A DNA stretch of 64,000 nucleotides from Sphingobium wenxiniae (GTDB lineage Bacteria; Pseudomonadota; Alphaproteobacteria; Sphingomonadales; Sphingomonadaceae). Positions 1 through 64,000 of this stretch are shown in pieces. The notes under the pieces were generated by a model, which did no database searches, was not told where the DNA came from, and saw only the letters and a program-made list of their open reading frames with translations. Position numbers and translations under genes: made by a program. The stretch lies in NCBI RefSeq assembly GCF_007830065.1, contig NZ_VLKK01000001.1, forward strand, positions 1-64,000, in the 5' to 3' direction. The first letter of the stretch is position 1, and the number at the start of each line of letters is the position of its first letter.

Positions 1-345
1 CAGGACCGCTGCTCTGGCAAGCGCGGAGTTTACCACCTTGCGCCTGCGGCTGCTCAAGGTCGCTGCGCGCGTCGTAGAAAGTGCTAGCCGCATCCGCATT
101 GCCTTCGCTTCCGCCTGTCCGGATGCCGACCTGTTCCGCGCCCTCGTTCTCCGGCTGAAGCCTGCGCCGACGTAGCCCATGCGGCAGCGCCGCAGAACTC
201 CGAGCCCAGCCCTTCAACCCGAAAAGCCCATCAATCCGAATGCGGTGAAACAAACGCCAGCGATGCCGGTCGTCCGCGCAATACAGCCAGCCGCAGCAAA
301 TGCCCAGAGCGGACCCGAAACCGAGCGTCGTGAATAAGAGAGGCT
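1..345 (+). mobile_element. Right end of an IS1380-family insertion sequence (partial)
   Basis: The first 175 bases encode the last residues of an IS1380-type transposase. The next roughly 165 bases are non-coding and end where reverse-transcriptase coding sequence begins (in-frame SFDFLGYKF from base 346). The IS is therefore inserted inside drt3a. Its left end lies outside the window, so the terminal inverted repeat and target duplication cannot be paired. The junction is placed only approximately, between about 334 and 348: an in-frame TGA at 331-333 shows that the reading frame is IS sequence up to there. Confidence 0.7.
2..175 (+). CDS. IS1380-family DDE transposase, C-terminal fragment cut by the window edge
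   Basis: Frame 2 is open from the first base to TAG at 173-175 and gives 57 residues. They include LRLRLLKVAARVVESASRIR followed by IAFASACPDADLFRALVLRL. The pattern L..KVAARVVE...RIRI..ASACPDA.LFR is the usual end of IS1380-family transposases in alphaproteobacteria, which act by DDE cut-and-paste transposition. The start and catalytic core are upstream of the window, so whether the element is intact is unknown. Family assignment is by recognised motif, not by a search. Confidence 0.75.
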   Translation, partial: RTAALASAEFTTLRLRLLKVAARVVESASRIRIAFASACPDADLFRALVLRLKPAPT

Positions 346-873
346 AGCTTCGATTTTCTCGGCTATAAGTTTACTGCAGAACAGCGGGTTAACCGCGAGA
401 AACCGCGAAAGGTCTGGCTAGCAATAGCCGAGCGGAAGACGCGCCTTATGAAAACGCGCATCTATTTGTCCCTTAAGACTTTCATGAAGGACGGTGACGG
501 AGCGATGCTAGTGGATCGACTTCGTGTTCTAACAAGCAACTATCGAATCAATCGACGCGGCATAAATGCAATACGACGATCGAGATACATCTACGCGGGA
601 ATTTATTACAATTATTGGCGCTGCGGTGAATATATCGATGGAAAGCACTATCCATCGGCACCTGCGAGCCTGCGTGAAATCGATAATTTCTTGCATGGTC
701 ATATGAAGTCAAGGGGTAGTAAATTTAAGACCACGCTCGAGCTTCGCCTGGCACCGGTACAGCGACGGGTGATCGACAGTCTATCGTTCGAGCGCGGCTT
801 TGCGGGGCGCAGAATGGTGCGTGTGCCTTTCTCGCGATTCTCAAAACTAAAGGCGATTTGGCGCAATGTCTGA
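346..873 (+). pseudogene. drt3a: Drt3a (UG3-type antiviral reverse transcriptase), 5'-truncated by the IS
   Basis: This is a C-terminal fragment of a defence reverse transcriptase. The frame is open from 334 and begins with RT motif E (SFDFLGYKF), then a thumb region. It carries RKVWLAIAERKTRLMKTRIY, RLRVLTSNY, AGIYYNY and a terminal SFERGF...FSRFSKLKAIWRN, which match the end of Drt3a as I remember it. Palm motifs A to D, including the catalytic aspartates, are missing, replaced by IS sequence. The first usable start is ATG 448, giving 141 residues that cannot be catalytic. The stop overlaps the drt3b start by 8 bp, so the pair was translationally coupled. An alternative is some other UG-group RT, but the partner gene argues for DRT3. 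Confidence 0.8.
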
Positions 874-2800
874 CGCTTCACGATCACTTCTGGCACGAAG
901 TCTGCTGACAGACACGCTGCCGTACGAGGTCCCTGTCATATTCTCCAACGATAAGCTGCACTCGGCTTTGTCCGCGACAATGCCTTCCCAGGTCGCGAGG
1001 TTGTGGGAAAAGATGCGTTCGGGTCGCAAAGACTACACCATTCCCTACAACTACGAGATTGCCAAGGACGATAATCGGACTACGACCCTCAGTATAGTTC
1101 ATCCACGCATACAGGAAGAGATGGCGGCGTTTTACGAGGCACATAACTCCAGCCTCTTGAGCCACTGCGCCGATGGACGAATTTCACTTAGGCGACCGGT
1201 TAACCTTGCTTCCCCGTATGTCTCTAGTCAGACCGTTGATGTGGAAGGACGACTCCGTCTTGGTGTCGCGCAAATTCTCGTAGATGAGGAGCAGCCGGAC
1301 GTTTCTCACCTCCCGTCTTATTTCGCGTACGGGAAATACAATCTGTTGGGTAAGTTCATCGGATCGCGCGAGTTCATCAGGTTGGAAGGACGCTACCTGC
1401 GATACCGCACGCTCGATATTTCAAAATGCTTCTATAATATTTACTCTCATACGGTTAACTGGGCTGTTAAAGACAAGCTGCTCGCAAAAGAATTTAAATC
1501 TGCGTACTCATTTGAAGCGCAGTTTGATAAGCTTATGCAGCGCGCAAATTACAATGAAACGAATGGAATAGTTGTTGGTCCAGAATTTTCACGGGTGTTT
1601 GCAGAGATTATACTGCAACGCGTGGATCAAAAAGTTATAGATAAACTTGCGGTTGATGGATTGGTATTTAATAAAGACTATGAAATTCGACGGTATGTGG
1701 ACGATTTTTTTGTATTCTCGAATGCGACTGAAACTCTTGATAAGGTCGAAAACGAGATTCGCGCCCAACTTGAGTTCTACAAACTTTATGTGAACGAGAA
1801 GAAGGTCGAAACATTCACTCGCCCGTTCGTTTCAAAGCTCTCTTTGGCTAGGCAGGAAGTCGGAAGCCTGCTGCGCAACGTCCGGTCAGCCTTGCATGAT
1901 CTGCGCAAGTCGGCAGACCCGAAAGACGCTCGCAGACATCATAGGCACTTGAAGGCCTTGATGGGCGAAATCCGATTGGTGGTTTCCAAGCATGAGATCG
2001 CCTTTGCAAACATTAGCGGCTGGGTAATGTCGCGGTTGAAACGGTTGAGCCGCGTAGCGATGAGTTCAATGAAGGGGGAACTACCTGAAGGCATGCAGGC
2101 GCTGATCGGCGATGTTGTTGTCACGATTGTGGAACAGATGTTCTACATCTGCGCGATCGATACGCGGGTACGCTCGACATATTCGATCGCACAGCTCTGC
2201 TTATCGCTGCGCGAGAATATGTCGCTGTTTTCTGAGGAGCAGCAGGATCTCATTGCACATGTAATTATGGACCAGTGTCTTGCCATCCTTCGCGCCACGC
2301 GATCACGGGAAGGAGAAAGGTTTGGGCGCCGAGATTCGGTGGAGGTCTTCAATCTGCTTATTGTCGGTGCATTGTTCGTCGGTCCAGAATTCATGCGCTC
2401 CAGCGAGGTGCAAGAGGTTCTGCGTGCATTCTATGATAACGAGCGCATCTCTTATTTTGCGTTCATAACGCTCAAGTTTTGCTACCTTCGGGACGTATCT
2501 CGCTTCAGTTCGGAACTGGCAGCGATCAACGATCTGGTCGAAGCCCGAATCACTGCTTCTTCTGTGGATTTCATGAGGGACACCGAGGAGTATCTCCTTC
2601 TGAATGAATGGATATCGTCTCCGGATCTCTCTGCACCTAAAAAGCGCGATGTTCTAAACCTGATTTTTGGCGCTGAGTTGTTCGGTAAGAATGCCACACA
2701 GGAACTTGGTAGATGGACGGGCTTCGTCGACTGGAGTGGCCTTAGCGTCTATCACCTCCTTGCGAAAAAGGAGTTGCGCCCTGTCTATGCCTGGGGTTAG
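866..2800 (+). CDS. drt3b: Drt3b, UG8-type antiviral reverse transcriptase of a DRT3 system
   Basis: A 644-residue reverse transcriptase of the unknown-group/DRT class. RT motifs are in order: motif A LDISKCFYNIYSH (D184), motif B TNGIVVGPEFSRVFAEIIL (about 233-251), motif C RRYVDDFFVF with catalytic D279 and D280, and motif D LEFYKLYVNEKKVE (about 302-315). The N-terminus (LLTDTLPYEVPVIFSND, then YTIPYNYEI) and the long helical C-terminal extension after about 340 match Drt3b from memory. There is no maturase, HNH or protease domain, so group II introns and retroviral elements do not fit. In known DRT3 systems Drt3a, Drt3b and an ncRNA together block phage. Here the partner is truncated, so Drt3b is intact but probably an orphan. 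Codon use is AT-richer than downstream genes, suggesting acquisition. Confidence 0.9.
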   Translation: MSDASRSLLARSLLTDTLPYEVPVIFSNDKLHSALSATMPSQVARLWEKMRSGRKDYTIPYNYEIAKDDNRTTTLSIVHPRIQEEMAAFYEAHNSSLLSHCADGRISLRRPVNLASPYVSSQTVDVEGRLRLGVAQILVDEEQPDVSHLPSYFAYGKYNLLGKFIGSREFIRLEGRYLRYRTLDISKCFYNIYSHTVNWAVKDKLLAKEFKSAYSFEAQFDKLMQRANYNETNGIVVGPEFSRVFAEIILQRVDQKVIDKLAVDGLVFNKDYEIRRYVDDFFVFSNATETLDKVENEIRAQLEFYKLYVNEKKVETFTRPFVSKLSLARQEVGSLLRNVRSALHDLRKSADPKDARRHHRHLKALMGEIRLVVSKHEIAFANISGWVMSRLKRLSRVAMSSMKGELPEGMQALIGDVVVTIVEQMFYICAIDTRVRSTYSIAQLCLSLRENMSLFSEEQQDLIAHVIMDQCLAILRATRSREGERFGRRDSVEVFNLLIVGALFVGPEFMRSSEVQEVLRAFYDNERISYFAFITLKFCYLRDVSRFSSELAAINDLVEARITASSVDFMRDTEEYLLLNEWISSPDLSAPKKRDVLNLIFGAELFGKNATQELGRWTGFVDWSGLSVYHLLAKKELRPVYAWG

Positions 2801-3136
2801 CTCCGTAGGTCGGCATTCCCGCCAGCATCAGTTCGTCTGATGACAACGCACTTGGTTTTTTGCATCCCTGGGATGCGTTGGAGGCCTCGTTCGGGCCGCA
2901 AGGCACACACGTCGCGGGGGTGTCGACACATTGCTGTTCCGCGCGTCTCAAAGGCTTTCGGCTAGGTAATAGCGTGAGAGATGCCGATTACTTATCCCTG
3001 TGGAAGCCACGGGCATTGCATAGCCTGAATCGACCACTCCCGCGCGGCAAGTCGTTATTGCGGTGCTTATCCGGTACCAATCCCAGGCGTACGTGAACGA
3101 ACGCCGATTGAATCGGATTAAGCTCTTGTTTTTAGT
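2801..3136 (+). ncRNA. Candidate DRT3-associated structured ncRNA
   Basis: This stretch of about 340 bases holds no convincing gene but many perfect complementary arms: CATCAG/CTGATG (2826-2831 with 2837-2842); CAACGCA/TGCGTTG (2844-2850 with 2874-2880) competing with GCATCC/GGATGC (2862-2867 with 2871-2876); the palindrome GTGTCGACAC (2920-2929); a long-range CCGCGCG/CGCGCGG (2939-2945 with 3041-3047) enclosing TCTCA/TGAGA (2946-2950 with 2975-2979) and GCTA/TAGC (2961-2964 with 2970-2973); and CCGAT/ATCGG near 3104-3116 before a T-rich run at 3127-3133. An ACACAC tract lies at 2905-2910. DRT3 systems carry an ncRNA and, as I recall, it contains a conserved ACACAC template. Ends and identity are inferred. 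Confidence 0.5.
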
Positions 3137-3144
3137 GAATAAAA

Positions 3145-3220
3145 TGGTGAGCCCTGCTGGGTTCGAACCAGCGACCTACTGATTAAAAGTCAGTTGCTCT
3201 ACCGACTGAGCTAAGGGCCC
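3145..3220 (-). tRNA. tRNA-Lys (anticodon TTT)
   Basis: The minus strand folds as a canonical tRNA: acceptor GGGCCCT paired with AGGGCTC, D-arm AGCTCAGTCGGTAGAGC, anticodon stem CTGA with loop CTTTTAA (anticodon TTT), and T-arm with GGTTCGAACCC. A CCA end is encoded (complement of 3145-3147). The 3' end faces the defence genes, the side at which site-specific integrases usually insert DNA. No second copy of the 3' end is visible in the window. Confidence 0.97.
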
Positions 3221-3261
3221 CGAATGAGGTTGGCCCGCACTAGTGAGGCTGATGCGGATGG

Positions 3262-3774
3262 TCAACCTCTCGCGGCATCTTTTGTCCTTGCTTTCATGAG
3301 GCGTCCGTGGAGATGCCGCACAGTCAAGCCGGACCGGGGATCGCGCCATTTCGGAACGATGCCCAGGAGAGGCTTCAAGACGAAGTCTCGCGTCCGGAAA
3401 GCGCGATGGGGGATGGAAAGACGCGGACTTTCCCAACGTCCGCCCGACCATAGGATTATATCGATATCCATGGTTCTCGCCCCCCACCGGCGAAACCGGC
3501 GGCGGCCCATGATGCGTTCGATCTTCTGCAATTCCCGCAGCAGCTCTTCGGGGGGCAAGGCGGTTTCCAGCAACAGGGCGCCATTGGTGAAAAGGCGGCG
3601 CGACGGCCCCAGCGGAGGCGTCGTGAAAAGGGGTGAGGCACATCGTGTCCGCCCGATTTCGGCGAGCCGCTCCGTTACCTCCCGCAGCAGGCGCGCCGGA
3701 GGGCGATCGGCGGACAAGGGACGATTGGAACCCAGCGAAAGCGCATAGGAATGAAGATGGCTTGTGCCCGGCAT
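3262..3774 (-). CDS. folK: 2-amino-4-hydroxy-6-hydroxymethyldihydropteridine pyrophosphokinase
   Basis: FolK transfers pyrophosphate from ATP to 6-hydroxymethyl-7,8-dihydropterin in folate synthesis, in the cytoplasm. The 170-residue protein has the family signatures: ALSLGSN near the start (11-17), the catalytic stretch RFRRWGARTMDIDI (93-106) with the two Mg-binding aspartates of DIDI, and IPHRAFRTRDFVLKPLLGI (121-139). Length is normal. The start at 3774 places the substrate motif close to the N-terminus as in other FolK proteins. It is divergent from the uracil-DNA glycosylase gene, with 26 bases between starts. No other folate gene is adjacent. Confidence 0.93.
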   Translation of the reverse strand: MPGTSHLHSYALSLGSNRPLSADRPPARLLREVTERLAEIGRTRCASPLFTTPPLGPSRRLFTNGALLLETALPPEELLRELQKIERIMGRRRFRRWGARTMDIDIILWSGGRWESPRLSIPHRAFRTRDFVLKPLLGIVPKWRDPRSGLTVRHLHGRLMKARTKDAARG

Positions 3775-3800
3775 CCCGGAACGCCTATCTGCTTCGCGAG

Positions 3801-4454
3801 ATGCTGGAAAGTCCCTTGCCCCAAACCGAGCCGCCTCATGATTGCCCGCGCTGTCCCCGGCTCGTGGATTTGCGTGACGCCTGCCGTGCGGAACATCCCG
3901 ATTGGTGGAACGCGCCGGTCCCCGCCTTCGGCGATCCCGATGCGCGAATCGCGATTATCGGCCTGGCGCCCGGCAAGCATGGAGCCAACCGCACGGGGCG
4001 GCCCTTCACGGGCGACTATGCGGGCGACCTCCTGTTCGCGACGCTGGCGAAATTCGGCTTGGCGGAGGGCAGCTATATGGCGCGGCCGGATGACGGTCTG
4101 GCCTTGCGCGATATCATCATCCTCAATTCGGTCAAATGCCTGCCGCCTCAGAACAAGCCGTCGCCCGACGAGGCCCGCAACTGCCGGCCCTTCCTGGCGC
4201 AGGCTGTGGCGGCATTGTCAAAAGCGCGGACTTTCATCGCGCTGGGTCAGATCGCCCACCAGTCGGCGGTCAAGGTCCTGGGAGGCAAGTTGCCCAAGGC
4301 GCGTTTCGGGCATCTGGCGGAGCATAAAATGCCTGATGGCCGCATTCTGATCGATAGCTATCATTGCTCTCGATATAATCAGAATACGGGACGGCTCACC
4401 GCCGGAATGTTCGAAGCCGTGTTCGCGCGGGCGGTGGAACTCGCCTGCGGCTGA
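3801..4454 (+). CDS. Type 5 uracil-DNA glycosylase (UDGb-like)
   Basis: It removes uracil and related deaminated bases from DNA to start base excision repair. The 217-residue protein carries GLAPGKHGANRTGRPFTGD (54-72), the hallmark of family 5 enzymes, and a C-terminal SYHCSRYNQNTGRLT (186-200), where the usual form is HPSRQN-like; the HCSRYN here is slightly unusual. Four cysteines at C15, C18, C113 and C128 fit the [4Fe-4S] cluster of family 4/5 enzymes. The ATG at 3801 was chosen because the CPRC pair then lies near the N-terminus; a longer frame exists upstream but overlaps folK on the other strand. Confidence 0.88.
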   Translation: MLESPLPQTEPPHDCPRCPRLVDLRDACRAEHPDWWNAPVPAFGDPDARIAIIGLAPGKHGANRTGRPFTGDYAGDLLFATLAKFGLAEGSYMARPDDGLALRDIIILNSVKCLPPQNKPSPDEARNCRPFLAQAVAALSKARTFIALGQIAHQSAVKVLGGKLPKARFGHLAEHKMPDGRILIDSYHCSRYNQNTGRLTAGMFEAVFARAVELACG

Positions 4455-4478
4455 ACGGCTGCGGCCCATCGCCGGCCT

Positions 4479-5327
4479 TCAGATATCCTGCGTAATGCGC
4501 GTGTAAAGCTCGGGCCGGCGGTCGCGGAAAAAGCCCATGCCGGCCCGGTGCTTCCGTGCCCGTTCCAGGTCAAGCGTCGCCACCAGCGCGCCGTTGTCCT
4601 TCGCGTCGGCCTCCGCGACGAAATCGCCCCATTCGTCGGTGATGAAGCTATGACCGTAGAAGGACTGCCCGTCCTCTTCGCCGATCCGGTTGGCGGCGAT
4701 CACCGGCATGCAGTTGCTGACGGCATGACCGATCATCGCCCGCCGCCACATGCGGCTGGTGTCCAGGTCGGCGTCATAAGGCTCCGATCCGATGGCCGTC
4801 GGGTAGAACAGCATCTCCGCGCCCATCAGCGCCATGGCGCGGGCGGTTTCGGGATACCACTGGTCCCAGCAGATGCCGACGCCGATCGTGCCGTGCCGCG
4901 TTTCCCACACCTTGAAACCGCTATTGCCGGGCCGGAAATAATATTTCTCCTGATATCCGGGGCCGTCGGGAATGTGGCTCTTGCGATAAAGCCCCATGAT
5001 CTCGCCCTGATCGTCGATCATGGCGAGCGAATTATAATAATGCTGCCCATCGCGCTCAAAGAAACTGGTGGGGATATAGACGCCTTCCGCCTTCGCCACC
5101 TTACGCATTTCCTGGACGGCGGGATGGGTGTCCATGGGCTGCGCGCCAGCGAACAGCGCCTCTTCCTGCGTCTTGCAGAAATAGGGGCCTTCGAACAATT
5201 CTGGCGGCAGGACGATCCGGGCGCCCCGCGCCGCGGCCTTGACGACATGGGCGGCCACCATGTCGATATTGCCGGTCCTGTCCTCCGAAAAAGCGAGCTG
5301 AAGCGCGGCTACGGTGACTTGAGACAT
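4479..5327 (-). CDS. aguB: N-carbamoylputrescine amidase
   Basis: A nitrilase-superfamily amidase that hydrolyses N-carbamoylputrescine to putrescine, CO2 and ammonia. The catalytic triad is visible: E43 in LPPELFEGPYF, K116 in YRKSHIPDGPGYQEKYYF and C153 in GVGICWDQWYPE. Length (282 residues) is typical. I chose ATG 5327 (MSQVTVAALQ) over an ATG 27 bases further upstream because the beta-strand VTVAALQ should start the fold. It lies downstream of aguA on the same strand, with 49 bases between, so the two form the agmatine-to-putrescine pathway. Confidence 0.92.
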   Translation of the reverse strand: MSQVTVAALQLAFSEDRTGNIDMVAAHVVKAAARGARIVLPPELFEGPYFCKTQEEALFAGAQPMDTHPAVQEMRKVAKAEGVYIPTSFFERDGQHYYNSLAMIDDQGEIMGLYRKSHIPDGPGYQEKYYFRPGNSGFKVWETRHGTIGVGICWDQWYPETARAMALMGAEMLFYPTAIGSEPYDADLDTSRMWRRAMIGHAVSNCMPVIAANRIGEEDGQSFYGHSFITDEWGDFVAEADAKDNGALVATLDLERARKHRAGMGFFRDRRPELYTRITQDI

Positions 5328-5376
5328 TCGGAAAACTCCGTTCTTTCCGATCAATATGGAAAATGGGAGGACAGGT

Positions 5377-6360
5377 TCAACGCGATGGCATCTGCTGGCT
5401 GGTGCAATGGAAGCCGCCGCCGCCGGACAGGATGGCGTTGCCGGGCAGTCCCACTATGTCGCGTCCGGGGAAGAACGGCTTCAACGCCTCCAGCGCCGCC
5501 TTGTCATTGGGGCAGCCATAGACCGGCACGATGACGGCGGCGTTGCCGATATAGAAATTCATGTAGCTCGCCGGGATCGGCTGACCGTCCACCATCACCA
5601 GGCCGGGGGAGGGGATGGAGACGATATCCACTCCATGCGCCCTGGCCCGCGCCCGCGCGTCGGCATAGATGGCGGCGTTGGGGTCGTCCTCGCCCGCCGC
5701 TTCGGGCAGGGCCAATATGCCGGGCGCGACGAAGCGGGCGAGGTTGTCGACATGCCCATCCGTATGATCGCCCAGCAGCCCGTCGCCCAGCCACAGCATA
5801 TCCGAAAGACCAAGGCTCCCCGCCAGCAGCGTCTCGATCTTTCCCCGGTCGAGGTCGGGGTTGCGATTGGGGTTGAGCAGGCATTGCTCGGTCGTGACGA
5901 ACAGGCCCGTGCCGTCCGTATCGATCGCCCCGCCTTCCAGCACCCAATGCTGGGTATCGGTGGGCAGGCCGGTCATGGCGGCCAGCCGCGCGCCGATATC
6001 CTCGTCGCCCGCCATTTCATATTTGCCGCCCCAGCCGTTGAAGCCGAAGTCGACCAGAGCGCGCGCCTGTCCATCGCACACGGCAATCGGCGCGGTATCG
6101 CGCAGCCATACGTCGCCCAGCGTTTGCACGACGATGGCGACGCCCGTATGGGCCAGCTTGCGCGCTATTTCCGCATCCGCCTCATTGGCGACGACCAGAC
6201 GGACTTCCTCGCCGCGTCCATCCGCATGAACGGCGGTGGCGAAGTCCGCGATCTGCTGCCGCGCTTCGTCGAAAGCGCCGGGCCATTCGGCGGGATTGGT
6301 CGGAAAACCGATCCACACCCAGTCATGCGGCGCCCATTCGGCGGGCATTCGGAAGGTCAT
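5377..6360 (-). CDS. aguA: Agmatine deiminase
   Basis: This guanidino-group-modifying enzyme converts agmatine to N-carbamoylputrescine and ammonia, the step before AguB. Family motifs appear in order: PAEWAPHDWVWIGFP at the N-terminus, DVWLRDTAPIAV, EGGAIDTDG, LGDHTDGHVDN and, near the end, GGGGFHCTSQQMP with nucleophile C319. Length (327 residues) is somewhat shorter than the 360-370 usual for plant and Pseudomonas enzymes but all catalytic segments are present. The start at 6360 (MTFRMPAEW) is the one that gives the family N-terminus; the open frame runs further upstream without homology. Confidence 0.92.
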   Translation of the reverse strand: MTFRMPAEWAPHDWVWIGFPTNPAEWPGAFDEARQQIADFATAVHADGRGEEVRLVVANEADAEIARKLAHTGVAIVVQTLGDVWLRDTAPIAVCDGQARALVDFGFNGWGGKYEMAGDEDIGARLAAMTGLPTDTQHWVLEGGAIDTDGTGLFVTTEQCLLNPNRNPDLDRGKIETLLAGSLGLSDMLWLGDGLLGDHTDGHVDNLARFVAPGILALPEAAGEDDPNAAIYADARARARAHGVDIVSIPSPGLVMVDGQPIPASYMNFYIGNAAVIVPVYGCPNDKAALEALKPFFPGRDIVGLPGNAILSGGGGFHCTSQQMPSR

Positions 6361-6458
6361 CGCGATCCTTTCAGGGGAAGTGTCGCGGCCCCTTAGCAGC
6401 AGCGGCGGAAAAGGGGGAGGGGCATTTCGCCGCGCGGCCTGCCCTCCCTCCTTGGTGC

Positions 6459-8147
6459 TTATTGCCCGGCACGGCTCTTGTCGCGGATGGCGCGGAACTC
6501 GTCGCCCGCCACCCAGTTCGGCCAGTCCGCCGTACTGGCGAGCGCCCGCCCGACATCGAAGTAAAGCTGCACGTCGGCCTCCAAGCCTGTCCAGTCCCAA
6601 TTGGGATCATATTCGTCCTTGGGTCCGTGATAGCGATGCTCGGTATAATCCTCCGCCGCGGCCATGCCCGCCGGCGTCCCGCCCTTCACCAGATCCTCGC
6701 CGCCCTCGAAATAGAGCATCGGCACGCCATGCTTGGCGAAGCTGAAATGGTCGGAGCGGTAATAAAAGCCCTTTTCCGGCGTCGGTTCGACGGTGGCGGT
6801 CCGGCCTTGAGCCGCCAGCGCGCGGTTCAGATAGGCGTCGAGGTCGGACTTGCCCTTGCCGATCACCACGACATTCTTCGCCGGTCCCGCCATGCTGAGC
6901 GCGTCCATATTGACGCCGCCGACCGTCCGGCCGAGCGGGAAAACGGGATGATCGCCATAATAGGCCGATCCCAGCAGCCCCGATTCCTCTGCGGTCACGG
7001 CCAGGAACACCTGGCTGCGCTCCGTCGGCCCGGCCTTCACATTGGCCTCCGCCAGGGCGACCAGCGCCGCCGTGCCGGTCGCATTGTCGACCGCGCCGTT
7101 GCAGATATCGTCGCCATCCGGCGCGGCCTGACAGCGGCCCAGATGATCCCAATGCGCGCTGTAGAGCACATATTCGTCGGGCCGCGCCGTTCCCGGCAGC
7201 AGGGCGACGACATTCTTCGACATATGCTTGCGCAGGTCGTTGTCGAAGGAGAGGGAGGCTTTGACGCCTTTCAAGGGCACCGCCTTGAACCCCGGCTTCT
7301 TCGCCTGCGCCATCAACGTATCGAGATTGAGGCCGGCGCTCGCCATCAAGGCGGCGGCCTTGTCCTTCTGAATCCAGCCGATCGCGGCGGACTGGTCGGC
7401 ATTGCCGTTCGCATTGTCCGCGACCTGCTGCGCGCCCGTCCAGCTCGACTGCACGACATTCCAGCCATAGGCGGCGGGCACTGTGTCATGCACGATGATC
7501 GCGGCCTCCGCGCCCTGACGCGCGGCCTCCTCGAACTTGTAGGTCCAGCGGCCATAATAGGTCATCGCCCGCCCGTTGAACGGTCCCTCCAGCCCGGCGG
7601 CTTCATAGTCGGGATCGTTGACCAGGATGATGACGGTCTTGCCCTTCACATCCAGCCTGGCATAGTCGTTCCAGCCCTTTTCCGGCGCATTGATGCCATA
7701 GCCGACGAATACGACCGGGCTGTCCTTCACCGCGACATGGGGCTGGGTCGTGCGATAGGTGGCGGCGACCATCTCCGGCCCATAGGCGGCTTGCACCTTC
7801 GCCTTCCCGCCGGAGAAAGTCAGGGGCGATACATTCTTCGTCGTGATCTCGACCAGAGGCACGTCCTGAAACCAACTGCCGTTATTGCCGGGTTTCAAGC
7901 CGAGTTGGGCGAATTCGCCGGACAGCAGGGCGAGCGTCTTTTCCTCGCCGACCGTCCCCGGTGCGCGGCCTTCGAAGGCGTCGGAGGACAATAGCTTCAC
8001 CAGCCTTTTCATGGTGTCGACAGACGGTTCGACCTTCCTGGCGGGCGGTGGCGTTAGAGCACTGGCGGAGGCCGGCGGACCGGCTCCATCGGAAGCGCAG
8101 GCCGAAAGGGCAAGGGCGGCGGCAAGAACCGCGATCGAGCTATGCAT
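6459..8147 (-). CDS. M28-family metallopeptidase lipoprotein with PA domain
   Basis: A 562-residue exported zinc aminopeptidase-like protein. The N-terminus is a lipoprotein signal with lipobox LSAC (C17). A protease-associated insertion lies in the first half. The M28 zinc ligands follow: SAHWDHLG and NGAVDNATGTAALV (His, Asp), TAEESGLLGS (catalytic and bridging Glu), GVNMDALS (Asp) and YRSDHFSFAKHG (His). Substrate is probably peptides in the periplasm. It is on the same strand as aguA with about 100 bases between, but no functional link is evident. The ATG at 8147 is chosen because it directly precedes the signal sequence. Confidence 0.88.
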   Translation of the reverse strand: MHSSIAVLAAALALSACASDGAGPPASASALTPPPARKVEPSVDTMKRLVKLLSSDAFEGRAPGTVGEEKTLALLSGEFAQLGLKPGNNGSWFQDVPLVEITTKNVSPLTFSGGKAKVQAAYGPEMVAATYRTTQPHVAVKDSPVVFVGYGINAPEKGWNDYARLDVKGKTVIILVNDPDYEAAGLEGPFNGRAMTYYGRWTYKFEEAARQGAEAAIIVHDTVPAAYGWNVVQSSWTGAQQVADNANGNADQSAAIGWIQKDKAAALMASAGLNLDTLMAQAKKPGFKAVPLKGVKASLSFDNDLRKHMSKNVVALLPGTARPDEYVLYSAHWDHLGRCQAAPDGDDICNGAVDNATGTAALVALAEANVKAGPTERSQVFLAVTAEESGLLGSAYYGDHPVFPLGRTVGGVNMDALSMAGPAKNVVVIGKGKSDLDAYLNRALAAQGRTATVEPTPEKGFYYRSDHFSFAKHGVPMLYFEGGEDLVKGGTPAGMAAAEDYTEHRYHGPKDEYDPNWDWTGLEADVQLYFDVGRALASTADWPNWVAGDEFRAIRDKSRAGQ

Positions 8148-8292
8148 GACAGGGACCCTCGAAATGGCGATGCCTGCCGTGATGCCAGCCCATGCAAGGC
8201 TGCGCAAGATTGTTGCGCGGAAAAGAAGACGACCATGAGGGCTTGCAGATCCGCGCCGAATGGCGTGCAATGGTCATAAGCCCCATAATCGC

Positions 8293-8322
8293 CAAAAAGA
8301 AAGGGCGGCCAAAAGGCCGCCC
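8293..8322 (-). terminator. Rho-independent terminator after rpsD
   Basis: Perfect 8-bp stem GGGCGGCC/GGCCGCCC (8303-8310 and 8315-8322) with an AAAA loop on the plus strand. Read on the minus strand the hairpin is followed by a T-rich run (complement of 8293-8302). It sits about 30 bases after the rpsD stop. Confidence 0.88.
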
Positions 8323-8350
8323 CTCCCGAAATCCGTACTGCCGGAAACGG

Positions 8351-8965
8351 TCAGCGCGAATAGAATTCGACGACCAGATTGGGTTCCATCTTCACCGGAT
8401 AAGGCACTTCGTCCAGCGTCGGAACGCGGACATAGCTGACCTTGGCCGCGCCATCGGGCGCGACATAATCGGGGATGTCACGCTCGGGCAGGCTCTGCGC
8501 TTCCAGGACCAGCGCCATTTCCTGCGCCTTTTTGCCCAGGGTGATTTCGTCGCCCGGCTTCACCAGACGCGACGCGATGTTGCACTTCACGCCGTTCACA
8601 TAGATGTGGCCATGCGAAACGATCTGGCGGGCCGAGAAGATGGTCGGCGCGAACTTGGCGCGATAGACGACCGCGTCCAGACGGCGCTCCAGCAGGCCGA
8701 TCAGGTTCTGGCCGGTGTCGCCCTTCATGCGCGCGGCTTCGATATAGTTCTTCTTGAACTGCTTTTCGGTGATGTCGCCGTAATAGCCCTTCAGCTTCTG
8801 CTTGGCGCGGAGCTGGATGCCATAGTCGGACATCTTGCCCTTGCGGCGCTGGCCGTGCTGGCCGGGGCCATATTCACGCTTGTTGACCGGGCTTTTCGGG
8901 CGGCCCCAGATGTTCTCGCCCATGCGGCGGTCGAGCTTGTACTTGGCGCTGGTGCGCTTCGTCAT
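8351..8965 (-). CDS. rpsD: 30S ribosomal protein S4
   Basis: Primary 16S rRNA-binding protein of the small subunit. The 204 residues match the usual alphaproteobacterial S4: N-terminal [20 protein letters not shown], then [20 protein letters not shown], and the S4 RNA-binding domain around [20 protein letters not shown] and [17 protein letters not shown] (about 95-160). It stands alone here, followed by a strong terminator, instead of in an rpsK-rpoA cluster; this is common in alphaproteobacteria. Confidence 0.98.
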
Positions 8966-9147
8966 AGATAATTCCTTACAATCGCTAACAACGGTCTTCC
9001 CGGTCGTCGCCTGCTTGCCTCAAAAAAAGGGGCAGGGCCGCCGCTTCACCGGGATGCGGGGCCAATCGCGAAGGCGCGCGTATGAAGAAGGGGGCGGATG
9101 ATGTCAACCCTCGACAGGGCGCTGCTCTGGGCCTAGTCAGCCTGCCC

Positions 9148-9444
9148 ATGAACCCCGATAGCTATACGACGATGGCGCAGGTCCGCGCGGGCGTGGATGA
9201 GATCGACCGCCAGATCGTGGCGCTGCTCGCCCAGCGCTTCGCCCATATGCGCGCCGCCGCCCGGATCAAGCCGGAACGCGGGCACGTCCGCGATGAGGAA
9301 CGCAAGGCGCTGGTCATCGCCAACGCCCGCGCAGAAGCGGAAAGACTGGGCGCGCCCGGCGACGCGATCGCCGGGTTGTGGGATCAATTGGTCGAAGTCT
9401 CCATCGCCTATGAGATGGACGAGTTCGATCGCCTGAAAGGCTAA
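9148..9444 (+). CDS. aroQ: Chorismate mutase (AroQ class)
   Basis: Converts chorismate to prephenate, the branch to Phe and Tyr. The 98-residue all-helical protein has the AroQ pattern: helix 1 VRAGVDEIDRQIVALLAQRF with R13 and R30, then K41 in ARIKPERG, and helix 2/3 through EDERKALVIANARAEAERLG-like sequence. ATG 9148 was preferred over an in-frame ATG at 9082 because it gives the normal monofunctional length and no signal peptide is encoded upstream. The stop overlaps the convergent trmJ-like gene by 4 bases. Confidence 0.88.
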   Translation: MNPDSYTTMAQVRAGVDEIDRQIVALLAQRFAHMRAAARIKPERGHVRDEERKALVIANARAEAERLGAPGDAIAGLWDQLVEVSIAYEMDEFDRLKG

Positions 9445-10160
9445 CGAGCCCGCGGATTGCTCAGCGCGGATAGCACGCCGCGCAGGGTGCGCACCTCCAG
9501 ATGGTTCCAGCCCGGCTTGGTCAGCAGGTTCCGCAGGGTCCGCCTGGTCGCGGGCGCGCGGTCAGGCGGAAAGAAATAGCCCGCATTGTCGAGCAGCGTC
9601 TCGAATTGGGAGATCATCCCCTCAAGCTCCGCTTGCGGAGCCGGTTCGCCAAGCTCGGTCACGGTCGGCTGCTCCAGCGCCGCCTGCTTCGACCATTCAT
9701 AGGCGCACAGGATCACTGCCTGCGCCAGATTAAGCGACCCGAATTCCGGGTTGATCGGCACGGTCAGGATCTTCCGGGCCAGCGCCACATCCTCCGTTTC
9801 AAGCCCGGAGCGCTCCGGCCCGAAGACATAGGCGCAGCGACCCTGCGCGCCATGAATTTCGCGCGCGGCTTCCTCCGGCGTGACGACAGGCTTTGTGACG
9901 CCGCGTTTCCGCACCGTGGTCGCATAGACATGCGCGCAATCGGATACGGCGTCGGCCAGGCTTTCGAAAACGACGGCCTTGTCGAGCACGATGTCCGCGC
10001 CCGCCGCCGATGGCCCGGCATCGGGATTGGGCCAGCCGTCACGCGGAGATACCAGCCGCATCTCCGTCAGGCCGAAGTTCAGCATGGCGCGCGCCGCCTT
10101 GCCGATATTCTCGCCCAGTTGCGGCCGGACGAGCACTATGACGGGGGGCAATGTCTCCAT
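9441..10160 (-). CDS. TrmJ/SpoU-family RNA 2'-O-methyltransferase
   Basis: An SPOUT-class RNA methylase, most like TrmJ, which methylates the ribose of tRNA position 32. Motifs: IVLVRPQLGENIGKAARAML near the N-terminus (motif 1, with the Asn-Ile-Gly-Lys signature), CAYVFGPERSGLETEDVALA (motif 2, knot) and VPINPEFGSLNLAQAVILCA (motif 3), followed by a short C-terminal helical extension. Length (239 residues) fits TrmJ. The start at 10160 begins just before the first strand; an upstream frame reads into a REP-like repeat. The exact target RNA cannot be told from sequence. Confidence 0.85.
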   Translation of the reverse strand: METLPPVIVLVRPQLGENIGKAARAMLNFGLTEMRLVSPRDGWPNPDAGPSAAGADIVLDKAVVFESLADAVSDCAHVYATTVRKRGVTKPVVTPEEAAREIHGAQGRCAYVFGPERSGLETEDVALARKILTVPINPEFGSLNLAQAVILCAYEWSKQAALEQPTVTELGEPAPQAELEGMISQFETLLDNAGYFFPPDRAPATRRTLRNLLTKPGWNHLEVRTLRGVLSALSNPRAR

Positions 10161-10164
10161 ATCT

Positions 10165-10208
10165 CCGTTCGTCCTGAGTAAGGGCTGAGCTTGCCGAAGC
10201 CCTGTTCG
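10165..10208 (+). repeat. REP-like hairpin, left copy
   Basis: The sequence CGTTCGTCCTGAG continues into a hairpin with arms AGGGCT (10181-10186) and AGCCCT (10198-10203) around GAGCTTGCCGA. This CGTTCGT.CTGAG...CGAAG pattern is typical of repetitive extragenic palindromes in sphingomonads. A related copy lies in inverted orientation at 10326-10365. Confidence 0.6.
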
Positions 10209-10325
10209 GCGACAAGCGCTTCTTCGCGCGTGTGGAAATCTTGCTGCCATATCAGGGTTATGGGACGCCGCTTCTGGGTATAACCTGCAATCTCGGCTGC
10301 CTGATGCTGCACGATCCTTCGATAC
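10209..10325 (-). pseudogene. GIY-YIG nuclease-like remnant between two REP-like repeats
   Basis: The minus strand encodes IVQHQAAEIAGYTQKRRP, then ITLIWQQDFHTREEALVAEQ, which is the middle of small GIY-YIG family proteins (HQ.GEI.GYT.KR.PV.L.W.Q.F.TREEAL..E). The N-terminal GIY...YIG half and the C-terminal end are missing. The flanks on both sides are REP-like repeats rather than gene sequence. An 84-residue frame (10136-10390) passes through all of it but its ends are repeat-derived. I read it as a decayed or recombined fragment. Confidence 0.6.
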
Positions 10326-10365
10326 GCCATTTCGACTTCGCTCAATGGCTGCTCAGCACGAACGG
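10326..10365 (-). repeat. REP-like hairpin, right copy in inverted orientation
   Basis: On the minus strand it reads CGTTCGTGCTGAGC, then a hairpin with arms GCCATT and AATGGC (10326-10331 and 10344-10349 on the plus strand) around TCGACTTCGCTC. It shares the CGTTCGT.CTGAG head and the GCGAAGTCGAA tail with sphingomonad REP sequences and mirrors the copy at 10165-10208. Confidence 0.6.
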
Positions 10366-10386
10366 AAGTGGTGCAGGGGATTGCCC

Positions 10387-10848
10387 TCACTCACTCCCGA
10401 CCTCCTTCACCGTGCTGGCGAAATCCTCGAAATCGCGTGCGTCGGTGAAGTCCTTGTAGACGCTGGCGAAGCGGATATAGGCGACGCTATCGAGCCGTTT
10501 CAGCCCCTGCATCACCATCTCGCCGATGGAACGGGCAGGCACTTCGCTGTCGCCGCTGGTTTCGAGCTGCCGCTGGATGCCGGAAATCAGCTTTTCCAGA
10601 CGGCTGGGATCGATGGGCCGCTTCCGGCAGGCAATGTCGATGGAGCGCGCGAGCTTGTCGCGGTCGAACGCCTCCTTGCGGCCTTCGCTCTTCATCACCC
10701 AGATATCGCGGAGTTGAATCCTCTCGAAGGTCGTGAAGCGCGCGCCGCAGGCTTCGCACTGCCGCCGACGGCGAATGGCGTTGCCATCCTCCGTCGGGCG
10801 GCTGTCCTTTACCTGACTGTCTTCATGCGAGCAGAAAGGGCAACGCAA
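10387..10848 (-). CDS. nrdR: Transcriptional repressor NrdR
   Basis: NrdR senses nucleotides through an ATP-cone and represses ribonucleotide reductase genes. The 153-residue protein has the N-terminal zinc ribbon with C3, C6, C31 and C34 (RCPFC and QCEACGARF), followed by an ATP-cone domain (about 49-139) beginning [19 protein letters not shown]. Length is standard. It is the third gene of rpiB-glyA-nrdR, only 6 bases after glyA, an arrangement widespread in alphaproteobacteria. Confidence 0.96.
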
Positions 10849-10854
10849 TGCCGC

Positions 10855-12177
10855 TTACCCTTCGTAGATCGGGAAACGGGCGCAGAGAGCCGACACGCGC
10901 TCGCGCACATGGGCTTCGACCGCCGCATCGCCATGCTCGCCCTTGTCGCGCAGGCCTTCCAGCACGTCGGCGATCATGTCGCCGATGGCCTCGAACTCCG
11001 CCACGCCAAAGCCGCGCGTTGTGCCCGCGGGCGAACCCACGCGGATGCCGCTGGTTTTGGTAGGCGGCAGCGGATCGCCCGGCACGCCGTTCTTGTTGCA
11101 GGTGATGAAGCTGCGCTCCAGCGCCTCGTCCGCATCCTTGCCCGAAATGCCGTAGGGCCGCAGGTCGATGAGCGCCAGATGCGTGTCCGTGCCGCCCGAC
11201 ACGACGGCAAGGCCGCGCTGCTCCAGCTTGCCGGCGAGCGCCTTCGCGTTGGTCACGATGGCCTGGGCATAGGTCTTGAACTCCGGCTGCAATGCTTCGC
11301 CGAAAGCGACCGCCTTCGCCGCGATGACATGCATCAGCGGCCCACCCTGGAGGCCGGGGAACACCGCCGAGTTGATCTTCTTTGCGATGGCTTCGTCATC
11401 GGTCAGGATCATGCCGCCGCGCGGGCCGCGCAGCGTTTTGTGCGTGGTCGTGGTCACGACATGGGCATGGCCGAAGGGCGTCGGATGTGCGCCCCCCGCG
11501 ACGAGGCCCGCAAAGTGCGCCATGTCCACCATGAACAGCGCGCCGACCTTGTCCGCAATGGCCCGGAACCGGGCGAAGTCGATATGGCGCGGATAGGCGC
11601 TGCCCCCCGCGATGATGAGCGTCGGCTTGGCCTCGACCGCTTGTCGCTCCAAGACGTCATAGTCGATGAGGTGCGTGTCTTCGCGCACGCCATATTGCAC
11701 GGCGTTGTACCACTTGCCCGACAGGGCGGGCTTCGCGCCATGCGTCAGGTGGCCGCCAGCGTCCAGCGACAGGCCCATGATCGTGTCGCCCGGCCTGGTC
11801 AACGCCAGCATCACCGCGCCGTTCGCCTGCGCGCCCGAATGGGGCTGCACATTCACGAAGCCGCAATTGAAAAGCTGTTTCGCCCGATCGATGGCGAGTT
11901 GCTCCACCTCATCCGAGGGCGCACAGCCCTGATAATAGCGTTTGCCCGGATAGCCTTCCGCATATTTGTTGGTGAAGACGGACCCTTGCGCCTCCAGCAC
12001 CGCCTTGCTGACGATATTTTCCGAAGCGATCAGTTCGATCTGGTTCTGCTCGCGCTTCAGTTCATGAGTGACGCCGGCGAAGACCGCCGGATCGGCATCG
12101 GCCAGGCCGCGCGTGAAATAGCCTTCCGAACGGATGTCCGACAGGGCGGGCTGGGCCAAAGTGGTTGCTGTGCTCAT
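10855..12177 (-). CDS. glyA: Serine hydroxymethyltransferase
   Basis: PLP enzyme that interconverts serine and glycine and supplies 5,10-methylene-tetrahydrofolate. The 440 residues include [47 protein letters not shown] and the PLP-binding [16 protein letters not shown] with K247. Length is normal for the family. It is the middle gene of a tight operon, 11 bases after rpiB and 6 bases before nrdR. Confidence 0.98.
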
Positions 12178-12188
12178 GGGCGTGCTCC

Positions 12189-12626
12189 TTACAGCGCGGG
12201 CTTGGACAGTTTGTCGACTCGGGGACCATGGCGGCCGCCGCCGAATTCGGTGGAAAGGAAAGCGGTGATGCAGGCTTTCGCCATATCGACGCCAATCAGG
12301 CGCGCGCCCATGGCGAGCACGTTGGCGTCGTTATGTTCGCGCGAGAGCGCCGCCGACAGCGGCTCGCCGGCCAGCGCGCAGCGGCAGGCCGGGTTGCGGT
12401 TGACCGCGATGGAAATGCCGATCCCCGATCCGCAAAGCGCGACGCCGCGTTCAACGGCGCCCGACGCCACCGCCTTCGCCAGCTTGTAGCCATAATCGGG
12501 ATAATCCACCCGGTCCGCTGTCGCGGGGCCAAGGTCGTCGACCGCGTGCCCTTCGGCGCGCAGCCAGTCGGCAAGCTCCGCCTTCAGGTCCACGGCGGCA
12601 TGATCGGAAGCAATGGCGATTTTCAT
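12189..12626 (-). CDS. rpiB: Ribose-5-phosphate isomerase B
   Basis: Interconverts ribose 5-phosphate and ribulose 5-phosphate in the pentose phosphate pathway. The 145 residues show [18 protein letters not shown] at the N-terminus (D8, H9), the catalytic C65 in [15 protein letters not shown], and [14 protein letters not shown] (98-110) typical of RpiB. It is the first gene of the rpiB-glyA-nrdR operon. An AlsB-like allose isomerase is an alternative, but the context favours RpiB. Confidence 0.94.
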
Positions 12627-12714
12627 ATGAATATCCCTTCACCGCGAAGGTGATTCGTTTCCCGCGCCTCTTAGGCGGAGCGGCAACGGATTGCCACAGT
12701 CCACCGCCGCCCTT

Positions 12715-12924
12715 ATGGCCCCGTTCATGGCAGGCGCGATCTTATCCATCCTGATGCTGGCGGGCATGGCCCTGACCGGCGGCGGCATCTACGCCATCGT
12801 GAAGAAGGACGATCGCAAACGCGGCGTGCTGATGATCGTCGCGGGCCTTGTCATGTTCGCCAATGTCGCGATATCCGCCATTCCGGGGCCGGATCTGCCC
12901 GGTCTGGAAAATTCCACGCCCTGA
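12715..12924 (+). CDS. Small hypothetical membrane protein
   Basis: I do not recognise a named family. From ATG 12715 the protein has 69 residues with two hydrophobic segments, about 5-27 (AGAILSILMLAGMALTGGGIYA) and about 37-56 (RGVLMIVAGLVMFANVAISA), separated by a short basic loop KKDDRKRG. That predicts a two-span inner-membrane protein with the loop in the cytoplasm. A TTG start 24 bases upstream is possible. It is divergent from rpiB, with 88 bases between starts. Confidence 0.6.
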   Translation: MAPFMAGAILSILMLAGMALTGGGIYAIVKKDDRKRGVLMIVAGLVMFANVAISAIPGPDLPGLENSTP

Positions 12925-12956
12925 ATTGGCGCGACGTCTGTTATTGACCCCCTTCC

Positions 12957-13033
12957 GTCATGCCAGCGAAAGCTGGCATCTCTTCTTAGGGCATAACCAG
13001 GCCTAACGAGATCCCAGCTTTCGCTGGGATGAC
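12957..13033. repeat. Inverted repeat, REP-like, with 26-base arms
   Basis: Arms at 12957-12982 and 13008-13033 are near-perfect inverse complements, with two mismatches by eye. Each arm is itself partly palindromic around CCAGC-GAAA-GCTGG. The 25-base spacer is unrelated. The motif GTCAT.CCAGCGAAAGCTGG is a common intergenic repeat in sphingomonads. It lies between two convergent genes and could serve as a bidirectional terminator, although no T-run follows. Confidence 0.7.
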
Positions 13034-13146
13034 GGATATTGAATGGCGGAAAATGATCGAAAACAGCCGTCGCAAGACCATGGGCTGTCGGATGTTCAAA
13101 GGGGCGGCCTCTCGACCGGCCCCGCCTTTGCCCGGTTCCGTACCGC

Positions 13147-13803
13147 TCAGCGGATCGGGGAATCCGGCGATAGGCGCATGTCCAGATAATTGTCGACCGA
13201 CTTCATGAGCTGATCCAGTTCATGTTCGAAAAAGTGGTTCGCGCCGCGGATTTCATCGTGATGGATGGTGATGCCCTTCTGGGTCCGCAGCTTGTCCACC
13301 AGTTTCTGCACCGCGCTGGCGGTCACGACCTCGTCCGCCGTGCCCTGCACGATGATGCCGGACGACGGGCAGGGAGCAAGGAAGGAGAAATCATACATGT
13401 TGGCGGGCGGCGCGACGGAGATGAAGCCGCGAATCTCCGGGCGGCGCATCAGCAATTGCATCCCGATCCATGCACCGAAGGAAAAGCCTGCGATCCAGGT
13501 GGTCTGCGCTTCGGGATGGAAACTCTGCACCCAATCGAGCGCGGCGGCGGCGTCGGACAGCTCGCCGATGCCGTTGTCGAACGTGCCCTGGCTGCGGCCC
13601 ACGCCCCGGAAGTTGAAGCGCAGCGTCGCGAAACCGCGCTTCACGAACGTCTTGTAGAGCGCCTGCGTGATGCGGTCGTTCATCGTGCCGCCGCCCTGCG
13701 GGTGGGGGTGCAGGATCATCGCGACGGGCGCGCGCGGGCGGGGCGGGGGGCTGAAGCGGCCCTCGAGGCGACCCTCGGGTCCAGGAAAGATTACGTCGGG
13801 CAT
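13147..13803 (-). CDS. Alpha/beta hydrolase
   Basis: A 218-residue serine hydrolase of the dienelactone hydrolase/short acyl-hydrolase type. Visible elements: oxyanion segment ILHPHPQGGGTMNDRIT, RFNFRGVGRSQG, nucleophile elbow GFSFGAWIG with S108, then a GTADEVV acid loop and GANHFF with the catalytic His. There is no signal peptide, so it is cytoplasmic. The substrate is unknown. The ATG at 13803 gives the compact family start; the upstream open frame lacks homology. It is divergent from the cysteine desulfurase genes. Confidence 0.83.
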   Translation of the reverse strand: MPDVIFPGPEGRLEGRFSPPPRPRAPVAMILHPHPQGGGTMNDRITQALYKTFVKRGFATLRFNFRGVGRSQGTFDNGIGELSDAAAALDWVQSFHPEAQTTWIAGFSFGAWIGMQLLMRRPEIRGFISVAPPANMYDFSFLAPCPSSGIIVQGTADEVVTASAVQKLVDKLRTQKGITIHHDEIRGANHFFEHELDQLMKSVDNYLDMRLSPDSPIR

Positions 13804-13925
13804 GGCACCTGTTATCGTTTTGGCCGGCAAGCGGCTGATGGATGCTTGGGGCGCGGACAAGCCTTTGCTGGCGCTGCGCCGCGGACAGCCTATATAGAGG
13901 GCGCGACCATTTCCGCAATCGATGA

Positions 13926-14981
13926 GTGTTTTCCTTGGCCGCCGACCGTCTCTATCTGGACCATGCCGCAACCACCCCGATGCTGGGGCAGGCGAAGGCC
14001 GCGATGATCGCGGGGCTGGAACGCTGGGCCAATCCTTCCAGCCCGCATGGCGACGGCCGCGCCGCCCGCGCCGCGCTGGAGGATGCGCGGCGGCGGATCG
14101 CGGCGGCGCTGGGCTGGGCCGGGCATGTCCTCTTCACCTCCGGCGCGAGCGAGGCGATCGCCATCGGGCTGACCCGCGCAAAGGCAGGTCGCATCGCCAC
14201 GTCCCCAGTCGAGCATGATTCGGTGCTGCGCGTGACCCCGCAGGCGGGGCGGCTGGCGGTGGATGCCGACGGCCTCATTAATCTAGCCGCCGTTCGGATC
14301 GATCCCATCCCGCAACTCATGCTCGCCATCCAGCATGTCAACAACGAAACCGGCGTGATCCAGCCGCTCGACCGGATCGAGCGCGGCAATCTGCTGCTCT
14401 TTGCCGATTGCGCCCAGAGTGCGGGCAAGCTCCCGCTTCCGGATGCGGACATGATCGCGATCAGCGCGCATAAATTCGGCGGCCCCCCGGGCGTGGGCGC
14501 GCTGCTGATCCGCGATCTGGCGCTGCTGGAGCCGAGCGGCGGGCAGGAGCAGGGCTACAGGGCCGGGACGGAAAATCTCCCCGGCATCCTCTCCATGGCT
14601 GCCGCGCTGGAGGCGCGCGCCGACTGGCTCGCGGTCGCGGCGCGTCTGCGCGCCCGGCTGGATGCCGCGATAGAGGCCGCCGGCGGACAGGTCATCGCCC
14701 GAGACGCGCCGCGCATCGCCTCCATCGCCAGCTATCGGATGCCGGGCCTGTCCGCCCGCGCCCAGCTTATCCAGTTCGACCTTGCGGGCATTTCGGTGTC
14801 GGCGGGCAGCGCCTGCTCGTCGGGGTCGCTCAAGACCAGTCATGTCCTGCGCGCCATGAACTATGACGAAAGGGCGGCGGGCGAGGTGGTTCGCGTCAGC
14901 TTCGGCCCCGCGACCGGGGAGGCGGACATAGACCGCTTCCTCGCCCAATGGACCGCCATGGCGGAGCGTGCGCGGCCATGA
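13926..14981 (+). CDS. Cysteine desulfurase, first of a tandem pair
   Basis: A class V aminotransferase-fold enzyme that releases sulfur from cysteine as a persulfide for Fe-S cluster or thio-cofactor synthesis. Motifs: LYLDHAATTP near the N-terminus, HVNNETGVIQP, PLP lysine in SAHKFGGPPGVGALL, and active cysteine in SVSAGSACSSGSLKTSHVL. Length is about 351 residues. The start is uncertain: GTG 13926 is used because no ATG is in frame before LYLDHAATTP. The stop overlaps the next desulfurase start (ATGA). Confidence 0.87.
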   Translation: MFSLAADRLYLDHAATTPMLGQAKAAMIAGLERWANPSSPHGDGRAARAALEDARRRIAAALGWAGHVLFTSGASEAIAIGLTRAKAGRIATSPVEHDSVLRVTPQAGRLAVDADGLINLAAVRIDPIPQLMLAIQHVNNETGVIQPLDRIERGNLLLFADCAQSAGKLPLPDADMIAISAHKFGGPPGVGALLIRDLALLEPSGGQEQGYRAGTENLPGILSMAAALEARADWLAVAARLRARLDAAIEAAGGQVIARDAPRIASIASYRMPGLSARAQLIQFDLAGISVSAGSACSSGSLKTSHVLRAMNYDERAAGEVVRVSFGPATGEADIDRFLAQWTAMAERARP

Positions 14982-16072
14982 CCATCTATCTCGATTATCA
15001 GGCTACGACGCCGCTCGCGCCCGAAGTCTTCGACGTCATGGCGCCGCTGCTTCGCGATCAGTTCGCCAATCCCCACAGTGCCCATCGCCCCGGCCGCGCC
15101 GCCGCCGCGCAGGTGGAAGCGGCCCGCGAACAGGTCATGCGGTTGCTGCCCGACGATGGCCGCCTTCTCTTCACCTCCGGCGCGACCGAAGCGCTCAACA
15201 TCGCCATTCAGGGCGTGGGAGACGGCCGCATCGTCACCATCGCGACGGAACATGCCGCCGTGCTGGACACGGTGGAGGCGCTGGGACGGAAGGGGCGCGA
15301 CATGGCGGTCCTGCCGGTCGGTCCAGATGGCCTGGTGGACATGGACGCCGCGCGGCAGGCGATCACACCCGGCGTCGCGCTGGTCGCCGCCATGCTGGTC
15401 AACAACGAAATCGGCGTCATCCAGCCGGTCGAGGCGCTTGCCGCCCTTGCCCACGCCGCCGGAGCCTCGTTCCTCTGCGACGCCGTGCAAGGCTATGGCC
15501 GCGTGCCGATCCCGCCCTCCTGCGACATGATCGCGATCAGCGGGCACAAGATCCACGGTCCCAAGGGCGTCGGCGCGCTCTGGATCAGGGACGGGGTGAC
15601 GCTTTGCCCGCTCCTCCACGGCGGGGGACAGGAGGGCGGTTTGCGATCCGGCACGCTTTCGCCCGCATTGTGCGCCGGTCTGGGCATGGCCGCCCGGTTG
15701 ATGCGGGAACGCGCCGGCAGCGATCAGGCCCATGTCGAATCCCTCTGGGAACTGGCGCGCGGCCTGTTCCTCGACTGGACCCTGAACGGCGACGCCGACC
15801 GGCGCTATCGCGGCAATCTCAACCTGCGCCGCGACGGATTGGACGGCGCGCGCCTGTTGTCCGATTGCCGCAATGTCGCTTTTTCGCTTGGCAGCGCTTG
15901 CGCGAGCGGGTCGGGTCGGCCTAGCCATGTGCTGCGCGCGCTCGGCCTTTCGGACGGGCAGGCGCGGGGATCGGTGCGGATCGGCTTTGGCCGTTATACG
16001 ACACCGGCCGAACTGGAGGATGCTGCACAGGCGATCAATAAGGCGGCGGCCATGCAAGGCACGCCGCGATAA
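14978..16072 (+). CDS. Cysteine desulfurase, second of a tandem pair
   Basis: A second NifS/IscS-like enzyme of 364 residues, clearly paralogous to its neighbour: MTIYLDYQATTPLAPEV, FANPHSAHRPGR, LLFTSGATEALNIAI, PLP lysine in SGHKIHGPKGVGALWIRDG and catalytic cysteine in SLGSACASGSGRPSHVLRAL. It starts within the stop of the first gene and is followed 15 bases later by a ferredoxin gene. The pair may act as a heteromer or serve different acceptors; the sequence does not decide. Confidence 0.9.
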   Translation: MTIYLDYQATTPLAPEVFDVMAPLLRDQFANPHSAHRPGRAAAAQVEAAREQVMRLLPDDGRLLFTSGATEALNIAIQGVGDGRIVTIATEHAAVLDTVEALGRKGRDMAVLPVGPDGLVDMDAARQAITPGVALVAAMLVNNEIGVIQPVEALAALAHAAGASFLCDAVQGYGRVPIPPSCDMIAISGHKIHGPKGVGALWIRDGVTLCPLLHGGGQEGGLRSGTLSPALCAGLGMAARLMRERAGSDQAHVESLWELARGLFLDWTLNGDADRRYRGNLNLRRDGLDGARLLSDCRNVAFSLGSACASGSGRPSHVLRALGLSDGQARGSVRIGFGRYTTPAELEDAAQAINKAAAMQGTPR

Positions 16073-16087
16073 GGGAGCGTCGCACCA

Positions 16088-16423
16088 ATGACCAGGGTAG
16101 TCTTCATCAGCGCGGACGGCGAAAGCAGGCAGGAGGTGGACGCTCCGCCCGGTGCGGTTCTTCTGGATGTCGCGCAGGCGGCCGGGCAGCCGCTGGAAGG
16201 CACCTGTGAAGGGCAGATGGCCTGCTCCACCTGCCATGTGATCGTCGACGCCGCCGATTTTCCCAGCCTGGCCCATGCGACGGAGGAGGAGGAGGACATG
16301 CTCGACCTAGCCGCCGCCGCGACGCGCACCAGCCGCCTTTCGTGCCAGATTGTGCTGGACGCGGCGCTGGAAAGCCTGACCGTCCATATTCCGTCCGAAG
16401 CCTGCAACATGCAGGGCATGTGA
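16088..16423 (+). CDS. [2Fe-2S] ferredoxin, adrenodoxin/Isc type
   Basis: A 111-residue electron carrier. The four cluster ligands are C40, C46 and C49 in CEGQMACSTCHV and C86 in RLSCQI, the spacing of adrenodoxin-like ferredoxins used in Fe-S assembly and P450 systems. A ribosome-binding GGGAG stands about 12 bases before the ATG. Its position behind two desulfurases supports a role in supplying electrons for Fe-S assembly, which is inference. Confidence 0.93.
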   Translation: MTRVVFISADGESRQEVDAPPGAVLLDVAQAAGQPLEGTCEGQMACSTCHVIVDAADFPSLAHATEEEEDMLDLAAAATRTSRLSCQIVLDAALESLTVHIPSEACNMQGM

Positions 16424-16431
16424 GGATCGTC

Positions 16432-17373
16432 ATGAAGCATCCGATGCGCCTTGCGCTATTGACCGCCTGCGCGCTGTTCGCCGCTGCTCCCTCCCTCGCG
16501 CAGGAGAGCGAGCGCCCGTCGCTGATGCCGCCCGCGCCGCGTTACGTGATCCCGCAATCCGCACTGAAAACCGTCCGCAATCCCAAGATGATCGAGGAGG
16601 AAACCGGCGGCCGCCTCGGGGTCGCGCTGGTGGACAGTTCGGGCGCGCTGATCCTTGGCTTCAACCGCGACGAGCGCTTCGCGATGTGCTCGACCTTCAA
16701 GGCGCCTCTGGCCGCCGCGATCCTGCTGGGCGCCGAAGGCGGCAAGTTCGGGCTGGAAGGGCAGGTATCCTTCACCAAGGACGATGTTCTTCCCTATGCG
16801 CCGGTCGTGAAGCAGAACCTGAAGCGCGGCCGCCTGTCGATGGAGGAGCTGGCGGCGGCGGCCGTGGAGGTCAGCGACAACAGCGCGGCCAATCTGCTCC
16901 TTCCCATGGTCGGCGGACCGGAGGGGCTGACGGCCTTCTTCCGCGCTTATGGCGACACTGTGTCCCGCCTCGACCGCAAGGAACCGGACCTCAACGAGAA
17001 TGAACCGGGCGATCCCCGCGACACCACCAGTCCGGCGGCGATGGCGGCTCTGATGGCGCGCCTGATCTTCAAGGACATGAAACCGCAAAGCGCCGAAAAG
17101 CTGCGGACATGGCTCAGCCGGAGCAAGACCGGCGATCGGCGGATCAAGGCGGGCCTGCCGGAAGGCTGGACATCGGGCGGCAAGACCGGAAGCTGCGGCA
17201 CGGCCTATAATGACGTGGCGCTGGTCAAATCGCCTTCGGGCGCGGAATATCTGCTGGCGATCTATCTCGACCGGCCGGCCGTGGATGAGGCGAAGGCTGA
17301 TGCCGCCATTGCCGAAACGGCAGCGTCAGCACTGGATTTCGTGGCGCAGGCCAAGCGCGAGGGGCCGGAATGA
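16432..17373 (+). CDS. bla: Class A beta-lactamase with carbapenemase-like cysteine pair
   Basis: A serine beta-lactamase of 313 residues with a signal peptide (ALLTACALFAAAPSLA, cut near 23). Class A motifs are complete: STFK at S87-K90, SDN at 148-150, omega-loop KEPDLNENEPGD with the deacylating Glu at 184, and KTGSCG at 251-256. The residue before STFK is Cys86 and the one after KTGS is Cys255, equivalent to Ambler C69 and C238, the disulfide typical of class A carbapenemases. The phenotype is not known. The gene starts 8 bases after the ferredoxin stop, in the same transcription unit. Base composition resembles its neighbours, so it looks like a resident gene. Confidence 0.9.
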   Translation: MKHPMRLALLTACALFAAAPSLAQESERPSLMPPAPRYVIPQSALKTVRNPKMIEEETGGRLGVALVDSSGALILGFNRDERFAMCSTFKAPLAAAILLGAEGGKFGLEGQVSFTKDDVLPYAPVVKQNLKRGRLSMEELAAAAVEVSDNSAANLLLPMVGGPEGLTAFFRAYGDTVSRLDRKEPDLNENEPGDPRDTTSPAAMAALMARLIFKDMKPQSAEKLRTWLSRSKTGDRRIKAGLPEGWTSGGKTGSCGTAYNDVALVKSPSGAEYLLAIYLDRPAVDEAKADAAIAETAASALDFVAQAKREGPE

Positions 17374-17397
17374 CCGCCGCCTTCCTTGCGCGCCCCC

Positions 17398-17426
17398 TTG
17401 CCATCGCCGGCGCACTTCGCCATATG
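17398..17426 (+). promoter_or_regulatory. Sigma-70-type promoter of the SRP RNA gene
   Basis: TTGCCA at 17398-17403 and CATATG at 17421-17426 are 17 bases apart. The predicted start about 7-8 bases after the -10 coincides with the first paired base of the SRP RNA at 17434. Confidence 0.6.
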
Positions 17427-17433
17427 CCGCGCC

Positions 17434-17523
17434 GGGAGTCGGGCGGACGTGATCGTCGCCAACCTGGTCAGGTCCTGACGGAAGCAGCCACAACGATTTC
17501 GTCACGGGTCGTTCCGGCTCCCA
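17434..17523 (+). ncRNA. ffs: Signal recognition particle RNA, 4.5S type
   Basis: The conserved SRP core is present: GCCAACCTGGTCAGGTCC, then GGAAGCAGCCACAACG with the GGAA-class apical region and asymmetric loop, and a closing CGGGTCGTTCCGGCTCCC. The terminal helix is GGGAGTC (17434-17440) with GGCTCCC (17516-17522). It binds Ffh to target nascent membrane and secreted proteins. Position just upstream of dnaX is a common alphaproteobacterial arrangement. Confidence 0.93.
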
Positions 17524-17637
17524 CCCGCCTTCACGGTCATGGACGATCTGATCCCCGACGGGGCGGCCACGCGATCATAATTTCGAGAGGCTTTTGCGGC
17601 TTCGACAGCATCGTTCCAAGCCGCTAGATTGCGCCCC

Positions 17638-19254
17638 ATGTCCGATTCCCCTCAGCCCTATCGCGTCCTGGCGCGCAAATACCGGCCGCGCACCTTCCGC
17701 GAACTGATCGGGCAGGACGCCATGGTCCAGACGCTGGGCAACGCCATCAAGCGGGGGCGGCTGGCCCACGCTTTCCTGATGACCGGCGTGCGCGGCGTGG
17801 GCAAGACATCAACCGCGCGCCTCATCGCCAAGGCGCTGAACTGCGTCGGTCCTGATGGGCAGGGCGGCCCCACCATCGACCCTTGCGGCGTGTGCGAGCC
17901 ATGCAAGGCGATTGCCGAGGGGCGACATATCGACGTCATCGAAATGGACGCCGCCAGCCATACGGGCGTCGACGATGTGCGCGAGATCATCGAGGCGGTG
18001 CGCTATGCCGCCGTCTCCGCGCGCTACAAGGTCTATATCATCGACGAAGTGCACATGCTTTCGAAGAACGCGTTCAACGCGCTCTTGAAGACGCTGGAGG
18101 AACCCCCGGCGCATGTGAAATTCCTCTTCGCCACGACCGAAGTGAACAAGGTGCCGGTGACGGTCCTGTCCCGCTGCCAGCGGTTCGACCTGCGCCGCAT
18201 CCCCGCCGAACTGCTCGCCAGCCATTTCGCCCATGTGGTCGAGGCGGAGGGGGTCGCCGCCGAACCCGATGCGCTTGCCCTGATCGCGCAGGCCGCGGAA
18301 GGTTCCGCGCGTGACGGCCTCTCGATCCTCGATCAGGCGATCGCCCATGCCGAAATGGGGCCGGATCAACCGGCGGACTCCGCGCCGCTCGTCACCGCCG
18401 CGCAGGTGCGCGAGATGCTGGGCCTTTCCGACCGTGGATCGGTGCGCCGCCTGCTCGCCCTGCTGCTGGAGGGCGGAACCGCGCCGCTGCTCGCCGCCGT
18501 GCGCGATCAATATGCGCTGGGCGTGGAACCCCTTTCGCTGATGCGCGGGCTGCTGGAACTGGTCCACGCCGTCACGCTGGTCAAGGCGGGGCGCGATATC
18601 GCCAGCCCCGGCCAGTCCGCCGAGGAACGGGAAGCCATCGCCGACTGGGCCTCGCAGCTTGGTTTCGCGCCGCTCCATCGCCTGTGGCAGCTTCTGCTCA
18701 AGGGCCATGACGAGGTGGCGAGCGCCGTTCTCCCCATCGAAAGCTGCGAAATGGCGTTGCTGCGCGTGATGCACGCCGCGGCCATGCCCGACCCCGGCGA
18801 CATCGCCCGGATGCTGCGCGAAGGCGGACCGATCGCGGCCAACGCGCCTGCCGCCTCCGCCGAATCCTCATCCAGCCCGGCGGCAAAGCTGCCCGCTAGC
18901 TTCCAGGATCTGATCGAAGCCTTCTGGCAGCATGGCAAGGGGCAGTTGGCGCAGGAGCTGCACGACTGCGTCGGCCTCGTCCGCTATGCGCCGCCGGAGC
19001 TGGACTACAGGGCCACGCCCGCCCTCGCATCCGACTTCGCCGCCCGCCTGACGCCCGCTTTGCGCGAAATCACGGGCGCGCCATGGCGCGTCGCGCAAAG
19101 CGATGGCCCGGCCGCGCCGACCTTGCTGGAACAAGAACAGCGCAAGGCGGCGGAAGAACGCGCCGTCATTCTGGAAACCCCGGTCGTCAAAGCCGCGTTG
19201 GAGGCTTTCCCCGACGCCGAGCTGGACGGCAAGCTCGAACAATGGAGTGCATGA
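17638..19254 (+). CDS. dnaX: DNA polymerase III gamma/tau subunit
   Basis: Clamp-loader ATPase that loads the beta clamp and couples it to polymerase cores. The 538 residues show Walker A GVRGVGKTS (50-58), a zinc module with C69, C83, C86 and C89 (CGVCEPC), Walker B DEVH (136-139) followed by MLSKNAFNALLKTLEEPPAH, and sensor 1 ATTEVNKVPVTVLSRCQRF. The C-terminal third is the tau-type region that binds DnaB and alpha. I saw no A-rich slippery heptamer, so a gamma product by frameshifting is not supported. It is followed by ybaB, 3 bases after the stop. Confidence 0.96.
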   Translation: MSDSPQPYRVLARKYRPRTFRELIGQDAMVQTLGNAIKRGRLAHAFLMTGVRGVGKTSTARLIAKALNCVGPDGQGGPTIDPCGVCEPCKAIAEGRHIDVIEMDAASHTGVDDVREIIEAVRYAAVSARYKVYIIDEVHMLSKNAFNALLKTLEEPPAHVKFLFATTEVNKVPVTVLSRCQRFDLRRIPAELLASHFAHVVEAEGVAAEPDALALIAQAAEGSARDGLSILDQAIAHAEMGPDQPADSAPLVTAAQVREMLGLSDRGSVRRLLALLLEGGTAPLLAAVRDQYALGVEPLSLMRGLLELVHAVTLVKAGRDIASPGQSAEEREAIADWASQLGFAPLHRLWQLLLKGHDEVASAVLPIESCEMALLRVMHAAAMPDPGDIARMLREGGPIAANAPAASAESSSSPAAKLPASFQDLIEAFWQHGKGQLAQELHDCVGLVRYAPPELDYRATPALASDFAARLTPALREITGAPWRVAQSDGPAAPTLLEQEQRKAAEERAVILETPVVKAALEAFPDAELDGKLEQWSA

Positions 19255-19257
19255 GGC

Positions 19258-19581
19258 ATGAAGGATCTCAACGAAATATTGGGCATGGCCAACCGCGTGC
19301 AGGAGGAATTGCAGCGCGCGCAGGACAATCTCGACAAGATCGAGGTGGAGGGCGCGGCAGGCGGCGACCTCGTCAAGGTGCGTGCATCGGCCAAGGGCCG
19401 TATCGTCGGCGTTTCGATCGACGAAAGCCTGCTTGCGCCGTCTGAAAAGCAGATGCTCGAAGATCTGGTGACCGCCGCCTTCAACGATGCGCGCAAGAAG
19501 GCGGATGAAGTCAGTTCCGCCGAAATGGCGAAGATGACCAGCGGCCTTTCGCTGCCCCCCGGCTTCAAACTGCCGTTCTGA
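19258..19581 (+). CDS. YbaB/EbfC nucleoid-associated protein
   Basis: A 107-residue DNA-binding protein of the YbaB/EbfC family, thought to help shape the nucleoid. Family features: MKDLNEILGMANRVQEELQR helix, a central beta segment GDLVKVRASAKGRIVGVSID, LEDLVTAAFNDARKKADE helix and the C-terminal LSLPPGFKLPF. It follows dnaX directly, its usual position before recR; recR itself is not here, as lon follows. Confidence 0.95.
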   Translation: MKDLNEILGMANRVQEELQRAQDNLDKIEVEGAAGGDLVKVRASAKGRIVGVSIDESLLAPSEKQMLEDLVTAAFNDARKKADEVSSAEMAKMTSGLSLPPGFKLPF

Positions 19582-19682
19582 CGGGCGGAATGGCCTGCAT
19601 CCGGTTCCGGCTTTACCTTGTCTCCCTTTAGGGGCGATTGATTGCTGCGATGGTCGTCCCCATAAAGGCGATGGATTGCATA

Positions 19683-19703
19683 TGGACCTGGAAAGCAGGT
19701 CCA
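19683..19703 (+). promoter_or_regulatory. Hairpin abutting the lon ribosome-binding site
   Basis: TGGACCTG (19683-19690) and CAGGTCCA (19696-19703) form a perfect 8-bp stem with a GAAAG loop. Its last base is the first base of the AGGAG Shine-Dalgarno (19703-19707), and ATG follows at 19713. A heat- or protein-sensitive control of translation is possible but unproven. Confidence 0.45.
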
Positions 19704-19712
19704 GGAGAATGA

Positions 19713-22109
19713 ATGACTACGAACTATCCGCTTCTGCCCCTGCGCGACATCGTTGTCTTCCCGCAGATGATCGTTCCGCTGTTCGTCGGCCGCGACAAGA
19801 GCGTGGCTGCGCTCGAAGCGGCGATGGAGGGCGACAAGGAGATATTCCTCGTTTCCCAGCTCGACCCGGCGGAGGATGATCCGGGCCGGGACGCCCTTTA
19901 CGACACGGGCGTCATCGCCGTGGTGCTCCAGCTTTTGAAGCTTCCCGACGGCACCGTCCGCGTGCTGGTGGAAGGCAGGCATCGCGCCCAGCTTCAATCG
20001 ATGGAATCGGTGGACGGCTATCTGACGGCGGAGGTTTCGCCGGTGGAGGAAGCGGCCGCCGAAGGTCCGGAGGCCGCCGCCCTGATGCGCTCGGTCGCCG
20101 AACAGTTCGAAAATTATGCCAAGCTCAACAAGAAGCTGCCGGCCGAAACCCCCGTCCAGCTTCGCGAGATCGAGGATGCGGGCCGTCTGGCCGATGCCGT
20201 CGCCGCCAATATCAACGTCAAGGTGTCCGACAAGCAGACGCTGCTGGTCGAGGCCGATCCGGTCAAGCGCCTCGAAATGGTGTTCGCCTTCATGGAAGGC
20301 GAGTTGGGCGTGCTTCAGGTCGAAAAGAAGATTCGCGGCCGCGTGAAGCGGCAGATGGAAAAGACCCAGCGCGAATATTATCTCAATGAACAGTTGAAGG
20401 CGATCCAGCGCGAACTGGGCAATGGCGAGGGCGAGGAAGGCGACGAACTTGCCGAACTGGCGGAAAGGATCGCCAAGACCAAGCTCAGCAAGGAAGCCCG
20501 GACCAAGGCCAGTGCCGAGTTGAAGAAGCTCAAGGCGATGCAGCCCATGTCGGCGGAGGCCACGGTCGTCCGCAACTATCTGGATGTGCTGCTGGGCTTG
20601 CCCTGGGGCAAGAAGGGCAAGGTCAAGACCGACCTTAAGCGCGCGCAGGCGATCCTGGATGAGGATCATTTCGCGCTGGAGAAGGTCAAGGACCGGATCA
20701 TCGAATATCTCGCCGTGCAGGCGCGCACCAACAAGCTCAAAGGCCCGATCCTGTGCCTCGTCGGCCCGCCGGGCGTGGGCAAGACATCGCTCGGCCGTTC
20801 CATCGCCAAGGCGACGGGCCGCGAGTTCGTGCGCCAGTCGCTAGGCGGCGTGCGGGACGAGGCCGAAATTCGCGGCCACCGTCGCACCTATATCGGCTCG
20901 CTGCCGGGCAAGGTGGTGACCAACCTCAAGAAGGCGGGCACGATGAACCCGCTGTTCCTGCTCGACGAGATCGACAAGCTGGGGCAGGATTTCCGGGGCG
21001 ATCCGGCATCCGCCCTGCTGGAAGTGCTGGACCCGGAACAGAACAGCAAGTTCCAGGATCATTATCTGGAGATCGACGTCGATCTTTCAGACGTGATGTT
21101 CGTGACGACCGCCAACTCCTTGAATTTGCCTCAGCCTTTGCTCGACCGCATGGAAATCATCCGGCTGGAGGGCTATACCGAGGATGAAAAGGTGGAGATC
21201 GCCCAGCGTCACCTGCTGCCCAAGCAGATCGACGCGCACGGCCTCAAGGACGGTGAGTTCGAAGTCACCGAAGATGCGGTTCGCGACCTGATCCGCTACT
21301 ATACCCGCGAGGCCGGCGTCCGCACGCTGGAGCGTGAAATCGCCCGTCTCGCCCGCAAGGCGCTGCGGAAGATATTGGAGGGCGCTTATGACAAGATCGT
21401 CATAACCTCCGAAAATCTGGCGGATTATGCGGGCGTTCGCAAATTCCGTCATGGCGTGGGCGAGGAAGAGCACCAGATCGGCGCCGTCACCGGCCTTGCG
21501 TGGACGGAAGTGGGCGGCGAGTTGCTGACCATCGAGGCCGTGACCGTGTCCGGCAAGGGCGCGATCCGGACCACGGGCAAGCTCGGCGATGTCATGAACG
21601 AATCGGTTCAGGCGGCCTTTTCCTATGTGAAGGCGCGCGCGCCCGGCTATGGCATCAAGCCCAGCATCTTCAACCGCAAGGACATCCATATCCACCTGCC
21701 CGAAGGGGCTGTGCCGAAGGATGGCCCTTCGGCGGGCATCGGCATGGTGACGACGATCGTCAGCACGCTGACGGGCATCCCGGTGCACAAGGATGTGGCG
21801 ATGACGGGCGAAGTCACGCTGCGCGGCCGGGTGCTGCCGATCGGCGGGCTTAAGGAAAAGCTGCTGGCCGCGCTGCGCGGCGGCATCAAGACCGTGCTCA
21901 TTCCGCAGGAGAATGAGAAGGATTTGACGGAAATCCCGGCCAATATCCGCGAAGGGCTTGAAATCGTGCCGGTAAGTCATGTCGACGAAGTGCTGGCCCG
22001 CGCGCTGGTTTCGCTCCCTGAGGCGATCACCTGGACGGAGGAGGACGACCTTGCCGCTCAACCGCCCGTGACATCGGGCCGGGATGGAGAGGCCACGCTT
22101 CGGCATTGA
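19713..22109 (+). CDS. lon: ATP-dependent protease La
   Basis: Homo-oligomeric AAA+ protease of the cytoplasm that degrades damaged and regulatory proteins. The 798 residues comprise the N-terminal substrate domain (NYPLLPLRDIVVFPQMIVPL), a coiled-coil linker around 190-270, the AAA+ module with Walker A GPPGVGKTS starting at 351, FLLDEIDKL as Walker B, and the C-terminal protease with nucleophile S673 in KDGPSAGIGM and the dyad Lys in GLKEKLLAALRGG near 716. Length matches alphaproteobacterial Lon. A hairpin touches its ribosome-binding site. An HU gene follows downstream, a widespread order. Confidence 0.98.
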   Translation: MTTNYPLLPLRDIVVFPQMIVPLFVGRDKSVAALEAAMEGDKEIFLVSQLDPAEDDPGRDALYDTGVIAVVLQLLKLPDGTVRVLVEGRHRAQLQSMESVDGYLTAEVSPVEEAAAEGPEAAALMRSVAEQFENYAKLNKKLPAETPVQLREIEDAGRLADAVAANINVKVSDKQTLLVEADPVKRLEMVFAFMEGELGVLQVEKKIRGRVKRQMEKTQREYYLNEQLKAIQRELGNGEGEEGDELAELAERIAKTKLSKEARTKASAELKKLKAMQPMSAEATVVRNYLDVLLGLPWGKKGKVKTDLKRAQAILDEDHFALEKVKDRIIEYLAVQARTNKLKGPILCLVGPPGVGKTSLGRSIAKATGREFVRQSLGGVRDEAEIRGHRRTYIGSLPGKVVTNLKKAGTMNPLFLLDEIDKLGQDFRGDPASALLEVLDPEQNSKFQDHYLEIDVDLSDVMFVTTANSLNLPQPLLDRMEIIRLEGYTEDEKVEIAQRHLLPKQIDAHGLKDGEFEVTEDAVRDLIRYYTREAGVRTLEREIARLARKALRKILEGAYDKIVITSENLADYAGVRKFRHGVGEEEHQIGAVTGLAWTEVGGELLTIEAVTVSGKGAIRTTGKLGDVMNESVQAAFSYVKARAPGYGIKPSIFNRKDIHIHLPEGAVPKDGPSAGIGMVTTIVSTLTGIPVHKDVAMTGEVTLRGRVLPIGGLKEKLLAALRGGIKTVLIPQENEKDLTEIPANIREGLEIVPVSHVDEVLARALVSLPEAITWTEEDDLAAQPPVTSGRDGEATLRH

Positions 22110-22203
22110 CGGGGAAGGCGCGACCTGGGATCGCTGATTTCCTTGCATTTTGCTTCTGAACGGGCAAAAATGCAGAGAACCGGGGGAATTTGTCGCTTTC
22201 CCT

Positions 22204-22232
22204 TTGACAGGCGCTGAAAGCTGGGCCTTATT
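22204..22232 (+). promoter_or_regulatory. Probable sigma-70-type promoter of the HU gene
   Basis: TTGACA at 22204-22209 and CTTATT at 22227-22232 with a 17-base spacer. It lies about 60 bases before the HU start and would give a leader of about 50 bases. Confidence 0.5.
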
Positions 22233-22290
22233 GCCGCGCCTACGCCGCGATTCCTAAGTCACCAAACAGCTACAAGGGGGTTCCCAAGGC

Positions 22291-22563
22291 ATGAACAAGC
22301 AGGATCTTATCAGTGCGGTTGCCGAAAGCAGCGGTCTTAGCAAGAACGACGCCAGCAAGGCTGTCGAGGGCGTATTCGATGCTATCACGGGCGCACTGAA
22401 AAAGGGCGACGAAATACGTCTGGTCGGTTTTGGCACTTTTTCCGTTTCGCAGCGCAAGGCTTCGACCGGCCGCAATCCGCGCACTGGCGAAACGATGACC
22501 ATCAAGGCATCTGCCCAGCCGAAGTTCAAGGCAGGCAAGGGCCTGAAAGACGCGGTCAACTGA
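22291..22563 (+). CDS. hup: HU-family DNA-binding protein
   Basis: A 90-residue histone-like protein that bends and compacts DNA. It starts MNKQDLISAVAESSGLSKND and contains the HU signature GFGTFSVSQRKASTGRNPRT in the DNA-binding arm, ending FKAGKGLKDAVN. Length and sequence are typical of HU-beta. It stands after lon with its own promoter and terminator. Confidence 0.97.
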   Translation: MNKQDLISAVAESSGLSKNDASKAVEGVFDAITGALKKGDEIRLVGFGTFSVSQRKASTGRNPRTGETMTIKASAQPKFKAGKGLKDAVN

Positions 22564-22686
22564 CGGGCCGGGCGTATCCATCGGGAAACGCCCAAATCCG
22601 ACAAATTGCCGGCATCGCGGTCGGAAGCATTTCAGGAGAGTGGAGTCCACATCGGTTTTCCGGATGCGGGCTGTTGCCGAAAGGAA

Positions 22687-22720
22687 CGGGGAGGGGGCAC
22701 GAAGCCTGCCTCCCTTTTTC
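22687..22720 (+). terminator. Rho-independent terminator after the HU gene
   Basis: A GC-rich stem GGGAGG.GGC / GCC..CCTCCC around an ACGAA loop is followed directly by a long T-rich run (TTTTTCTTTTT). It ends the HU transcript about 120 bases after the stop. Confidence 0.75.
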
Positions 22721-23024
22721 TTTTTGGAGAGTCGTCCTGCGATGGTCGTTTTCGGCCATGTTCCGCCATTCAGCACGGAAACCGGCTAACGGACGTCATG
22801 CCGCCCTCCCGCAAAGGGAGGGGAGCGTGACTTGCCAAGCCGCAGGCGAGGCCGGGTCGCAGCGGGGATGGCCCGCGCAAGGGCCGCTCCCCTCCCAAAA
22901 CCGCAACGAACGCGCGTTCGCGAACCGCATAATCGCCTTATCTGCATCCGGACGGATTTGTATGCTTGACGAGGGGGAATGGGCCGCATATGTGCCGCTT
23001 CTCCCGATGCCGAAAGGCGCTGTG
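22721..23024. other. Gene-free spacer with an inverted repeat
   Basis: I see no convincing gene here. It contains a perfect 11-base inverted repeat, GGGAGGGGAGC (22816-22826) and GCTCCCCTCCC (22886-22896), with a 59-base spacer. A local stem CCCTCCC/GGGAGGG at 22805-22822 overlaps the left arm. A possible tRNA promoter lies near its right end. Confidence 0.5.
22966..22994 (+). promoter_or_regulatory. Possible promoter of tRNA-His
   Basis: TTGACG at 22966-22971 and TATGTG at 22989-22994 with 17 bases between. It would give a leader of about 25 bases before the tRNA. The -10 is a weak match. Confidence 0.4.
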
Positions 23025-23101
23025 GCGATCGTAGCTCAGTTGGTTAGAGCGCTGGTTTGTGGTACCAGAGGTCGTGGGTTCGGATCCCATCGGTCGCCCC
23101 A
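23025..23101 (+). tRNA. tRNA-His (anticodon GTG)
   Basis: Acceptor GCGATCG paired with CGGTCGC when the first base is taken as G1. D-arm AGCTCAGTTGGTTAGAGC, anticodon loop TTGTGGT (anticodon GTG), and T-arm GTGGGTTCGGATCCCAT are all present. The 3' end CCA is encoded at 23099-23101. The extra 5' G expected for tRNA-His is at 23024, facing discriminator C. Confidence 0.96.
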
Positions 23102-23167
23102 TTTTCTCCCGGACATCCCGCGATAAGGGGCTTCGCATTCGTCGCTTCGCCTTTTATAGCGCAAGCC

Positions 23168-23539
23168 ATGGAAGACGCGCGCGACAGGGGGCTTACCCTC
23201 AATCCCCGATATGACGACAATGGCCTTATCACGGCTGTCGTGACGGATGCCGGCAGCGGCGATGTGCTGATGGTCGCGCACATGAACGCGCAGGCGCTGG
23301 CGCTCACCATCGAAACCGGCCTTGCCCATTTCTGGTCGCGCAGCCGCGGGTCCCTGTGGAAGAAGGGTGAAACGTCCGGCAACATGCTGGCGGTTCGCGA
23401 TCTTCGCATCGATTGTGATCAGGATGCGGTGTGGATAAAGGCCGATCCCGCTGGCCCCACCTGCCATACGGGCGCGCGTTCCTGCTTTTTCCGCCGGATA
23501 GGCGCGGAGGGGCTTAGCGAGGTCGATGCGGCGGACTAG
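23168..23539 (+). CDS. hisI: Phosphoribosyl-AMP cyclohydrolase
   Basis: Third step of histidine synthesis: opens the purine ring of phosphoribosyl-AMP. The 123 residues carry [18 protein letters not shown] (55-72), IDCDQDAVW with D82, C83, D84 and D86 for metal binding, and C99-H100 in GPTCHTG with C106. It is the monofunctional form, without a HisE domain. The start at 23168 excludes upstream sequence that belongs to the tRNA. The stop overlaps the next gene by 14 bases. Nearness to tRNA-His is probably chance. Confidence 0.95.
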
Positions 23540-24059
23540 CCTAATCCTGCTTCTCCTGCTGGCGGCCTGTCAAAGGACGGGCGGCCCGGATCAGGCGGAG
23601 GACCGCACGAACGTCCCCTCCGCCTCCGGCCTGGAACGGGCCGCGATCGCATCCGGCGTCATCGCCGATGCCGGCAAGATTTCGCCCGTCGGCCTGTTCC
23701 AGCGAAGCCATGAAGCCGGCCGCGATCTTCTCTGCATCGCTCCTGTCCGTGACGGAACGCTCCGTTTCGGGCTGGAGGCGATTTTCGGTGCTGAACAGCA
23801 TTGCCATGGACAGGGCAGCGCCCGCCGGGCGGGCGACAAGCTGATCCTCCGCTTCGACGCGGCCGATCAATGCATCATCGTCGCGCAATATGATGGGGAT
23901 CAGGTCGCCTTGCCGGGCGTGGTGGATATGAAATGCGCTGACCTTTGCGACGGACGCGGCTCGCTGGAGGGAGTCAGCTTCCCGCGCATAGCCGGGCAGG
24001 CCGGACCCGCGCTTGCCGCCCGAGACCGCGCGGGAGAACCGCTCTGCGGGCCGGATTGA
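23526..24059 (+). CDS. Hypothetical lipoprotein
   Basis: A 177-residue protein of no family I recognise. It starts [16 protein letters not shown], a short type II signal with lipobox LAAC (C15), so it should be a lipid-anchored envelope protein. The mature part has five further cysteines (in LLCIAP, EQHCHGQ, DQCIIVA, MKCADLC and PLCGPD a total of six positions), suggesting disulfides. It overlaps hisI and is convergent with an L,D-transpeptidase gene. Confidence 0.7.
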
Positions 24060-24065
24060 ACGCGA

Positions 24066-24758
24066 TCAGCCCGGATCGGCGTGGCTGGTGTCCAACATCC
24101 GCCCGTTTGTGATGATCGCCAGGTCGCCCAGCTTCGCAACCCCGAACAGCTTCTTTGCAAAGGGCGTAGGGATGCCGATGCAGCCATGGGTCGCATTGCC
24201 CCATTTCACATCACTGCCGTGGATGGCCACACCGTCATTGGTGAGCCGAAGCATATAGGGCATCGGCGCGTCATAGAGGTTCGATACATGATCGGCATCC
24301 TTTTCCGTGATCGGAAACGCGCCGAGCGGGCTGGGCTTGTCATCCGCGCCATACAGGATGACGGCGGCCCCGATTTCATAGCCTCCGCGAAAGACGGACA
24401 ATGTCTGCGCCTTGAGGTCGATGGTGATGATGATCGGCCCGATGGCAGGCGCGCCGGTTTCGTCCCAGACATAGTCGCCATGCCGGAACGGCCCGTCGAT
24501 GCTGAGCACGCGCTTCACCACAAGGGCATGGGGATCGACTTCCACCGGTTGGGAACGGGATCGTTCGGCGAGCTGGACCGGAGCGGCGGCAACGGGGGTC
24601 GTGCCGCTTTCCTGCGGCGCGGATTCGACCGTTTTCTCTTCGGTAGCGGCAGGGCGGTCGATCTTTCCCGCCGCGAGCAGGCCGACGGCGCCCAGTCCCA
24701 CTATGATCGCCAATTTCGGCCCGATGCCCTTCGGCAGTCCTGTCAGGAAACCCGCCAT
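24066..24758 (-). CDS. L,D-transpeptidase (YkuD domain), membrane-anchored
   Basis: Cross-links or modifies peptidoglycan in the periplasm. The 230-residue protein has an N-terminal hydrophobic segment (LAIIVGLGAVGLLAAG, 16-31) that acts as an anchor, a low-complexity linker to about 75, and a YkuD domain with the catalytic motif IHGSDVKWGNATHGCIGIP: H180, H191, G192, C193. ATG 24758 was chosen; a GTG 15 bases upstream is possible. It is convergent with the lipoprotein gene. Confidence 0.88.
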   Translation of the reverse strand: MAGFLTGLPKGIGPKLAIIVGLGAVGLLAAGKIDRPAATEEKTVESAPQESGTTPVAAAPVQLAERSRSQPVEVDPHALVVKRVLSIDGPFRHGDYVWDETGAPAIGPIIITIDLKAQTLSVFRGGYEIGAAVILYGADDKPSPLGAFPITEKDADHVSNLYDAPMPYMLRLTNDGVAIHGSDVKWGNATHGCIGIPTPFAKKLFGVAKLGDLAIITNGRMLDTSHADPG

Positions 24759-24824
24759 GACCCGTTCACCCACTCCACTTCATTGCCTTTGCCACGCCGG
24801 GAGTGTGATGGAAAAAGGTTAAGG

Positions 24825-27092
24825 TCAGCCTTCCCGCGCCACTTCCGCCGCCGCGATCGCCGTCAGGTTCAATATGCCGCGTGAGGTGACGCCCGGCGTC
24901 AGCACATGGATCGGCTGCGAAAGGCCCATCAGCATCGGCCCCACCGTGGGCGAACTGGACGAAGCCGCCAGCGCCGTCAGCGTGATGTTTGCCGAATCCA
25001 GATTGGGCATGACCAGCAGGTTCGCCGACCCTTCGAAGCGCGAATCGGGGACCAGCCGCTCCCGCAGCGGCTGGCTGAGCGCCGCGTCTGCGTGCATTTC
25101 GCCGTCCACTTCCAGATCGGGCGCGGCTTCGCGCACCAGCTTTAGCGCCGCGCGCATCTTGCGCGCGCTGGGGCTGTGCGAAGCCCCGAAATTGGAGTGC
25201 GACAGCAAAGCCGCGCGCGGCTTCAACCCGAAATAGCGCAATTCCGTTGCCGCCAGCAGGGTCATTTCCGCGACCTGCTCCGGCGTCGGATCGGGCACCA
25301 TATGGCTGTCCGTGATGAACAGCGCGCCCGCGTCCAGGATCAGGCCGGACAGCGCATAAGCACGCGTATGACCCGGCACCCGATCGATGATCCGCAGTAC
25401 ATGTTCGACCTGTCCCCAATATTCCGAATTGCCCCCGACCAGCGCTGCGTCGACCTTGCCCAGGCGCAGCAGCATGGCGGCGGTCACCGTGGGCCGCCGA
25501 TAGACATGGCGCAATATCTCGGCCGTGGGCACGCCCTTGCGCGCCGCGACCGCGCTATAGCCTTCGACCAGTTGCTGCATGACGCCATGATCGGTTTCGG
25601 GGTCGATCACCTCGACATCCCGGTCCAGTTCAAAGCGCAGCCCCAGTTCGGGCAGCTTCTGCTCCAACACCCGCCGCCGCGCGATAATCACGGGGCGCGC
25701 AATGCCTTCGTCCAGCGCGTCCTGAATGGCGCGCAGCACGCGCGTATCCTCGCCCTCGCCATAGACGATGCGGCGGTGCGTGCCCCGCGCCGCCTCGAAC
25801 ACCGGCAGCATGAGTTGCCCCGACCGCGTGTTCTGCCGCGTCAGTGCGCGGCGATATTCGTCCAGGTCCAGCGTCCGCTTCGCCACGCCGCTGTCCATGG
25901 CCGCCTTGGCGACGGCGGGCGCGATCTCCGCGATCAGGCGCGGGTCGAAAGGCGTGGGGATGATATAGTCCGGCCCGAACGCCAGCTTCCGCCCGCCATA
26001 GGCTTGCGCCACATCGTCATGCGCGGGCAGGCGGGCGAGGGCGGCGATGGCTTCCGCCGCCGCCGCCTTCATCGCCTCGTTGATTTGCGTCGCCCCGGCA
26101 TCCAGCGCGCCCCGGAAGATGTAGGGGAAGCACAGGACATTATTGACCTGATTGGGAAAGTCCGAGCGCCCCGTCGCGACGATGGCGTCCGGCCGCGCCG
26201 CGCGCGCCACGTCGGGCAGGATTTCCGGTTCCGGGTTGGCGAGCGCGAAGATCAGCGGATTGTCCGCCAGCAGGGGCAGCCATTCCGGCTTCAACACCCC
26301 CGGCGCGGAAAGCCCCAGGAAGATGTTCGCCCCCGGCAGCACGTCCGGCAAGGTCCGCGCATTGGTCACGCGGGCATAGCGGGCCATGTTGGGCAACATG
26401 CCCTCGCGCCCCGAATGGATCACGCCGTCCTTGTCGGTCATCGTCACATTGTCGACCGGCAGGCCCATGGACACCAGCAGGTCGACGCAGGCCAGCGCCG
26501 CCGCGCCCGCGCCCGACGTCACCAGCCGCGCTTCCGCCAGCGTCTTGCCCTGCAAGACCAGCGCATTGCGAACCGCCGCCGCCACGACGATGGCGGTGCC
26601 ATGCTGGTCGTCGTGAAAGACCGGAATGTTCATCCGTTCCTTCAATCGCGCCTCGATGGCAAAGCATTCGGGGGCCTTGATATCCTCCAGATTGATGCCG
26701 CCGAAAGTCGGTTCCAGCAACGCCACGGCTTCGACGAACTTGTCCGCGTCGGTCGTATCGACTTCGATGTCGAACACATCGATATCGGCGAATTTCTTGA
26801 AGAGAACCGCCTTGCCCTCCATCACCGGCTTGGACGCCAGCGCGCCGATGGCGCCCAGCCCCAGCACCGCCGTCCCATTGGAGATCACGGCGACCAGATT
26901 GCCGCGCGCGGTATAATCCAACGCCTTGTCCGGGTCCGCCGCGATCTCCATGCAGGGGGCCGCGACGCCCGGCGAGTAGGCCAGCGCCAGGTCGCGCTGG
27001 TTGACCATGCGCTTAGTCGGTTCGATGCGGAGCTTTCCGGGTTGCGGATAGCGGTGATAGTCGAGCGCGGCGCGGCGGGTATTGTCGTCCAT
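24825..27092 (-). CDS. maeB: NADP-dependent malic enzyme with phosphotransacetylase-like domain
   Basis: Decarboxylates malate to pyruvate with NADP reduction. The 755-residue protein is the large MaeB form. The N-terminal half is the malic enzyme ([63 protein letters not shown]), and the C-terminal third is a phosphate acetyltransferase-like regulatory domain ([33 protein letters not shown]). The start at 27092 gives the family N-terminus. It lies 10 bases behind a lysR gene on the same strand, divergent from malate synthase. Confidence 0.95.
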
Positions 27093-27102
27093 GGGGGGAG
27101 CC

Positions 27103-28026
27103 TTAGAAGTCCTGCGCCGCCGGGGCAATGGCCGTCCGCTCCCAGGGCGGCGCCGGCTGATATAATCCCGCCAGAAAGTCGATAAAGGCGCTCAATGCCA
27201 GCGGCGGATGGGGCTGGGGCAGGTGGACCGCGAACAGCCCTACATCCGCCGACCCTTCGAACCGGGGAAGGATCTGCCGCACCTGACCCAGGGCCAACGC
27301 CTCGCTTATGTCCCAGAGCGAACGCAGCGCCACCCCCGCGCCCGCCATGGCCAGTTCGCGCACGACTTCGCTGCTGTTGGTGCCGACATGGCTCACCCCG
27401 TCCACGGCCACCGGGCCGTCGGGGCCGATCAGCCGCCATGGCAACTGCCCTTCCGCCGCCAGCAGCCGATGCTTCCTGAGATCGGCGATATCCCGCGGAA
27501 CACCGAACCGCTCCAGATAGGCGGGCGCGGCGCACACTATCCGCCGGTTGGTCGCCAGCCGCCGCGCCGCAAGGCCAGGCCCCGGATCGACGGTGATGCG
27601 GATGGCAAGGTCGGCGCGGCTCGCCAGCAGGTCGGCATAGTCGTCCGACAGGTCGATATGCAGGGCGACGCGCGGATGCTCATCCATGAACCGCCCCAGC
27701 CAGGGCGCGACATGCATCCGCCCGAAGGAGGTGGGCGCGGTGATCCGGATCGTTCCCGAAGCCTCCTCGCAAGCGCCCGACACGCGCCGTTCCGCCGCCT
27801 CCAGCGCCGTCATGATCTCGCGCAGATCGTCATGCAGCCGCTCGCCCGCCGCAGTCAGCGCCAGCCGCCGCGTGGTGCGATGGATGAGCCGCGTGCCAAG
27901 CCTCTCTTCCAGCCGCACCAGCCGCTTCGACACCATGGCGGGCGAAATGCGGAGCCGCCGCCCTGCTGCGGCCAGTCCGCCTTCCTCCACTATGGCGGCG
28001 AAGAGATCGTAATCCGGGTCCATCAT
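27103..28026 (-). CDS. LysR-family transcriptional regulator
   Basis: A 307-residue regulator with an N-terminal winged helix (LFAAIVEEGGLAAAGRRLRI, then SPAMVSKRLVRLEERLGTRL, about 8-48) and a C-terminal effector-binding domain starting about 90 (GTIRITAPTSFGRMHVAPWL). The type is close to the LysR proteins that sit divergent from metabolic genes. Here it faces glcB and is followed by maeB within 10 bases. A role in controlling malate and glyoxylate metabolism is inferred from this context; the effector is unknown. Confidence 0.9.
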   Translation of the reverse strand: MMDPDYDLFAAIVEEGGLAAAGRRLRISPAMVSKRLVRLEERLGTRLIHRTTRRLALTAAGERLHDDLREIMTALEAAERRVSGACEEASGTIRITAPTSFGRMHVAPWLGRFMDEHPRVALHIDLSDDYADLLASRADLAIRITVDPGPGLAARRLATNRRIVCAAPAYLERFGVPRDIADLRKHRLLAAEGQLPWRLIGPDGPVAVDGVSHVGTNSSEVVRELAMAGAGVALRSLWDISEALALGQVRQILPRFEGSADVGLFAVHLPQPHPPLALSAFIDFLAGLYQPAPPWERTAIAPAAQDF

Positions 28027-28040
28027 AATTTCACCACAGG

Positions 28041-28060
28041 AAATTCTGAATTTATATAAT
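28041..28060. promoter_or_regulatory. Candidate LysR operator with overlapping -10 box
   Basis: AAATTC-T-GAATTT at 28041-28053 is a perfect 13-base inverted repeat in the short space between the lysR and glcB starts. TATAAT at 28055-28060 follows and would fit a glcB -10. A LysR regulator usually binds a T-N11-A dyad in such a place. No clear -35 is seen. Confidence 0.45.
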
Positions 28061-28115
28061 ATCCCCTACTGCACATAATGCGGACCGTCTATGCTCTATG
28101 GCAAAGGAGCATCGC

Positions 28116-30221
28116 ATGACGAACATGATCGACAAAGCCGGCCTTCAGGTCGCCCGGCCCCTCGCCGCCTTCATCGAAGAGCGCGTCCTTCCCGGCACCG
28201 GCATCGACGCGCCGGCCTTCTGGTCCGGCGCGGCGGCGATCTTCGCCCGATTCGCCCCGAAAAACGCGGCCCTGCTCGCCAAGCGCGATAATCTCCAGAG
28301 TCGGATCGACGCCTTCTACAGCGACCGCGCGGGCCAACCCGGCAACGCGGCGGACTTGCGCGCTTTCCTCCAGGAAATCGGCTATCTCGTCCCCGAATCC
28401 GCGCCCTTCACCGTCACCAGCGACAATGTCGACGATGAAGTCGCCCGCCTTGCCGGACCGCAGCTTGTCGTGCCGATCCTCAACGCCCGTTTCCTCCTCA
28501 ACGCCGCCAATGCGCGCTGGGGCAGCCTTTATGACGCGCTCTATGGCACGGATGCCATCCCTGGCGCTCCGGCGGGGAAGGGCTATGACGCCGGGCGCGG
28601 CGCGCAGGTCATCGCCTGGGCAAAGGCGTTTCTCGATCAGGCTGTCCCGCTCGCCGGCGGCAGTTGGGCGGGTCTCACCGATGCGGAAGGCATTTCCCTT
28701 GCCGATCCGACCCAGTATCGCGGCAAGAACGGGAAGGGGCGCCTGTTCCGCCACAACGGACTTCACATCGAAGTCGTGTTCGACCGCGATCATCCCATCG
28801 GCAAGGACGATCCGGCGGGCATTGCCGATGTGATCCTCGAATCCGCGCTGACCACCATCTGCGACCTTGAGGACTCCGTCGCCGCCGTCGATGCGGAGGA
28901 CAAGGTCGCCGCCTATGCCAACTGGCTGGGCCTGATGCAAGGCGACCTCACCGACACCTTCGAAAAGAATGGCGCGATGATGACCCGCGCCCTCAACGCC
29001 GACCGCAGCTATACCGCGCCCGACGGCGGCAGCTTCACCTTGCCCGGCCGTAGCCTGCTTCTGGTCCGCAATGTCGGCCATCTGATGACGACGCCCGCCA
29101 TTCTCCTGCCCGACGGCCGCGAAGCGCCCGAAGGCATTCTCGACGGCATCGTCACCAGCCTGATCGCGATGCACGACCTCCAGCGCAAGGGCGGCTTCGC
29201 CAACAGCCGCTCAGGCAGCGTCTATATCGTCAAGCCCAAGATGCACGGGCCGGAGGAAGTGGGTTTCACCAACCGCTTGTTCGACGCCATCGAGGACATG
29301 CTGGGCCTCGCCCGCCATACGCTGAAAGTCGGCGTCATGGACGAGGAGCGCCGCACCTCCGCCAATCTTGCCGCCTGCATCGAGGCGGTGAAGGGCCGGA
29401 TCATCTTCATCAACACCGGCTTCCTCGACCGCACGGGGGATGAGATGCACACGGCGATGCGCGCCGGTCCCATGATCCGCAAGGGCGAGATGAAGGCGAG
29501 CGACTGGATCGCGGCCTATGAAGACCGGAATGTCCAGATCGGCCTCGCCTGCGGCCTTTCGGGGCGCGCGCAGATCGGCAAGGGCATGTGGGCCGCGCCC
29601 GACCGCATGGCCGATATGCTGGAACAGAAGATCGGCCATCCCAGGAGCGGCGCGAACACCGCCTGGGTGCCGTCGCCGACCGCCGCGACGCTCCACGCGA
29701 CGCACTATCATCAGGTCGATGTCTTCGCCCGTCAGGCCGAACGGCGCGCCGAACCCATAGCGCCGCTCGAAAAGCTGCTGACCGTTCCCGCCGCCTCCGG
29801 CCGCAACTGGTCGGCCGAGGAAATCGCCGAGGAACTGGACAATAACGCGCAAGGCATATTGGGCTATGTCGTGCGCTGGGTGGATCAGGGCGTCGGCTGC
29901 TCGAAGGTGCCCGATATCCATGACGTCGGCCTGATGGAGGATCGCGCGACGCTTCGCATTTCCTCGCAGCATATGGCCAACTGGCTGCTGCACGGCGTCT
30001 GCACGGCAGGCCAGATCGACGCCGCCTTCAAACGCATGGCGGCAAAGGTCGACGCGCAGAATGCGGGCGATCCCCTCTATAAGCCGATGAGCGGCCATGA
30101 GGACGAAAGCCTCGCCTATCGGGCCGCCCGCGCGCTGGTTTTTGAAGGAGTGGCGCAGCCCAACGGCTACACTGAACCGCTGCTGCACCAGTATCGCGCG
30201 CGCGTGAAGGCGGCGGGTTGA
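28116..30221 (+). CDS. glcB: Malate synthase G
   Basis: Condenses glyoxylate and acetyl-CoA to malate in the glyoxylate route. The 701 residues fit the G isoform (about 720): [79 protein letters not shown], and [23 protein letters not shown] 28116 is chosen because AAAGGAG stands 7 bases before it; an ATG 18 bases upstream lies in front of that site. No isocitrate lyase gene is in the window. Confidence 0.96.
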
Positions 30222-30231
30222 AGGAGGGGAG

Positions 30232-30254
30232 GGGCGGCGGCGCCAACGCCGCCC
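30232..30254 (+). terminator. Possible transcription stop after glcB
   Basis: A perfect 8-bp stem GGGCGGCG/CGCCGCCC (30232-30239 and 30247-30254) stands 10 bases after the glcB stop. No T-run follows, so it may be a weak or Rho-assisted stop, or only an mRNA-stabilising hairpin. Confidence 0.4.
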
Positions 30255-30333
30255 GTCCCGCCAGACGATCCAATCGACGATGCGATGAAAAGCCCCGCTT
30301 GTGCGCCGGGGCGCTTCCCACTAAATCGCCTCC

Positions 30334-32988
30334 ATGACCTCCACCAACGACATTCGCCGATCCTTCCTCGAATATTTCGGAGCGAACGGCCACACCATCG
30401 TCCCGTCGGCGCCACTGGTGCCGCATAACGACCCAACGCTCATGTTCGTCAATGCGGGCATGGTGCCGTTCAAGAATGTCTTCACGGGCCTTGAAACCCG
30501 GCCTTATACGCGGGCGACCTCCAGCCAGAAGTCGGTGCGCGCCGGCGGCAAGCATAACGACCTCGACAATGTCGGCTACACCGCGCGGCATCATACCTTT
30601 TTCGAGATGCTGGGGAATTTCAGCTTCGGCGACTATTTCAAGGAACAGGCGATTCTCCATGCCTGGACGCTGTTGACGAAGGAGTGGGGGCTTGCGGCGG
30701 CAAAGCTGACCGCGACGGTCTATCACACCGATGACGAGGCGTTCGACCTGTGGAAGAAGATCGCGGGCCTGCCCGATCACAGGATCATCCGCATCCCGAC
30801 GAAGGACAACTTCTGGGCCATGGGCGACAGCGGCCCGTGCGGTCCCTGCTCGGAGATTTTCTACGACCATGGCGAGCATATCTGGGGCGGCCCTCCCGGA
30901 TCGCCGGAAGAGGATGGCGATCGTTTCGTCGAGATATGGAACCTCGTCTTCATGCAGTTCGAGCAGGAAGCGAACGAGATCGTCGGCAATCTGCCTAGGC
31001 CCAGCATCGACACCGGCATGGGGCTGGAGCGCATCGCCGCCGTCATGCAGGGGGTGCACGACAATTACGACACCGACACCTTCAAGGCGCTGATCGCGGA
31101 ATCGGGCGCGCTGACCCGCACCGCGACCGACGGCGAGTATAAGGCGAGCCATCGCGTCATCGCGGACCACCTCCGCTCGACCAGCTTCCTGATCGCGGAC
31201 GGGGTGCTGCCCGCCAATGAGGGCCGGGGCTATGTCCTGCGCCGGATCATGCGCCGCGCGATGCGCCACGCCCATATCATCGGCGCGAAGGAGCCGCTGA
31301 TGTATCGCCTCGTCGGCGGCCTCGTGTCCGAAATGGGCGGGGCCTATCCCGAACTGGTGCGCGCGCAGCCGCTGATCGAGGAAACGCTGCTGCGGGAGGA
31401 AACGCGTTTCCGCAAGACGCTGGAAAACGGCCTGAAACTGCTCGACGAAGCTACCGCCGGTCTTGGCGAGAGCGGGACGTTGCCGGGCGAGACGGCGTTC
31501 AAGCTCTACGACACCTATGGCTTCCCTTATGACCTCACCGAGGACGCGCTGCGTTCGCGCGGGTTGGGCGTGGACCGGGACGGCTTCGACAAGGCGATGG
31601 CCGAGCAGAAAGCCGCCGCCCGCGCCGCCTGGAAGGGTTCGGGCGAAAAGGCGTCGGACGAAATCTGGTTCGACATCGCGGAAAGCACGGGAAGCACCGA
31701 ATTTATCGGCTACAACTCGACAGAGGGCGAAGGCGAAGTGCTGGCGCTGGTCAAGGACGGCGCGCGGGTCGACTCCGCTGCGGCGGGCGATGAAGTCACC
31801 GTCATCACCAACCAGACGCCTTTCTACGGCGAAAGCGGCGGGCAGATGGGCGACGCGGGCGCCATCTCCTCGCAGGCCGGGCTGGTTGCCGAGGTGTCCG
31901 ATACCGCCAAGCCGCTGGGCCGCCTGAACGCGCACAGGGCGAAGATCAGCGCGGGCAGCATCAAGGTCGGCGACACCGTGCATCTGAGCGTCGATGGGGA
32001 CCGCCGCGACCGGCTGCGCGCCAATCACAGCGCGACCCACCTGCTTCATGCGGCGCTTCGCAAGCGGTTGGGCGCGCATGTGACGCAGAAGGGCAGCCTT
32101 GTCGCGCCGGATCGCCTGCGGTTCGACTTCTCGCATCCCGAAGCGCTGACGCACGGGCAGATCGCGGCCGTCGAAGCCGATGTCAACGAGCAGATCCGCC
32201 ATAATGAAGCCGTCACCACGCGCCTCATGACGCCGGACGATGCCGTGGCGGCGGGCGCGCTGGCGCTGTTCGGCGAGAAATATGGCGATGAGGTCCGCGT
32301 CCTTTCCATGGGCAAGGGCGATGAGCATGGCTACTCCGTGGAACTGTGCGGCGGCACCCATGTCCGGGCGACGGGCGACATCGCGCTGTTCAAGATCGTT
32401 TCGGAAAGCGCGGTTTCATCGGGCGTTCGCCGGATCGAGGCGCTGACGGGCGAGGCCGCGCGCCTGTGGCTGTCCGACCGGGAGGATCGGCTGCGGCAGT
32501 CCGCGGCGGCGCTCAAGACCACGCCGGAGGAGGTGCCGGCCCGCATCGCCGCCCTGGTCGAACAGAGCCGCAAGCTGGAACGCGAGCTGGCCGACGCGAA
32601 GAAGGCGCTTGCCCTTGGCGGTGGCGGATCAGCGCAGGCCGCGGGGCCGGAGCAGGTGGGCCATGTCAGCTTCCTGGGGCAGGTGATCGAGGGGCTGGAC
32701 CCCAAAGAATTGCGCGGCATTGTCGATCAGAACAAGGCGACGCTGGGCAGCGGCGTTTCCGCCGTGCTGGCCGTCACCGACGGCCGCGCGAGCATCGCCG
32801 TGGGCGTGACCGACGATCTCATCGGGAGCATCAGCGCGGTCGATCTGGTCCGCGCGGGCGTCGAGGCTCTGGGCGGGAAGGGCGGCGGCGGGCGCCCCGA
32901 CATGGCGCAGGGCGGCGGTCCGGACGGCGACAAGGCGCAAGACGCCATCGAAGCCGTGAAGGGCGCGCTGGCGAAGGTTCCGGCCTGA
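30334..32988 (+). CDS. alaS: Alanyl-tRNA synthetase
   Basis: Charges tRNA-Ala. The 884-residue class II enzyme has the N-terminal catalytic core ([52 protein letters not shown]), the editing domain with [18 protein letters not shown] and CGGTH for zinc, and the C-terminal oligomerisation domain after about 700. Length is typical. It is convergent with the antiporter gene, 48 bases apart. Confidence 0.98.
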
Positions 32989-33036
32989 CATCCGCGTCGC
33001 CTCCCGTCACCGGGCAGGCGACACAGTGCATACCGG

Positions 33037-34821
33037 TCAAGGCACCTCATCGGCGCGCAGCCGGCGCAGTTTCGGGGCGTTTTCGAGCTGGGCGGCGTCT
33101 TTGATCCCGATGCGCAGATCTTCGCGCATCTGGTGGACGGAGGCGATCACCGGACCCATCGCGACGCCCAGGTCGACCAGCGCGGTTTCCGCCAGTTGCA
33201 GCGAGCTTTCCAGCGTTTCGGGCACGGCGTCGCTCGCGCCCGCCCGGTAAAGCTGGGCCGCATGTTCGGTATCGCGGGCGCGGGCGATGATGGGAAGGTC
33301 GGGCACCCAGCCGCGCACCCGCTTGGTCACGCGGACCGAAAGCACCGGATCGTCCATCGTCAGGATCAGCGCGCGGGCATGGCCCAGCCGCAGCCGGTCG
33401 AGCATCTCCGCTCGGGACACGTCGCCAAAAAGGATCGGATAGCCGCTACGACGGGCTTCGGCCACCACATCCGGATCGGATTCCACCACGATGAAGCGTT
33501 GCTTGTGCATCTTGAGCAGGTCGCAGACCATGCGGCCGACGCGCCCGAAACCGATGACGACGGCCGCCGCCTCTATCAGTTCCTCTTTCACTTCCACCGC
33601 TTCCTCGCCCAGCGCCATTTCGAGGCGACGGGCGATGTCGTGGCCGATGCGGGCGAGCAGGGGCGTGATGGTGAGGCCGATGGCGGTCACAATCTGCCAG
33701 AAGGCGGCGGTGGACGGCAGGATCAGCTTGGCCGCCGCCGCCGCCGACAGCACGATCAGGGTGGTTTCCGACGGGCTGGACATCAGCACGCCGACCTCCA
33801 GCGCCACGCCTTTGCGCGCGCCGGAGAAATAGAGGAGCGCCGCCGTCACCAGCGTCTTGGCGAGGATGACGCCGACGACCGCCAGCACCAGGCTCTGCCA
33901 GTTGGCGAGGATGACGCGGACATCGAGGCTCATGCCCACGGTGATGAGGAAAACGCCCAGCGCCAGCCCCTTGAAGGGCGCGGTCATCACCTCGACCTCG
34001 CCATGATATTCGGTTTCGGCGATCAGCAGGCCCGCCAGCAGCGCGCCGACGATGGGCGACAGTCCCGCGATGGATGTGGCGAGGCTGGAGACGATCACCA
34101 CCAGAAGGCTGGCGGCAAGGAAGACCTCCGGGCTCTTGGTGCGGGCGGCCTGGCTGAAGATATGGGGCAGGAAAACGCGCCCCAGCACCAGCATGACGGC
34201 GATGGTGACGCCGCCCTTGAGCAGCGTGCTTGCCAGCTCGCCCCAAGCCCCGTCCGGGCTGGCGGCGACGGAGGGGGCAAGTGCGCCCAGCATGAAGATG
34301 ATGGGGACGAGCGCCAGGTCCTCGAACAGCAGCATGGAAAAGGCCGCGCGCCCCACCGCACTCTGGGTGCCGACCATGGGGAGCACCACGGCGGTCGAGG
34401 ACAGGGCGAGCGCGAGGCCCAGGCCGATGGCGCCCGCCGTGGGCTGGCCCAGGATATAGAGGCCCGCCGCGATCAGCAGGCCGCTGCCGATCAGTTCCGC
34501 CGCGCCGACGCCGAACACCTGCGTTCGCATCGTCCACAGGCGACGGAAACTCAGTTCCAACCCTATGGAAAACAGCAATAATATGACGCCAAGTTCGGCA
34601 AAGGGCTCTATCGCCTGCTGGTTGGATATGGTGACATGATAGAGCCAGGGATATTCGCCCACCAGCGATCCGAGGCCGGCCGGACCGACCGCGAGGCCGA
34701 CCAGGATGAAGCCGATCACCGGGCTGACGCGGAAACGGGCAAATCCGGGGATGACCAGACCGGCGGCGCCGAGAATGACGAGGGAATCGCTGAAGCTTTG
34801 AGGGTTGATCGCACCGGCCAT
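33037..34821 (-). CDS. CPA2-family cation:proton antiporter with TrkA-N domain (KefB/C type)
   Basis: An inner-membrane K+ or Na+/H+ antiporter. The 594 residues contain about 12 hydrophobic spans up to 390 (VIGFILVGLAVGPAGL, GVILLLFSIGLELSF, ALALSSTAVVLPMVG) and a cytosolic RCK/TrkA-N domain from about 410 (AAAVVIGFGRVGRMVCDLLK), ending with a short acidic-basic tail. The ion and the gating ligand are not fixed by sequence; glutathione-gated KefC and nucleotide-gated forms both look like this. Confidence 0.88.
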   Translation of the reverse strand: MAGAINPQSFSDSLVILGAAGLVIPGFARFRVSPVIGFILVGLAVGPAGLGSLVGEYPWLYHVTISNQQAIEPFAELGVILLLFSIGLELSFRRLWTMRTQVFGVGAAELIGSGLLIAAGLYILGQPTAGAIGLGLALALSSTAVVLPMVGTQSAVGRAAFSMLLFEDLALVPIIFMLGALAPSVAASPDGAWGELASTLLKGGVTIAVMLVLGRVFLPHIFSQAARTKSPEVFLAASLLVVIVSSLATSIAGLSPIVGALLAGLLIAETEYHGEVEVMTAPFKGLALGVFLITVGMSLDVRVILANWQSLVLAVVGVILAKTLVTAALLYFSGARKGVALEVGVLMSSPSETTLIVLSAAAAAKLILPSTAAFWQIVTAIGLTITPLLARIGHDIARRLEMALGEEAVEVKEELIEAAAVVIGFGRVGRMVCDLLKMHKQRFIVVESDPDVVAEARRSGYPILFGDVSRAEMLDRLRLGHARALILTMDDPVLSVRVTKRVRGWVPDLPIIARARDTEHAAQLYRAGASDAVPETLESSLQLAETALVDLGVAMGPVIASVHQMREDLRIGIKDAAQLENAPKLRRLRADEVP

Positions 34822-35053
34822 ATTCCATCATTGCGGCGCGGCGCGGGAATATCCAGAGTTTTACGGTAGAAAAATGCGGCTCTTTATCTGTTTATCTGTC
34901 CCGCATACGGCGGATCGTCGCAAGGCTGGCAAAGGGCAGGGGATCATTTCCTACAGAAGCCCGCCACGGCTTCCTGACTCTGCGCATAGCCGGGAAAATC
35001 AGGCTAGGCGCGAAAGCGCCAACTGCTAACCTGCCCCTTTAGATGAGGATGCC

Positions 35054-35932
35054 ATGATTCCAGTCAGATCATTTCTGTTCGTCCCCGGCAACAAGGAAAG
35101 CTGGATCGAAAGGTCCATCAACTCCGGCGCCGACGCGCTGATCCTCGACCTTGAGGACAGCGTTCCACACGCCCAGAAGATCGAAGCGCGCGGCATCGTC
35201 GCGGGCAGGCTGAAATGGGTGGTGGAGCAGGGCCAGCGGGTCTGGGTCCGCATCAACCGCACGCCCCACCTTTATGATTTCGAAGACATCCTTGCCGTTG
35301 TCCAGCCGGGTCTGGAGGGCATCTTTATCTCCAAGCCCTGCGGCCCGGAAGATGTTCATGTCGCGTCTCAGATGCTGGCCGAAGCCGAAATGCGCAACGG
35401 CCTGCCCAATGGCTCGATCCATGTTATCCCGCTGTTGGAAAGCGCGCGTTCGATGCAACTGGCCTATGAAATCGCCCAGCATCCGCGCGTTTCCGCCATC
35501 GTCGGCTCCACCGCCAAGAATGCCGACGTCGCCCGCGCGCTTGGCTTTGTGTGGTCGCCCGAAGGCCGCGAAACGCTCTACCTCAAGTCGCGCGTCGTCA
35601 TGGCCGCCAGAGCCGCGGGCAAGCTGGCCATCGGCGGCGTGTGGCAGCAGGTAAAGGATCTGGAAGGGCTGAAGGCTTCTTCGCAAGCCGACCGTCAGCT
35701 CGGCATGAACGGAGAACTGGCCTTGCACCCGACCAATGTCGAGATCATCAACGACGTCTACAGCCCGACCGAGGACGAGGTCGCGTTCTACAAGGGCATG
35801 ATCGACGCTCTGGATGAAGCCATGGCCAATGGGCGCGCATCGGTCATCTACGACGGCGAGCATATCGACATCGCGCACGTCAAGACAGCCCGCGAGATCA
35901 TCGAACTGGCCAGGCTGTACGGCCGCGCCTGA
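35054..35932 (+). CDS. HpcH/HpaI aldolase/citrate lyase-type CoA ester lyase
   Basis: A 292-residue CitE-like TIM-barrel enzyme. Signatures are RSFLFVPGNKESWIERS, ALILDLEDSVPHAQK (D32, E34, D35), RVWVRINR (R67), and IPLLESARSMQLAYEI with E129 for Mg. Such enzymes cleave or form malyl-, citramalyl- or citryl-CoA, or hydrolyse malyl-CoA. No citrate lyase alpha or gamma gene is nearby, so it is likely a stand-alone lyase. It has its own GAGGA ribosome-binding site. The 232 bases upstream show no feature I can name. Confidence 0.82.
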   Translation: MIPVRSFLFVPGNKESWIERSINSGADALILDLEDSVPHAQKIEARGIVAGRLKWVVEQGQRVWVRINRTPHLYDFEDILAVVQPGLEGIFISKPCGPEDVHVASQMLAEAEMRNGLPNGSIHVIPLLESARSMQLAYEIAQHPRVSAIVGSTAKNADVARALGFVWSPEGRETLYLKSRVVMAARAAGKLAIGGVWQQVKDLEGLKASSQADRQLGMNGELALHPTNVEIINDVYSPTEDEVAFYKGMIDALDEAMANGRASVIYDGEHIDIAHVKTAREIIELARLYGRA

Positions 35933-36013
35933 TGGCGGCGCGGGTCCGGGCATCATCGAAACGGCGCTTTGCCTTGGAGAAGGATGGAGCGCCTCTCTGA
36001 TCCTTATAGTTCG

Positions 36014-36027
36014 ATAATATATATTAT
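36014..36027. repeat. 14-base AT-only palindrome
   Basis: ATAATATATATTAT is perfectly self-complementary and stands between the convergent CoA-lyase and MFS genes. In this GC-rich setting a pure AT palindrome is unusual. No function is shown. Confidence 0.6.
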
Positions 36028-36070
36028 GTTAAATCACTAATGATCGAAGCGCGCGAATTTCGGTCTACGC

Positions 36071-37357
36071 TCAGTCTTCCAGAATGCGGCTGTGCTTCGC
36101 TGTATCCCGCATCCGGATATAGACCGTCAGCGAAATGGCGATCATCACGGTCACATAGATGTAGAATGCGCTTTCCATGTCGTTGCGCTTGAACCAGAGC
36201 GCAACGAATTCCGCGGTGCCGCCAAACAGCGTATTGGCCAGCGCATAAGGCAGAGCGACCCCCAGCGCGCGGATATGCGCCGGGAAAAGTTCGGCTTTCA
36301 CAACGGCGTTGATCGACGTGTAGCCGCTGACGATGACAAGCCCCGCCATCACCAGCGCGCCTGCGACCCACGGATCGGTCGTCCGGCTCAGCGTGGCGAA
36401 GATCGGATAGGTGCAAAGGACGCCCAACACGCCGAAGCCGACCATGAGAGGCTTTCTGCCGATCCTGTCCGATAGCGCGCCGGCCAGCGGCTGAATCAGC
36501 ATGAAGAGGAACAGGGTGGCCGCATTGATCTGGGACGCGGTTTCCCGGCTCATGCCGCTCGTATTGACCAGGAATTTCTGCATGTAGATGGAATAGGCGT
36601 AGAAGGCGATGGTCCCTCCCGCAGTCAGGAACATGACAGTCACGGTTTCGCCAGGGTGCCGCAGCAGCAATTCGACCAGGCCGGATCGCGGCCCGCCTTC
36701 CGCCCGCGCGACGACATAGCTTTGTGTTTCCGTCAGGCCGCGTCTCAGCCAGAAGACGATGACGGCCAACGCTCCGCCGATGGCGAAGGGTATGCGCCAG
36801 CCCCATGCGTCCAATTGAGCCTCCGTCAGCATCTGCTGCAATATCAGCAGCACGCATATCGCGACGAGTTGGCCCGCGATCAGCGTCACATATTGGAAGC
36901 TGGAGAAAAAACCTCTGTGGTGTCTTCCCGCCATCTCGGACAGATAGGTGGCGCTGGCGCCATATTCCCCGCCGATGGACAATCCTTGCAGCAGGCGGGC
37001 GAGGACGAGCAGGAGCGGCGCACCTACGCCGATCTTCTCGTAGCCCGGCGTCACCGCGATCAGCAGCGATCCCACGCACATGAGCGATACGGACAGGGTA
37101 AGACCGCTCTTGCGGCCGTGCCGATCCGCGTAGATGCCCATCAGCCAGGCGCCGATGGGGCGCATCAGGAAACCGACGGCGAAGATTCCGGCGGCGCTCA
37201 GCAACTGTGCGGTCCGGTCCTCGCTGGGAAAAAAATGCGGCGCGAAATAGAGGGTGAAGGCCGAATAGGCATACCAGTCATACCATTCGACCAGATTGCC
37301 CGTCGAACCGCCGATAATCGCCTTCAACCTTTGCCGCTGGTCCGGCGCTGCCGTCAT
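36071..37357 (-). CDS. MHS-family MFS transporter (KgtP/ProP-like)
   Basis: A 428-residue inner-membrane proton symporter with 12 predicted spans. Family motifs: GGSTGNLVEWYDWYAYSAF at the N-terminus, GIYADRHGRKSGLTLSV (loop 2-3), LARLLQGLSIGGEYGASATY, and DRIGRKPLMVGFGVLG (loop 8-9). The closest known pattern is the dicarboxylate/alpha-ketoglutarate type. The substrate is inferred only. Its start overlaps the stop of the upstream retropepsin-like gene (ATGA), placing it last in a long minus-strand transcription unit. Confidence 0.88.
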   Translation of the reverse strand: MTAAPDQRQRLKAIIGGSTGNLVEWYDWYAYSAFTLYFAPHFFPSEDRTAQLLSAAGIFAVGFLMRPIGAWLMGIYADRHGRKSGLTLSVSLMCVGSLLIAVTPGYEKIGVGAPLLLVLARLLQGLSIGGEYGASATYLSEMAGRHHRGFFSSFQYVTLIAGQLVAICVLLILQQMLTEAQLDAWGWRIPFAIGGALAVIVFWLRRGLTETQSYVVARAEGGPRSGLVELLLRHPGETVTVMFLTAGGTIAFYAYSIYMQKFLVNTSGMSRETASQINAATLFLFMLIQPLAGALSDRIGRKPLMVGFGVLGVLCTYPIFATLSRTTDPWVAGALVMAGLVIVSGYTSINAVVKAELFPAHIRALGVALPYALANTLFGGTAEFVALWFKRNDMESAFYIYVTVMIAISLTVYIRMRDTAKHSRILED

Positions 37358-37983
37358 GGCGTCAAAACCATCTCGCCATTTTCCACGCCCCAGCTTTTAA
37401 GGCGGGACAGCATGTTCATGCCGATGACGTTCACGTCGCCAAAGGCCGGCGACACGACGATATCCAGGTCGCTCGTCCGAACAGGTCCGATCGTCAGGGT
37501 CGCGATCCGCGCCCTTTGCGCCTTCACATGGCCGTTGGCGGTCATCATGGTGACGGAAGATTGCGCTGGATCGATGTTGAGCGCGGCCGCTCGCGCCGCC
37601 TGTTCCGACAGGGCGGTGACGCTTGCGCCGCTATCGATCAGGAAGCGGGTCGGCGTGCCGTTGACGGCGCCGTCCACCCAATAATGCCCGTCGGAAGATA
37701 CCGCTATACGGATGCGGTCGCCATCGATCCGGGTTTGAGGCGCGACGGGATGGTCGTCATCCTCCTTTGCCGTGGATGGCGTGTGGGCACTCTCCATGAA
37801 AATCCCCGATTTTTGCGCCAGATTGAACAGCATGAGCAGAATGGCGAAAATCGCCACCCACAAAAGCGCCATCCGCATCATACCGCCCAGCGGCATACGG
37901 CGCGTCAGCAGCGCGGAACCGACGAGGACAATTGCGAGCAGATACCAGATGCCCGACATCGCCTGATCCGTTCCCACATCCAT
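37354..37983 (-). CDS. Retropepsin-like clan AA aspartic protease, membrane-anchored
   Basis: A 209-residue protein of the TIGR02281-type family. Two hydrophobic spans (about 12-26 and 39-54) are followed by a periplasmic linker and a retroviral-like aspartic protease domain with FLIDSGASVTALS (active D117). Such proteins should work as dimers. The physiological target is unknown. The start at 37983 lies within the stop of the previous gene (TGATG), supporting coupled translation. Confidence 0.85.
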   Translation of the reverse strand: MDVGTDQAMSGIWYLLAIVLVGSALLTRRMPLGGMMRMALLWVAIFAILLMLFNLAQKSGIFMESAHTPSTAKEDDDHPVAPQTRIDGDRIRIAVSSDGHYWVDGAVNGTPTRFLIDSGASVTALSEQAARAAALNIDPAQSSVTMMTANGHVKAQRARIATLTIGPVRTSDLDIVVSPAFGDVNVIGMNMLSRLKSWGVENGEMVLTP

Positions 37984-38774
37984 CAGGAAGCCCCCTCCCC
38001 GTCGCTCAATTCCACGACCATGCCGTCATAGCCCGGTTCGACGCCTTCGGGCAGCGTGCGGCGCAAGGTCGCATAATCCATGCTGTTGTCCATATGCGTC
38101 AAAATGGCCCGGTTCGGGCGCGCGGCGGCGATTCCCTCCAGCGCCAGGGCAAGGTGCGCGTGGGTCGGATGCGGTTTTGCCCTCAACGCGTCCACGACCC
38201 ATATGTCCAGCCGGTCGAACAGGGTCAGCATGGCCGGCGTCAATTCGTGGAAATCCGTGGCATAGCCTATCGTGCGTCCGCCATGGGTGAAGCGGAAGCC
38301 TGTGGACAGAATGTCCCCATGCGGCTGGTCCACGCAATGAATATCGATATCGCCGATGGTGAGGCGGTCGGGAAGCGCGTGGTCTTCGACGATGGGCGGA
38401 TAGCCCCCGCGCCCCTCAAAGGCATAGCCGAAACGCTGGCGCAGCGCGCCAAGCGTTTCGGCGCGGGCATAAGCGGGCACGGGCGTCCCCCGATAGTGAT
38501 AGACCTGCCGCAGATCGTCCAGTCCGTGACAATGATCGGCATGATCGTGCGTCCACAGCACCGCATCCAGATTGGCCGCATCCGCCGCCAGCAACTGCGC
38601 GCGCATATCCGGCGAGGTATCGACCAGAAGGCGCGTCGTCGGACTCTCGACAAGAATGGACACGCGCGTCCTGCGGTTTCGCGGCTCGTGAGGATCGCAG
38701 GTTCCCCAGTCATTGCCGATCCGGGGAACTCCCGACGACGTGCCGCAGCCCAATATGACGAGCCTCAAGCTCAT
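37983..38774 (-). CDS. MBL-fold metallohydrolase (PhnP/RNase Z-like)
   Basis: A 263-residue metallo-beta-lactamase-fold protein, LVILGCGTSSGVPRIGNDWG at the N-terminus and the metal motif WTHDHADHCHGLDDLR, then YATDFHEL and ILTHMDNSMDY as later ligands. The closest known fold member is PhnP, a cyclic phosphodiesterase, but no phn genes are here. It commonly follows tatD in alphaproteobacteria. It overlaps tatD by 4 bases. Confidence 0.86.
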   Translation of the reverse strand: MSLRLVILGCGTSSGVPRIGNDWGTCDPHEPRNRRTRVSILVESPTTRLLVDTSPDMRAQLLAADAANLDAVLWTHDHADHCHGLDDLRQVYHYRGTPVPAYARAETLGALRQRFGYAFEGRGGYPPIVEDHALPDRLTIGDIDIHCVDQPHGDILSTGFRFTHGGRTIGYATDFHELTPAMLTLFDRLDIWVVDALRAKPHPTHAHLALALEGIAAARPNRAILTHMDNSMDYATLRRTLPEGVEPGYDGMVVELSDGEGAS

Positions 38775-39559
38775 GAGGCCGGGCTTCTGCCGATCTTGCT
38801 GAAAAGCGTATGGAAATTCGCCGAAGTGGCTTTTGCCAGTTCCTCGATGCTCTCATTCCTCAGATGGGCCAGGAAACGGGCGGTGTCGGCGACATAGGCA
38901 GGCTCGCAGGATTTGCCGCGATGGGGCACGGGCGCGAGAAAGGGGGAATCCGTTTCCACCAGAAGGCGATCCAGCGGCAGGCGCGCCGCCGTTTCCTGAA
39001 GGTCCCTGGCGTTCTTGAAGGTCACAATACCCGAAATGCTGATGTAGAGGCCAAGTTCCAACGCCGCATCGGCAAAGGCCCCGCTGGCGGTGAAGCAATG
39101 GATGACGCCGCCATATGCCCCCTTCCCCATCTCCTCGCGCAGGATCGCCAGCGTATCGTCCTCCGCCTCCCGCGTATGCACGATCAGCGGCAGGCCGGTT
39201 TCCCGCGCGGCGGCGATATGCGCGCGAAAACTGCTTTGCTGCCGGTCCCGGTCGCTATGGTCGTAATAATAATCCAGGCCGGTTTCGCCTATGCCGATCA
39301 CGCGGGGATGCGCCGCCCGCTCGATCAGCTTGGCGGTGTCGACATGGGGATGCTCGTCCGCTTCATGCGGATGAATGCCTACGGTTGCCCAGACATCCGG
39401 CTCGCGCAGCGCCGTGCCCAGCACATCGTCCCACTCGCTTTCGCGCGTGGCGATGTTGAGCATCAGGTCGACGCCCGCGCCGCGCGCGCGTTCAAGCACA
39501 TTCTGCTGATCTTCGACCAATCCTTTGTAATTCAAATGACAATGGCTGTCGATCAGCAT
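38771..39559 (-). CDS. TatD-family metal-dependent hydrolase
   Basis: A 262-residue TIM-barrel hydrolase. MLIDSHCHLNYKGL gives the first metal histidines, GIHPHEADEH, IGETGLDYYYD, LIVHTREAEDDT, and LVETDSPFLAP close the site. Known TatD proteins are 3'-5' DNA/RNA exonucleases. It sits 4 bases after metG, a conserved neighbour. Confidence 0.93.
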   Translation of the reverse strand: MLIDSHCHLNYKGLVEDQQNVLERARGAGVDLMLNIATRESEWDDVLGTALREPDVWATVGIHPHEADEHPHVDTAKLIERAAHPRVIGIGETGLDYYYDHSDRDRQQSSFRAHIAAARETGLPLIVHTREAEDDTLAILREEMGKGAYGGVIHCFTASGAFADAALELGLYISISGIVTFKNARDLQETAARLPLDRLLVETDSPFLAPVPHRGKSCEPAYVADTARFLAHLRNESIEELAKATSANFHTLFSKIGRSPAS

Positions 39560-39563
39560 GGTG

Positions 39564-41126
39564 TCAGGCGTCCGTTTCCGTCAGTTCCAATCGGGGAAAG
39601 AGCGGCTTGGGAGGGCTGAGGGTAAAGCCCGAGGCGCGCAGATCCGCATAACGGTCCGCAACGATGGCGGCATAATCCCGTGCGTCGTCGCTTATCCCCA
39701 TCTGATCCAGCAGAGCGGCGGCGCTGGCTGGGATGACGGGGTGGATCATGATGGCCAGGCTGGCGATCGCTTCATACAAGGTGGCAAGGACCGCTTCCAT
39801 CCGGGCCGGATCGGTCTTGCGCAACGCCCATGGGGCCTGGGCGTCGATATAGGCGTTGCAGGCGAAAACCCCGCGCATCCAGCCCTCGATCGCAACGGAG
39901 GGCGCCAGGTCCGCCATGGCCTTCTGAAAATTGCCCGTCGCGTCGGCGACGGCCTTCAGAAGGTCCCTGTCCACGTCCTGCGGCGCGGGCGCGGGCAAGC
40001 GCCCATCGAGATTCTTTACGATGAAGCTCAAGGTGCGCTGGGCGAGATTGCCGAAACTGTTGGCCAGATCGCTGTTGGAGCGGGCGACAATGGCTTCCGC
40101 GCTATAGCTGCCGTCATTGCCGAACGTCACTTCGGAAAGCAGGAAATAGCGAAGTTGATCGACGCCGAAGCGCTCCGCCAGTTCCATCGGATCGGCGACA
40201 TTGCCCAGCGACTTCGACATCTTCTCCCCCCGGTTCAGGAGGAAGCCATGGCCGAAGACATGCCTGGGCAGCGGCAGATTCGCGCTCATCAGGAAAGCCG
40301 GCCAGTAAACGGTATGAAAACGCACGATATCCTTGCCGATGATATGCGTGATATCGCCGCCTTCGGACCAGTATCGGGCCATGCGTCCGGCATCGTCCGG
40401 ATAGCCGCAGCCGGTGAGATAATTGGTGAGCGCATCGACCCAGACATACATGACATGGCCGTCGCTGCCCGGCACCTTCACGCCCCAGTCAAAGCTCGTG
40501 CGGGAAACGCTGAGATCGGACAGGCCGCCTTCGACGAAGCGCATGATCTCATTGCGGCGGCTGTCGGGCTGAATGAAATCGGGCTGGCCGTTATAAAGGT
40601 CGAGCAGCTTCTGCTGATAGGCGGAGAGCCGGAAGAACCAGCTTTCCTCCACCGTCCACTCGACGGGTGTGCCCTGGGGCGAGAGCTTCTGTCCGCCCTC
40701 CCCTTCGCTCAGTTCCTTCTCGTCATAAAAGGCCTCGTCGCGGACCGAATACCATCCCTCATAGCGGCCCAGATACAGGTCGCCATTCGCCTGCATGGCC
40801 TGCCACATGGCTTGGCTCGCGCGGTGGTGATCCGGCTCGCTGGTGCGAATGAACCGATCATAGCTGATATTCAGCTTGTTGTTCATCTCCTTGAAATATC
40901 CAGACATTTCTTCCGCCAGATTTTTCGGCTCGATGCCGCGGTCACGCGCGGTCTGGGCCATTTTCAGGCCATGCTCGTCCGTGCCGGTCTGGAAGAAGAC
41001 ATCGCGGCCCATCATGCGCTGGAAACGGGCGATCGCGTCGGTGGCGATCACCTCATAGGCGTGGCCGATATGGGGGCGGCCGTTGGGATAGCTGATGGCG
41101 GTCGTGATGGTGTAGGGCTGCGACAT
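39564..41126 (-). CDS. metG: Methionyl-tRNA synthetase
   Basis: Charges both initiator and elongator tRNA-Met. The 520 residues have the HIGH box (residues 19-22, PHIGHA), TDEHGLKMAQ, WVDALTNYLTG and the KMSKS loop GEKMSKSLGN. The connective peptide has no zinc-binding cysteines, so this is the zinc-free form, and no C-terminal tRNA-binding extension is present. The next gene downstream is tatD. Confidence 0.97.
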   Translation of the reverse strand: MSQPYTITTAISYPNGRPHIGHAYEVIATDAIARFQRMMGRDVFFQTGTDEHGLKMAQTARDRGIEPKNLAEEMSGYFKEMNNKLNISYDRFIRTSEPDHHRASQAMWQAMQANGDLYLGRYEGWYSVRDEAFYDEKELSEGEGGQKLSPQGTPVEWTVEESWFFRLSAYQQKLLDLYNGQPDFIQPDSRRNEIMRFVEGGLSDLSVSRTSFDWGVKVPGSDGHVMYVWVDALTNYLTGCGYPDDAGRMARYWSEGGDITHIIGKDIVRFHTVYWPAFLMSANLPLPRHVFGHGFLLNRGEKMSKSLGNVADPMELAERFGVDQLRYFLLSEVTFGNDGSYSAEAIVARSNSDLANSFGNLAQRTLSFIVKNLDGRLPAPAPQDVDRDLLKAVADATGNFQKAMADLAPSVAIEGWMRGVFACNAYIDAQAPWALRKTDPARMEAVLATLYEAIASLAIMIHPVIPASAAALLDQMGISDDARDYAAIVADRYADLRASGFTLSPPKPLFPRLELTETDA

Positions 41127-41183
41127 GCGCCTTCCCTAGCGAGTGTTGCGCGTCGCGGAAAGTCCGCTTTTCCGCTCGATGCG

Positions 41184-42155
41184 TCAGTTGCCTTGTGGAG
41201 CGAGGGCCGCGACATGGCCAGCGATTTCGAAAACGACCGCCCCCGGCTCCAGCGAAAGTATGACCGCGCCGCCCGCCAGTTGCCGCGCCGCTTCCCAATG
41301 GCCCAGCGCCGCGCCCAGCGCCGCGCCCTCCCGCAATCGCGCCGTTTGCGCGATGAAGGCGGGCGCCCGCTCGAGAAAAGCCTCATAGCGGGGACGGGCG
41401 GGCTTTCCCGACAGCATCTTCGCCAGCGTCAGCCGCCACCGGTTGTCCGGGTCGCCTTGCGTGGCGATCGATTGCAATATCCCCTCTATCTCCGCAAGAT
41501 TGAGACCGGCATAGCGCAGCGCCTTGCCCGGCGAACCTTCGCCGACGGACAGCAGCGTTTCGATCTCCCCGTCCTTCGGCGCGGGTTCCGTCATCGAAAG
41601 GGCAGACCGCATGGCATCGTCCTGCAAGGGTCCGAAACGCAAGGTGCGGCAACGGGATCGAATGGTCGGCAACAACCGGCCCGGCGCATGGGATACCAGC
41701 AGGAAGAGCATGTCCGCCGGCGGTTCCTCCAGATTCTTGAGCAGCGCGTTGGCCGCGCTTCGTTCCAGGTCGTCGGCGCTGTCGATGACGACGATGCGGC
41801 GAGCCGACAGCGAGGGCGCCGATTGAATGAGGCGCTGAAGGCCCCGTATCTGGTCCACGCCGATATTGCGGGCCAGCACGCCATCCTTTTCGAGCAGGGC
41901 CAGTTCGGCATAATCGGGGTGCGCATTCGCCTCCATCAAGGCCCGGACGGGATGCCCCTGGGGCACATCATGGCCTTCCCCGGCGATGGGAGGACCGGCG
42001 GCGTCCGCAAGCAGCCGCATCGCCAGGGCGCGGGCGAAGCTCGCCTTGCCGATGCCGGCCGGTCCCGCGAGAATCCAGCCATGATGCATCCGGCCGCTCT
42101 CGGCCGCGGCCAGCAACATTCGGGCCTGCGCATCATGACCCAGAGGAAATGTCAC
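41184..42155 (-). CDS. holB: DNA polymerase III delta-prime subunit
   Basis: Clamp-loader subunit that acts with DnaX and HolA. The 323 residues start with FPLGHDAQARMLLAAAESGR, a P-loop-like GPAGIGKASFARALA (31-45) in which the usual Thr/Ser after Lys is Ala, then ADDLERSAANALLKNLEEPP and LVSHAPGRLLPTIRSRC, which are the family marks. It overlaps tmk by 4 bases, and metG follows after 57 bases. Confidence 0.93.
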   Translation of the reverse strand: MTFPLGHDAQARMLLAAAESGRMHHGWILAGPAGIGKASFARALAMRLLADAAGPPIAGEGHDVPQGHPVRALMEANAHPDYAELALLEKDGVLARNIGVDQIRGLQRLIQSAPSLSARRIVVIDSADDLERSAANALLKNLEEPPADMLFLLVSHAPGRLLPTIRSRCRTLRFGPLQDDAMRSALSMTEPAPKDGEIETLLSVGEGSPGKALRYAGLNLAEIEGILQSIATQGDPDNRWRLTLAKMLSGKPARPRYEAFLERAPAFIAQTARLREGAALGAALGHWEAARQLAGGAVILSLEPGAVVFEIAGHVAALAPQGN

Positions 42156-42778
42156 GGCAGCAGGTCCTCCAGTTCCCGAAGCAGACGCGCCGTCACGGCT
42201 GCGGCTTCGCCCGACGCGTCGATCGGACGGACGCGGTCGGCTTCTATCGCGGCGAAGCGGGCGAAGGATTGTGAGACCCGCCGGTGAAATGCGCTGTCGC
42301 GGCCTCCTATGCGGTCGCTGCCGTCGCCGTCCCGGCTGTAGGCGCGGCTTTCGGCCTCCCCCTCCGGCAACATCAGGATGAACGTCCGGTCGGGCAAGAA
42401 ACCCGCGCTGCCGATGCGATGGAGCGTCAATATGTCCTCGTCGGTCAGCTCACCCATGCCTTGATAGGCGCGGCTGCTGTCGAGAAAGCGGTCGGACAGC
42501 ACCCAGGCTCCGCGCTGCAAGGCGGGACGAATGGTCTTTTCCACATGATCAGCGCGCGCGGCGGCAAAGAGCAATGCTTCCGCGCGCGCCGACCAGCGAT
42601 CCGCCGCGCCTGTCAGCAGCATGTGGCGAATGGCTTCGGCGCCCGGGCTGCCGCCCGGCTCGCGCGTTTCCACAACTTCCATTCCGCGCGCGCGGAGAAC
42701 CGCCCCCAGCGCGCGCAACTGGGTCGATTTGCCTACGCCCTCCCCGCCTTCGAGCGAAATGAAGCGCGCGGGTCTCAC
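42152..42778 (-). CDS. tmk: Thymidylate kinase
   Basis: Phosphorylates dTMP to dTDP. The 208 residues have P-loop FISLEGGEGVGKSTQ (7-20), ETREPGGSPGAEAIR, the lid and DR(Y/F) motif VLSDRFLDSSRAYQGMG. Length is normal. It overlaps both neighbours, dacC and holB, by 4 bases each, so the three are translated together. Confidence 0.97.
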   Translation of the reverse strand: MRPARFISLEGGEGVGKSTQLRALGAVLRARGMEVVETREPGGSPGAEAIRHMLLTGAADRWSARAEALLFAAARADHVEKTIRPALQRGAWVLSDRFLDSSRAYQGMGELTDEDILTLHRIGSAGFLPDRTFILMLPEGEAESRAYSRDGDGSDRIGGRDSAFHRRVSQSFARFAAIEADRVRPIDASGEAAAVTARLLRELEDLLP

Positions 42779-43938
42779 CCGAACAACGATTTCAGGCCGT
42801 TCCAGAGCCGTCCGAAAACCCCCGCCTCGCCCACATCCTCGCCGGCGACGAGCGGCATGATCTGCGGCGGCGTGTCAGGCGTTGAAACAATGAGTTCGGC
42901 AACCTTGTCGCCCTTCCTGATCGGCGCCTTGATCGGGCCGGTATAGGCCACCTTCACGCTGATATTCGTCGACGCGGTGCGGGGCAGGGTCACGGCCAGA
43001 TTCTGCGGCGCCACCAGGGGCACGCTGGTGGCGCTCCCCAACTGGACTTCGGCGGTTTCAACGGTCTGCCCCTTGCGGAAAAGCGGCTGGACCTTCCACG
43101 CCTTGAAACCCCAATCCATGAAGCGGACGGATTCGGCGATTCGGCCGTTGAAGGTCGGCAATCCGGCGACGACCATCACCAGACGACGGCCATCCTGCTC
43201 GGCCGACCCGGTAAAGCCGAACCCGGCCTCCTGCGTATGCCCGGTCTTCAATCCGTCCGCGCCCGCGATCTTCCCCAATATCGGGTTGCGGTTCGCCTGC
43301 TCGATATCCTGTCCGCCCATGGTCTTGCCCCAGGTGAACGACTTGGTGGCATAGAATTTCTTGTAGAGATCGGGCGTTTCCTCGATCGTCGCCTGGGCCA
43401 GCCTCGCCAGATCTTCGGCGGTGACATAGGTGACGCCTTCGTCGGGCCAGCCGTTGCTGGTGCCGAAATGACTGTTCTTGAGGCCCAGCCGTTCGCCTTC
43501 CTGATTCATCAGTGCGACGAAAGCCTGCTCCGTCCCCGCAATGCCTTCGGCCAGCACGACGCACGCATCATTGCCCGAAAGCGTCACGATGCCATGCAGC
43601 AGGTTTTCGACCGACACCTGCTCGCCAACGGACAGGAACATCGTGGACCCGGCCTGGGGACCATGCCATCTCTGCCATGTTTCCGGGCGCACCGTGAACT
43701 TGGTGTCGAGCTTCAATTCGCCTTTCTGGATCATGCGGAAGGCGACATGGGCCGTCATCATCTTGGCCATGGAAGCCGGCGGAATCCGCGTTTCCCCGCC
43801 CTTGTCATACAGAACCGCGCCCGAGGACAGATCCTTGAGATAAGCGATCGGCGCCTCGCTGGTATAGGGAGGCGCGGCCGCGGTCAGCGGCGAAGCGAGC
43901 AAACCGACAAAGAGGATCGCTGCAACGGATTTGTTCAT
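42775..43938 (-). CDS. dacC: D-alanyl-D-alanine carboxypeptidase (PBP5/6 type)
   Basis: Trims the terminal D-Ala from peptidoglycan stems in the periplasm. The 387-residue protein has a signal peptide (to about 22), active S56 and K59 in PPASMAKM, SGN at 121-123 and KTG at 231-233, then a PBP5-type C-terminal beta domain and an end (FGRLWNGLKSLFG) fit for a membrane-binding amphipathic helix. ATG 43938 starts the signal. The gene symbol dacC versus dacA is by convention only. Confidence 0.93.
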   Translation of the reverse strand: MNKSVAAILFVGLLASPLTAAAPPYTSEAPIAYLKDLSSGAVLYDKGGETRIPPASMAKMMTAHVAFRMIQKGELKLDTKFTVRPETWQRWHGPQAGSTMFLSVGEQVSVENLLHGIVTLSGNDACVVLAEGIAGTEQAFVALMNQEGERLGLKNSHFGTSNGWPDEGVTYVTAEDLARLAQATIEETPDLYKKFYATKSFTWGKTMGGQDIEQANRNPILGKIAGADGLKTGHTQEAGFGFTGSAEQDGRRLVMVVAGLPTFNGRIAESVRFMDWGFKAWKVQPLFRKGQTVETAEVQLGSATSVPLVAPQNLAVTLPRTASTNISVKVAYTGPIKAPIRKGDKVAELIVSTPDTPPQIMPLVAGEDVGEAGVFGRLWNGLKSLFG

Positions 43939-44040
43939 GAAGCTGCCTTCGCTTATAGGGATTCGAGGTAACGGGCCTGGAAACGGAAAGGCATCATTAG
44001 CCACGATTTGCGCTTTCTCAAAGCCCTCGCGGGGATGAGA

Positions 44041-45081
44041 TCATTGCCGGACGGCATCGGCCAGCAGGCCCACGGACAAGGCATAGAAATTCGAGCAGTT
44101 ATAGTCGAGAATCGCCCGATAGTTGCTGGTCAGCAGATAGGCCGTCTTGCCCGGCCCGTCCGGCTCCAGCAGCGTGGCCATCACATTGTCGGCCGGCCAT
44201 CCTCCCCTTGAAGGGACCAGGCCCAGCCGCCGCCATTCCGCCATGCTGAGCCAGCGGCTATGCCTGTTGAACACGCGCGGGCAGCGTGCCGGGGCCGTTC
44301 GCGCCGAAACCGACGCGCGGCTGAAATTGGCGGGGACGGAAACCGCCACGCCCCAGGGCTGGCCCCGCCGCCAACCGGCATGAACGAAATAATTGGCGAT
44401 GGAAGCAAGCGTGTCGGCTTCGCTGCTCCAGATATCCGCCTTGCCGTCGCCGTCGCCGTCCTTCGCCAGCCGAAGATAAACCGACGGCAGGAATTGAGGA
44501 TAGCCGGTGGCGCCGGCCCAGCTTCCCACCAGCCGGCTGCGCGGCACGCCATTGTCCAGCATCTTCAATGTCGCCAGCAATTCCGGCTCGAACAAGGTGC
44601 GGCGCCTCCCCTCCCATGACAGCGTCGCGAGTGAACGGATCAGGTCGAAATCGCCGGTATAGGAACCGTAATTGGTTTCATGCCCATAGATCGCGACCAT
44701 GATCTCCTCCGGCACGCCGGTTTCGGCCTCGATGCGCGCAAGGCGGCTGCGGTTGGCCAGATAGGCGGTGCGCCCCCGTCCGATGCGCGCCGCGTCGACA
44801 TGCTTCACGCGATAGGGTTCGAAGGCCGGAATGGGCGAATAGGCCCCGCCGCCGGGCTGGCTCTGGTCCAGCTGTATGACCCGTGGATTGGGCGTAAGCG
44901 CCGAAAACACGCCGGACAACGTCCCGTCGCGAATGCCCATCGCGCGCGCCTTGGGACGCAGACTTTCCAGATAGGCGCGAAATGACGCATCATCCTGATT
45001 TTGCGCGGAAGCAGGCGGTATGGCGGGACCAACGGACAGGGCAGCCAGGCCAAGGAACAGCGAAAGGATGGACGAACGCAT
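44041..45081 (-). CDS. Lytic murein transglycosylase (MltB type)
   Basis: Cleaves the glycan backbone of peptidoglycan. The 346 residues carry a signal peptide ending PASAQ (about 26), an SLT/MltB domain with catalytic E135 in IYGHETNYGS and GATGYPQFLPSVYLRLA, and a short C-terminal peptidoglycan-binding-like region (LLEPDGPGKTAYLLTSNYRA). It is the first gene of the minus-strand run that leads into dacC, about 100 bases further on. Confidence 0.9.
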   Translation of the reverse strand: MRSSILSLFLGLAALSVGPAIPPASAQNQDDASFRAYLESLRPKARAMGIRDGTLSGVFSALTPNPRVIQLDQSQPGGGAYSPIPAFEPYRVKHVDAARIGRGRTAYLANRSRLARIEAETGVPEEIMVAIYGHETNYGSYTGDFDLIRSLATLSWEGRRRTLFEPELLATLKMLDNGVPRSRLVGSWAGATGYPQFLPSVYLRLAKDGDGDGKADIWSSEADTLASIANYFVHAGWRRGQPWGVAVSVPANFSRASVSARTAPARCPRVFNRHSRWLSMAEWRRLGLVPSRGGWPADNVMATLLEPDGPGKTAYLLTSNYRAILDYNCSNFYALSVGLLADAVRQ

Positions 45082-45214
45082 CAGAATCTCCCTCTCCCTT
45101 TTCTGGCACATGGGAAGCGCGACGTGAATCCCCTTCTTGTTCGATAGCGATGAAGCGACGCTATGACCTTTTTGCGCTTGGCAATCCCGGCGCGTTCGCT
45201 AGGAAGCAGGCGAC

Positions 45215-45304
45215 GGACAGGTGGCCGAGTGGTTTAAGGCAGCGGTCTTGAAAACCGCCGTGGGTTTACGCTCACCGTGGGTTCGAATCCCACCCTGTCC
45301 GCCA
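45215..45304 (+). tRNA. tRNA-Ser (anticodon TGA)
   Basis: Acceptor GGACAGG paired with CCTGTCC, D-arm GGCCGAGTGGTTTAAGGC, anticodon loop CTTGAAA (anticodon TGA), a long variable arm (GTGGGTTTACGCTCAC) typical of class II tRNAs, T-arm GGGTTCGAATCCCA, and an encoded GCCA end. Confidence 0.97.
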
Positions 45305-45377
45305 TTACTCCTTGATATCATTATAGAATTTTTAGAAATATTGCAGGCATCATGTGTCGGCGCGGCCGTCGCGGCTT

Positions 45378-47972
45378 TTACGGGCGGATGGCAGGTTCGT
45401 CATCTTGGCCGCCTCCGCCACTGCCGATCAGTGCTTGCAGGTCGATCAGGGTGCGGGCGAAGGTCAGCCCCTGTGGTCCTGCGACGAAACGCGCTTCCCA
45501 TTCGGGCGAGAACTTCTCTTTGTAGGCGCGCAGTCCTTCAAAGCCGTAAAGCGCATTGCCATGCTGGTAGAGCATCGCGCCCAGCCGCGACCAGAACGGT
45601 GCCAGCCGTCGCGCGTCCAGCCCCGAAAGGGGCGCCATGCCCAGGTTGAACCAGGCATAGCCGTGCGCCTGCCCCCATTGCATCAGACGGATGAACAGGA
45701 AATCCATCGTGCCATAGGGCATGTCCTCGCGGTGGCGCATCAGGTCTACCGACAGTTCGGATCGATCCTGCGTCTTCCAGATATTGGCGAAGGCAATGAT
45801 CTTTCCCTGCCAGCGTATGACCGCGCAATCGAAATGCGCCATATAGGCTGGATCGAAGCGTCCGACACTGAACCCTTTTTCACGATGGCGCTTGATCGCC
45901 AGCCAGTGCGCGGAAATCTCGGCCAGTTCGTCCATGATCGCAGGCAGGTCGGCGGCGGCTACGATGTCGAAGGTCGCCCCTTCGCGCATCGCGCGCCGTT
46001 CGGCATAGCGCAGCGGCTTGGCGTCCGGCCCCTCAAGGGTGAAGGCGTCGAGGGGAACATGCGCCTCTTCGCCATATTTGCTGATCTGCAACCCCAGTTC
46101 GATCGCCAGCGGCAAGGCGGCGGGACTGATCTGATAAAGCAGCAGGCGGCCCTGCGCGGCATCGGCCCGCTCGCGCAGCGTCCAGAGCAGATCGCTCCAT
46201 TCCGCTTCCGCGCCCACGGGATCGCCCATGACGATCCAGCTATGGCCGCGTATCTGATACATCAGGAACGTCCGGCCAGTGGCCGACAACAGGAAGCGCT
46301 TGTCGCCGGTAAAGGCAAGGTTGGCGTCGGCGCGCTGGGCTAGCGCCATGGCCTGTTCGCTCGGCGCGACGGCGGCATTCGCGTCCTGCCGGGCCGGTTT
46401 GGCAGGCCGGAAAAGCCGCAGGAAGGCGACGCATGTCAGCAGGATCGCCACGGCAAAGCTTGCCCGCAAAAAGCGTGACGCATCGCCGCGCTCGGCAAAT
46501 TGCCACCACAGCTCGTTATGGTAATCCACATGCTTGTAGGCGAAAAGACCGATCCAGATCGACAGGCCGACCATCACCGCGACGGTCGCCAGCCAAACCG
46601 GCGAAAAGGCTTCCGCCAACAGATGCGTTCGACGGTAAAAAGCCGGACGGGTCCATTGCAGTGCGCCTGCAATCAGGATCATGACCGCCGCTTCCTCATA
46701 ATCCAGTCCCTTGAGCAGCGAAAAGGCCGCGCCCGCGATCAACAGCAGCCGCGTCAGCCAGAAGGCCCCATCGAGCCGTCTATAGAGACCGGCCGACAGG
46801 ATCAGCAGCGCGGCGCCGACCAGGCTCCCCGCCAGATGCGATATTTCAGTAAGCGGCAGAGGGAGCAGGGTGGAGAGGATCGCGGCCCGGCCCGGCATGA
46901 TCGGCAACGATCCCGACACCAGCAACACGACGCCGCCCAGAAAGACCAGCGCACCCATCATGGTCGGCGCGAGGCCGGATGCGACGGCTCGCATGCCGAT
47001 CAGCGTGCGCGCGATGGGCCTGTGCCATCGCCTGCCTTCCTGGACCAGGACTATCGCGATGGCGACGAGCAGCGGCGCGATATAATAGATCAGGCGGTAG
47101 GCGAGCAGCGCGGCAATCAGTCCCGGGCGATCCGTGCCGGGCAGCGCGGCCAGCATCACCGCCTCGAATATGCCGATGCCGCCGGGGACATGGGTGACGA
47201 GGGCGGCGATGATCGCCAGCGTATAGCCGATGAAGAAGGTGGGCCATTGGGCGACGCCGACGCCGGGGACAAGGATGAACAGCGCGGCGCTGGCGGCGGC
47301 AAGATCGACGATGCCAATGCCGATCTGCGCCAGGATGCCCGTCGCTGGGGGAACCGGCGCGCTCCAGCCGCGCAGCCTGATGGTGCGACCGCGCGGCCCC
47401 GCCCAGGCGACCAGGCCCGCCATCGCCAGCAGCAGGACCATGCCCAGCCCTCGCAGCATCTCCGCCGATCCCGCCGGCGCGCCGCTCGCCATCATCTGCG
47501 GAAGCCACACCAGCATGGCGCCCGCCAGCACGAATACGCCGCTCCAGAAGGTCGCGCTCGCCATCGCCACCACCCGCGCGATATCGCTGAGGGTGAGACC
47601 GGCCGCACTGTAGATGCGATAGCGCGCCGAACCTCCCGTCAGCAGCGAAATGCCGAGATTATGGCTGAGCGTATAGCTTGTGAAAGACGCAAGGGCGGCA
47701 GTGCGATAGGGGAGCGGCCGGCCGATCGCCCGCAACGCCAGCACATCATATAGCGTCAGCGTCAGATAGCTTATCGCCGTCAGCCCCGCCGCCGCCAGCA
47801 GCTTGGTGATCGGCAGCGCATGCCAGGCGAGCCGAACCTGATGCAAATGAACCTCCTGCAACAGGTGATCGAGCGCCGCGAAGCCCAGCGCGGCCAGCAA
47901 CAGAACGCCGCCGACCGACAGGATCGTGCGATGCCGCTGGAGCAGGCGGGCTGCCGTCATGCCCTCGGTCAT
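45378..47972 (-). CDS. mprF: Bifunctional lysylphosphatidylglycerol synthetase/flippase
   Basis: Adds lysine to phosphatidylglycerol and moves the product to the outer leaflet, lowering negative surface charge (resistance to cationic peptides and acid). The 864 residues have about a dozen hydrophobic spans in the first 500 (e.g. SYTLSHNLGISLLTGGSARY, GGIGIFEAVMLAALPG) and a cytosolic DUF2156 synthetase domain from about 530 (YQIRGHSWIVMGDPVGAEAE, GYAWFNLGMAPLSGL). This is the LpiA form of rhizobia. It is followed upstream on the same strand by DUF2147 and VirJ/AcvB genes, which supports this role. Confidence 0.93.
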   Translation of the reverse strand: MTEGMTAARLLQRHRTILSVGGVLLLAALGFAALDHLLQEVHLHQVRLAWHALPITKLLAAAGLTAISYLTLTLYDVLALRAIGRPLPYRTAALASFTSYTLSHNLGISLLTGGSARYRIYSAAGLTLSDIARVVAMASATFWSGVFVLAGAMLVWLPQMMASGAPAGSAEMLRGLGMVLLLAMAGLVAWAGPRGRTIRLRGWSAPVPPATGILAQIGIGIVDLAAASAALFILVPGVGVAQWPTFFIGYTLAIIAALVTHVPGGIGIFEAVMLAALPGTDRPGLIAALLAYRLIYYIAPLLVAIAIVLVQEGRRWHRPIARTLIGMRAVASGLAPTMMGALVFLGGVVLLVSGSLPIMPGRAAILSTLLPLPLTEISHLAGSLVGAALLILSAGLYRRLDGAFWLTRLLLIAGAAFSLLKGLDYEEAAVMILIAGALQWTRPAFYRRTHLLAEAFSPVWLATVAVMVGLSIWIGLFAYKHVDYHNELWWQFAERGDASRFLRASFAVAILLTCVAFLRLFRPAKPARQDANAAVAPSEQAMALAQRADANLAFTGDKRFLLSATGRTFLMYQIRGHSWIVMGDPVGAEAEWSDLLWTLRERADAAQGRLLLYQISPAALPLAIELGLQISKYGEEAHVPLDAFTLEGPDAKPLRYAERRAMREGATFDIVAAADLPAIMDELAEISAHWLAIKRHREKGFSVGRFDPAYMAHFDCAVIRWQGKIIAFANIWKTQDRSELSVDLMRHREDMPYGTMDFLFIRLMQWGQAHGYAWFNLGMAPLSGLDARRLAPFWSRLGAMLYQHGNALYGFEGLRAYKEKFSPEWEARFVAGPQGLTFARTLIDLQALIGSGGGGQDDEPAIRP

Positions 47973-47979
47973 GCTGCCC

Positions 47980-48396
47980 TTACCCCTGTTGCCGAGTCCA
48001 TATCTGGCTTTTGCACAGCCAGCCGCGCAGCAGGCAACCGGATATCTTCAATCGATTGGCGTCCAGTTGCTCGATCGTTGAGTAAAAGCTGCGGCCCCTG
48101 TCGGGCACATAGACATATCCGGCCCAACGCCCCGGCCCGCGGGCGTGATAATCCCGTAGCAATTCGGTGCCAGCCAGATGGGCGACACCCGCGTCGGCGG
48201 CGTCGGCGGTCGCGGTGGCGTCAGCCCAGCGGACCCAGCCGCACAGCGCATTATGGCAGGCGCCCGTCGTGACGACCACGCTGCCATGCGGGTTGACCCA
48301 ATTCCCTTCGACCGCGCCAGCGGCAAGGGCGGTGCCGGGAAGCAGCAGCAGCAGCAGCGCGCTGGCGCCGATCGGCAAAAGGGCGAAGCTACGCAT
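47980..48396 (-). CDS. DUF2147 family secreted protein
   Basis: A 138-residue periplasmic protein. The signal peptide ends at LLLLLPGTALA (about 25). The DUF2147 core has EGNWVNPHGSVVVTTGAC and ALCGWVRWADA, then RDYHARGPGRWAGYVYVPDR and a tail SGCLLRGWLCKSQIWTR. The function of the family is not established. It is placed between virJ/acvB and mprF, 2 bases after virJ and 7 bases before mprF, so it belongs to their operon. Confidence 0.87.
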   Translation of the reverse strand: MRSFALLPIGASALLLLLLPGTALAAGAVEGNWVNPHGSVVVTTGACHNALCGWVRWADATATADAADAGVAHLAGTELLRDYHARGPGRWAGYVYVPDRGRSFYSTIEQLDANRLKISGCLLRGWLCKSQIWTRQQG

Positions 48397-48398
48397 CG

Positions 48399-49130
48399 TC
48401 ACGGCCTTGCCATGAGGTGAGCGCGCATCATCGCCGCGCGCAACGTGCCATAGACGGCATCGACATCGCCATGCAGCGGATGGCCGCCAGGCAGCCCGAC
48501 CGATTGCGCATTGCGTTGATGCAGCAATGGACACAGGCTTGACGCCTCTTCACGGCCATGGATGCACAGCAGCGGCGTCCAGGTGAGTTGACGTGCGGTG
48601 GGGAGCGCATCGGCTTCCGCCATGGCGAATGTGAAGATTTCCGACGGTGACGCCCGATATTCAACCGTTGCGCCAGGCACCACCAACGCCACCAGCGCGA
48701 TGGCCGAACGGTCGGAGGGTGGAAGGGCGCTCAGCGCGACATGCAGCATGTCCGCGCCATAGGATTGGCCGACGAGCAGCAGCCGCGCCTGTGGATTGAT
48801 CCTGCGCGCCCGTCCGATCGCTGCCTTCAACAGCGCCGTGGCGTCGGATGGGGTGCGGGTCGTGCGGAAATAGCTGAGCGAATTGACGCCGATCACTGGC
48901 ACGCCGTCGCGGACCAGTCTTGCAGCGACGCGCGGACCCATGCCAACGCGGAACCCCATGTCGCCCGACCACAGGATCGCGACCGGTGCGCCGGGTTGCG
49001 GCCGGTAATGGGCGGGGCGGATCGGCGTAAAGGGGTCGCAGCCCAGATAGCCGAGCCAGGCGAACCCCAGCAGGAGCGCCGCCAGCAGCCCGCCCGCCGC
49101 CGTCATCCATCGCTTATCCCCGCGCGTCAT
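48399..49130 (-). CDS. VirJ/AcvB-type serine hydrolase
   Basis: A 243-residue alpha/beta hydrolase, membrane-anchored at its N-terminus (AAGGLLAALLLGFAWLGYLG, 11-30), with nucleophile S123 in LLVGQSYGADML, the signature of VirJ/AcvB proteins. AcvB of Agrobacterium hydrolyses lysyl-phosphatidylglycerol in the periplasm and is encoded with the synthetase LpiA. The same pair is seen here, so I infer that this enzyme removes lysyl-PG made by the MprF protein. It lacks the extra N-terminal domain of full-length AcvB and so resembles VirJ. Confidence 0.85.
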   Translation of the reverse strand: MTRGDKRWMTAAGGLLAALLLGFAWLGYLGCDPFTPIRPAHYRPQPGAPVAILWSGDMGFRVGMGPRVAARLVRDGVPVIGVNSLSYFRTTRTPSDATALLKAAIGRARRINPQARLLLVGQSYGADMLHVALSALPPSDRSAIALVALVVPGATVEYRASPSEIFTFAMAEADALPTARQLTWTPLLCIHGREEASSLCPLLHQRNAQSVGLPGGHPLHGDVDAVYGTLRAAMMRAHLMARP

Positions 49131-49210
49131 CGATCGGACCTCCGGCCTGCCATCGCCGTCCTTCTACGCGCGCGCATCCATCGGGTCGGTGACGTTTGCA
49201 TGAACTTTAT

Positions 49211-49240
49211 GTCATGTGCCGGACAGTGCGGCGACATGAC
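49211..49240. promoter_or_regulatory. Inverted repeat in the divergent virJ / PDZ spacer
   Basis: GTCATG (49211-49216) and CATGAC (49235-49240) are inverse copies with 18 bases between. They lie in the 131-base region between two divergent transcription units, just ahead of the PDZ-RR-HK genes. Binding by the adjacent response regulator is only a guess. Confidence 0.3.
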
Positions 49241-49261
49241 GCCTTGCCTAGGAAGAATGGC

Positions 49262-49639
49262 ATGATCCGGTCGGCGCGCCCTTTCTACGCGACTGCGATG
49301 CTATTGGCATCCCTTCCGCCCCTTTTCTTGGCGGCACAACTGGCGCGCGCACCATCGGCCCCCGTCGCCATCAGCAACCGCATGGGCCTGACGCTGGGCG
49401 AAGACGACCGGCACCGCGTCGTCGTCACCAGCCTGCGCAGCGGAGGTATCGCGGATCGCGATGGCCTCGCGGTCGGAGACCGATTGACCAGCATTGCCGG
49501 TCGGCCGGTGACGGGGCTGGCGGCCGTGCGCAAACTCGTTCGTGCGCCGGGGCGCTGCGCCATCGCCCTTACACTCGATCGTCATGGCATTTCCTATCGG
49601 GCGATAATCTGGCAGTGCGGCAAGACCGGCGTCGGTTAG
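49262..49639 (+). CDS. Small exported PDZ-domain protein
   Basis: A 125-residue protein with an N-terminal hydrophobic segment (YATAMLLASLPPLFLAAQLARA) and then one PDZ domain (MGLTLGEDDRHRVVVTSLRS through GGIADRDGLAVGDRLTSIAG and VTGLAAVRKLVRA). It lacks a protease domain. It is the first gene of a plus-strand group with a response regulator and kinase, so it may be a periplasmic sensor partner; this is inferred. The start ATG 49262 precedes the hydrophobic stretch. Confidence 0.75.
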   Translation: MIRSARPFYATAMLLASLPPLFLAAQLARAPSAPVAISNRMGLTLGEDDRHRVVVTSLRSGGIADRDGLAVGDRLTSIAGRPVTGLAAVRKLVRAPGRCAIALTLDRHGISYRAIIWQCGKTGVG

Positions 49640-49652
49640 AAGGATCGCTCCC

Positions 49653-50333
49653 ATGGGTCGCAAGATTTTGCTGGTCGAGGATGACCGGACGACCGCTGAC
49701 TTCATCCTGAAGGGATTGGCCGAGCATGGCCATGTCGGCGACCATGCGGCCAATGGCCGCGACGGACTCTTTATGGCGACCGATGGCGGCTATGACGCGA
49801 TCGTCCTTGACCGGATGCTGCCGGGCATGGACGGGCTGGCGGTGCTGGGTGCGCTGCGGGCGGCGGGGATCGAAACGCCGGCGATCCTGTTGTCTGCGCT
49901 GGGATCGGTCGATGATCGGGTGACGGGATTGACCGCAGGGTCGGATGACTATCTGGTGAAGCCCTTCGCCTTCGCCGAATTGCTCGCGCGCCTCGAACTC
50001 CTGATGCGGCGGCGGGGGAGCGGCACGCATGTGGAAACGATCCTCACCTGCGCCACTCTGCGCATGGACCTTCTCAAACGCGAGGTGAAGCGCGGCGAAC
50101 GCGCCATCGACCTGCAACCGCGCGAGTTTCGATTGCTGGAATATCTGCTGCGGCATACGGACCAGGTTGTTACCCGGACGATGCTGCTGGAAGGCGTGTG
50201 GGATTATCATTTCGACCCCGGCACAAATGTCATCGACGTTCATATCAGCCGCTTGCGACGCAAGGTCGATGCGGACGGCGACCGCCCCCTGATCCATACC
50301 GTGCGTGGCGCGGGCTATCGGTTGGGCGAATGA
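49653..50333 (+). CDS. OmpR/PhoB-type response regulator
   Basis: A 226-residue regulator with a receiver domain (ILLVEDD at 5-11, phospho-acceptor D53 in IVLDRMLPGMDG, K103 in DYLVKPF) and a winged-helix output domain from about 130, with LQPREFRLLEYLLRHTDQVV and NVIDVHISRLRRKVD before HTVRGAGYRLGE. It lies between the PDZ gene and its kinase and probably regulates the divergent lysyl-PG operon. Confidence 0.94.
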   Translation: MGRKILLVEDDRTTADFILKGLAEHGHVGDHAANGRDGLFMATDGGYDAIVLDRMLPGMDGLAVLGALRAAGIETPAILLSALGSVDDRVTGLTAGSDDYLVKPFAFAELLARLELLMRRRGSGTHVETILTCATLRMDLLKREVKRGERAIDLQPREFRLLEYLLRHTDQVVTRTMLLEGVWDYHFDPGTNVIDVHISRLRRKVDADGDRPLIHTVRGAGYRLGE

Positions 50334-50343
50334 GGCGGGCAGC

Positions 50344-51717
50344 ATGATCGCAGCGTCCTCCCTGCGCTGGCTGCGCTCGTCCCACGCGCGCTTCATCGGC
50401 TTGATCCTGCTGCTGGAGCTGGTCTTTGGCGCGGCGCTATTGCTGTCGGTGACGCAACTGGTCCACGCCAGTCTGGACGCCGCTGACAATGCCATTGCGC
50501 GCGATACCCGCGATACGTTGCTGGAAATTGGACGGGAAGAAGGTGATCGGGCGCTGGCCAGCGCCGTCATCGCGCATACGCAGGACGAAAGCGACGCCAT
50601 CCTGCTGCTCGCCAGGGCCGATGGCAGCCGGATCGCAGGCAATCTTTCCGGCTGGCCTCCGGTTATTCCCCCCGATACGGCGGGGATCAAGGCGAAGCTC
50701 TATCGTATTGGCGACGCCGACCCCGCGCCCTACACGATCGCCGCTGCGCGGTTGCGGGATGGCCGTCGTCTGCTGGTGGGGGAAAGCACCGACGACAGCG
50801 ACCAGATCCGCCGGACCGTGGAGGGCGCGCTGGTGACCGCATTGCTGATGGCGCTGCCGCTTGCTGTCGTGGCCGCCTGGCTCGTGGTCCACATCATCGA
50901 TCGGCGGATCGTGCATATCGCGGCCACCGCGGCACGAGTAGGAGCAGGTGAAATCGACCGGCGCGTGCCGCTCGACGGATCGGGCGACAGTTTCGACACA
51001 TTGGGTCGCACGATCAACACCATGCTCGACCGGATTGGCGCGCTGTTGGCCGAATTGCGCACCGTCACGGACAGCATAGCTCACGACCTGCGATCCCCGC
51101 TGACCCGATTGCGGGTTCGGATCGATCGGGCGATGCAGTCGGACAACCCGATTGTCCTGCGCGAGGCGATCGACGGAATCAGCCGGGATGCGGACCAATT
51201 GCTGGCGATGCTGGCAACCGCGCTGGAGGTCAGCCGGATGGAAGCGGGGATCGGGCACGACCGTTTCGTCGCGACCGATCTGGGAGCCATGCTGATCGAT
51301 ATGAGGGAACTGTACGAACCGCTGAGCGAGGAACAGGGGCGCGCCCTGGCCGTATCCATCGACGTGCCCATAACTCTGCCGGTCCATCGCGAGCTATTGG
51401 GCCAGGCACTGGCCAACCTGATCGACAATGCGCTCAAATATGGCGCGGGGACGATGACGCTCTATCTCGCGGAGGAAGGGGATGTCGTCCTTGTCGGCCT
51501 GGCCGATGAAGGGACGGGCATAGCGCCCGAACGAGAAGCCGAGGCATTGCGCCGCTTCGGACGCCTGGACCCGGCAAGGGGTATCGCGGGGGCCGGCCTC
51601 GGCCTGTCCCTCGTTGCGGCGGTCGCCCGGATGCACGGAGGAGATGTGCGATTCGCGCGTCGCAACGACCGGTTTGCCGTGGAGATGCTGTTGAGGCGGC
51701 AGATAGGGGATATGTGA
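50344..51717 (+). CDS. Membrane histidine kinase
   Basis: A 457-residue sensor kinase. Two membrane spans (about 19-40 and 162-185) bracket a periplasmic domain of about 120 residues with no clear family. A HAMP domain (RRIVHIAATAARVGAGEIDR) is followed by HisKA with H247 in DSIAHDLRSPLTRLRVRI and a HATPase with NLIDNALKYG, DEGTGIAPE and GAGLGLSLVAAVARMHGG. It starts 10 bases after the response regulator stop and is its cognate kinase. The signal is unknown. Confidence 0.93.
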   Translation: MIAASSLRWLRSSHARFIGLILLLELVFGAALLLSVTQLVHASLDAADNAIARDTRDTLLEIGREEGDRALASAVIAHTQDESDAILLLARADGSRIAGNLSGWPPVIPPDTAGIKAKLYRIGDADPAPYTIAAARLRDGRRLLVGESTDDSDQIRRTVEGALVTALLMALPLAVVAAWLVVHIIDRRIVHIAATAARVGAGEIDRRVPLDGSGDSFDTLGRTINTMLDRIGALLAELRTVTDSIAHDLRSPLTRLRVRIDRAMQSDNPIVLREAIDGISRDADQLLAMLATALEVSRMEAGIGHDRFVATDLGAMLIDMRELYEPLSEEQGRALAVSIDVPITLPVHRELLGQALANLIDNALKYGAGTMTLYLAEEGDVVLVGLADEGTGIAPEREAEALRRFGRLDPARGIAGAGLGLSLVAAVARMHGGDVRFARRNDRFAVEMLLRRQIGDM

Positions 51718-51791
51718 TATCGCTTCGGGTGACGGGAGCCGGGCCGGGTCAACAGGGGACAAACCCTGCCCCGGCTCCCTGTCGACGGGGC

Positions 51792-51971
51792 TTACTTGGT
51801 GGCCGCCTTCGTTGCGGTCGTGGCGGTGGTCGTCGTCGTGACCTTCTTGGCAACCTTGTGCTTGGCCAGATGATGCACCGGCTTGGGCGAAGCGGTAGCG
51901 GCCGATGCGGCGAGCGGGGTTGCGAGGACGGCCAGCGATGCCAGGCTGGTCAGGATCAGGCGCGTTTTCAT
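51792..51971 (-). CDS. Small exported Ala/Thr/Lys-rich peptide (Asr-like)
   Basis: A 59-residue frame that would be missed by length cutoffs. It has a good signal peptide (MKTRLILTSLASLAVLAT then PLAASAATA, cut near 25), and a basic mature part: KPVHHLAKHKVAKKV and a tail of alternating Thr, Ala and Lys. That resembles the acid-shock protein Asr. AGGAG stands 7 bases before the ATG, on the minus strand. It lies tail-to-tail with the kinase gene. Resemblance to Asr is by composition only. Confidence 0.7.
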   Translation of the reverse strand: MKTRLILTSLASLAVLATPLAASAATASPKPVHHLAKHKVAKKVTTTTTATTATKAATK

Positions 51972-52189
51972 AATTCAACTCCTATCAAGCAGGCGGTCCA
52001 ACGTGGATCGCCTGATCCTTATGCCGGGTCCGTCCCGTCGGCAGCGTGACCGGAAGATGAACTTTTGGACAGGAGCCGCGACGGGGGGCATGAGCAAGCG
52101 CATTTCCGTCATGACGCTCATCGGGGCGGGCCTGAAAGCCTCGTGGAGAAATGACCCCGGTTGATCGCCGCAACCGGGAGCGCCTCGCG

Positions 52190-54925
52190 TCAGTTCAGCG
52201 CCCCATGGCAGTGCTTGTATTTCTGCCCGGAGCCGCAGGGGCATGGCGCATTCCGGCTGGTGTTCAGATGGGAGAACTCGTCGGACGCGGCATTGCCGAT
52301 CGGCGGGCGGGGAATGGTCGTCGTTATGCCGCCGTCCTGCCCTGCGTCGATGTCCGCGCTGTTGTCCTCGCCGGAAAAGGGGTCGATATGCGTCGTGATG
52401 AAATCGGGCAGCACGGGAAGGTCGAACTCCGGCAGCGGGGCCTGATCCAGACGAAACTGGACGCGCGCGATGGAGCCGGTCACGTCCTCGCGGATATTGC
52501 CCAACATGCGTTCGAAAAGCGCGAAGGCTTCCTGCTTATATTCGTTGATCGGCGTTTTCTGGGCATAGGCGCGCAGATGCACGACCTGGCGAAGCGCATC
52601 CAATGTGGCCAGATGCTCCTTCCAGTGATGATCCAGGCTCTGGAGCAGGATGCTCTTTTCGATCATGTGCCAGTCGGCGGTTTCTATATCCTTGATCTTC
52701 TCGGCGACCGCTTCGTCCGCCAGGGCGACGAGCCGCTCCTCGATCATTTCCGGGTCGACCGCGTCCTCGCTGAGCCATGCGTCGAAATCCGGCTCCACAC
52801 CCAGGATTTCAGCGGTCCGCGCCTTCAGCCGCTCCATGTCCCATTGTTCAGGATAGGTTCCCGGAGGGCAGGACGCGCCGACGAGATCGTTCACCGTTTC
52901 ATGCCGCATGTCGATGACGACATCGTCGACCGTATCGGCGTCCATGATGTCGGAGCGCTGTTCGTAGATGACCTTGCGCTGGTCGTTCATCACGTCGTCA
53001 TATTCGACGACCTGCTTGCGGATGTCGTAGTTGCGCGCCTCGACCTTCCTCTGCGCCGTCTCGATCGCCTTGCTGAGCCATTTGGACGGCGGCAGGGCCT
53101 CCCCATCCTCCAGGTTCGACCGGATCATCTTGGCGAACATCGTGTCCGGCCCGAATATCCGCATCAGATCGTCGTCGAGGCTGAGATAGAAGCGCGACAG
53201 GCCCGGATCGCCCTGACGGCCCGAACGGCCGCGTAGCTGGTTGTCGATGCGGCGGCTTTCGTGGCGTTCCGTCGCCAGCACGAACAGGCCGCCAGCCGCG
53301 AGCACTTCGGCCTTCTCCGCTTCGATTTCGGCATCGATGCGGGCGATGGCGGCGTCGCGCTCCGGCCCTTCGGGCATATCGCGCAATTCATCCTCGACCC
53401 GCATTTCCAGGTTGCCGCCCAGTTTGATGTCGGTGCCGCGTCCCGCCATGTTGGTCGCGATGGTGACGGCGCCCTTGCGGCCCGCCTGCGCGACGATATG
53501 CGCTTCCTGCTCGTGGAAGCGGGCGTTGAGGACGGCGTGCTTCACGCCTTCCTGATTGAGGAATTCGGACAGCATTTCGGACTTTTCGATGGAGACGGTG
53601 CCGACCAGCACCGGCTGTCCCCGCTCGGCATGGTCCTTGATCGTCTTTGCAATGCCCCGGAACTTGTCTTCCAGATTCTTGTAGAACGTATCTTCCTCGT
53701 CCACGCGCTGCACAGGGCGGTTGGTCGGGATGGTGACGACGTTCATCTTGTAGATTTCGTAGAATTCGGTCGCTTCGGTGGCGGCCGTGCCGGTCATGCC
53801 GGCAAGCTTGGGATACATGCGGAAATAATTCTGGAAGGTGATGGAGGCGAGCGTCTGGTTCTCCGGCTCGATCTGGACGCCTTCCTTCGCCTCGACCGCC
53901 TGATGCAGGCCGTCGGACCAGCGGCGGCCGTCCATCATGCGGCCGGTGAACTCGTCGATGATGACGACCTTGCCGTCCTTGACGATATAATCGATGTCCC
54001 GGCGGAACATCACATTCGCGCGCAGCGCCTGGTTCACATGATGGACGACGGCGGTATTCTCGAAATCATAGAGGTTCGCGCCCTGCAACAGCCCGGCATT
54101 TTCCAGCATCCGCTCGATCTTTTCCGTGCCGTCCTCGGTCAGCGTGACGGTGCGCTGCTTCTCGTCCTTTTCATAATCGCCCTCGTCGATCTGCTTCACG
54201 ATGGCGTCGACGGAGATGTATAGCTCCGACTTGTCGTCGGTCGGGCCGGATATGATGAGCGGCGTGCGCGCCTCGTCGATCAGGATCGAGTCCACCTCGT
54301 CCACGATGGCGAAATTGAACGGCCTCTGGACCATCGAGGCGCGGTCATATTTCATATTGTCGCGCAGATAGTCGAAGCCCAGCTCATTGTTCGTGGCATA
54401 GGTGATGTCGGCATTATAGGCCGCGCGCCGCTGATCCTCGCTAAGGTTGGGGACGATGACGCCGGTGGTCAGCCCCAGGAAGCGATAGACCTGCCCCATC
54501 CAGTCGCAGTCGCGCGACGCCAGATAGTCGTTGACGGTGACGACATGCACGCCCTTCCCTTCCAGGGCGTTGAGATAGGTCGCCAACGTGGCCACCAGCG
54601 TCTTGCCCTCGCCCGTCCGCATTTCGGCGATCTCGCCGCGGTGAAGGACGATGCCGCCGATCATCTGCACGTCATAATGGCGCTGGCCCAGCGTCCGTTT
54701 CGCCGCTTCGCGCACCGTGGCGAAGGCTTCGGGCAGCAGGTCGTCCAGCGCCGTGCCCTGCGCGAGCTGCTCGCGGAACTTCACCGTCTGGGCGGCCAGC
54801 TCCTCATCCGTCATCGCCGAGATCGTGGGCTCGAAGGCCGCGATCTGATCCACGATCCTGCCCAGCGACTTCACATAGCGGTCGTTGGACGATCCGAAGA
54901 TGGACTTGGCGAGTGCGCCGAACAT
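52190..54925 (-). CDS. secA: Preprotein translocase ATPase SecA
   Basis: The motor that drives unfolded proteins through SecYEG. The 911 residues show Walker [10 protein letters not shown] (102-110), [18 protein letters not shown], the helicase-like [14 protein letters not shown], and [18 protein letters not shown], then a C-terminal SEC-C zinc motif [14 protein letters not shown]. Length is typical for alphaproteobacteria. The start at 54925 gives [15 protein letters not shown], the family N-terminus. Confidence 0.98.
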
Positions 54926-55170
54926 GCAGAATCCTGACAAAAAGAGGGCGCGTGCGTCCCGCAAGGAAGGACACATGCAGATATGCGCCGCGATTTAGGC
55001 ACGGCATGGGCTTTAGTCAATCAGACTGCATCGCCCGAAGGTATCGGAACCGGCGGATGCGGTTTTCAGCTCCGCGCGGCGTCACGCATCGACGGAACGT
55101 CACAAACCGGCGCTTTTCTATTGCCAAGTCCGTCGATGCCAATAACGGCGTTTCGCGAGAGTGAGGGGTG

Positions 55171-56730
55171 ATGTATCGCAAAATCGTTCTGGCGCCGCCG
55201 CGCGGCCGCGCCGCGCCCGTGGCTATTGCCCTTGCGCTTTGCGTTCCCCTGCTCCTGTGGTGCGTTCTGACGGCGCTTGCCACCCCCTTCGACCATGACG
55301 AAAGCCAATATATAGCGGGCGCTTATTTCAGCTCCCACATGCTCGTTTTCCGCGACTTCCTCTATCTCCAGCCACCTTTGCACAGCTGGTTCCTCGCGCC
55401 GCTGGCCGGGCTGTTCCCACGCGATATGGTTCTGGCGATGCGCCTGGCGACCGCCGCCACCGCGTTCGGTGTCCTGCTCACGCTATGGAAGGCGCAGCGG
55501 ATCGCGGGCATTTCCCGCGACAGCGCCGCCATCGCCACCCTGCTTGCCGGTTCGACCGCCGCCTTCCAATTCACGGGCAGCGTGGTCCGCAACGACATGC
55601 TGGCGACGCTGCTGGCCTCGCTGGCGATGCTGATGCTGCTTTCGGCGCTGCGGAGCCGGCGGGCGGAACATTGGCTGCTGGGCGGGCTGCTCCTGGGCCT
55701 TGCGACCGCCACCAAGCTCAATTTCGCGCCCCTTGCCCTGGCGAGCGGCCTGTTCGCGCTCCATCCGGGTGGGCGCGCCGGATGGAAGGCGGCGGCATGG
55801 CTGTCCCTTGGCGGGCTGGCGGGCCTGTCGCCCATGCTCCTCCTCTATCTCGTCGCGCCGGAGCCTTTCACCTATGGCGTGCTGACGTTCGGGGCGACCG
55901 CGCCGCATAGCTGGTATGCGGCCAATGGCGCGGAGCATGAACTGCTCTTCCTGGAAAAGCTCGCCGATCTGCTGAAATTCCTTTGGAAGGGACCGGCGCT
56001 CATCGCCCTGCTGCTGATCGGGAGCCGCTGGATTTTCGACCGCAACAGGACGGCGTCGGCGGGCCGGACGCTTTGCCGATGGATGATCGGCGGCGGTCTG
56101 CTTGGCGCGGCCCTGCCCACGCCCTTGCAGGTGCAGTATCTGATGCCGCTGATCCCGCCGCTGGCGCTGGGCATGGGCTATCTGCTGGACGATGCACGGC
56201 GGTGGCCTTTCGCGGCGCGGGAAATGCTGCTCGGCCTGCTGTGCCTGGCGGCGGTCCCCGGACTGCTCAAGGCCAGCGGCCACATCGCCGTCATGGCGCG
56301 AACCGGATCGCCCGTCCTTGAGGCCGGATCGCAGGCTGTGTGGATAGGGACCACGGTGCGCGCCCTCGCGCGCGACGACGGGATCGTCACGCTGTCGCCT
56401 CATCTCGCGGTCGACAGCGGATTGCAGGTCGATCCGCGTTTCGCCACCGGACCTTTCGTCTATCGCAGCGGATCGATGATCACCTCCGCTCAGGCGCGCA
56501 GGATGCACGTCGTCACCCCCGCCACCCTGGCCGATCTCGACCGCGATCCCCCCGCCGCCATATTGGCGGGATATGAGGGGGGAACGCGCAAGCTCCCCCT
56601 CGCCCCCGACGCCGGACTGCTGCGATATGCCGCGAGCCGGCGATACCGGGGTATCGTCCTGCCGGACGGCGTGGGACGTCTGTTCGTCCGCCTTTCGCCG
56701 TTGAGGCCGGGAAGGCGCATCATGCGTTGA
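55171..56730 (+). CDS. Polytopic glycosyltransferase, ArnT/PMT (GT39/GT83)-like
   Basis: A 519-residue integral membrane protein with about ten hydrophobic spans. The first periplasmic loop holds FDHDESQYIAGAYF, the acidic DE motif by which GT-C enzymes bind a lipid-phospho-sugar donor. This suggests transfer of a sugar from a polyprenyl phosphate to an envelope acceptor. The acceptor is not known. ATG 55171 was preferred to a GTG 3 bases earlier, as GAGG precedes it. argJ follows 31 bases after. Confidence 0.78.
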   Translation: MYRKIVLAPPRGRAAPVAIALALCVPLLLWCVLTALATPFDHDESQYIAGAYFSSHMLVFRDFLYLQPPLHSWFLAPLAGLFPRDMVLAMRLATAATAFGVLLTLWKAQRIAGISRDSAAIATLLAGSTAAFQFTGSVVRNDMLATLLASLAMLMLLSALRSRRAEHWLLGGLLLGLATATKLNFAPLALASGLFALHPGGRAGWKAAAWLSLGGLAGLSPMLLLYLVAPEPFTYGVLTFGATAPHSWYAANGAEHELLFLEKLADLLKFLWKGPALIALLLIGSRWIFDRNRTASAGRTLCRWMIGGGLLGAALPTPLQVQYLMPLIPPLALGMGYLLDDARRWPFAAREMLLGLLCLAAVPGLLKASGHIAVMARTGSPVLEAGSQAVWIGTTVRALARDDGIVTLSPHLAVDSGLQVDPRFATGPFVYRSGSMITSAQARRMHVVTPATLADLDRDPPAAILAGYEGGTRKLPLAPDAGLLRYAASRRYRGIVLPDGVGRLFVRLSPLRPGRRIMR

Positions 56731-56761
56731 CGGCAATGCAGATTGCGTTAAGCGACGGAGC

Positions 56762-57988
56762 ATGACCGAGCGTTCTCCCCTTGCCCCGTCCGCCTTTCCC
56801 GACCTGCCGCCGATCCCCGGCGTGACCGTGCGTGTGGCCTGCGCGCGCTACAAGAATTGGGACCGTTGCGACCTCACCTATGTCGAGCTGGCGGAAGGGA
56901 CGGCCGTTGCGGGCGTCACGACGCAGAGCAAATGCCCCTCGCCCGAAGTCGAATGGTGCCGCGATGCCATTCCGCTCGGCTCCGCGCGGGCGCTGGTGGT
57001 GAATGCGGGCAACGCCAACGCCTTCACCGGCCATCGCGGCCGCGCCGCCGTGGAGGCCATCGCCGCCAGGGTCGCCAACCATCTGGCCTGCAATCCGTCG
57101 GATATCTTCATTTCCTCCACCGGCGTCATCGGCGTCCCCCTGCCGATCGACAAGGCGGAGGCGGGCCTTGAGTCGGCCTTTGCCGCCCCGGCGTGCGGCT
57201 GGGAAGACGCGGCGCTCACCATCGGCACGACGGACACCTATCCCAAGGGCGCGCATGTCTCCGCCATGGTCAGCGGCCGGCGCGTGGAGCTGGTGGGCAT
57301 CGTCAAGGGATCGGGCATGATCGCGCCCGACATGGCGACGATGCTGGGCTATGTCTTCACCAACGCGGCGGTAGAGCCTGCGCTGCTCCAGCAGATGCTG
57401 TCCGCCGCCAACCGGCAGACCTTCTCCTGCATCACCGTGGACAGCGACACCTCCACCAGCGACACGGTCCTCGCCTTCGCCACCGGCAAGGCCGGGAATG
57501 TCCCCCTCGCCTCCATGGACGATGCGGGAGCGGATGCGTTTCAGGCCGCGCTCACCGACCTCTGCCGCCAGCTTGCCCATCTGGTCGTGCGCGACGGCGA
57601 AGGCGCCTCCAAATTCATCGAGATTACGGTCGAAGGCGCGGAAAGCGACGCCAGCGCCCATCGGATCGCCCTGTCCATCGCCAACTCCCCCCTCGTCAAG
57701 ACCGCCATAGCGGGTGAGGACGCGAATTGGGGCCGGGTGGTCATGGCCGTGGGCAAGGCCGGGGAGCCTGCCGACCGCGACAGGCTTTCCATCCGCTTCG
57801 GCGCGACGCAGGTCGCCACCGGCGGACTCGCGGTCGAGGGCTATGACGAAGCGCCCGTTGCCGCACACCTCAAAGGCCAGGACATCCGGATCGGCGTAGA
57901 CCTGGGCCTCGGCAACGGGCGGGCGACGGTGTGGACCTGCGACCTGACGCATGGATATATCTCCATCAACGCGGACTATCGCAGCTGA
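56762..57988 (+). CDS. argJ: Bifunctional ornithine acetyltransferase/N-acetylglutamate synthase
   Basis: Recycles the acetyl group in arginine synthesis. The 408-residue precursor cleaves itself before T193 in KGSGMIAPDMATMLGYVFTN into two chains. Other marks are TQSKCPSPEVEWCR, NAGNANAFTG, and the C-terminal GYISINADYRS. Length is normal. Its stop overlaps the start of the IMPase gene (TGATG). Confidence 0.97.
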   Translation: MTERSPLAPSAFPDLPPIPGVTVRVACARYKNWDRCDLTYVELAEGTAVAGVTTQSKCPSPEVEWCRDAIPLGSARALVVNAGNANAFTGHRGRAAVEAIAARVANHLACNPSDIFISSTGVIGVPLPIDKAEAGLESAFAAPACGWEDAALTIGTTDTYPKGAHVSAMVSGRRVELVGIVKGSGMIAPDMATMLGYVFTNAAVEPALLQQMLSAANRQTFSCITVDSDTSTSDTVLAFATGKAGNVPLASMDDAGADAFQAALTDLCRQLAHLVVRDGEGASKFIEITVEGAESDASAHRIALSIANSPLVKTAIAGEDANWGRVVMAVGKAGEPADRDRLSIRFGATQVATGGLAVEGYDEAPVAAHLKGQDIRIGVDLGLGNGRATVWTCDLTHGYISINADYRS

Positions 57989-58785
57989 TGGCGATGGAAC
58001 TGCATGAGCCTGTCGCCGCGCTCATGCGGGAAGTGGCGCGCGACATCGTCATGCCGCGCTACCGCAACCTTGCGGCGGAGGATATCAGCGAGAAGGCGGC
58101 GGACGACTTCGTCACCATCGCCGACAAGGAAAGCGAGATCCGCCTGGCCGAAGGGCTGGCCGCAATCCTCCCCGAAGCCGCCATCATCGGGGAGGAGGCC
58201 TGCGCCGCCGACCCCGCCATATTGGAACGCGCGGGCGATGGGCTGAACTGGATCGTCGACCCCATCGACGGCACCGGCAATTTCGCCGCGGGAAAGCCGC
58301 CCTTCGGCATCATGGTCGCACTGGCCGACGGCGGGGCCGCCCTGGCGGGATGGATATTGGACCCGCTGACCGGGCGGCTCTGCCATGCGGTATTGGGCGC
58401 GGGCAGCTATGTGAATGGGGAGCGTATCCACGCGCGGGAAAGCGGCGCGGCCATGCCCATCGCGGCGCTCGCGGTCTACTTCATGACGCCGCAGGAAAGG
58501 GCCGGCATCCAGAACCGTTCCGCCGGCCGATTCACGCTGGTCGACATTCCGCGCTGCGCGGCGGAGCAATATCCCCGGCTTGCGCTGGGCGAGAACGATC
58601 TGTCGCTATTTTCGCGGACGCTCCCCTGGGACCATGCGGCGGGGACGCTGTTCCTGAACGAGGCCGGCGGGCTTTGCCAGCGCCATGACGGATCGCCCTA
58701 TCGCGTGGGCGACAAGCGGCGCGGGCTGCTCGGCGCGTCGTCGCCCCGGCTGTGGGACAAGGCGGCGGACCTGCTCTTTAGCTGA
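57988..58785 (+). CDS. Inositol monophosphatase-family phosphatase
   Basis: A 265-residue Mg-dependent phosphatase. Metal motifs are E69/E70 in IIGEEA, D91 and D94 in WIVDPIDGTGNFAAGKPPFG, and WDHAAGTLFLNEAGG near the C-terminus. Substrates of such enzymes include inositol phosphate, histidinol phosphate and others; sequence does not separate them here. ATG 57988 overlaps the argJ stop, so translation is coupled. Confidence 0.88.
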   Translation: MAMELHEPVAALMREVARDIVMPRYRNLAAEDISEKAADDFVTIADKESEIRLAEGLAAILPEAAIIGEEACAADPAILERAGDGLNWIVDPIDGTGNFAAGKPPFGIMVALADGGAALAGWILDPLTGRLCHAVLGAGSYVNGERIHARESGAAMPIAALAVYFMTPQERAGIQNRSAGRFTLVDIPRCAAEQYPRLALGENDLSLFSRTLPWDHAAGTLFLNEAGGLCQRHDGSPYRVGDKRRGLLGASSPRLWDKAADLLFS

Positions 58786-58828
58786 CGGCCTGCGCTTCCA
58801 CGGGAGCGCAGGCCGTCAGCGAGGACAG

Positions 58829-59149
58829 CTACAGAACGCTTTCGATCCAGCCCTTGAGCGCGCTTTTCGGGGCCGCGCCTACCTTGGTCGCGGCCGCTTC
58901 GCCATTTTTGAACAGGATCATGGTCGGGATGCCGCGCACGCCATAGCGGCCCGGCGCGTCGGGATTCTCGTCGATGTTGATCTTCGCGATCGTCACCTTG
59001 TCGGCCAGTTCCTCGGAAATCTCCTCCAGAGCCGGTCCGATCATCTTGCACGGGCCGCACCATTCCGCCCAGAAGTCGACAAGGACCGGCTTGTCGGAGG
59101 ACAATACGTCGTTCTGGAAGCTGGTGTCGGTTATCGCCTTGGTGGCCAT
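58829..59149 (-). CDS. trxA: Thioredoxin
   Basis: A 106-residue dithiol reductase with the active site WAEWCGPCK (C31, C34), LVDFWAEW before it and the cis-proline segment [11 protein letters not shown]. It lies 66 bases after addA on the same strand, a frequent alphaproteobacterial order (addB-addA-trxA). Confidence 0.97.
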
Positions 59150-59215
59150 CTTGGGATTCTCCTTATATTCACCGGCAATCTAGGGTGGGGACGCCATCGG
59201 CTCAACGGGTGCGCG

Positions 59216-62200
59216 CTATAAATTGTCCTGTGCCGTGGCAAAGCCCGGCTTGTTCGCTTCCAGCACCTCCGGCGGAAGGGAGATGAGGCGCGGCGCGCTG
59301 GTATAGAGCAGCCCGGCTTCAATCGTCCGTTGCGGAAAGATCACCCGCAGCGCGGAGACATAGGCGGCCATTTGCCGGATATGGGCCGCCGGCACTTCTT
59401 CTATCGACAGCGGCGCGATCCGGCCGGTCTTGAAATCGACCAGTTGGATCAGGTCCTCGCCGACGCACAGCCGGTCCACCGTGCCCGCGATGACCGTTTC
59501 CCCGACGACGGCCGCGATGGGCGCCTCCGCCAGCGAACCCGGCCCGAAAAGCGTCGAAAAGCCCGGCGCCTCGATAACGGCGAGTGCATGGTCCACGACC
59601 TCCCGCCGCAGCGCCATATCCGCCGCGCCCTGCTGTTCCAGCCAGCGTTCCGCGCTTTCGCGGCGGCGTTCGGGGGCGATATCGGGGAGCCGTTCGAACA
59701 GGGCGTGCAGCCAGCGCCCCCTTTCCGCGGCCGATCGCATCGCCGGACCGGGCGGGGGATAGGGCACGTCGTCCTCCACCGAGGCCGAAGGCGCGAGCGG
59801 ACGAGGCGGGCGCGCTTCGACCGGCGCGGGACGATCCAGCCAGTCGGGACGATCCTGAGAGGCTTTTTCCTCCGGATGCGCGGCCTGCAACGGCCGGGGC
59901 GGCAATATCTGCGCGCCGCGCCAGCTTCGCCGCGCGCCCCACAGCGGATCGGCCTGCCATTCGGCCTCCAGCGAGATCAGGGCGTTCTCCACCGCGCCGA
60001 ACCAGCTTTCCGGCTTGACCTCGCCCTTTGCGCGCGGTCCCAGCGACCCGGCCACCACCAGCCTTTCTTCCGCGCGGGTCAAGGCGACGTAGAGCAGCCG
60101 CCAATGTTCTTCCCGGTCGGCGGCGGCGGCGGCTTCGGCAACATGGCCGACCGGTCCCTTCCTTTCCTCTTTCCGGGGCGGCAGGATGGGCAATCCGTTC
60201 CATTCCAGCGTATCGGCCCGATGCCCGGCATCGGGGTCGAGGCAGGCGTCCGCCAGGATGACGATGGGCGCCTGCAATCCCTTTGCGCCGTGCACGGTCA
60301 GCAACCGCAGCGCATCCCCCTGCGCGGCGGCATCGCGGACGATTTCCACCTCGCCGCGGTCGAACCAGTCGATGAAGCGCTGGAGCGAAGGATAATCGTC
60401 CGTCTCGAACGCCAGCGCGGCGTTCAGCAGTTCCTCGATCGGGTCGGCGGCTTCCGGGCCGAGCCGCTCGATCAGGCGCCGCCGCCCATCCATCGGGCCG
60501 GAAAGGATCGCCTCCAGATAGCGGTAGGGCGTCGTGAAGTCCGCCCCGGCCAGCAGATCGCGCAGCGGCCGGACCAGATCGTCGTCCAGGCTGCCGGTCA
60601 GATGCCGCCATAACCCGCCCGCGCGGTCGCGCCCGATCAGCCGCGTCATCAGCTCGTCCTGGCTCCAGCCGATCAGCGGGGACACGAGCAGCGCCGCCAG
60701 GTTCAGCTCGTCCTCCGGCTGCACCGCGAAGCGCAGCGCCGCCAGCAGATCGCGGACGGCAAGCGGCGCATTGAGGCGCAGCCGGTCTATCCCGGCGACC
60801 GCGACCTGTTCCTCATAGAGGCGCGCGACGATCAGGCGGGCCAGTTCGCTGCGGCGGCGGACCAGGATCATGATGTCGCCGGGCCGCACGGGCCTGCCCT
60901 TGCTTTCCAGCATCAATCCGTCGTCCAGCCATTGCCGGATCTGCCGCGCGATCCGGGCGGCAAGCGCGCGCTCCTGATCGGCCGCCCAGTCCTCCTCCCC
61001 TTCCGCATCCTCGTTCAGGCCCGCGACGATCGGCTTCCACAACAGGACTTCGCCGGGGAAGGGATTGGCGCTGACATGGCGCACATCCTGATCCTCCAGC
61101 CCCAGCCGCTGCGCGCGCAGGGTCGCGATCGTGCGGTCCACCACATCCAATATGGCGGGCGTCGAACGAAAGCTGCGGTCGAGCGACAGCGCATGGAAAG
61201 GGTGCGCCACATTGTCGGCCTGCCCCTGAAAGGCCCTTTGGGCGGCGGCGAAGGCAAGGGGGCTGGTGCCCTGGAAGCCGAAGATCGCCTGCTTGAAATC
61301 GCCGACCGTGAAGATGGTCCGGACCTTGTCCCCCTTCGCGCCCTCGCCCGCGAAAAATTCGGCGGTCAGCGCGCCTATGATCTGCCATTGGCTGACATTG
61401 GTGTCCTGCGCTTCATCGACCAGCACATGATCGACGCGCTGGTCCAGCTTGTATCGTATCCAGTCCGCGATCCCGTCCTGTTGCAGGAGCGCGGCGGTGC
61501 GGGCGATCAGATCGTCGAAATCCACTGCCCCCGCGACCGCCTTCGCCCCGGCATAGGCGCGGGCATAGGCCCGGCCCGCGTGCAGCGCCCTGGCGAGCAG
61601 GTCCGCATAGTCCGCCAGCAGCTTGACGCCCAGCAGGTCCGCGCAGCGTTCGTGCATGCGCGCCGCCATCTCCAGATAACCGTCGGCGGGGGGAACCCAG
61701 CCTTTGGCGGAAACAAAGCCGCCATCCGCCTTCGCCCATGCGGCATGAAGATCGCGCAAGGCGGCGGCCCGCCCGTCGGGCGTGAGCGCGCGCCACCGCG
61801 CGATCCGCTCGCAGCGTTCCAGCGCGCGCCCCGAACCCCAGTCCGCATTCGACTGGGCAATGGCCGCCAGCGTCCGCATATCGAAGACGGCGTCGTCGCA
61901 TTGCCCCGCCAGCCAGGCATCGACATCCCCTGCGGGCAGCCCGAGTTCATCCTTCAGCCAGGGACCGATGGCCTCGGGCAGACGGTTCAGCGCATCCAGG
62001 CGGGCGGCGGCGCGCAGCAGGAACTGCTCCGCCCCCGCCTCCCCCAGCCGCAGGCTGAGCGCCTGCAAGGCGCCGGTCAGCGCGGTGTCTCCATTCTGAT
62101 CCGCCTCCACCGCCAGATCGGCCAGCACCTGCCGCGCCAGCGCCGACTGCTCGCGCTGGTCGAGCGGCCGGAAACCGGGCGTCAGGCCCGCCTCCAGCGG

Positions 62201-62614
62201 AAAGGAGGTCAGCAACTGCTGGCAGAAACCATGGATCGTCTGGATGCGCAGGCCGCCGCCCGTCGATTCCAGCACCTCGGCGAACAGCCGGCGGGCACGG
62301 TCGCGCGCTTCGGGACCGGCCTCTTCGCCCAGGGCTTCCAGATCGTTGAAAAGGTCGCCCTCCTCCATCTGCACCCACGCCGCCAGCCGGTCATGGATGC
62401 GGTCGGCCATTTCCGCCGCGCCTGCCTTGGTAAAGGTGAGGCAGAGGATGTTTTCCGGCCGGACGCCTTGCAGCAGCAGGCGGAAAACGCGGGCCGTCAG
62501 CACATGGGTCTTGCCCGTGCCCGCCGAAGCGGACAGCCAGACATGCGCGTCGGGCGCCGCCGCCAGCGCCTGTTTGTCCGCCAGCGGTTGAAGGGGGCTT
62601 GCCTTCCTAGCCAT
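59216..62614 (-). CDS. addA: Double-strand break repair helicase AddA
   Basis: Large subunit of the AddAB helicase-nuclease that processes DNA ends for RecA. The 1132 residues begin with UvrD-type Walker A SASAGTGKTH (28-37), then ENILCLTFTKAGAAEMADRI, DHVLVDEAQDTN and VFLTVHGAKGLQAP-like motif (LLTVHGAKGLQAPIVILADA), and end with a RecB-type nuclease, GTVDRLCVGEDLIQLVDFKT. The start at 62614 overlaps the addB stop by 8 bases; another ATG lies 12 bases upstream. Confidence 0.95.
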   Translation of the reverse strand: MARKASPLQPLADKQALAAAPDAHVWLSASAGTGKTHVLTARVFRLLLQGVRPENILCLTFTKAGAAEMADRIHDRLAAWVQMEEGDLFNDLEALGEEAGPEARDRARRLFAEVLESTGGGLRIQTIHGFCQQLLTSFPLEAGLTPGFRPLDQREQSALARQVLADLAVEADQNGDTALTGALQALSLRLGEAGAEQFLLRAAARLDALNRLPEAIGPWLKDELGLPAGDVDAWLAGQCDDAVFDMRTLAAIAQSNADWGSGRALERCERIARWRALTPDGRAAALRDLHAAWAKADGGFVSAKGWVPPADGYLEMAARMHERCADLLGVKLLADYADLLARALHAGRAYARAYAGAKAVAGAVDFDDLIARTAALLQQDGIADWIRYKLDQRVDHVLVDEAQDTNVSQWQIIGALTAEFFAGEGAKGDKVRTIFTVGDFKQAIFGFQGTSPLAFAAAQRAFQGQADNVAHPFHALSLDRSFRSTPAILDVVDRTIATLRAQRLGLEDQDVRHVSANPFPGEVLLWKPIVAGLNEDAEGEEDWAADQERALAARIARQIRQWLDDGLMLESKGRPVRPGDIMILVRRRSELARLIVARLYEEQVAVAGIDRLRLNAPLAVRDLLAALRFAVQPEDELNLAALLVSPLIGWSQDELMTRLIGRDRAGGLWRHLTGSLDDDLVRPLRDLLAGADFTTPYRYLEAILSGPMDGRRRLIERLGPEAADPIEELLNAALAFETDDYPSLQRFIDWFDRGEVEIVRDAAAQGDALRLLTVHGAKGLQAPIVILADACLDPDAGHRADTLEWNGLPILPPRKEERKGPVGHVAEAAAAADREEHWRLLYVALTRAEERLVVAGSLGPRAKGEVKPESWFGAVENALISLEAEWQADPLWGARRSWRGAQILPPRPLQAAHPEEKASQDRPDWLDRPAPVEARPPRPLAPSASVEDDVPYPPPGPAMRSAAERGRWLHALFERLPDIAPERRRESAERWLEQQGAADMALRREVVDHALAVIEAPGFSTLFGPGSLAEAPIAAVVGETVIAGTVDRLCVGEDLIQLVDFKTGRIAPLSIEEVPAAHIRQMAAYVSALRVIFPQRTIEAGLLYTSAPRLISLPPEVLEANKPGFATAQDNL

Positions 62615-64000
62615 CGTCGCGGCCATACCATTCCTCCAGCCGCATGAGCTGGTCATAATCGCCATAACTGGCCACTTCCGGATTGACCTGGGCCTCGAAC
62701 GGCATGGTTCCGTTCAGATAGCCCGCCGCCGCCTGCTCGAACAGGTCATGGACATAGGCGGTGAAGTCGGCCGTCACGATCTTGTCCCTCTTGCCGAGCG
62801 GATCGACCGGGCTTTCCCGATAGCCGAAGGCGTCTCCCTTCTTCGCCAGCGACCAATATTCGAAGCATCCGGCCACGGCACGCCCTTCGATGCCGGGAAA
62901 GCCTCCGTGCTCCGCGATCAGCCCCAGCAGGCCGAGTTGCAGCGCAAATCCTGCCCTGACCTGCCGCGCGCTGGGCGGTTTCCCCGTCTTGTAATCGACG
63001 ATGGCCAGCGTTCCATCGGTCATCCGGTCGATGCGGTCGGCCTTTCCGGTCAGGGTGATGCCTGCGATCTCCGTCCGGCCCTCCCTTTCGACCGCCAGGA
63101 TGGAGCGGCCTTCCCCCTTGTCCTTCGTCACCTCCGCGGCAATCCAGCGGATAGCCTCGATCAGCCGCGGTTGCCACAGCGCGCGCAGCAAGGGGTGGAC
63201 GTCCGGCCGCGCGAACATCGCCCTTGCCCGATCCTCCAGATCGGCGGGGTCGAGCGTGGCCGCTTCCGCCCAGCGCTGGAGAATTTCGTGCACCGCCGTC
63301 CCGCGCCAGGCAGGGCCGGCGTCCGCGTCCACCGGATCGAGGCGCGCAAGGCGCAGGATGCGGCGGGCATAGAAGGCATAGGGATCGGCCTTCAGCCGGT
63401 CGACATCGGTGACGGGCACCAGCTTGGGCCTTACCGATGCGGGCGGGACGGGCCGTGGCCGCGCGGCGGGCCGGAACAGCGCCGGACGGTCGATATCCCG
63501 GGCGAAATCGGCATAGCGGTCCGCCGATTTCCATTGCGGCCCGGCCATGGCTTTCAACCGCAGCCAGAAACGGGACGCGACCGCCGGGCCGCCCGCCCCG
63601 CGCCGCGCACGGGTGATGAGGACCTGCGGAGCGCCCAGCGCGCTCGCGAAATCGTGCGCCGCCAATCCGATGCGGCTTTCCAGTCCGGGCAGTCCCAGAT
63701 CCTTGCGGATGCTGGGCGCCAGCCACGGGTCCGGCGCGGGCATACCCGGCCACACGCCTTCGTTCAGCCCGCCCAGGATCATGATGTCGGCCTGCATCAG
63801 CCGCGCTTCGATCAGGCCCAATATGGCGATGCGCGGATGCCCCCCCTGGGGCGGGCGCACGGCCACGCCGCCCAGCATGTGATCCAGCAATATCGGCAGC
63901 GACCGCATATCGGCCTCGCGCGGGCCATCGCCCGCATGGTCTTCCATGTCCGCGAACAGTTCGGCGGCCGCGCGACCCTGATGCCCCGCCCAGACGGCCT
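62607..64000 (-). CDS. addB: Double-strand break repair protein AddB, C-terminal part cut by the window edge
   Basis: The second AddAB subunit. The frame is open from the right edge of the window to the stop at 62607, giving about 464 residues of an expected 950-1000. Visible are WAGHQGRAAELFADM at the edge, MILGGLNEGVWPGMPAPDPW, LLITRAR-type and ASRFWLRLKAM (helicase-like fold), YAFYARRILRLARL, and the C-terminal nuclease ITLTGKADRIDR with LAIVDYKTGKPPSARQV. The N-terminal ATP-binding part is beyond the window. Confidence 0.93.
   Translation of the reverse strand, partial: AVWAGHQGRAAAELFADMEDHAGDGPREADMRSLPILLDHMLGGVAVRPPQGGHPRIAILGLIEARLMQADIMILGGLNEGVWPGMPAPDPWLAPSIRKDLGLPGLESRIGLAAHDFASALGAPQVLITRARRGAGGPAVASRFWLRLKAMAGPQWKSADRYADFARDIDRPALFRPAARPRPVPPASVRPKLVPVTDVDRLKADPYAFYARRILRLARLDPVDADAGPAWRGTAVHEILQRWAEAATLDPADLEDRARAMFARPDVHPLLRALWQPRLIEAIRWIAAEVTKDKGEGRSILAVEREGRTEIAGITLTGKADRIDRMTDGTLAIVDYKTGKPPSARQVRAGFALQLGLLGLIAEHGGFPGIEGRAVAGCFEYWSLAKKGDAFGYRESPVDPLGKRDKIVTADFTAYVHDLFEQAAAGYLNGTMPFEAQVNPEVASYGDYDQLMRLEEWYGRDDG

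Follow-up and report, generated by a model that had tools for sequence, protein, structure and literature searches.

Our analysis places the ncRNA of a DRT3 antiviral operon, with high confidence on the basis of sequence comparison and structure modelling, at positions 2805-2934 of the window, that is, of the whole 64-kb stretch of DNA analysed here. The original prediction had assigned the structured stretch 3' of drt3b to this ncRNA, and the identity is supported by comparative loci, by a covariance-model match and by the layout of EcoDRT3 as given in PMC13174585; its further proposal, that an ACACAC in this RNA is the template from which Drt3a makes GT-repeat DNA, agrees with EcoDRT3 as described there. 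This is a known kind of system, DRT3, in a new branch. The location of the RNA, its predicted structure, the covariation among three relatives and the conservation of ACACAC come from our own comparisons; template use, products and defence are taken from what PMC13174585 states for EcoDRT3, and by analogy the same events would be expected in the branch of the window. The analysis gives base-level positions for the template RNA of an alphaproteobacterial DRT3 branch, names its stems and supplies two relatives with uninterrupted operons for testing.

The gene upstream of the RNA, drt3b (866-2800, plus strand), is uninterrupted and encodes 644 aa (PADLOC Drt3b, 1.9e-170). In an alignment to PDB 26cz and 9z6y, the residues of EcoDRT3b involved in specificity and priming, E22, R241 and Y666, correspond to E21, R243 and Y641 of the window Drt3b. 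At the position of EcoDRT3b R71, a reported contributor to nucleotide preference, the window protein has T73, with an Arg two residues before it, and a Thr is also found at the equivalent position in the Drt3b proteins of loci L009 and L020. The next recognised gene 3' of drt3b is a tRNA-Lys on the minus strand (3145-3220), and no recognised gene lies between it and the end of drt3b at 2800, in agreement with the gene-free stretch described originally.

Immediately past drt3b, the core of about 130 nt (2805-2934, plus strand, as are all elements of the RNA) is predicted to fold so that an outer stem, P1, encloses three hairpins and an exposed ACACAC (minimum-energy fold of 2801-2936; z -2.36, 2/200). 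The 5' strand of P1 (2809-2822) starts at the ninth nucleotide past the drt3b stop and pairs with its 3' strand (2914-2927) in a 14-bp helix that includes G-U pairs, a helix of at least 14 bp being reached by 1.3% of 300 shuffles; the predicted fold extends it by 2805-2808/2931-2934. Inside P1 lie hairpin SL1 (2826-2842, CATCAG/CTGATG), hairpin SL2 (2847-2893), which is predicted in the window fold and unconserved in sequence, and a GNRA mini-hairpin (2895-2904, GCC-GCAA-GGC) immediately 5' of the putative Drt3a template. This template, the ACACAC at 2905-2910, is present as originally noted, has no second copy anywhere in the 64-kb window, whichever strand is read, and has a predicted unpaired probability of 0.92. 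Sequence comparison of the window with two same-branch relatives, L077 and L009, shows that 25 consecutive nucleotides (2892-2916) are the same in all three.

These relatives, genome G1205 (L077) and Sphingomonas azotifigens NBRC 15497 (L009), carry uninterrupted drt3a operons, and their Drt3b proteins are 79% and 65% identical to that of the window, respectively. The RNA core is common to all three, and downstream of P1 the relatives show no resemblance to the window. When pairs of P1, SL1 and the GNRA hairpin were counted in the three sequences, 98.6% of cells were paired and 5/23 pairs had changed on both sides (2/6 in SL1), while sliding the partners cut the paired cells to 32-49%. Pairing was kept through two-sided changes in both P1 and SL1, and one P1 pair was lost in L077. 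Having only three sequences limits the shuffle test of covariation, in which column shuffles reached the covariation score in 15/500 cases and the number of pair types in 129/500. SL2 could not be aligned column by column and was therefore excluded from the count, and a MAFFT alignment of the window with L009 over 350 nt, which was poor 3' of P1, was left unused for these counts. A covariance model, R1, was made from L077 and L009, using a structure drawn by hand after viewing all three sequences; its match to the window, at 2800-2937, scored 75.4 bits (E=1.4e-16), and the next best match had E=2.2. The stretch from P1 to the template block (2823-2890) has no detectable resemblance in sequence to that of L009 (24% of shuffles as good), so support for the core in that part is structural and comes from SL1 only. 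Searching Rfam 15 at gathering thresholds gave no match in the region.

The case is built on this comparative evidence and not on the number of stems. Perfect stems had been put forward originally as evidence, but their count offers little: there are five 7-bp inverted repeats against 3.5 expected, four perfect 6-bp stems with loops of up to 30 nt against 2.4, and fifteen perfect 5-bp stems with the same loop limit against 9.2, with 12% of shuffles holding as many; none of these is a clear excess. P1 itself is invisible to a list of perfect stems, since its helix contains G-U pairs. The 7-bp pair 2939-2945/3041-3047 singled out in the original prediction does exist; it falls outside the core, is unconserved and is not above chance. 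An ncRNA extending over all of 2801-3136 had also been envisaged, a stretch that folds moderately better than its shuffles (z -2.27, 2/100), yet the supported part shrinks to the core, and 2935-3136 shows no conservation. Comparison with other drt3b loci, suggested there as a check, recovered the ACACAC and an enclosing pairing downstream of the gene, and left the 7-bp long-range pair and the 3' part unconserved.

Across DRT3 loci in general, ACACAC starts at most 264 nt past the drt3b stop in 28/29 genome or plasmid loci, a set in which the window is counted and L078 has the same sequence as L009; elsewhere in 39 of the genome, plasmid and viral-contig loci, the motif occurs in 48/1746 windows of 264 nt (2.7%). 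The single miss, L007, has a truncated drt3b. This locus (G008:C1:1378163-1379128), from a genome of the same genus, has a drt3b open frame of 369 aa and no ACACAC downstream. In viral contigs, a single-protein query and the exact 21-nt pattern gave no match, and an alignment query gave 33 matches, with ACACAC within 264 nt in 20/33; these 20 are every one with an intact Drt3b end. Three further viral-contig loci in which the frame is broken (L046, L050 and L053) have ACACAC 225-243 nt beyond the protein match. Ten more distant RTs (L055-L064) showed ACACAC within 264 nt in 0/9 loci having downstream sequence, L058 being the locus without any; in L060 the motif lies at 377 nt. L055 and L056, two of the ten, have no ACACAC downstream; they score weakly (196 and 190 bits) along most of the Drt3b profile and are possible Drt3b proteins. 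At one plasmid locus, L027 (E. coli CP083496.1), drt3b is annotated as two hypothetical proteins, and the same region occurs in nine E. coli chromosomes at 92.6-100% identity, where it carries the drt3a/drt3b annotation.

Pairing was assessed in 44 dereplicated loci, namely those having ACACAC, so that its presence in 44/44 follows from selection and the unselected counts are the 28/29 and 20/33 given above. Left out were L007 (from 23 loci) and L046, L050, L053 and L055-L064 (from the 33); L039, L043 and L054 were removed by script as near-duplicates, L078 was omitted when five new loci joined, and L014, L030, L031 and L080 are duplicate copies of loci already included. With matched P1 strands compared against swapped partners, the 44 loci gave z -13.0, with 0/20,000 permutations as good. 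The 28 loci whose template lies at least 90 nt from the stop reached z -12.6, and the 16 with a nearer template were weaker in 50-nt segments (z -2.0, 575/20,000 as good), with z -4.0 and 1/20,000 when shorter strands, chosen post hoc, were used. The own partner ranked best of all in 17/28 far loci and 2/16 near loci. The template was predicted to be less paired than with shuffled flanks in 35/39 loci (mean 0.80 vs 0.65). The template is preceded, at a distance of no more than 6 nt, by a GNRA hairpin in 12/44 loci against 0.64 expected, a count that does not stand for 12 independent events because the 44 loci still include related branches; in two of the 12, L024 and L033, the stems are weak.

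Model R1, run with default filters on 57 other loci, including the ten distant RT matches, found no ncRNA (best E=1.8, in the wrong place), so the argument for homology across branches is one of common position and layout and not of sequence. This suggests a layout rule for cases in which sequence models fail: an ACACAC just 5' of a strand that pairs with the bases past the drt3b stop. On a broader reading, which we put forward tentatively and hold somewhat less probable than its opposite, divergent DRT3 ncRNAs from Pseudomonadota and Bacteroidota, with Drt3b identities going down to about 26-30%, would share one layout (stop, P1 5' strand, at least one hairpin, ACACAC, P1 3' strand); the GNRA mini-hairpin would be a physical stop that resets Drt3a in a subset including the solved 9z6y-like system; and the window strain would be a case of natural disruption of drt3a, with Drt3b and the RNA persisting beyond the loss of Drt3a.

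The apparent interruption of drt3a went unmentioned in the original prediction. The contig start falls inside an insertion sequence, whose end (1-343, plus strand; transposase C-terminus PF13701, Pfam DDE_Tnp_1_4 1e-14) appears to interrupt the gene and which presumably belongs to the family IS1380. It is followed by the 3' part of drt3a (344-873, plus strand), which encodes the C-terminal approximately 175 aa and overlaps the start of drt3b; the 5' part lies on another contig (G000:C45:142-873, minus strand), where it stops against the opposite end of the insertion sequence, both parts being recognised by PADLOC Drt3a models. CTAG flanks the insertion sequence on both sides, and L009 and L077 are continuous at the insertion point, at about codon 253 of the L077 Drt3a; we infer that contigs C45 and C1 are adjacent. 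Among the 40 of 59 candidates that were scored, the insertion-sequence end of the window has at least 19 matches in the genome, itself included; 18 of them are 100% identical, and some are partial. For the end on contig C45 there are 17 matches, 16 of them at 100%. No uninterrupted drt3a was found in this assembly. The predicted effect of the cut is a Drt3a lacking 170-180 residues at its C-terminus, which would leave the template without an intact reader in this assembly, and with Drt3a apparently broken, function in this strain is doubtful.

An exact copy of the 3' part of the tRNA-Lys gene (47 bp; 3144-3190, minus strand) stands at G000:C3:159396-159442; the repeat is a probable attachment site, and its two copies probably mark the ends of a prophage-like element. 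Genes for an integrase and a Prim-Pol protein lie close to the C3 copy, and a phage terminase large subunit (L065:4728-6089; Terminase_3, 3.8e-08) is encoded on C45, upstream of the drt3a 5' part. Pieced together from these separate contigs, the picture is of an element that insertion sequences have broken up, with the DRT3 operon probably as cargo at its far end. At L074:6211-10511 the Prim-Pol frame is directly followed by three ORFs that, by eye, resemble an IS66-type transposon.

Because of the interrupted drt3a, the ncRNA and drt3b may be decaying in this strain as functionless remnants, a reading that we consider somewhat probable. The insertion sequence with CTAG on either side and its transposase match speak for it, as does the statement in PMC13174585 that defence requires both RT active sites. 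The loss would nevertheless be recent, since neither the two drt3a parts nor drt3b nor the RNA core has any other stop or break; PMC13174585 also reports that the DRT3b product is lowered, not abolished, by DRT3a mutation; and the break itself is deduced from two contig ends in a draft assembly. This reading is compatible with the assignment of 2805-2934 to the DRT3 ncRNA, as it concerns the strain and not the identity of the RNA.

A longer RNA covering all of 2801-3136, in which 2939-2945/3041-3047 would close a second structured domain (2932-3060) and 3066-3133 would form a terminator hairpin, appears unlikely to us. A long-range closing helix does occur in the minimum-energy folds of the window (2932-3066 and 2932-3081) and of L009 (4712-4861), although these folds are not clearly beyond shuffles (z -0.63 and -1.13 for the window, -1.81 for L009) and 7-bp pairs of this kind are expected by chance. 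The long hairpin at 3066-3133 (plus strand), which is followed by a T-rich tract and could mark the transcript end, folds well (3066-3136, z -2.88) and was not called by terminator scans. These scans found no terminator-like site within 400 nt past the template in 24/39 loci (the window, L009 and 22 others), a result in favour of the longer RNA; against it, the locus of the EcoDRT3 Drt3b, L032, has a terminator-like hairpin that starts 19 nt past its template. In sequence, the 3' region resembles neither L009, for which 25-50% of shuffles score as well, nor the closer L077, for which 24% do. A conserved 3' domain was considered as a candidate and rejected, as folding, local alignment and terminator scans gave no support for conservation.

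Two other readings are very improbable. A small protein gene, with the structure arising by chance, could be sought in either of two existing ORFs, one at 2860-3096 (78 aa) and one antisense at 2742-2951, and the former frame is open in L077, inside a 445-aa mechanical ORF that overlaps an ORF on the opposite strand; yet conservation tracks base pairing, with changes on both sides, a stop in L009 closes the frame just beyond the conserved block (by eye), and the minus strand of the core carries no fold signal (z 0.16). That the region is an ordinary 3' untranslated region or terminator with a chance ACACAC would suit its position at the operon end and a thermodynamic signal that is modest by itself, but it is hardly credible given the uniqueness of ACACAC in 64 kb, its recurrence at genome and plasmid loci far above the 2.7% of other windows, the surrounding run of 25 nucleotides that three sequences share unchanged and the R1 match to the window.

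Returning to the DRT3 ncRNA as the preferred reading, the RNA would probably be part of the 3' end of a joint transcript of drt3a and drt3b and would form a closed junction, with P1 around three hairpins and the single-stranded ACACAC held between the GNRA mini-hairpin and the 3' strand of P1. In a working system, by analogy with EcoDRT3, Drt3a would copy ACACAC repeatedly into (TG)n, with the GNRA mini-hairpin perhaps marking the 5' edge of the template; Drt3b would need no template and would build (CA)n onto a tyrosine at its own C-terminus; and the (TG)n and (CA)n strands would then anneal.

According to PMC13174585, the ncRNA of EcoDRT3 sits 3' of the DRT3b gene, and DRT3a synthesises poly(dTdG) from the ACACAC within it. 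DRT3b needs no template for poly(dCdA), a synthesis for which Y666 is the primer and E22 and R241 act as the gate; 26CZ is given there as the EcoDRT3b structure. Among our loci, L032 and L043 encode almost the same Drt3b proteins as PDB 26cz and 9z6y, with full-length matches of 1493 bits over 667 residues and 1338 bits over 650 residues, respectively. A literature search joining DRT3 with Sphingomonas found no paper.

Like the window, the EcoDRT3 locus (L032) has its ncRNA downstream of drt3b, with ACACAC unpaired beside a stem-loop, flanks predicted to pair as P1 and three hairpins within; we propose the GNRA mini-hairpin at 2895-2904 as the counterpart of its template-adjacent stem-loop. 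The two differ in loop sequences and hairpin shapes, R1 does not find L032, and the Drt3b proteins are 32% identical in the best segment. Furthermore, drt3a appears interrupted in the window, unlike in EcoDRT3, and the terminator-like hairpin of L032 comes soon after P1, unlike in the window; the L032 RNA folds no better than its shuffles (z -0.03). The L043 locus, whose Drt3b is that of PDB 9z6y/9z6z, resembles the window in its predicted P1 and exposed ACACAC and in a 3-bp GNRA mini-hairpin right 5' of the template (GCA-GAAA-TGC, compared with GCC-GCAA-GGC in the window), although R1 does not find it either and its Drt3b belongs to a separate branch (26% identical in the best segment). The GNRA mini-hairpin is a concrete candidate for the template boundary inferred in the EcoDRT3 work. 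Beyond DRT3, the ncRNAs of DRT9 and DRT10, which are different systems and are likened here by the published description in PMC13174585, share with it an RNA template, a tandem-repeat cDNA and a Class 2 UG RT.
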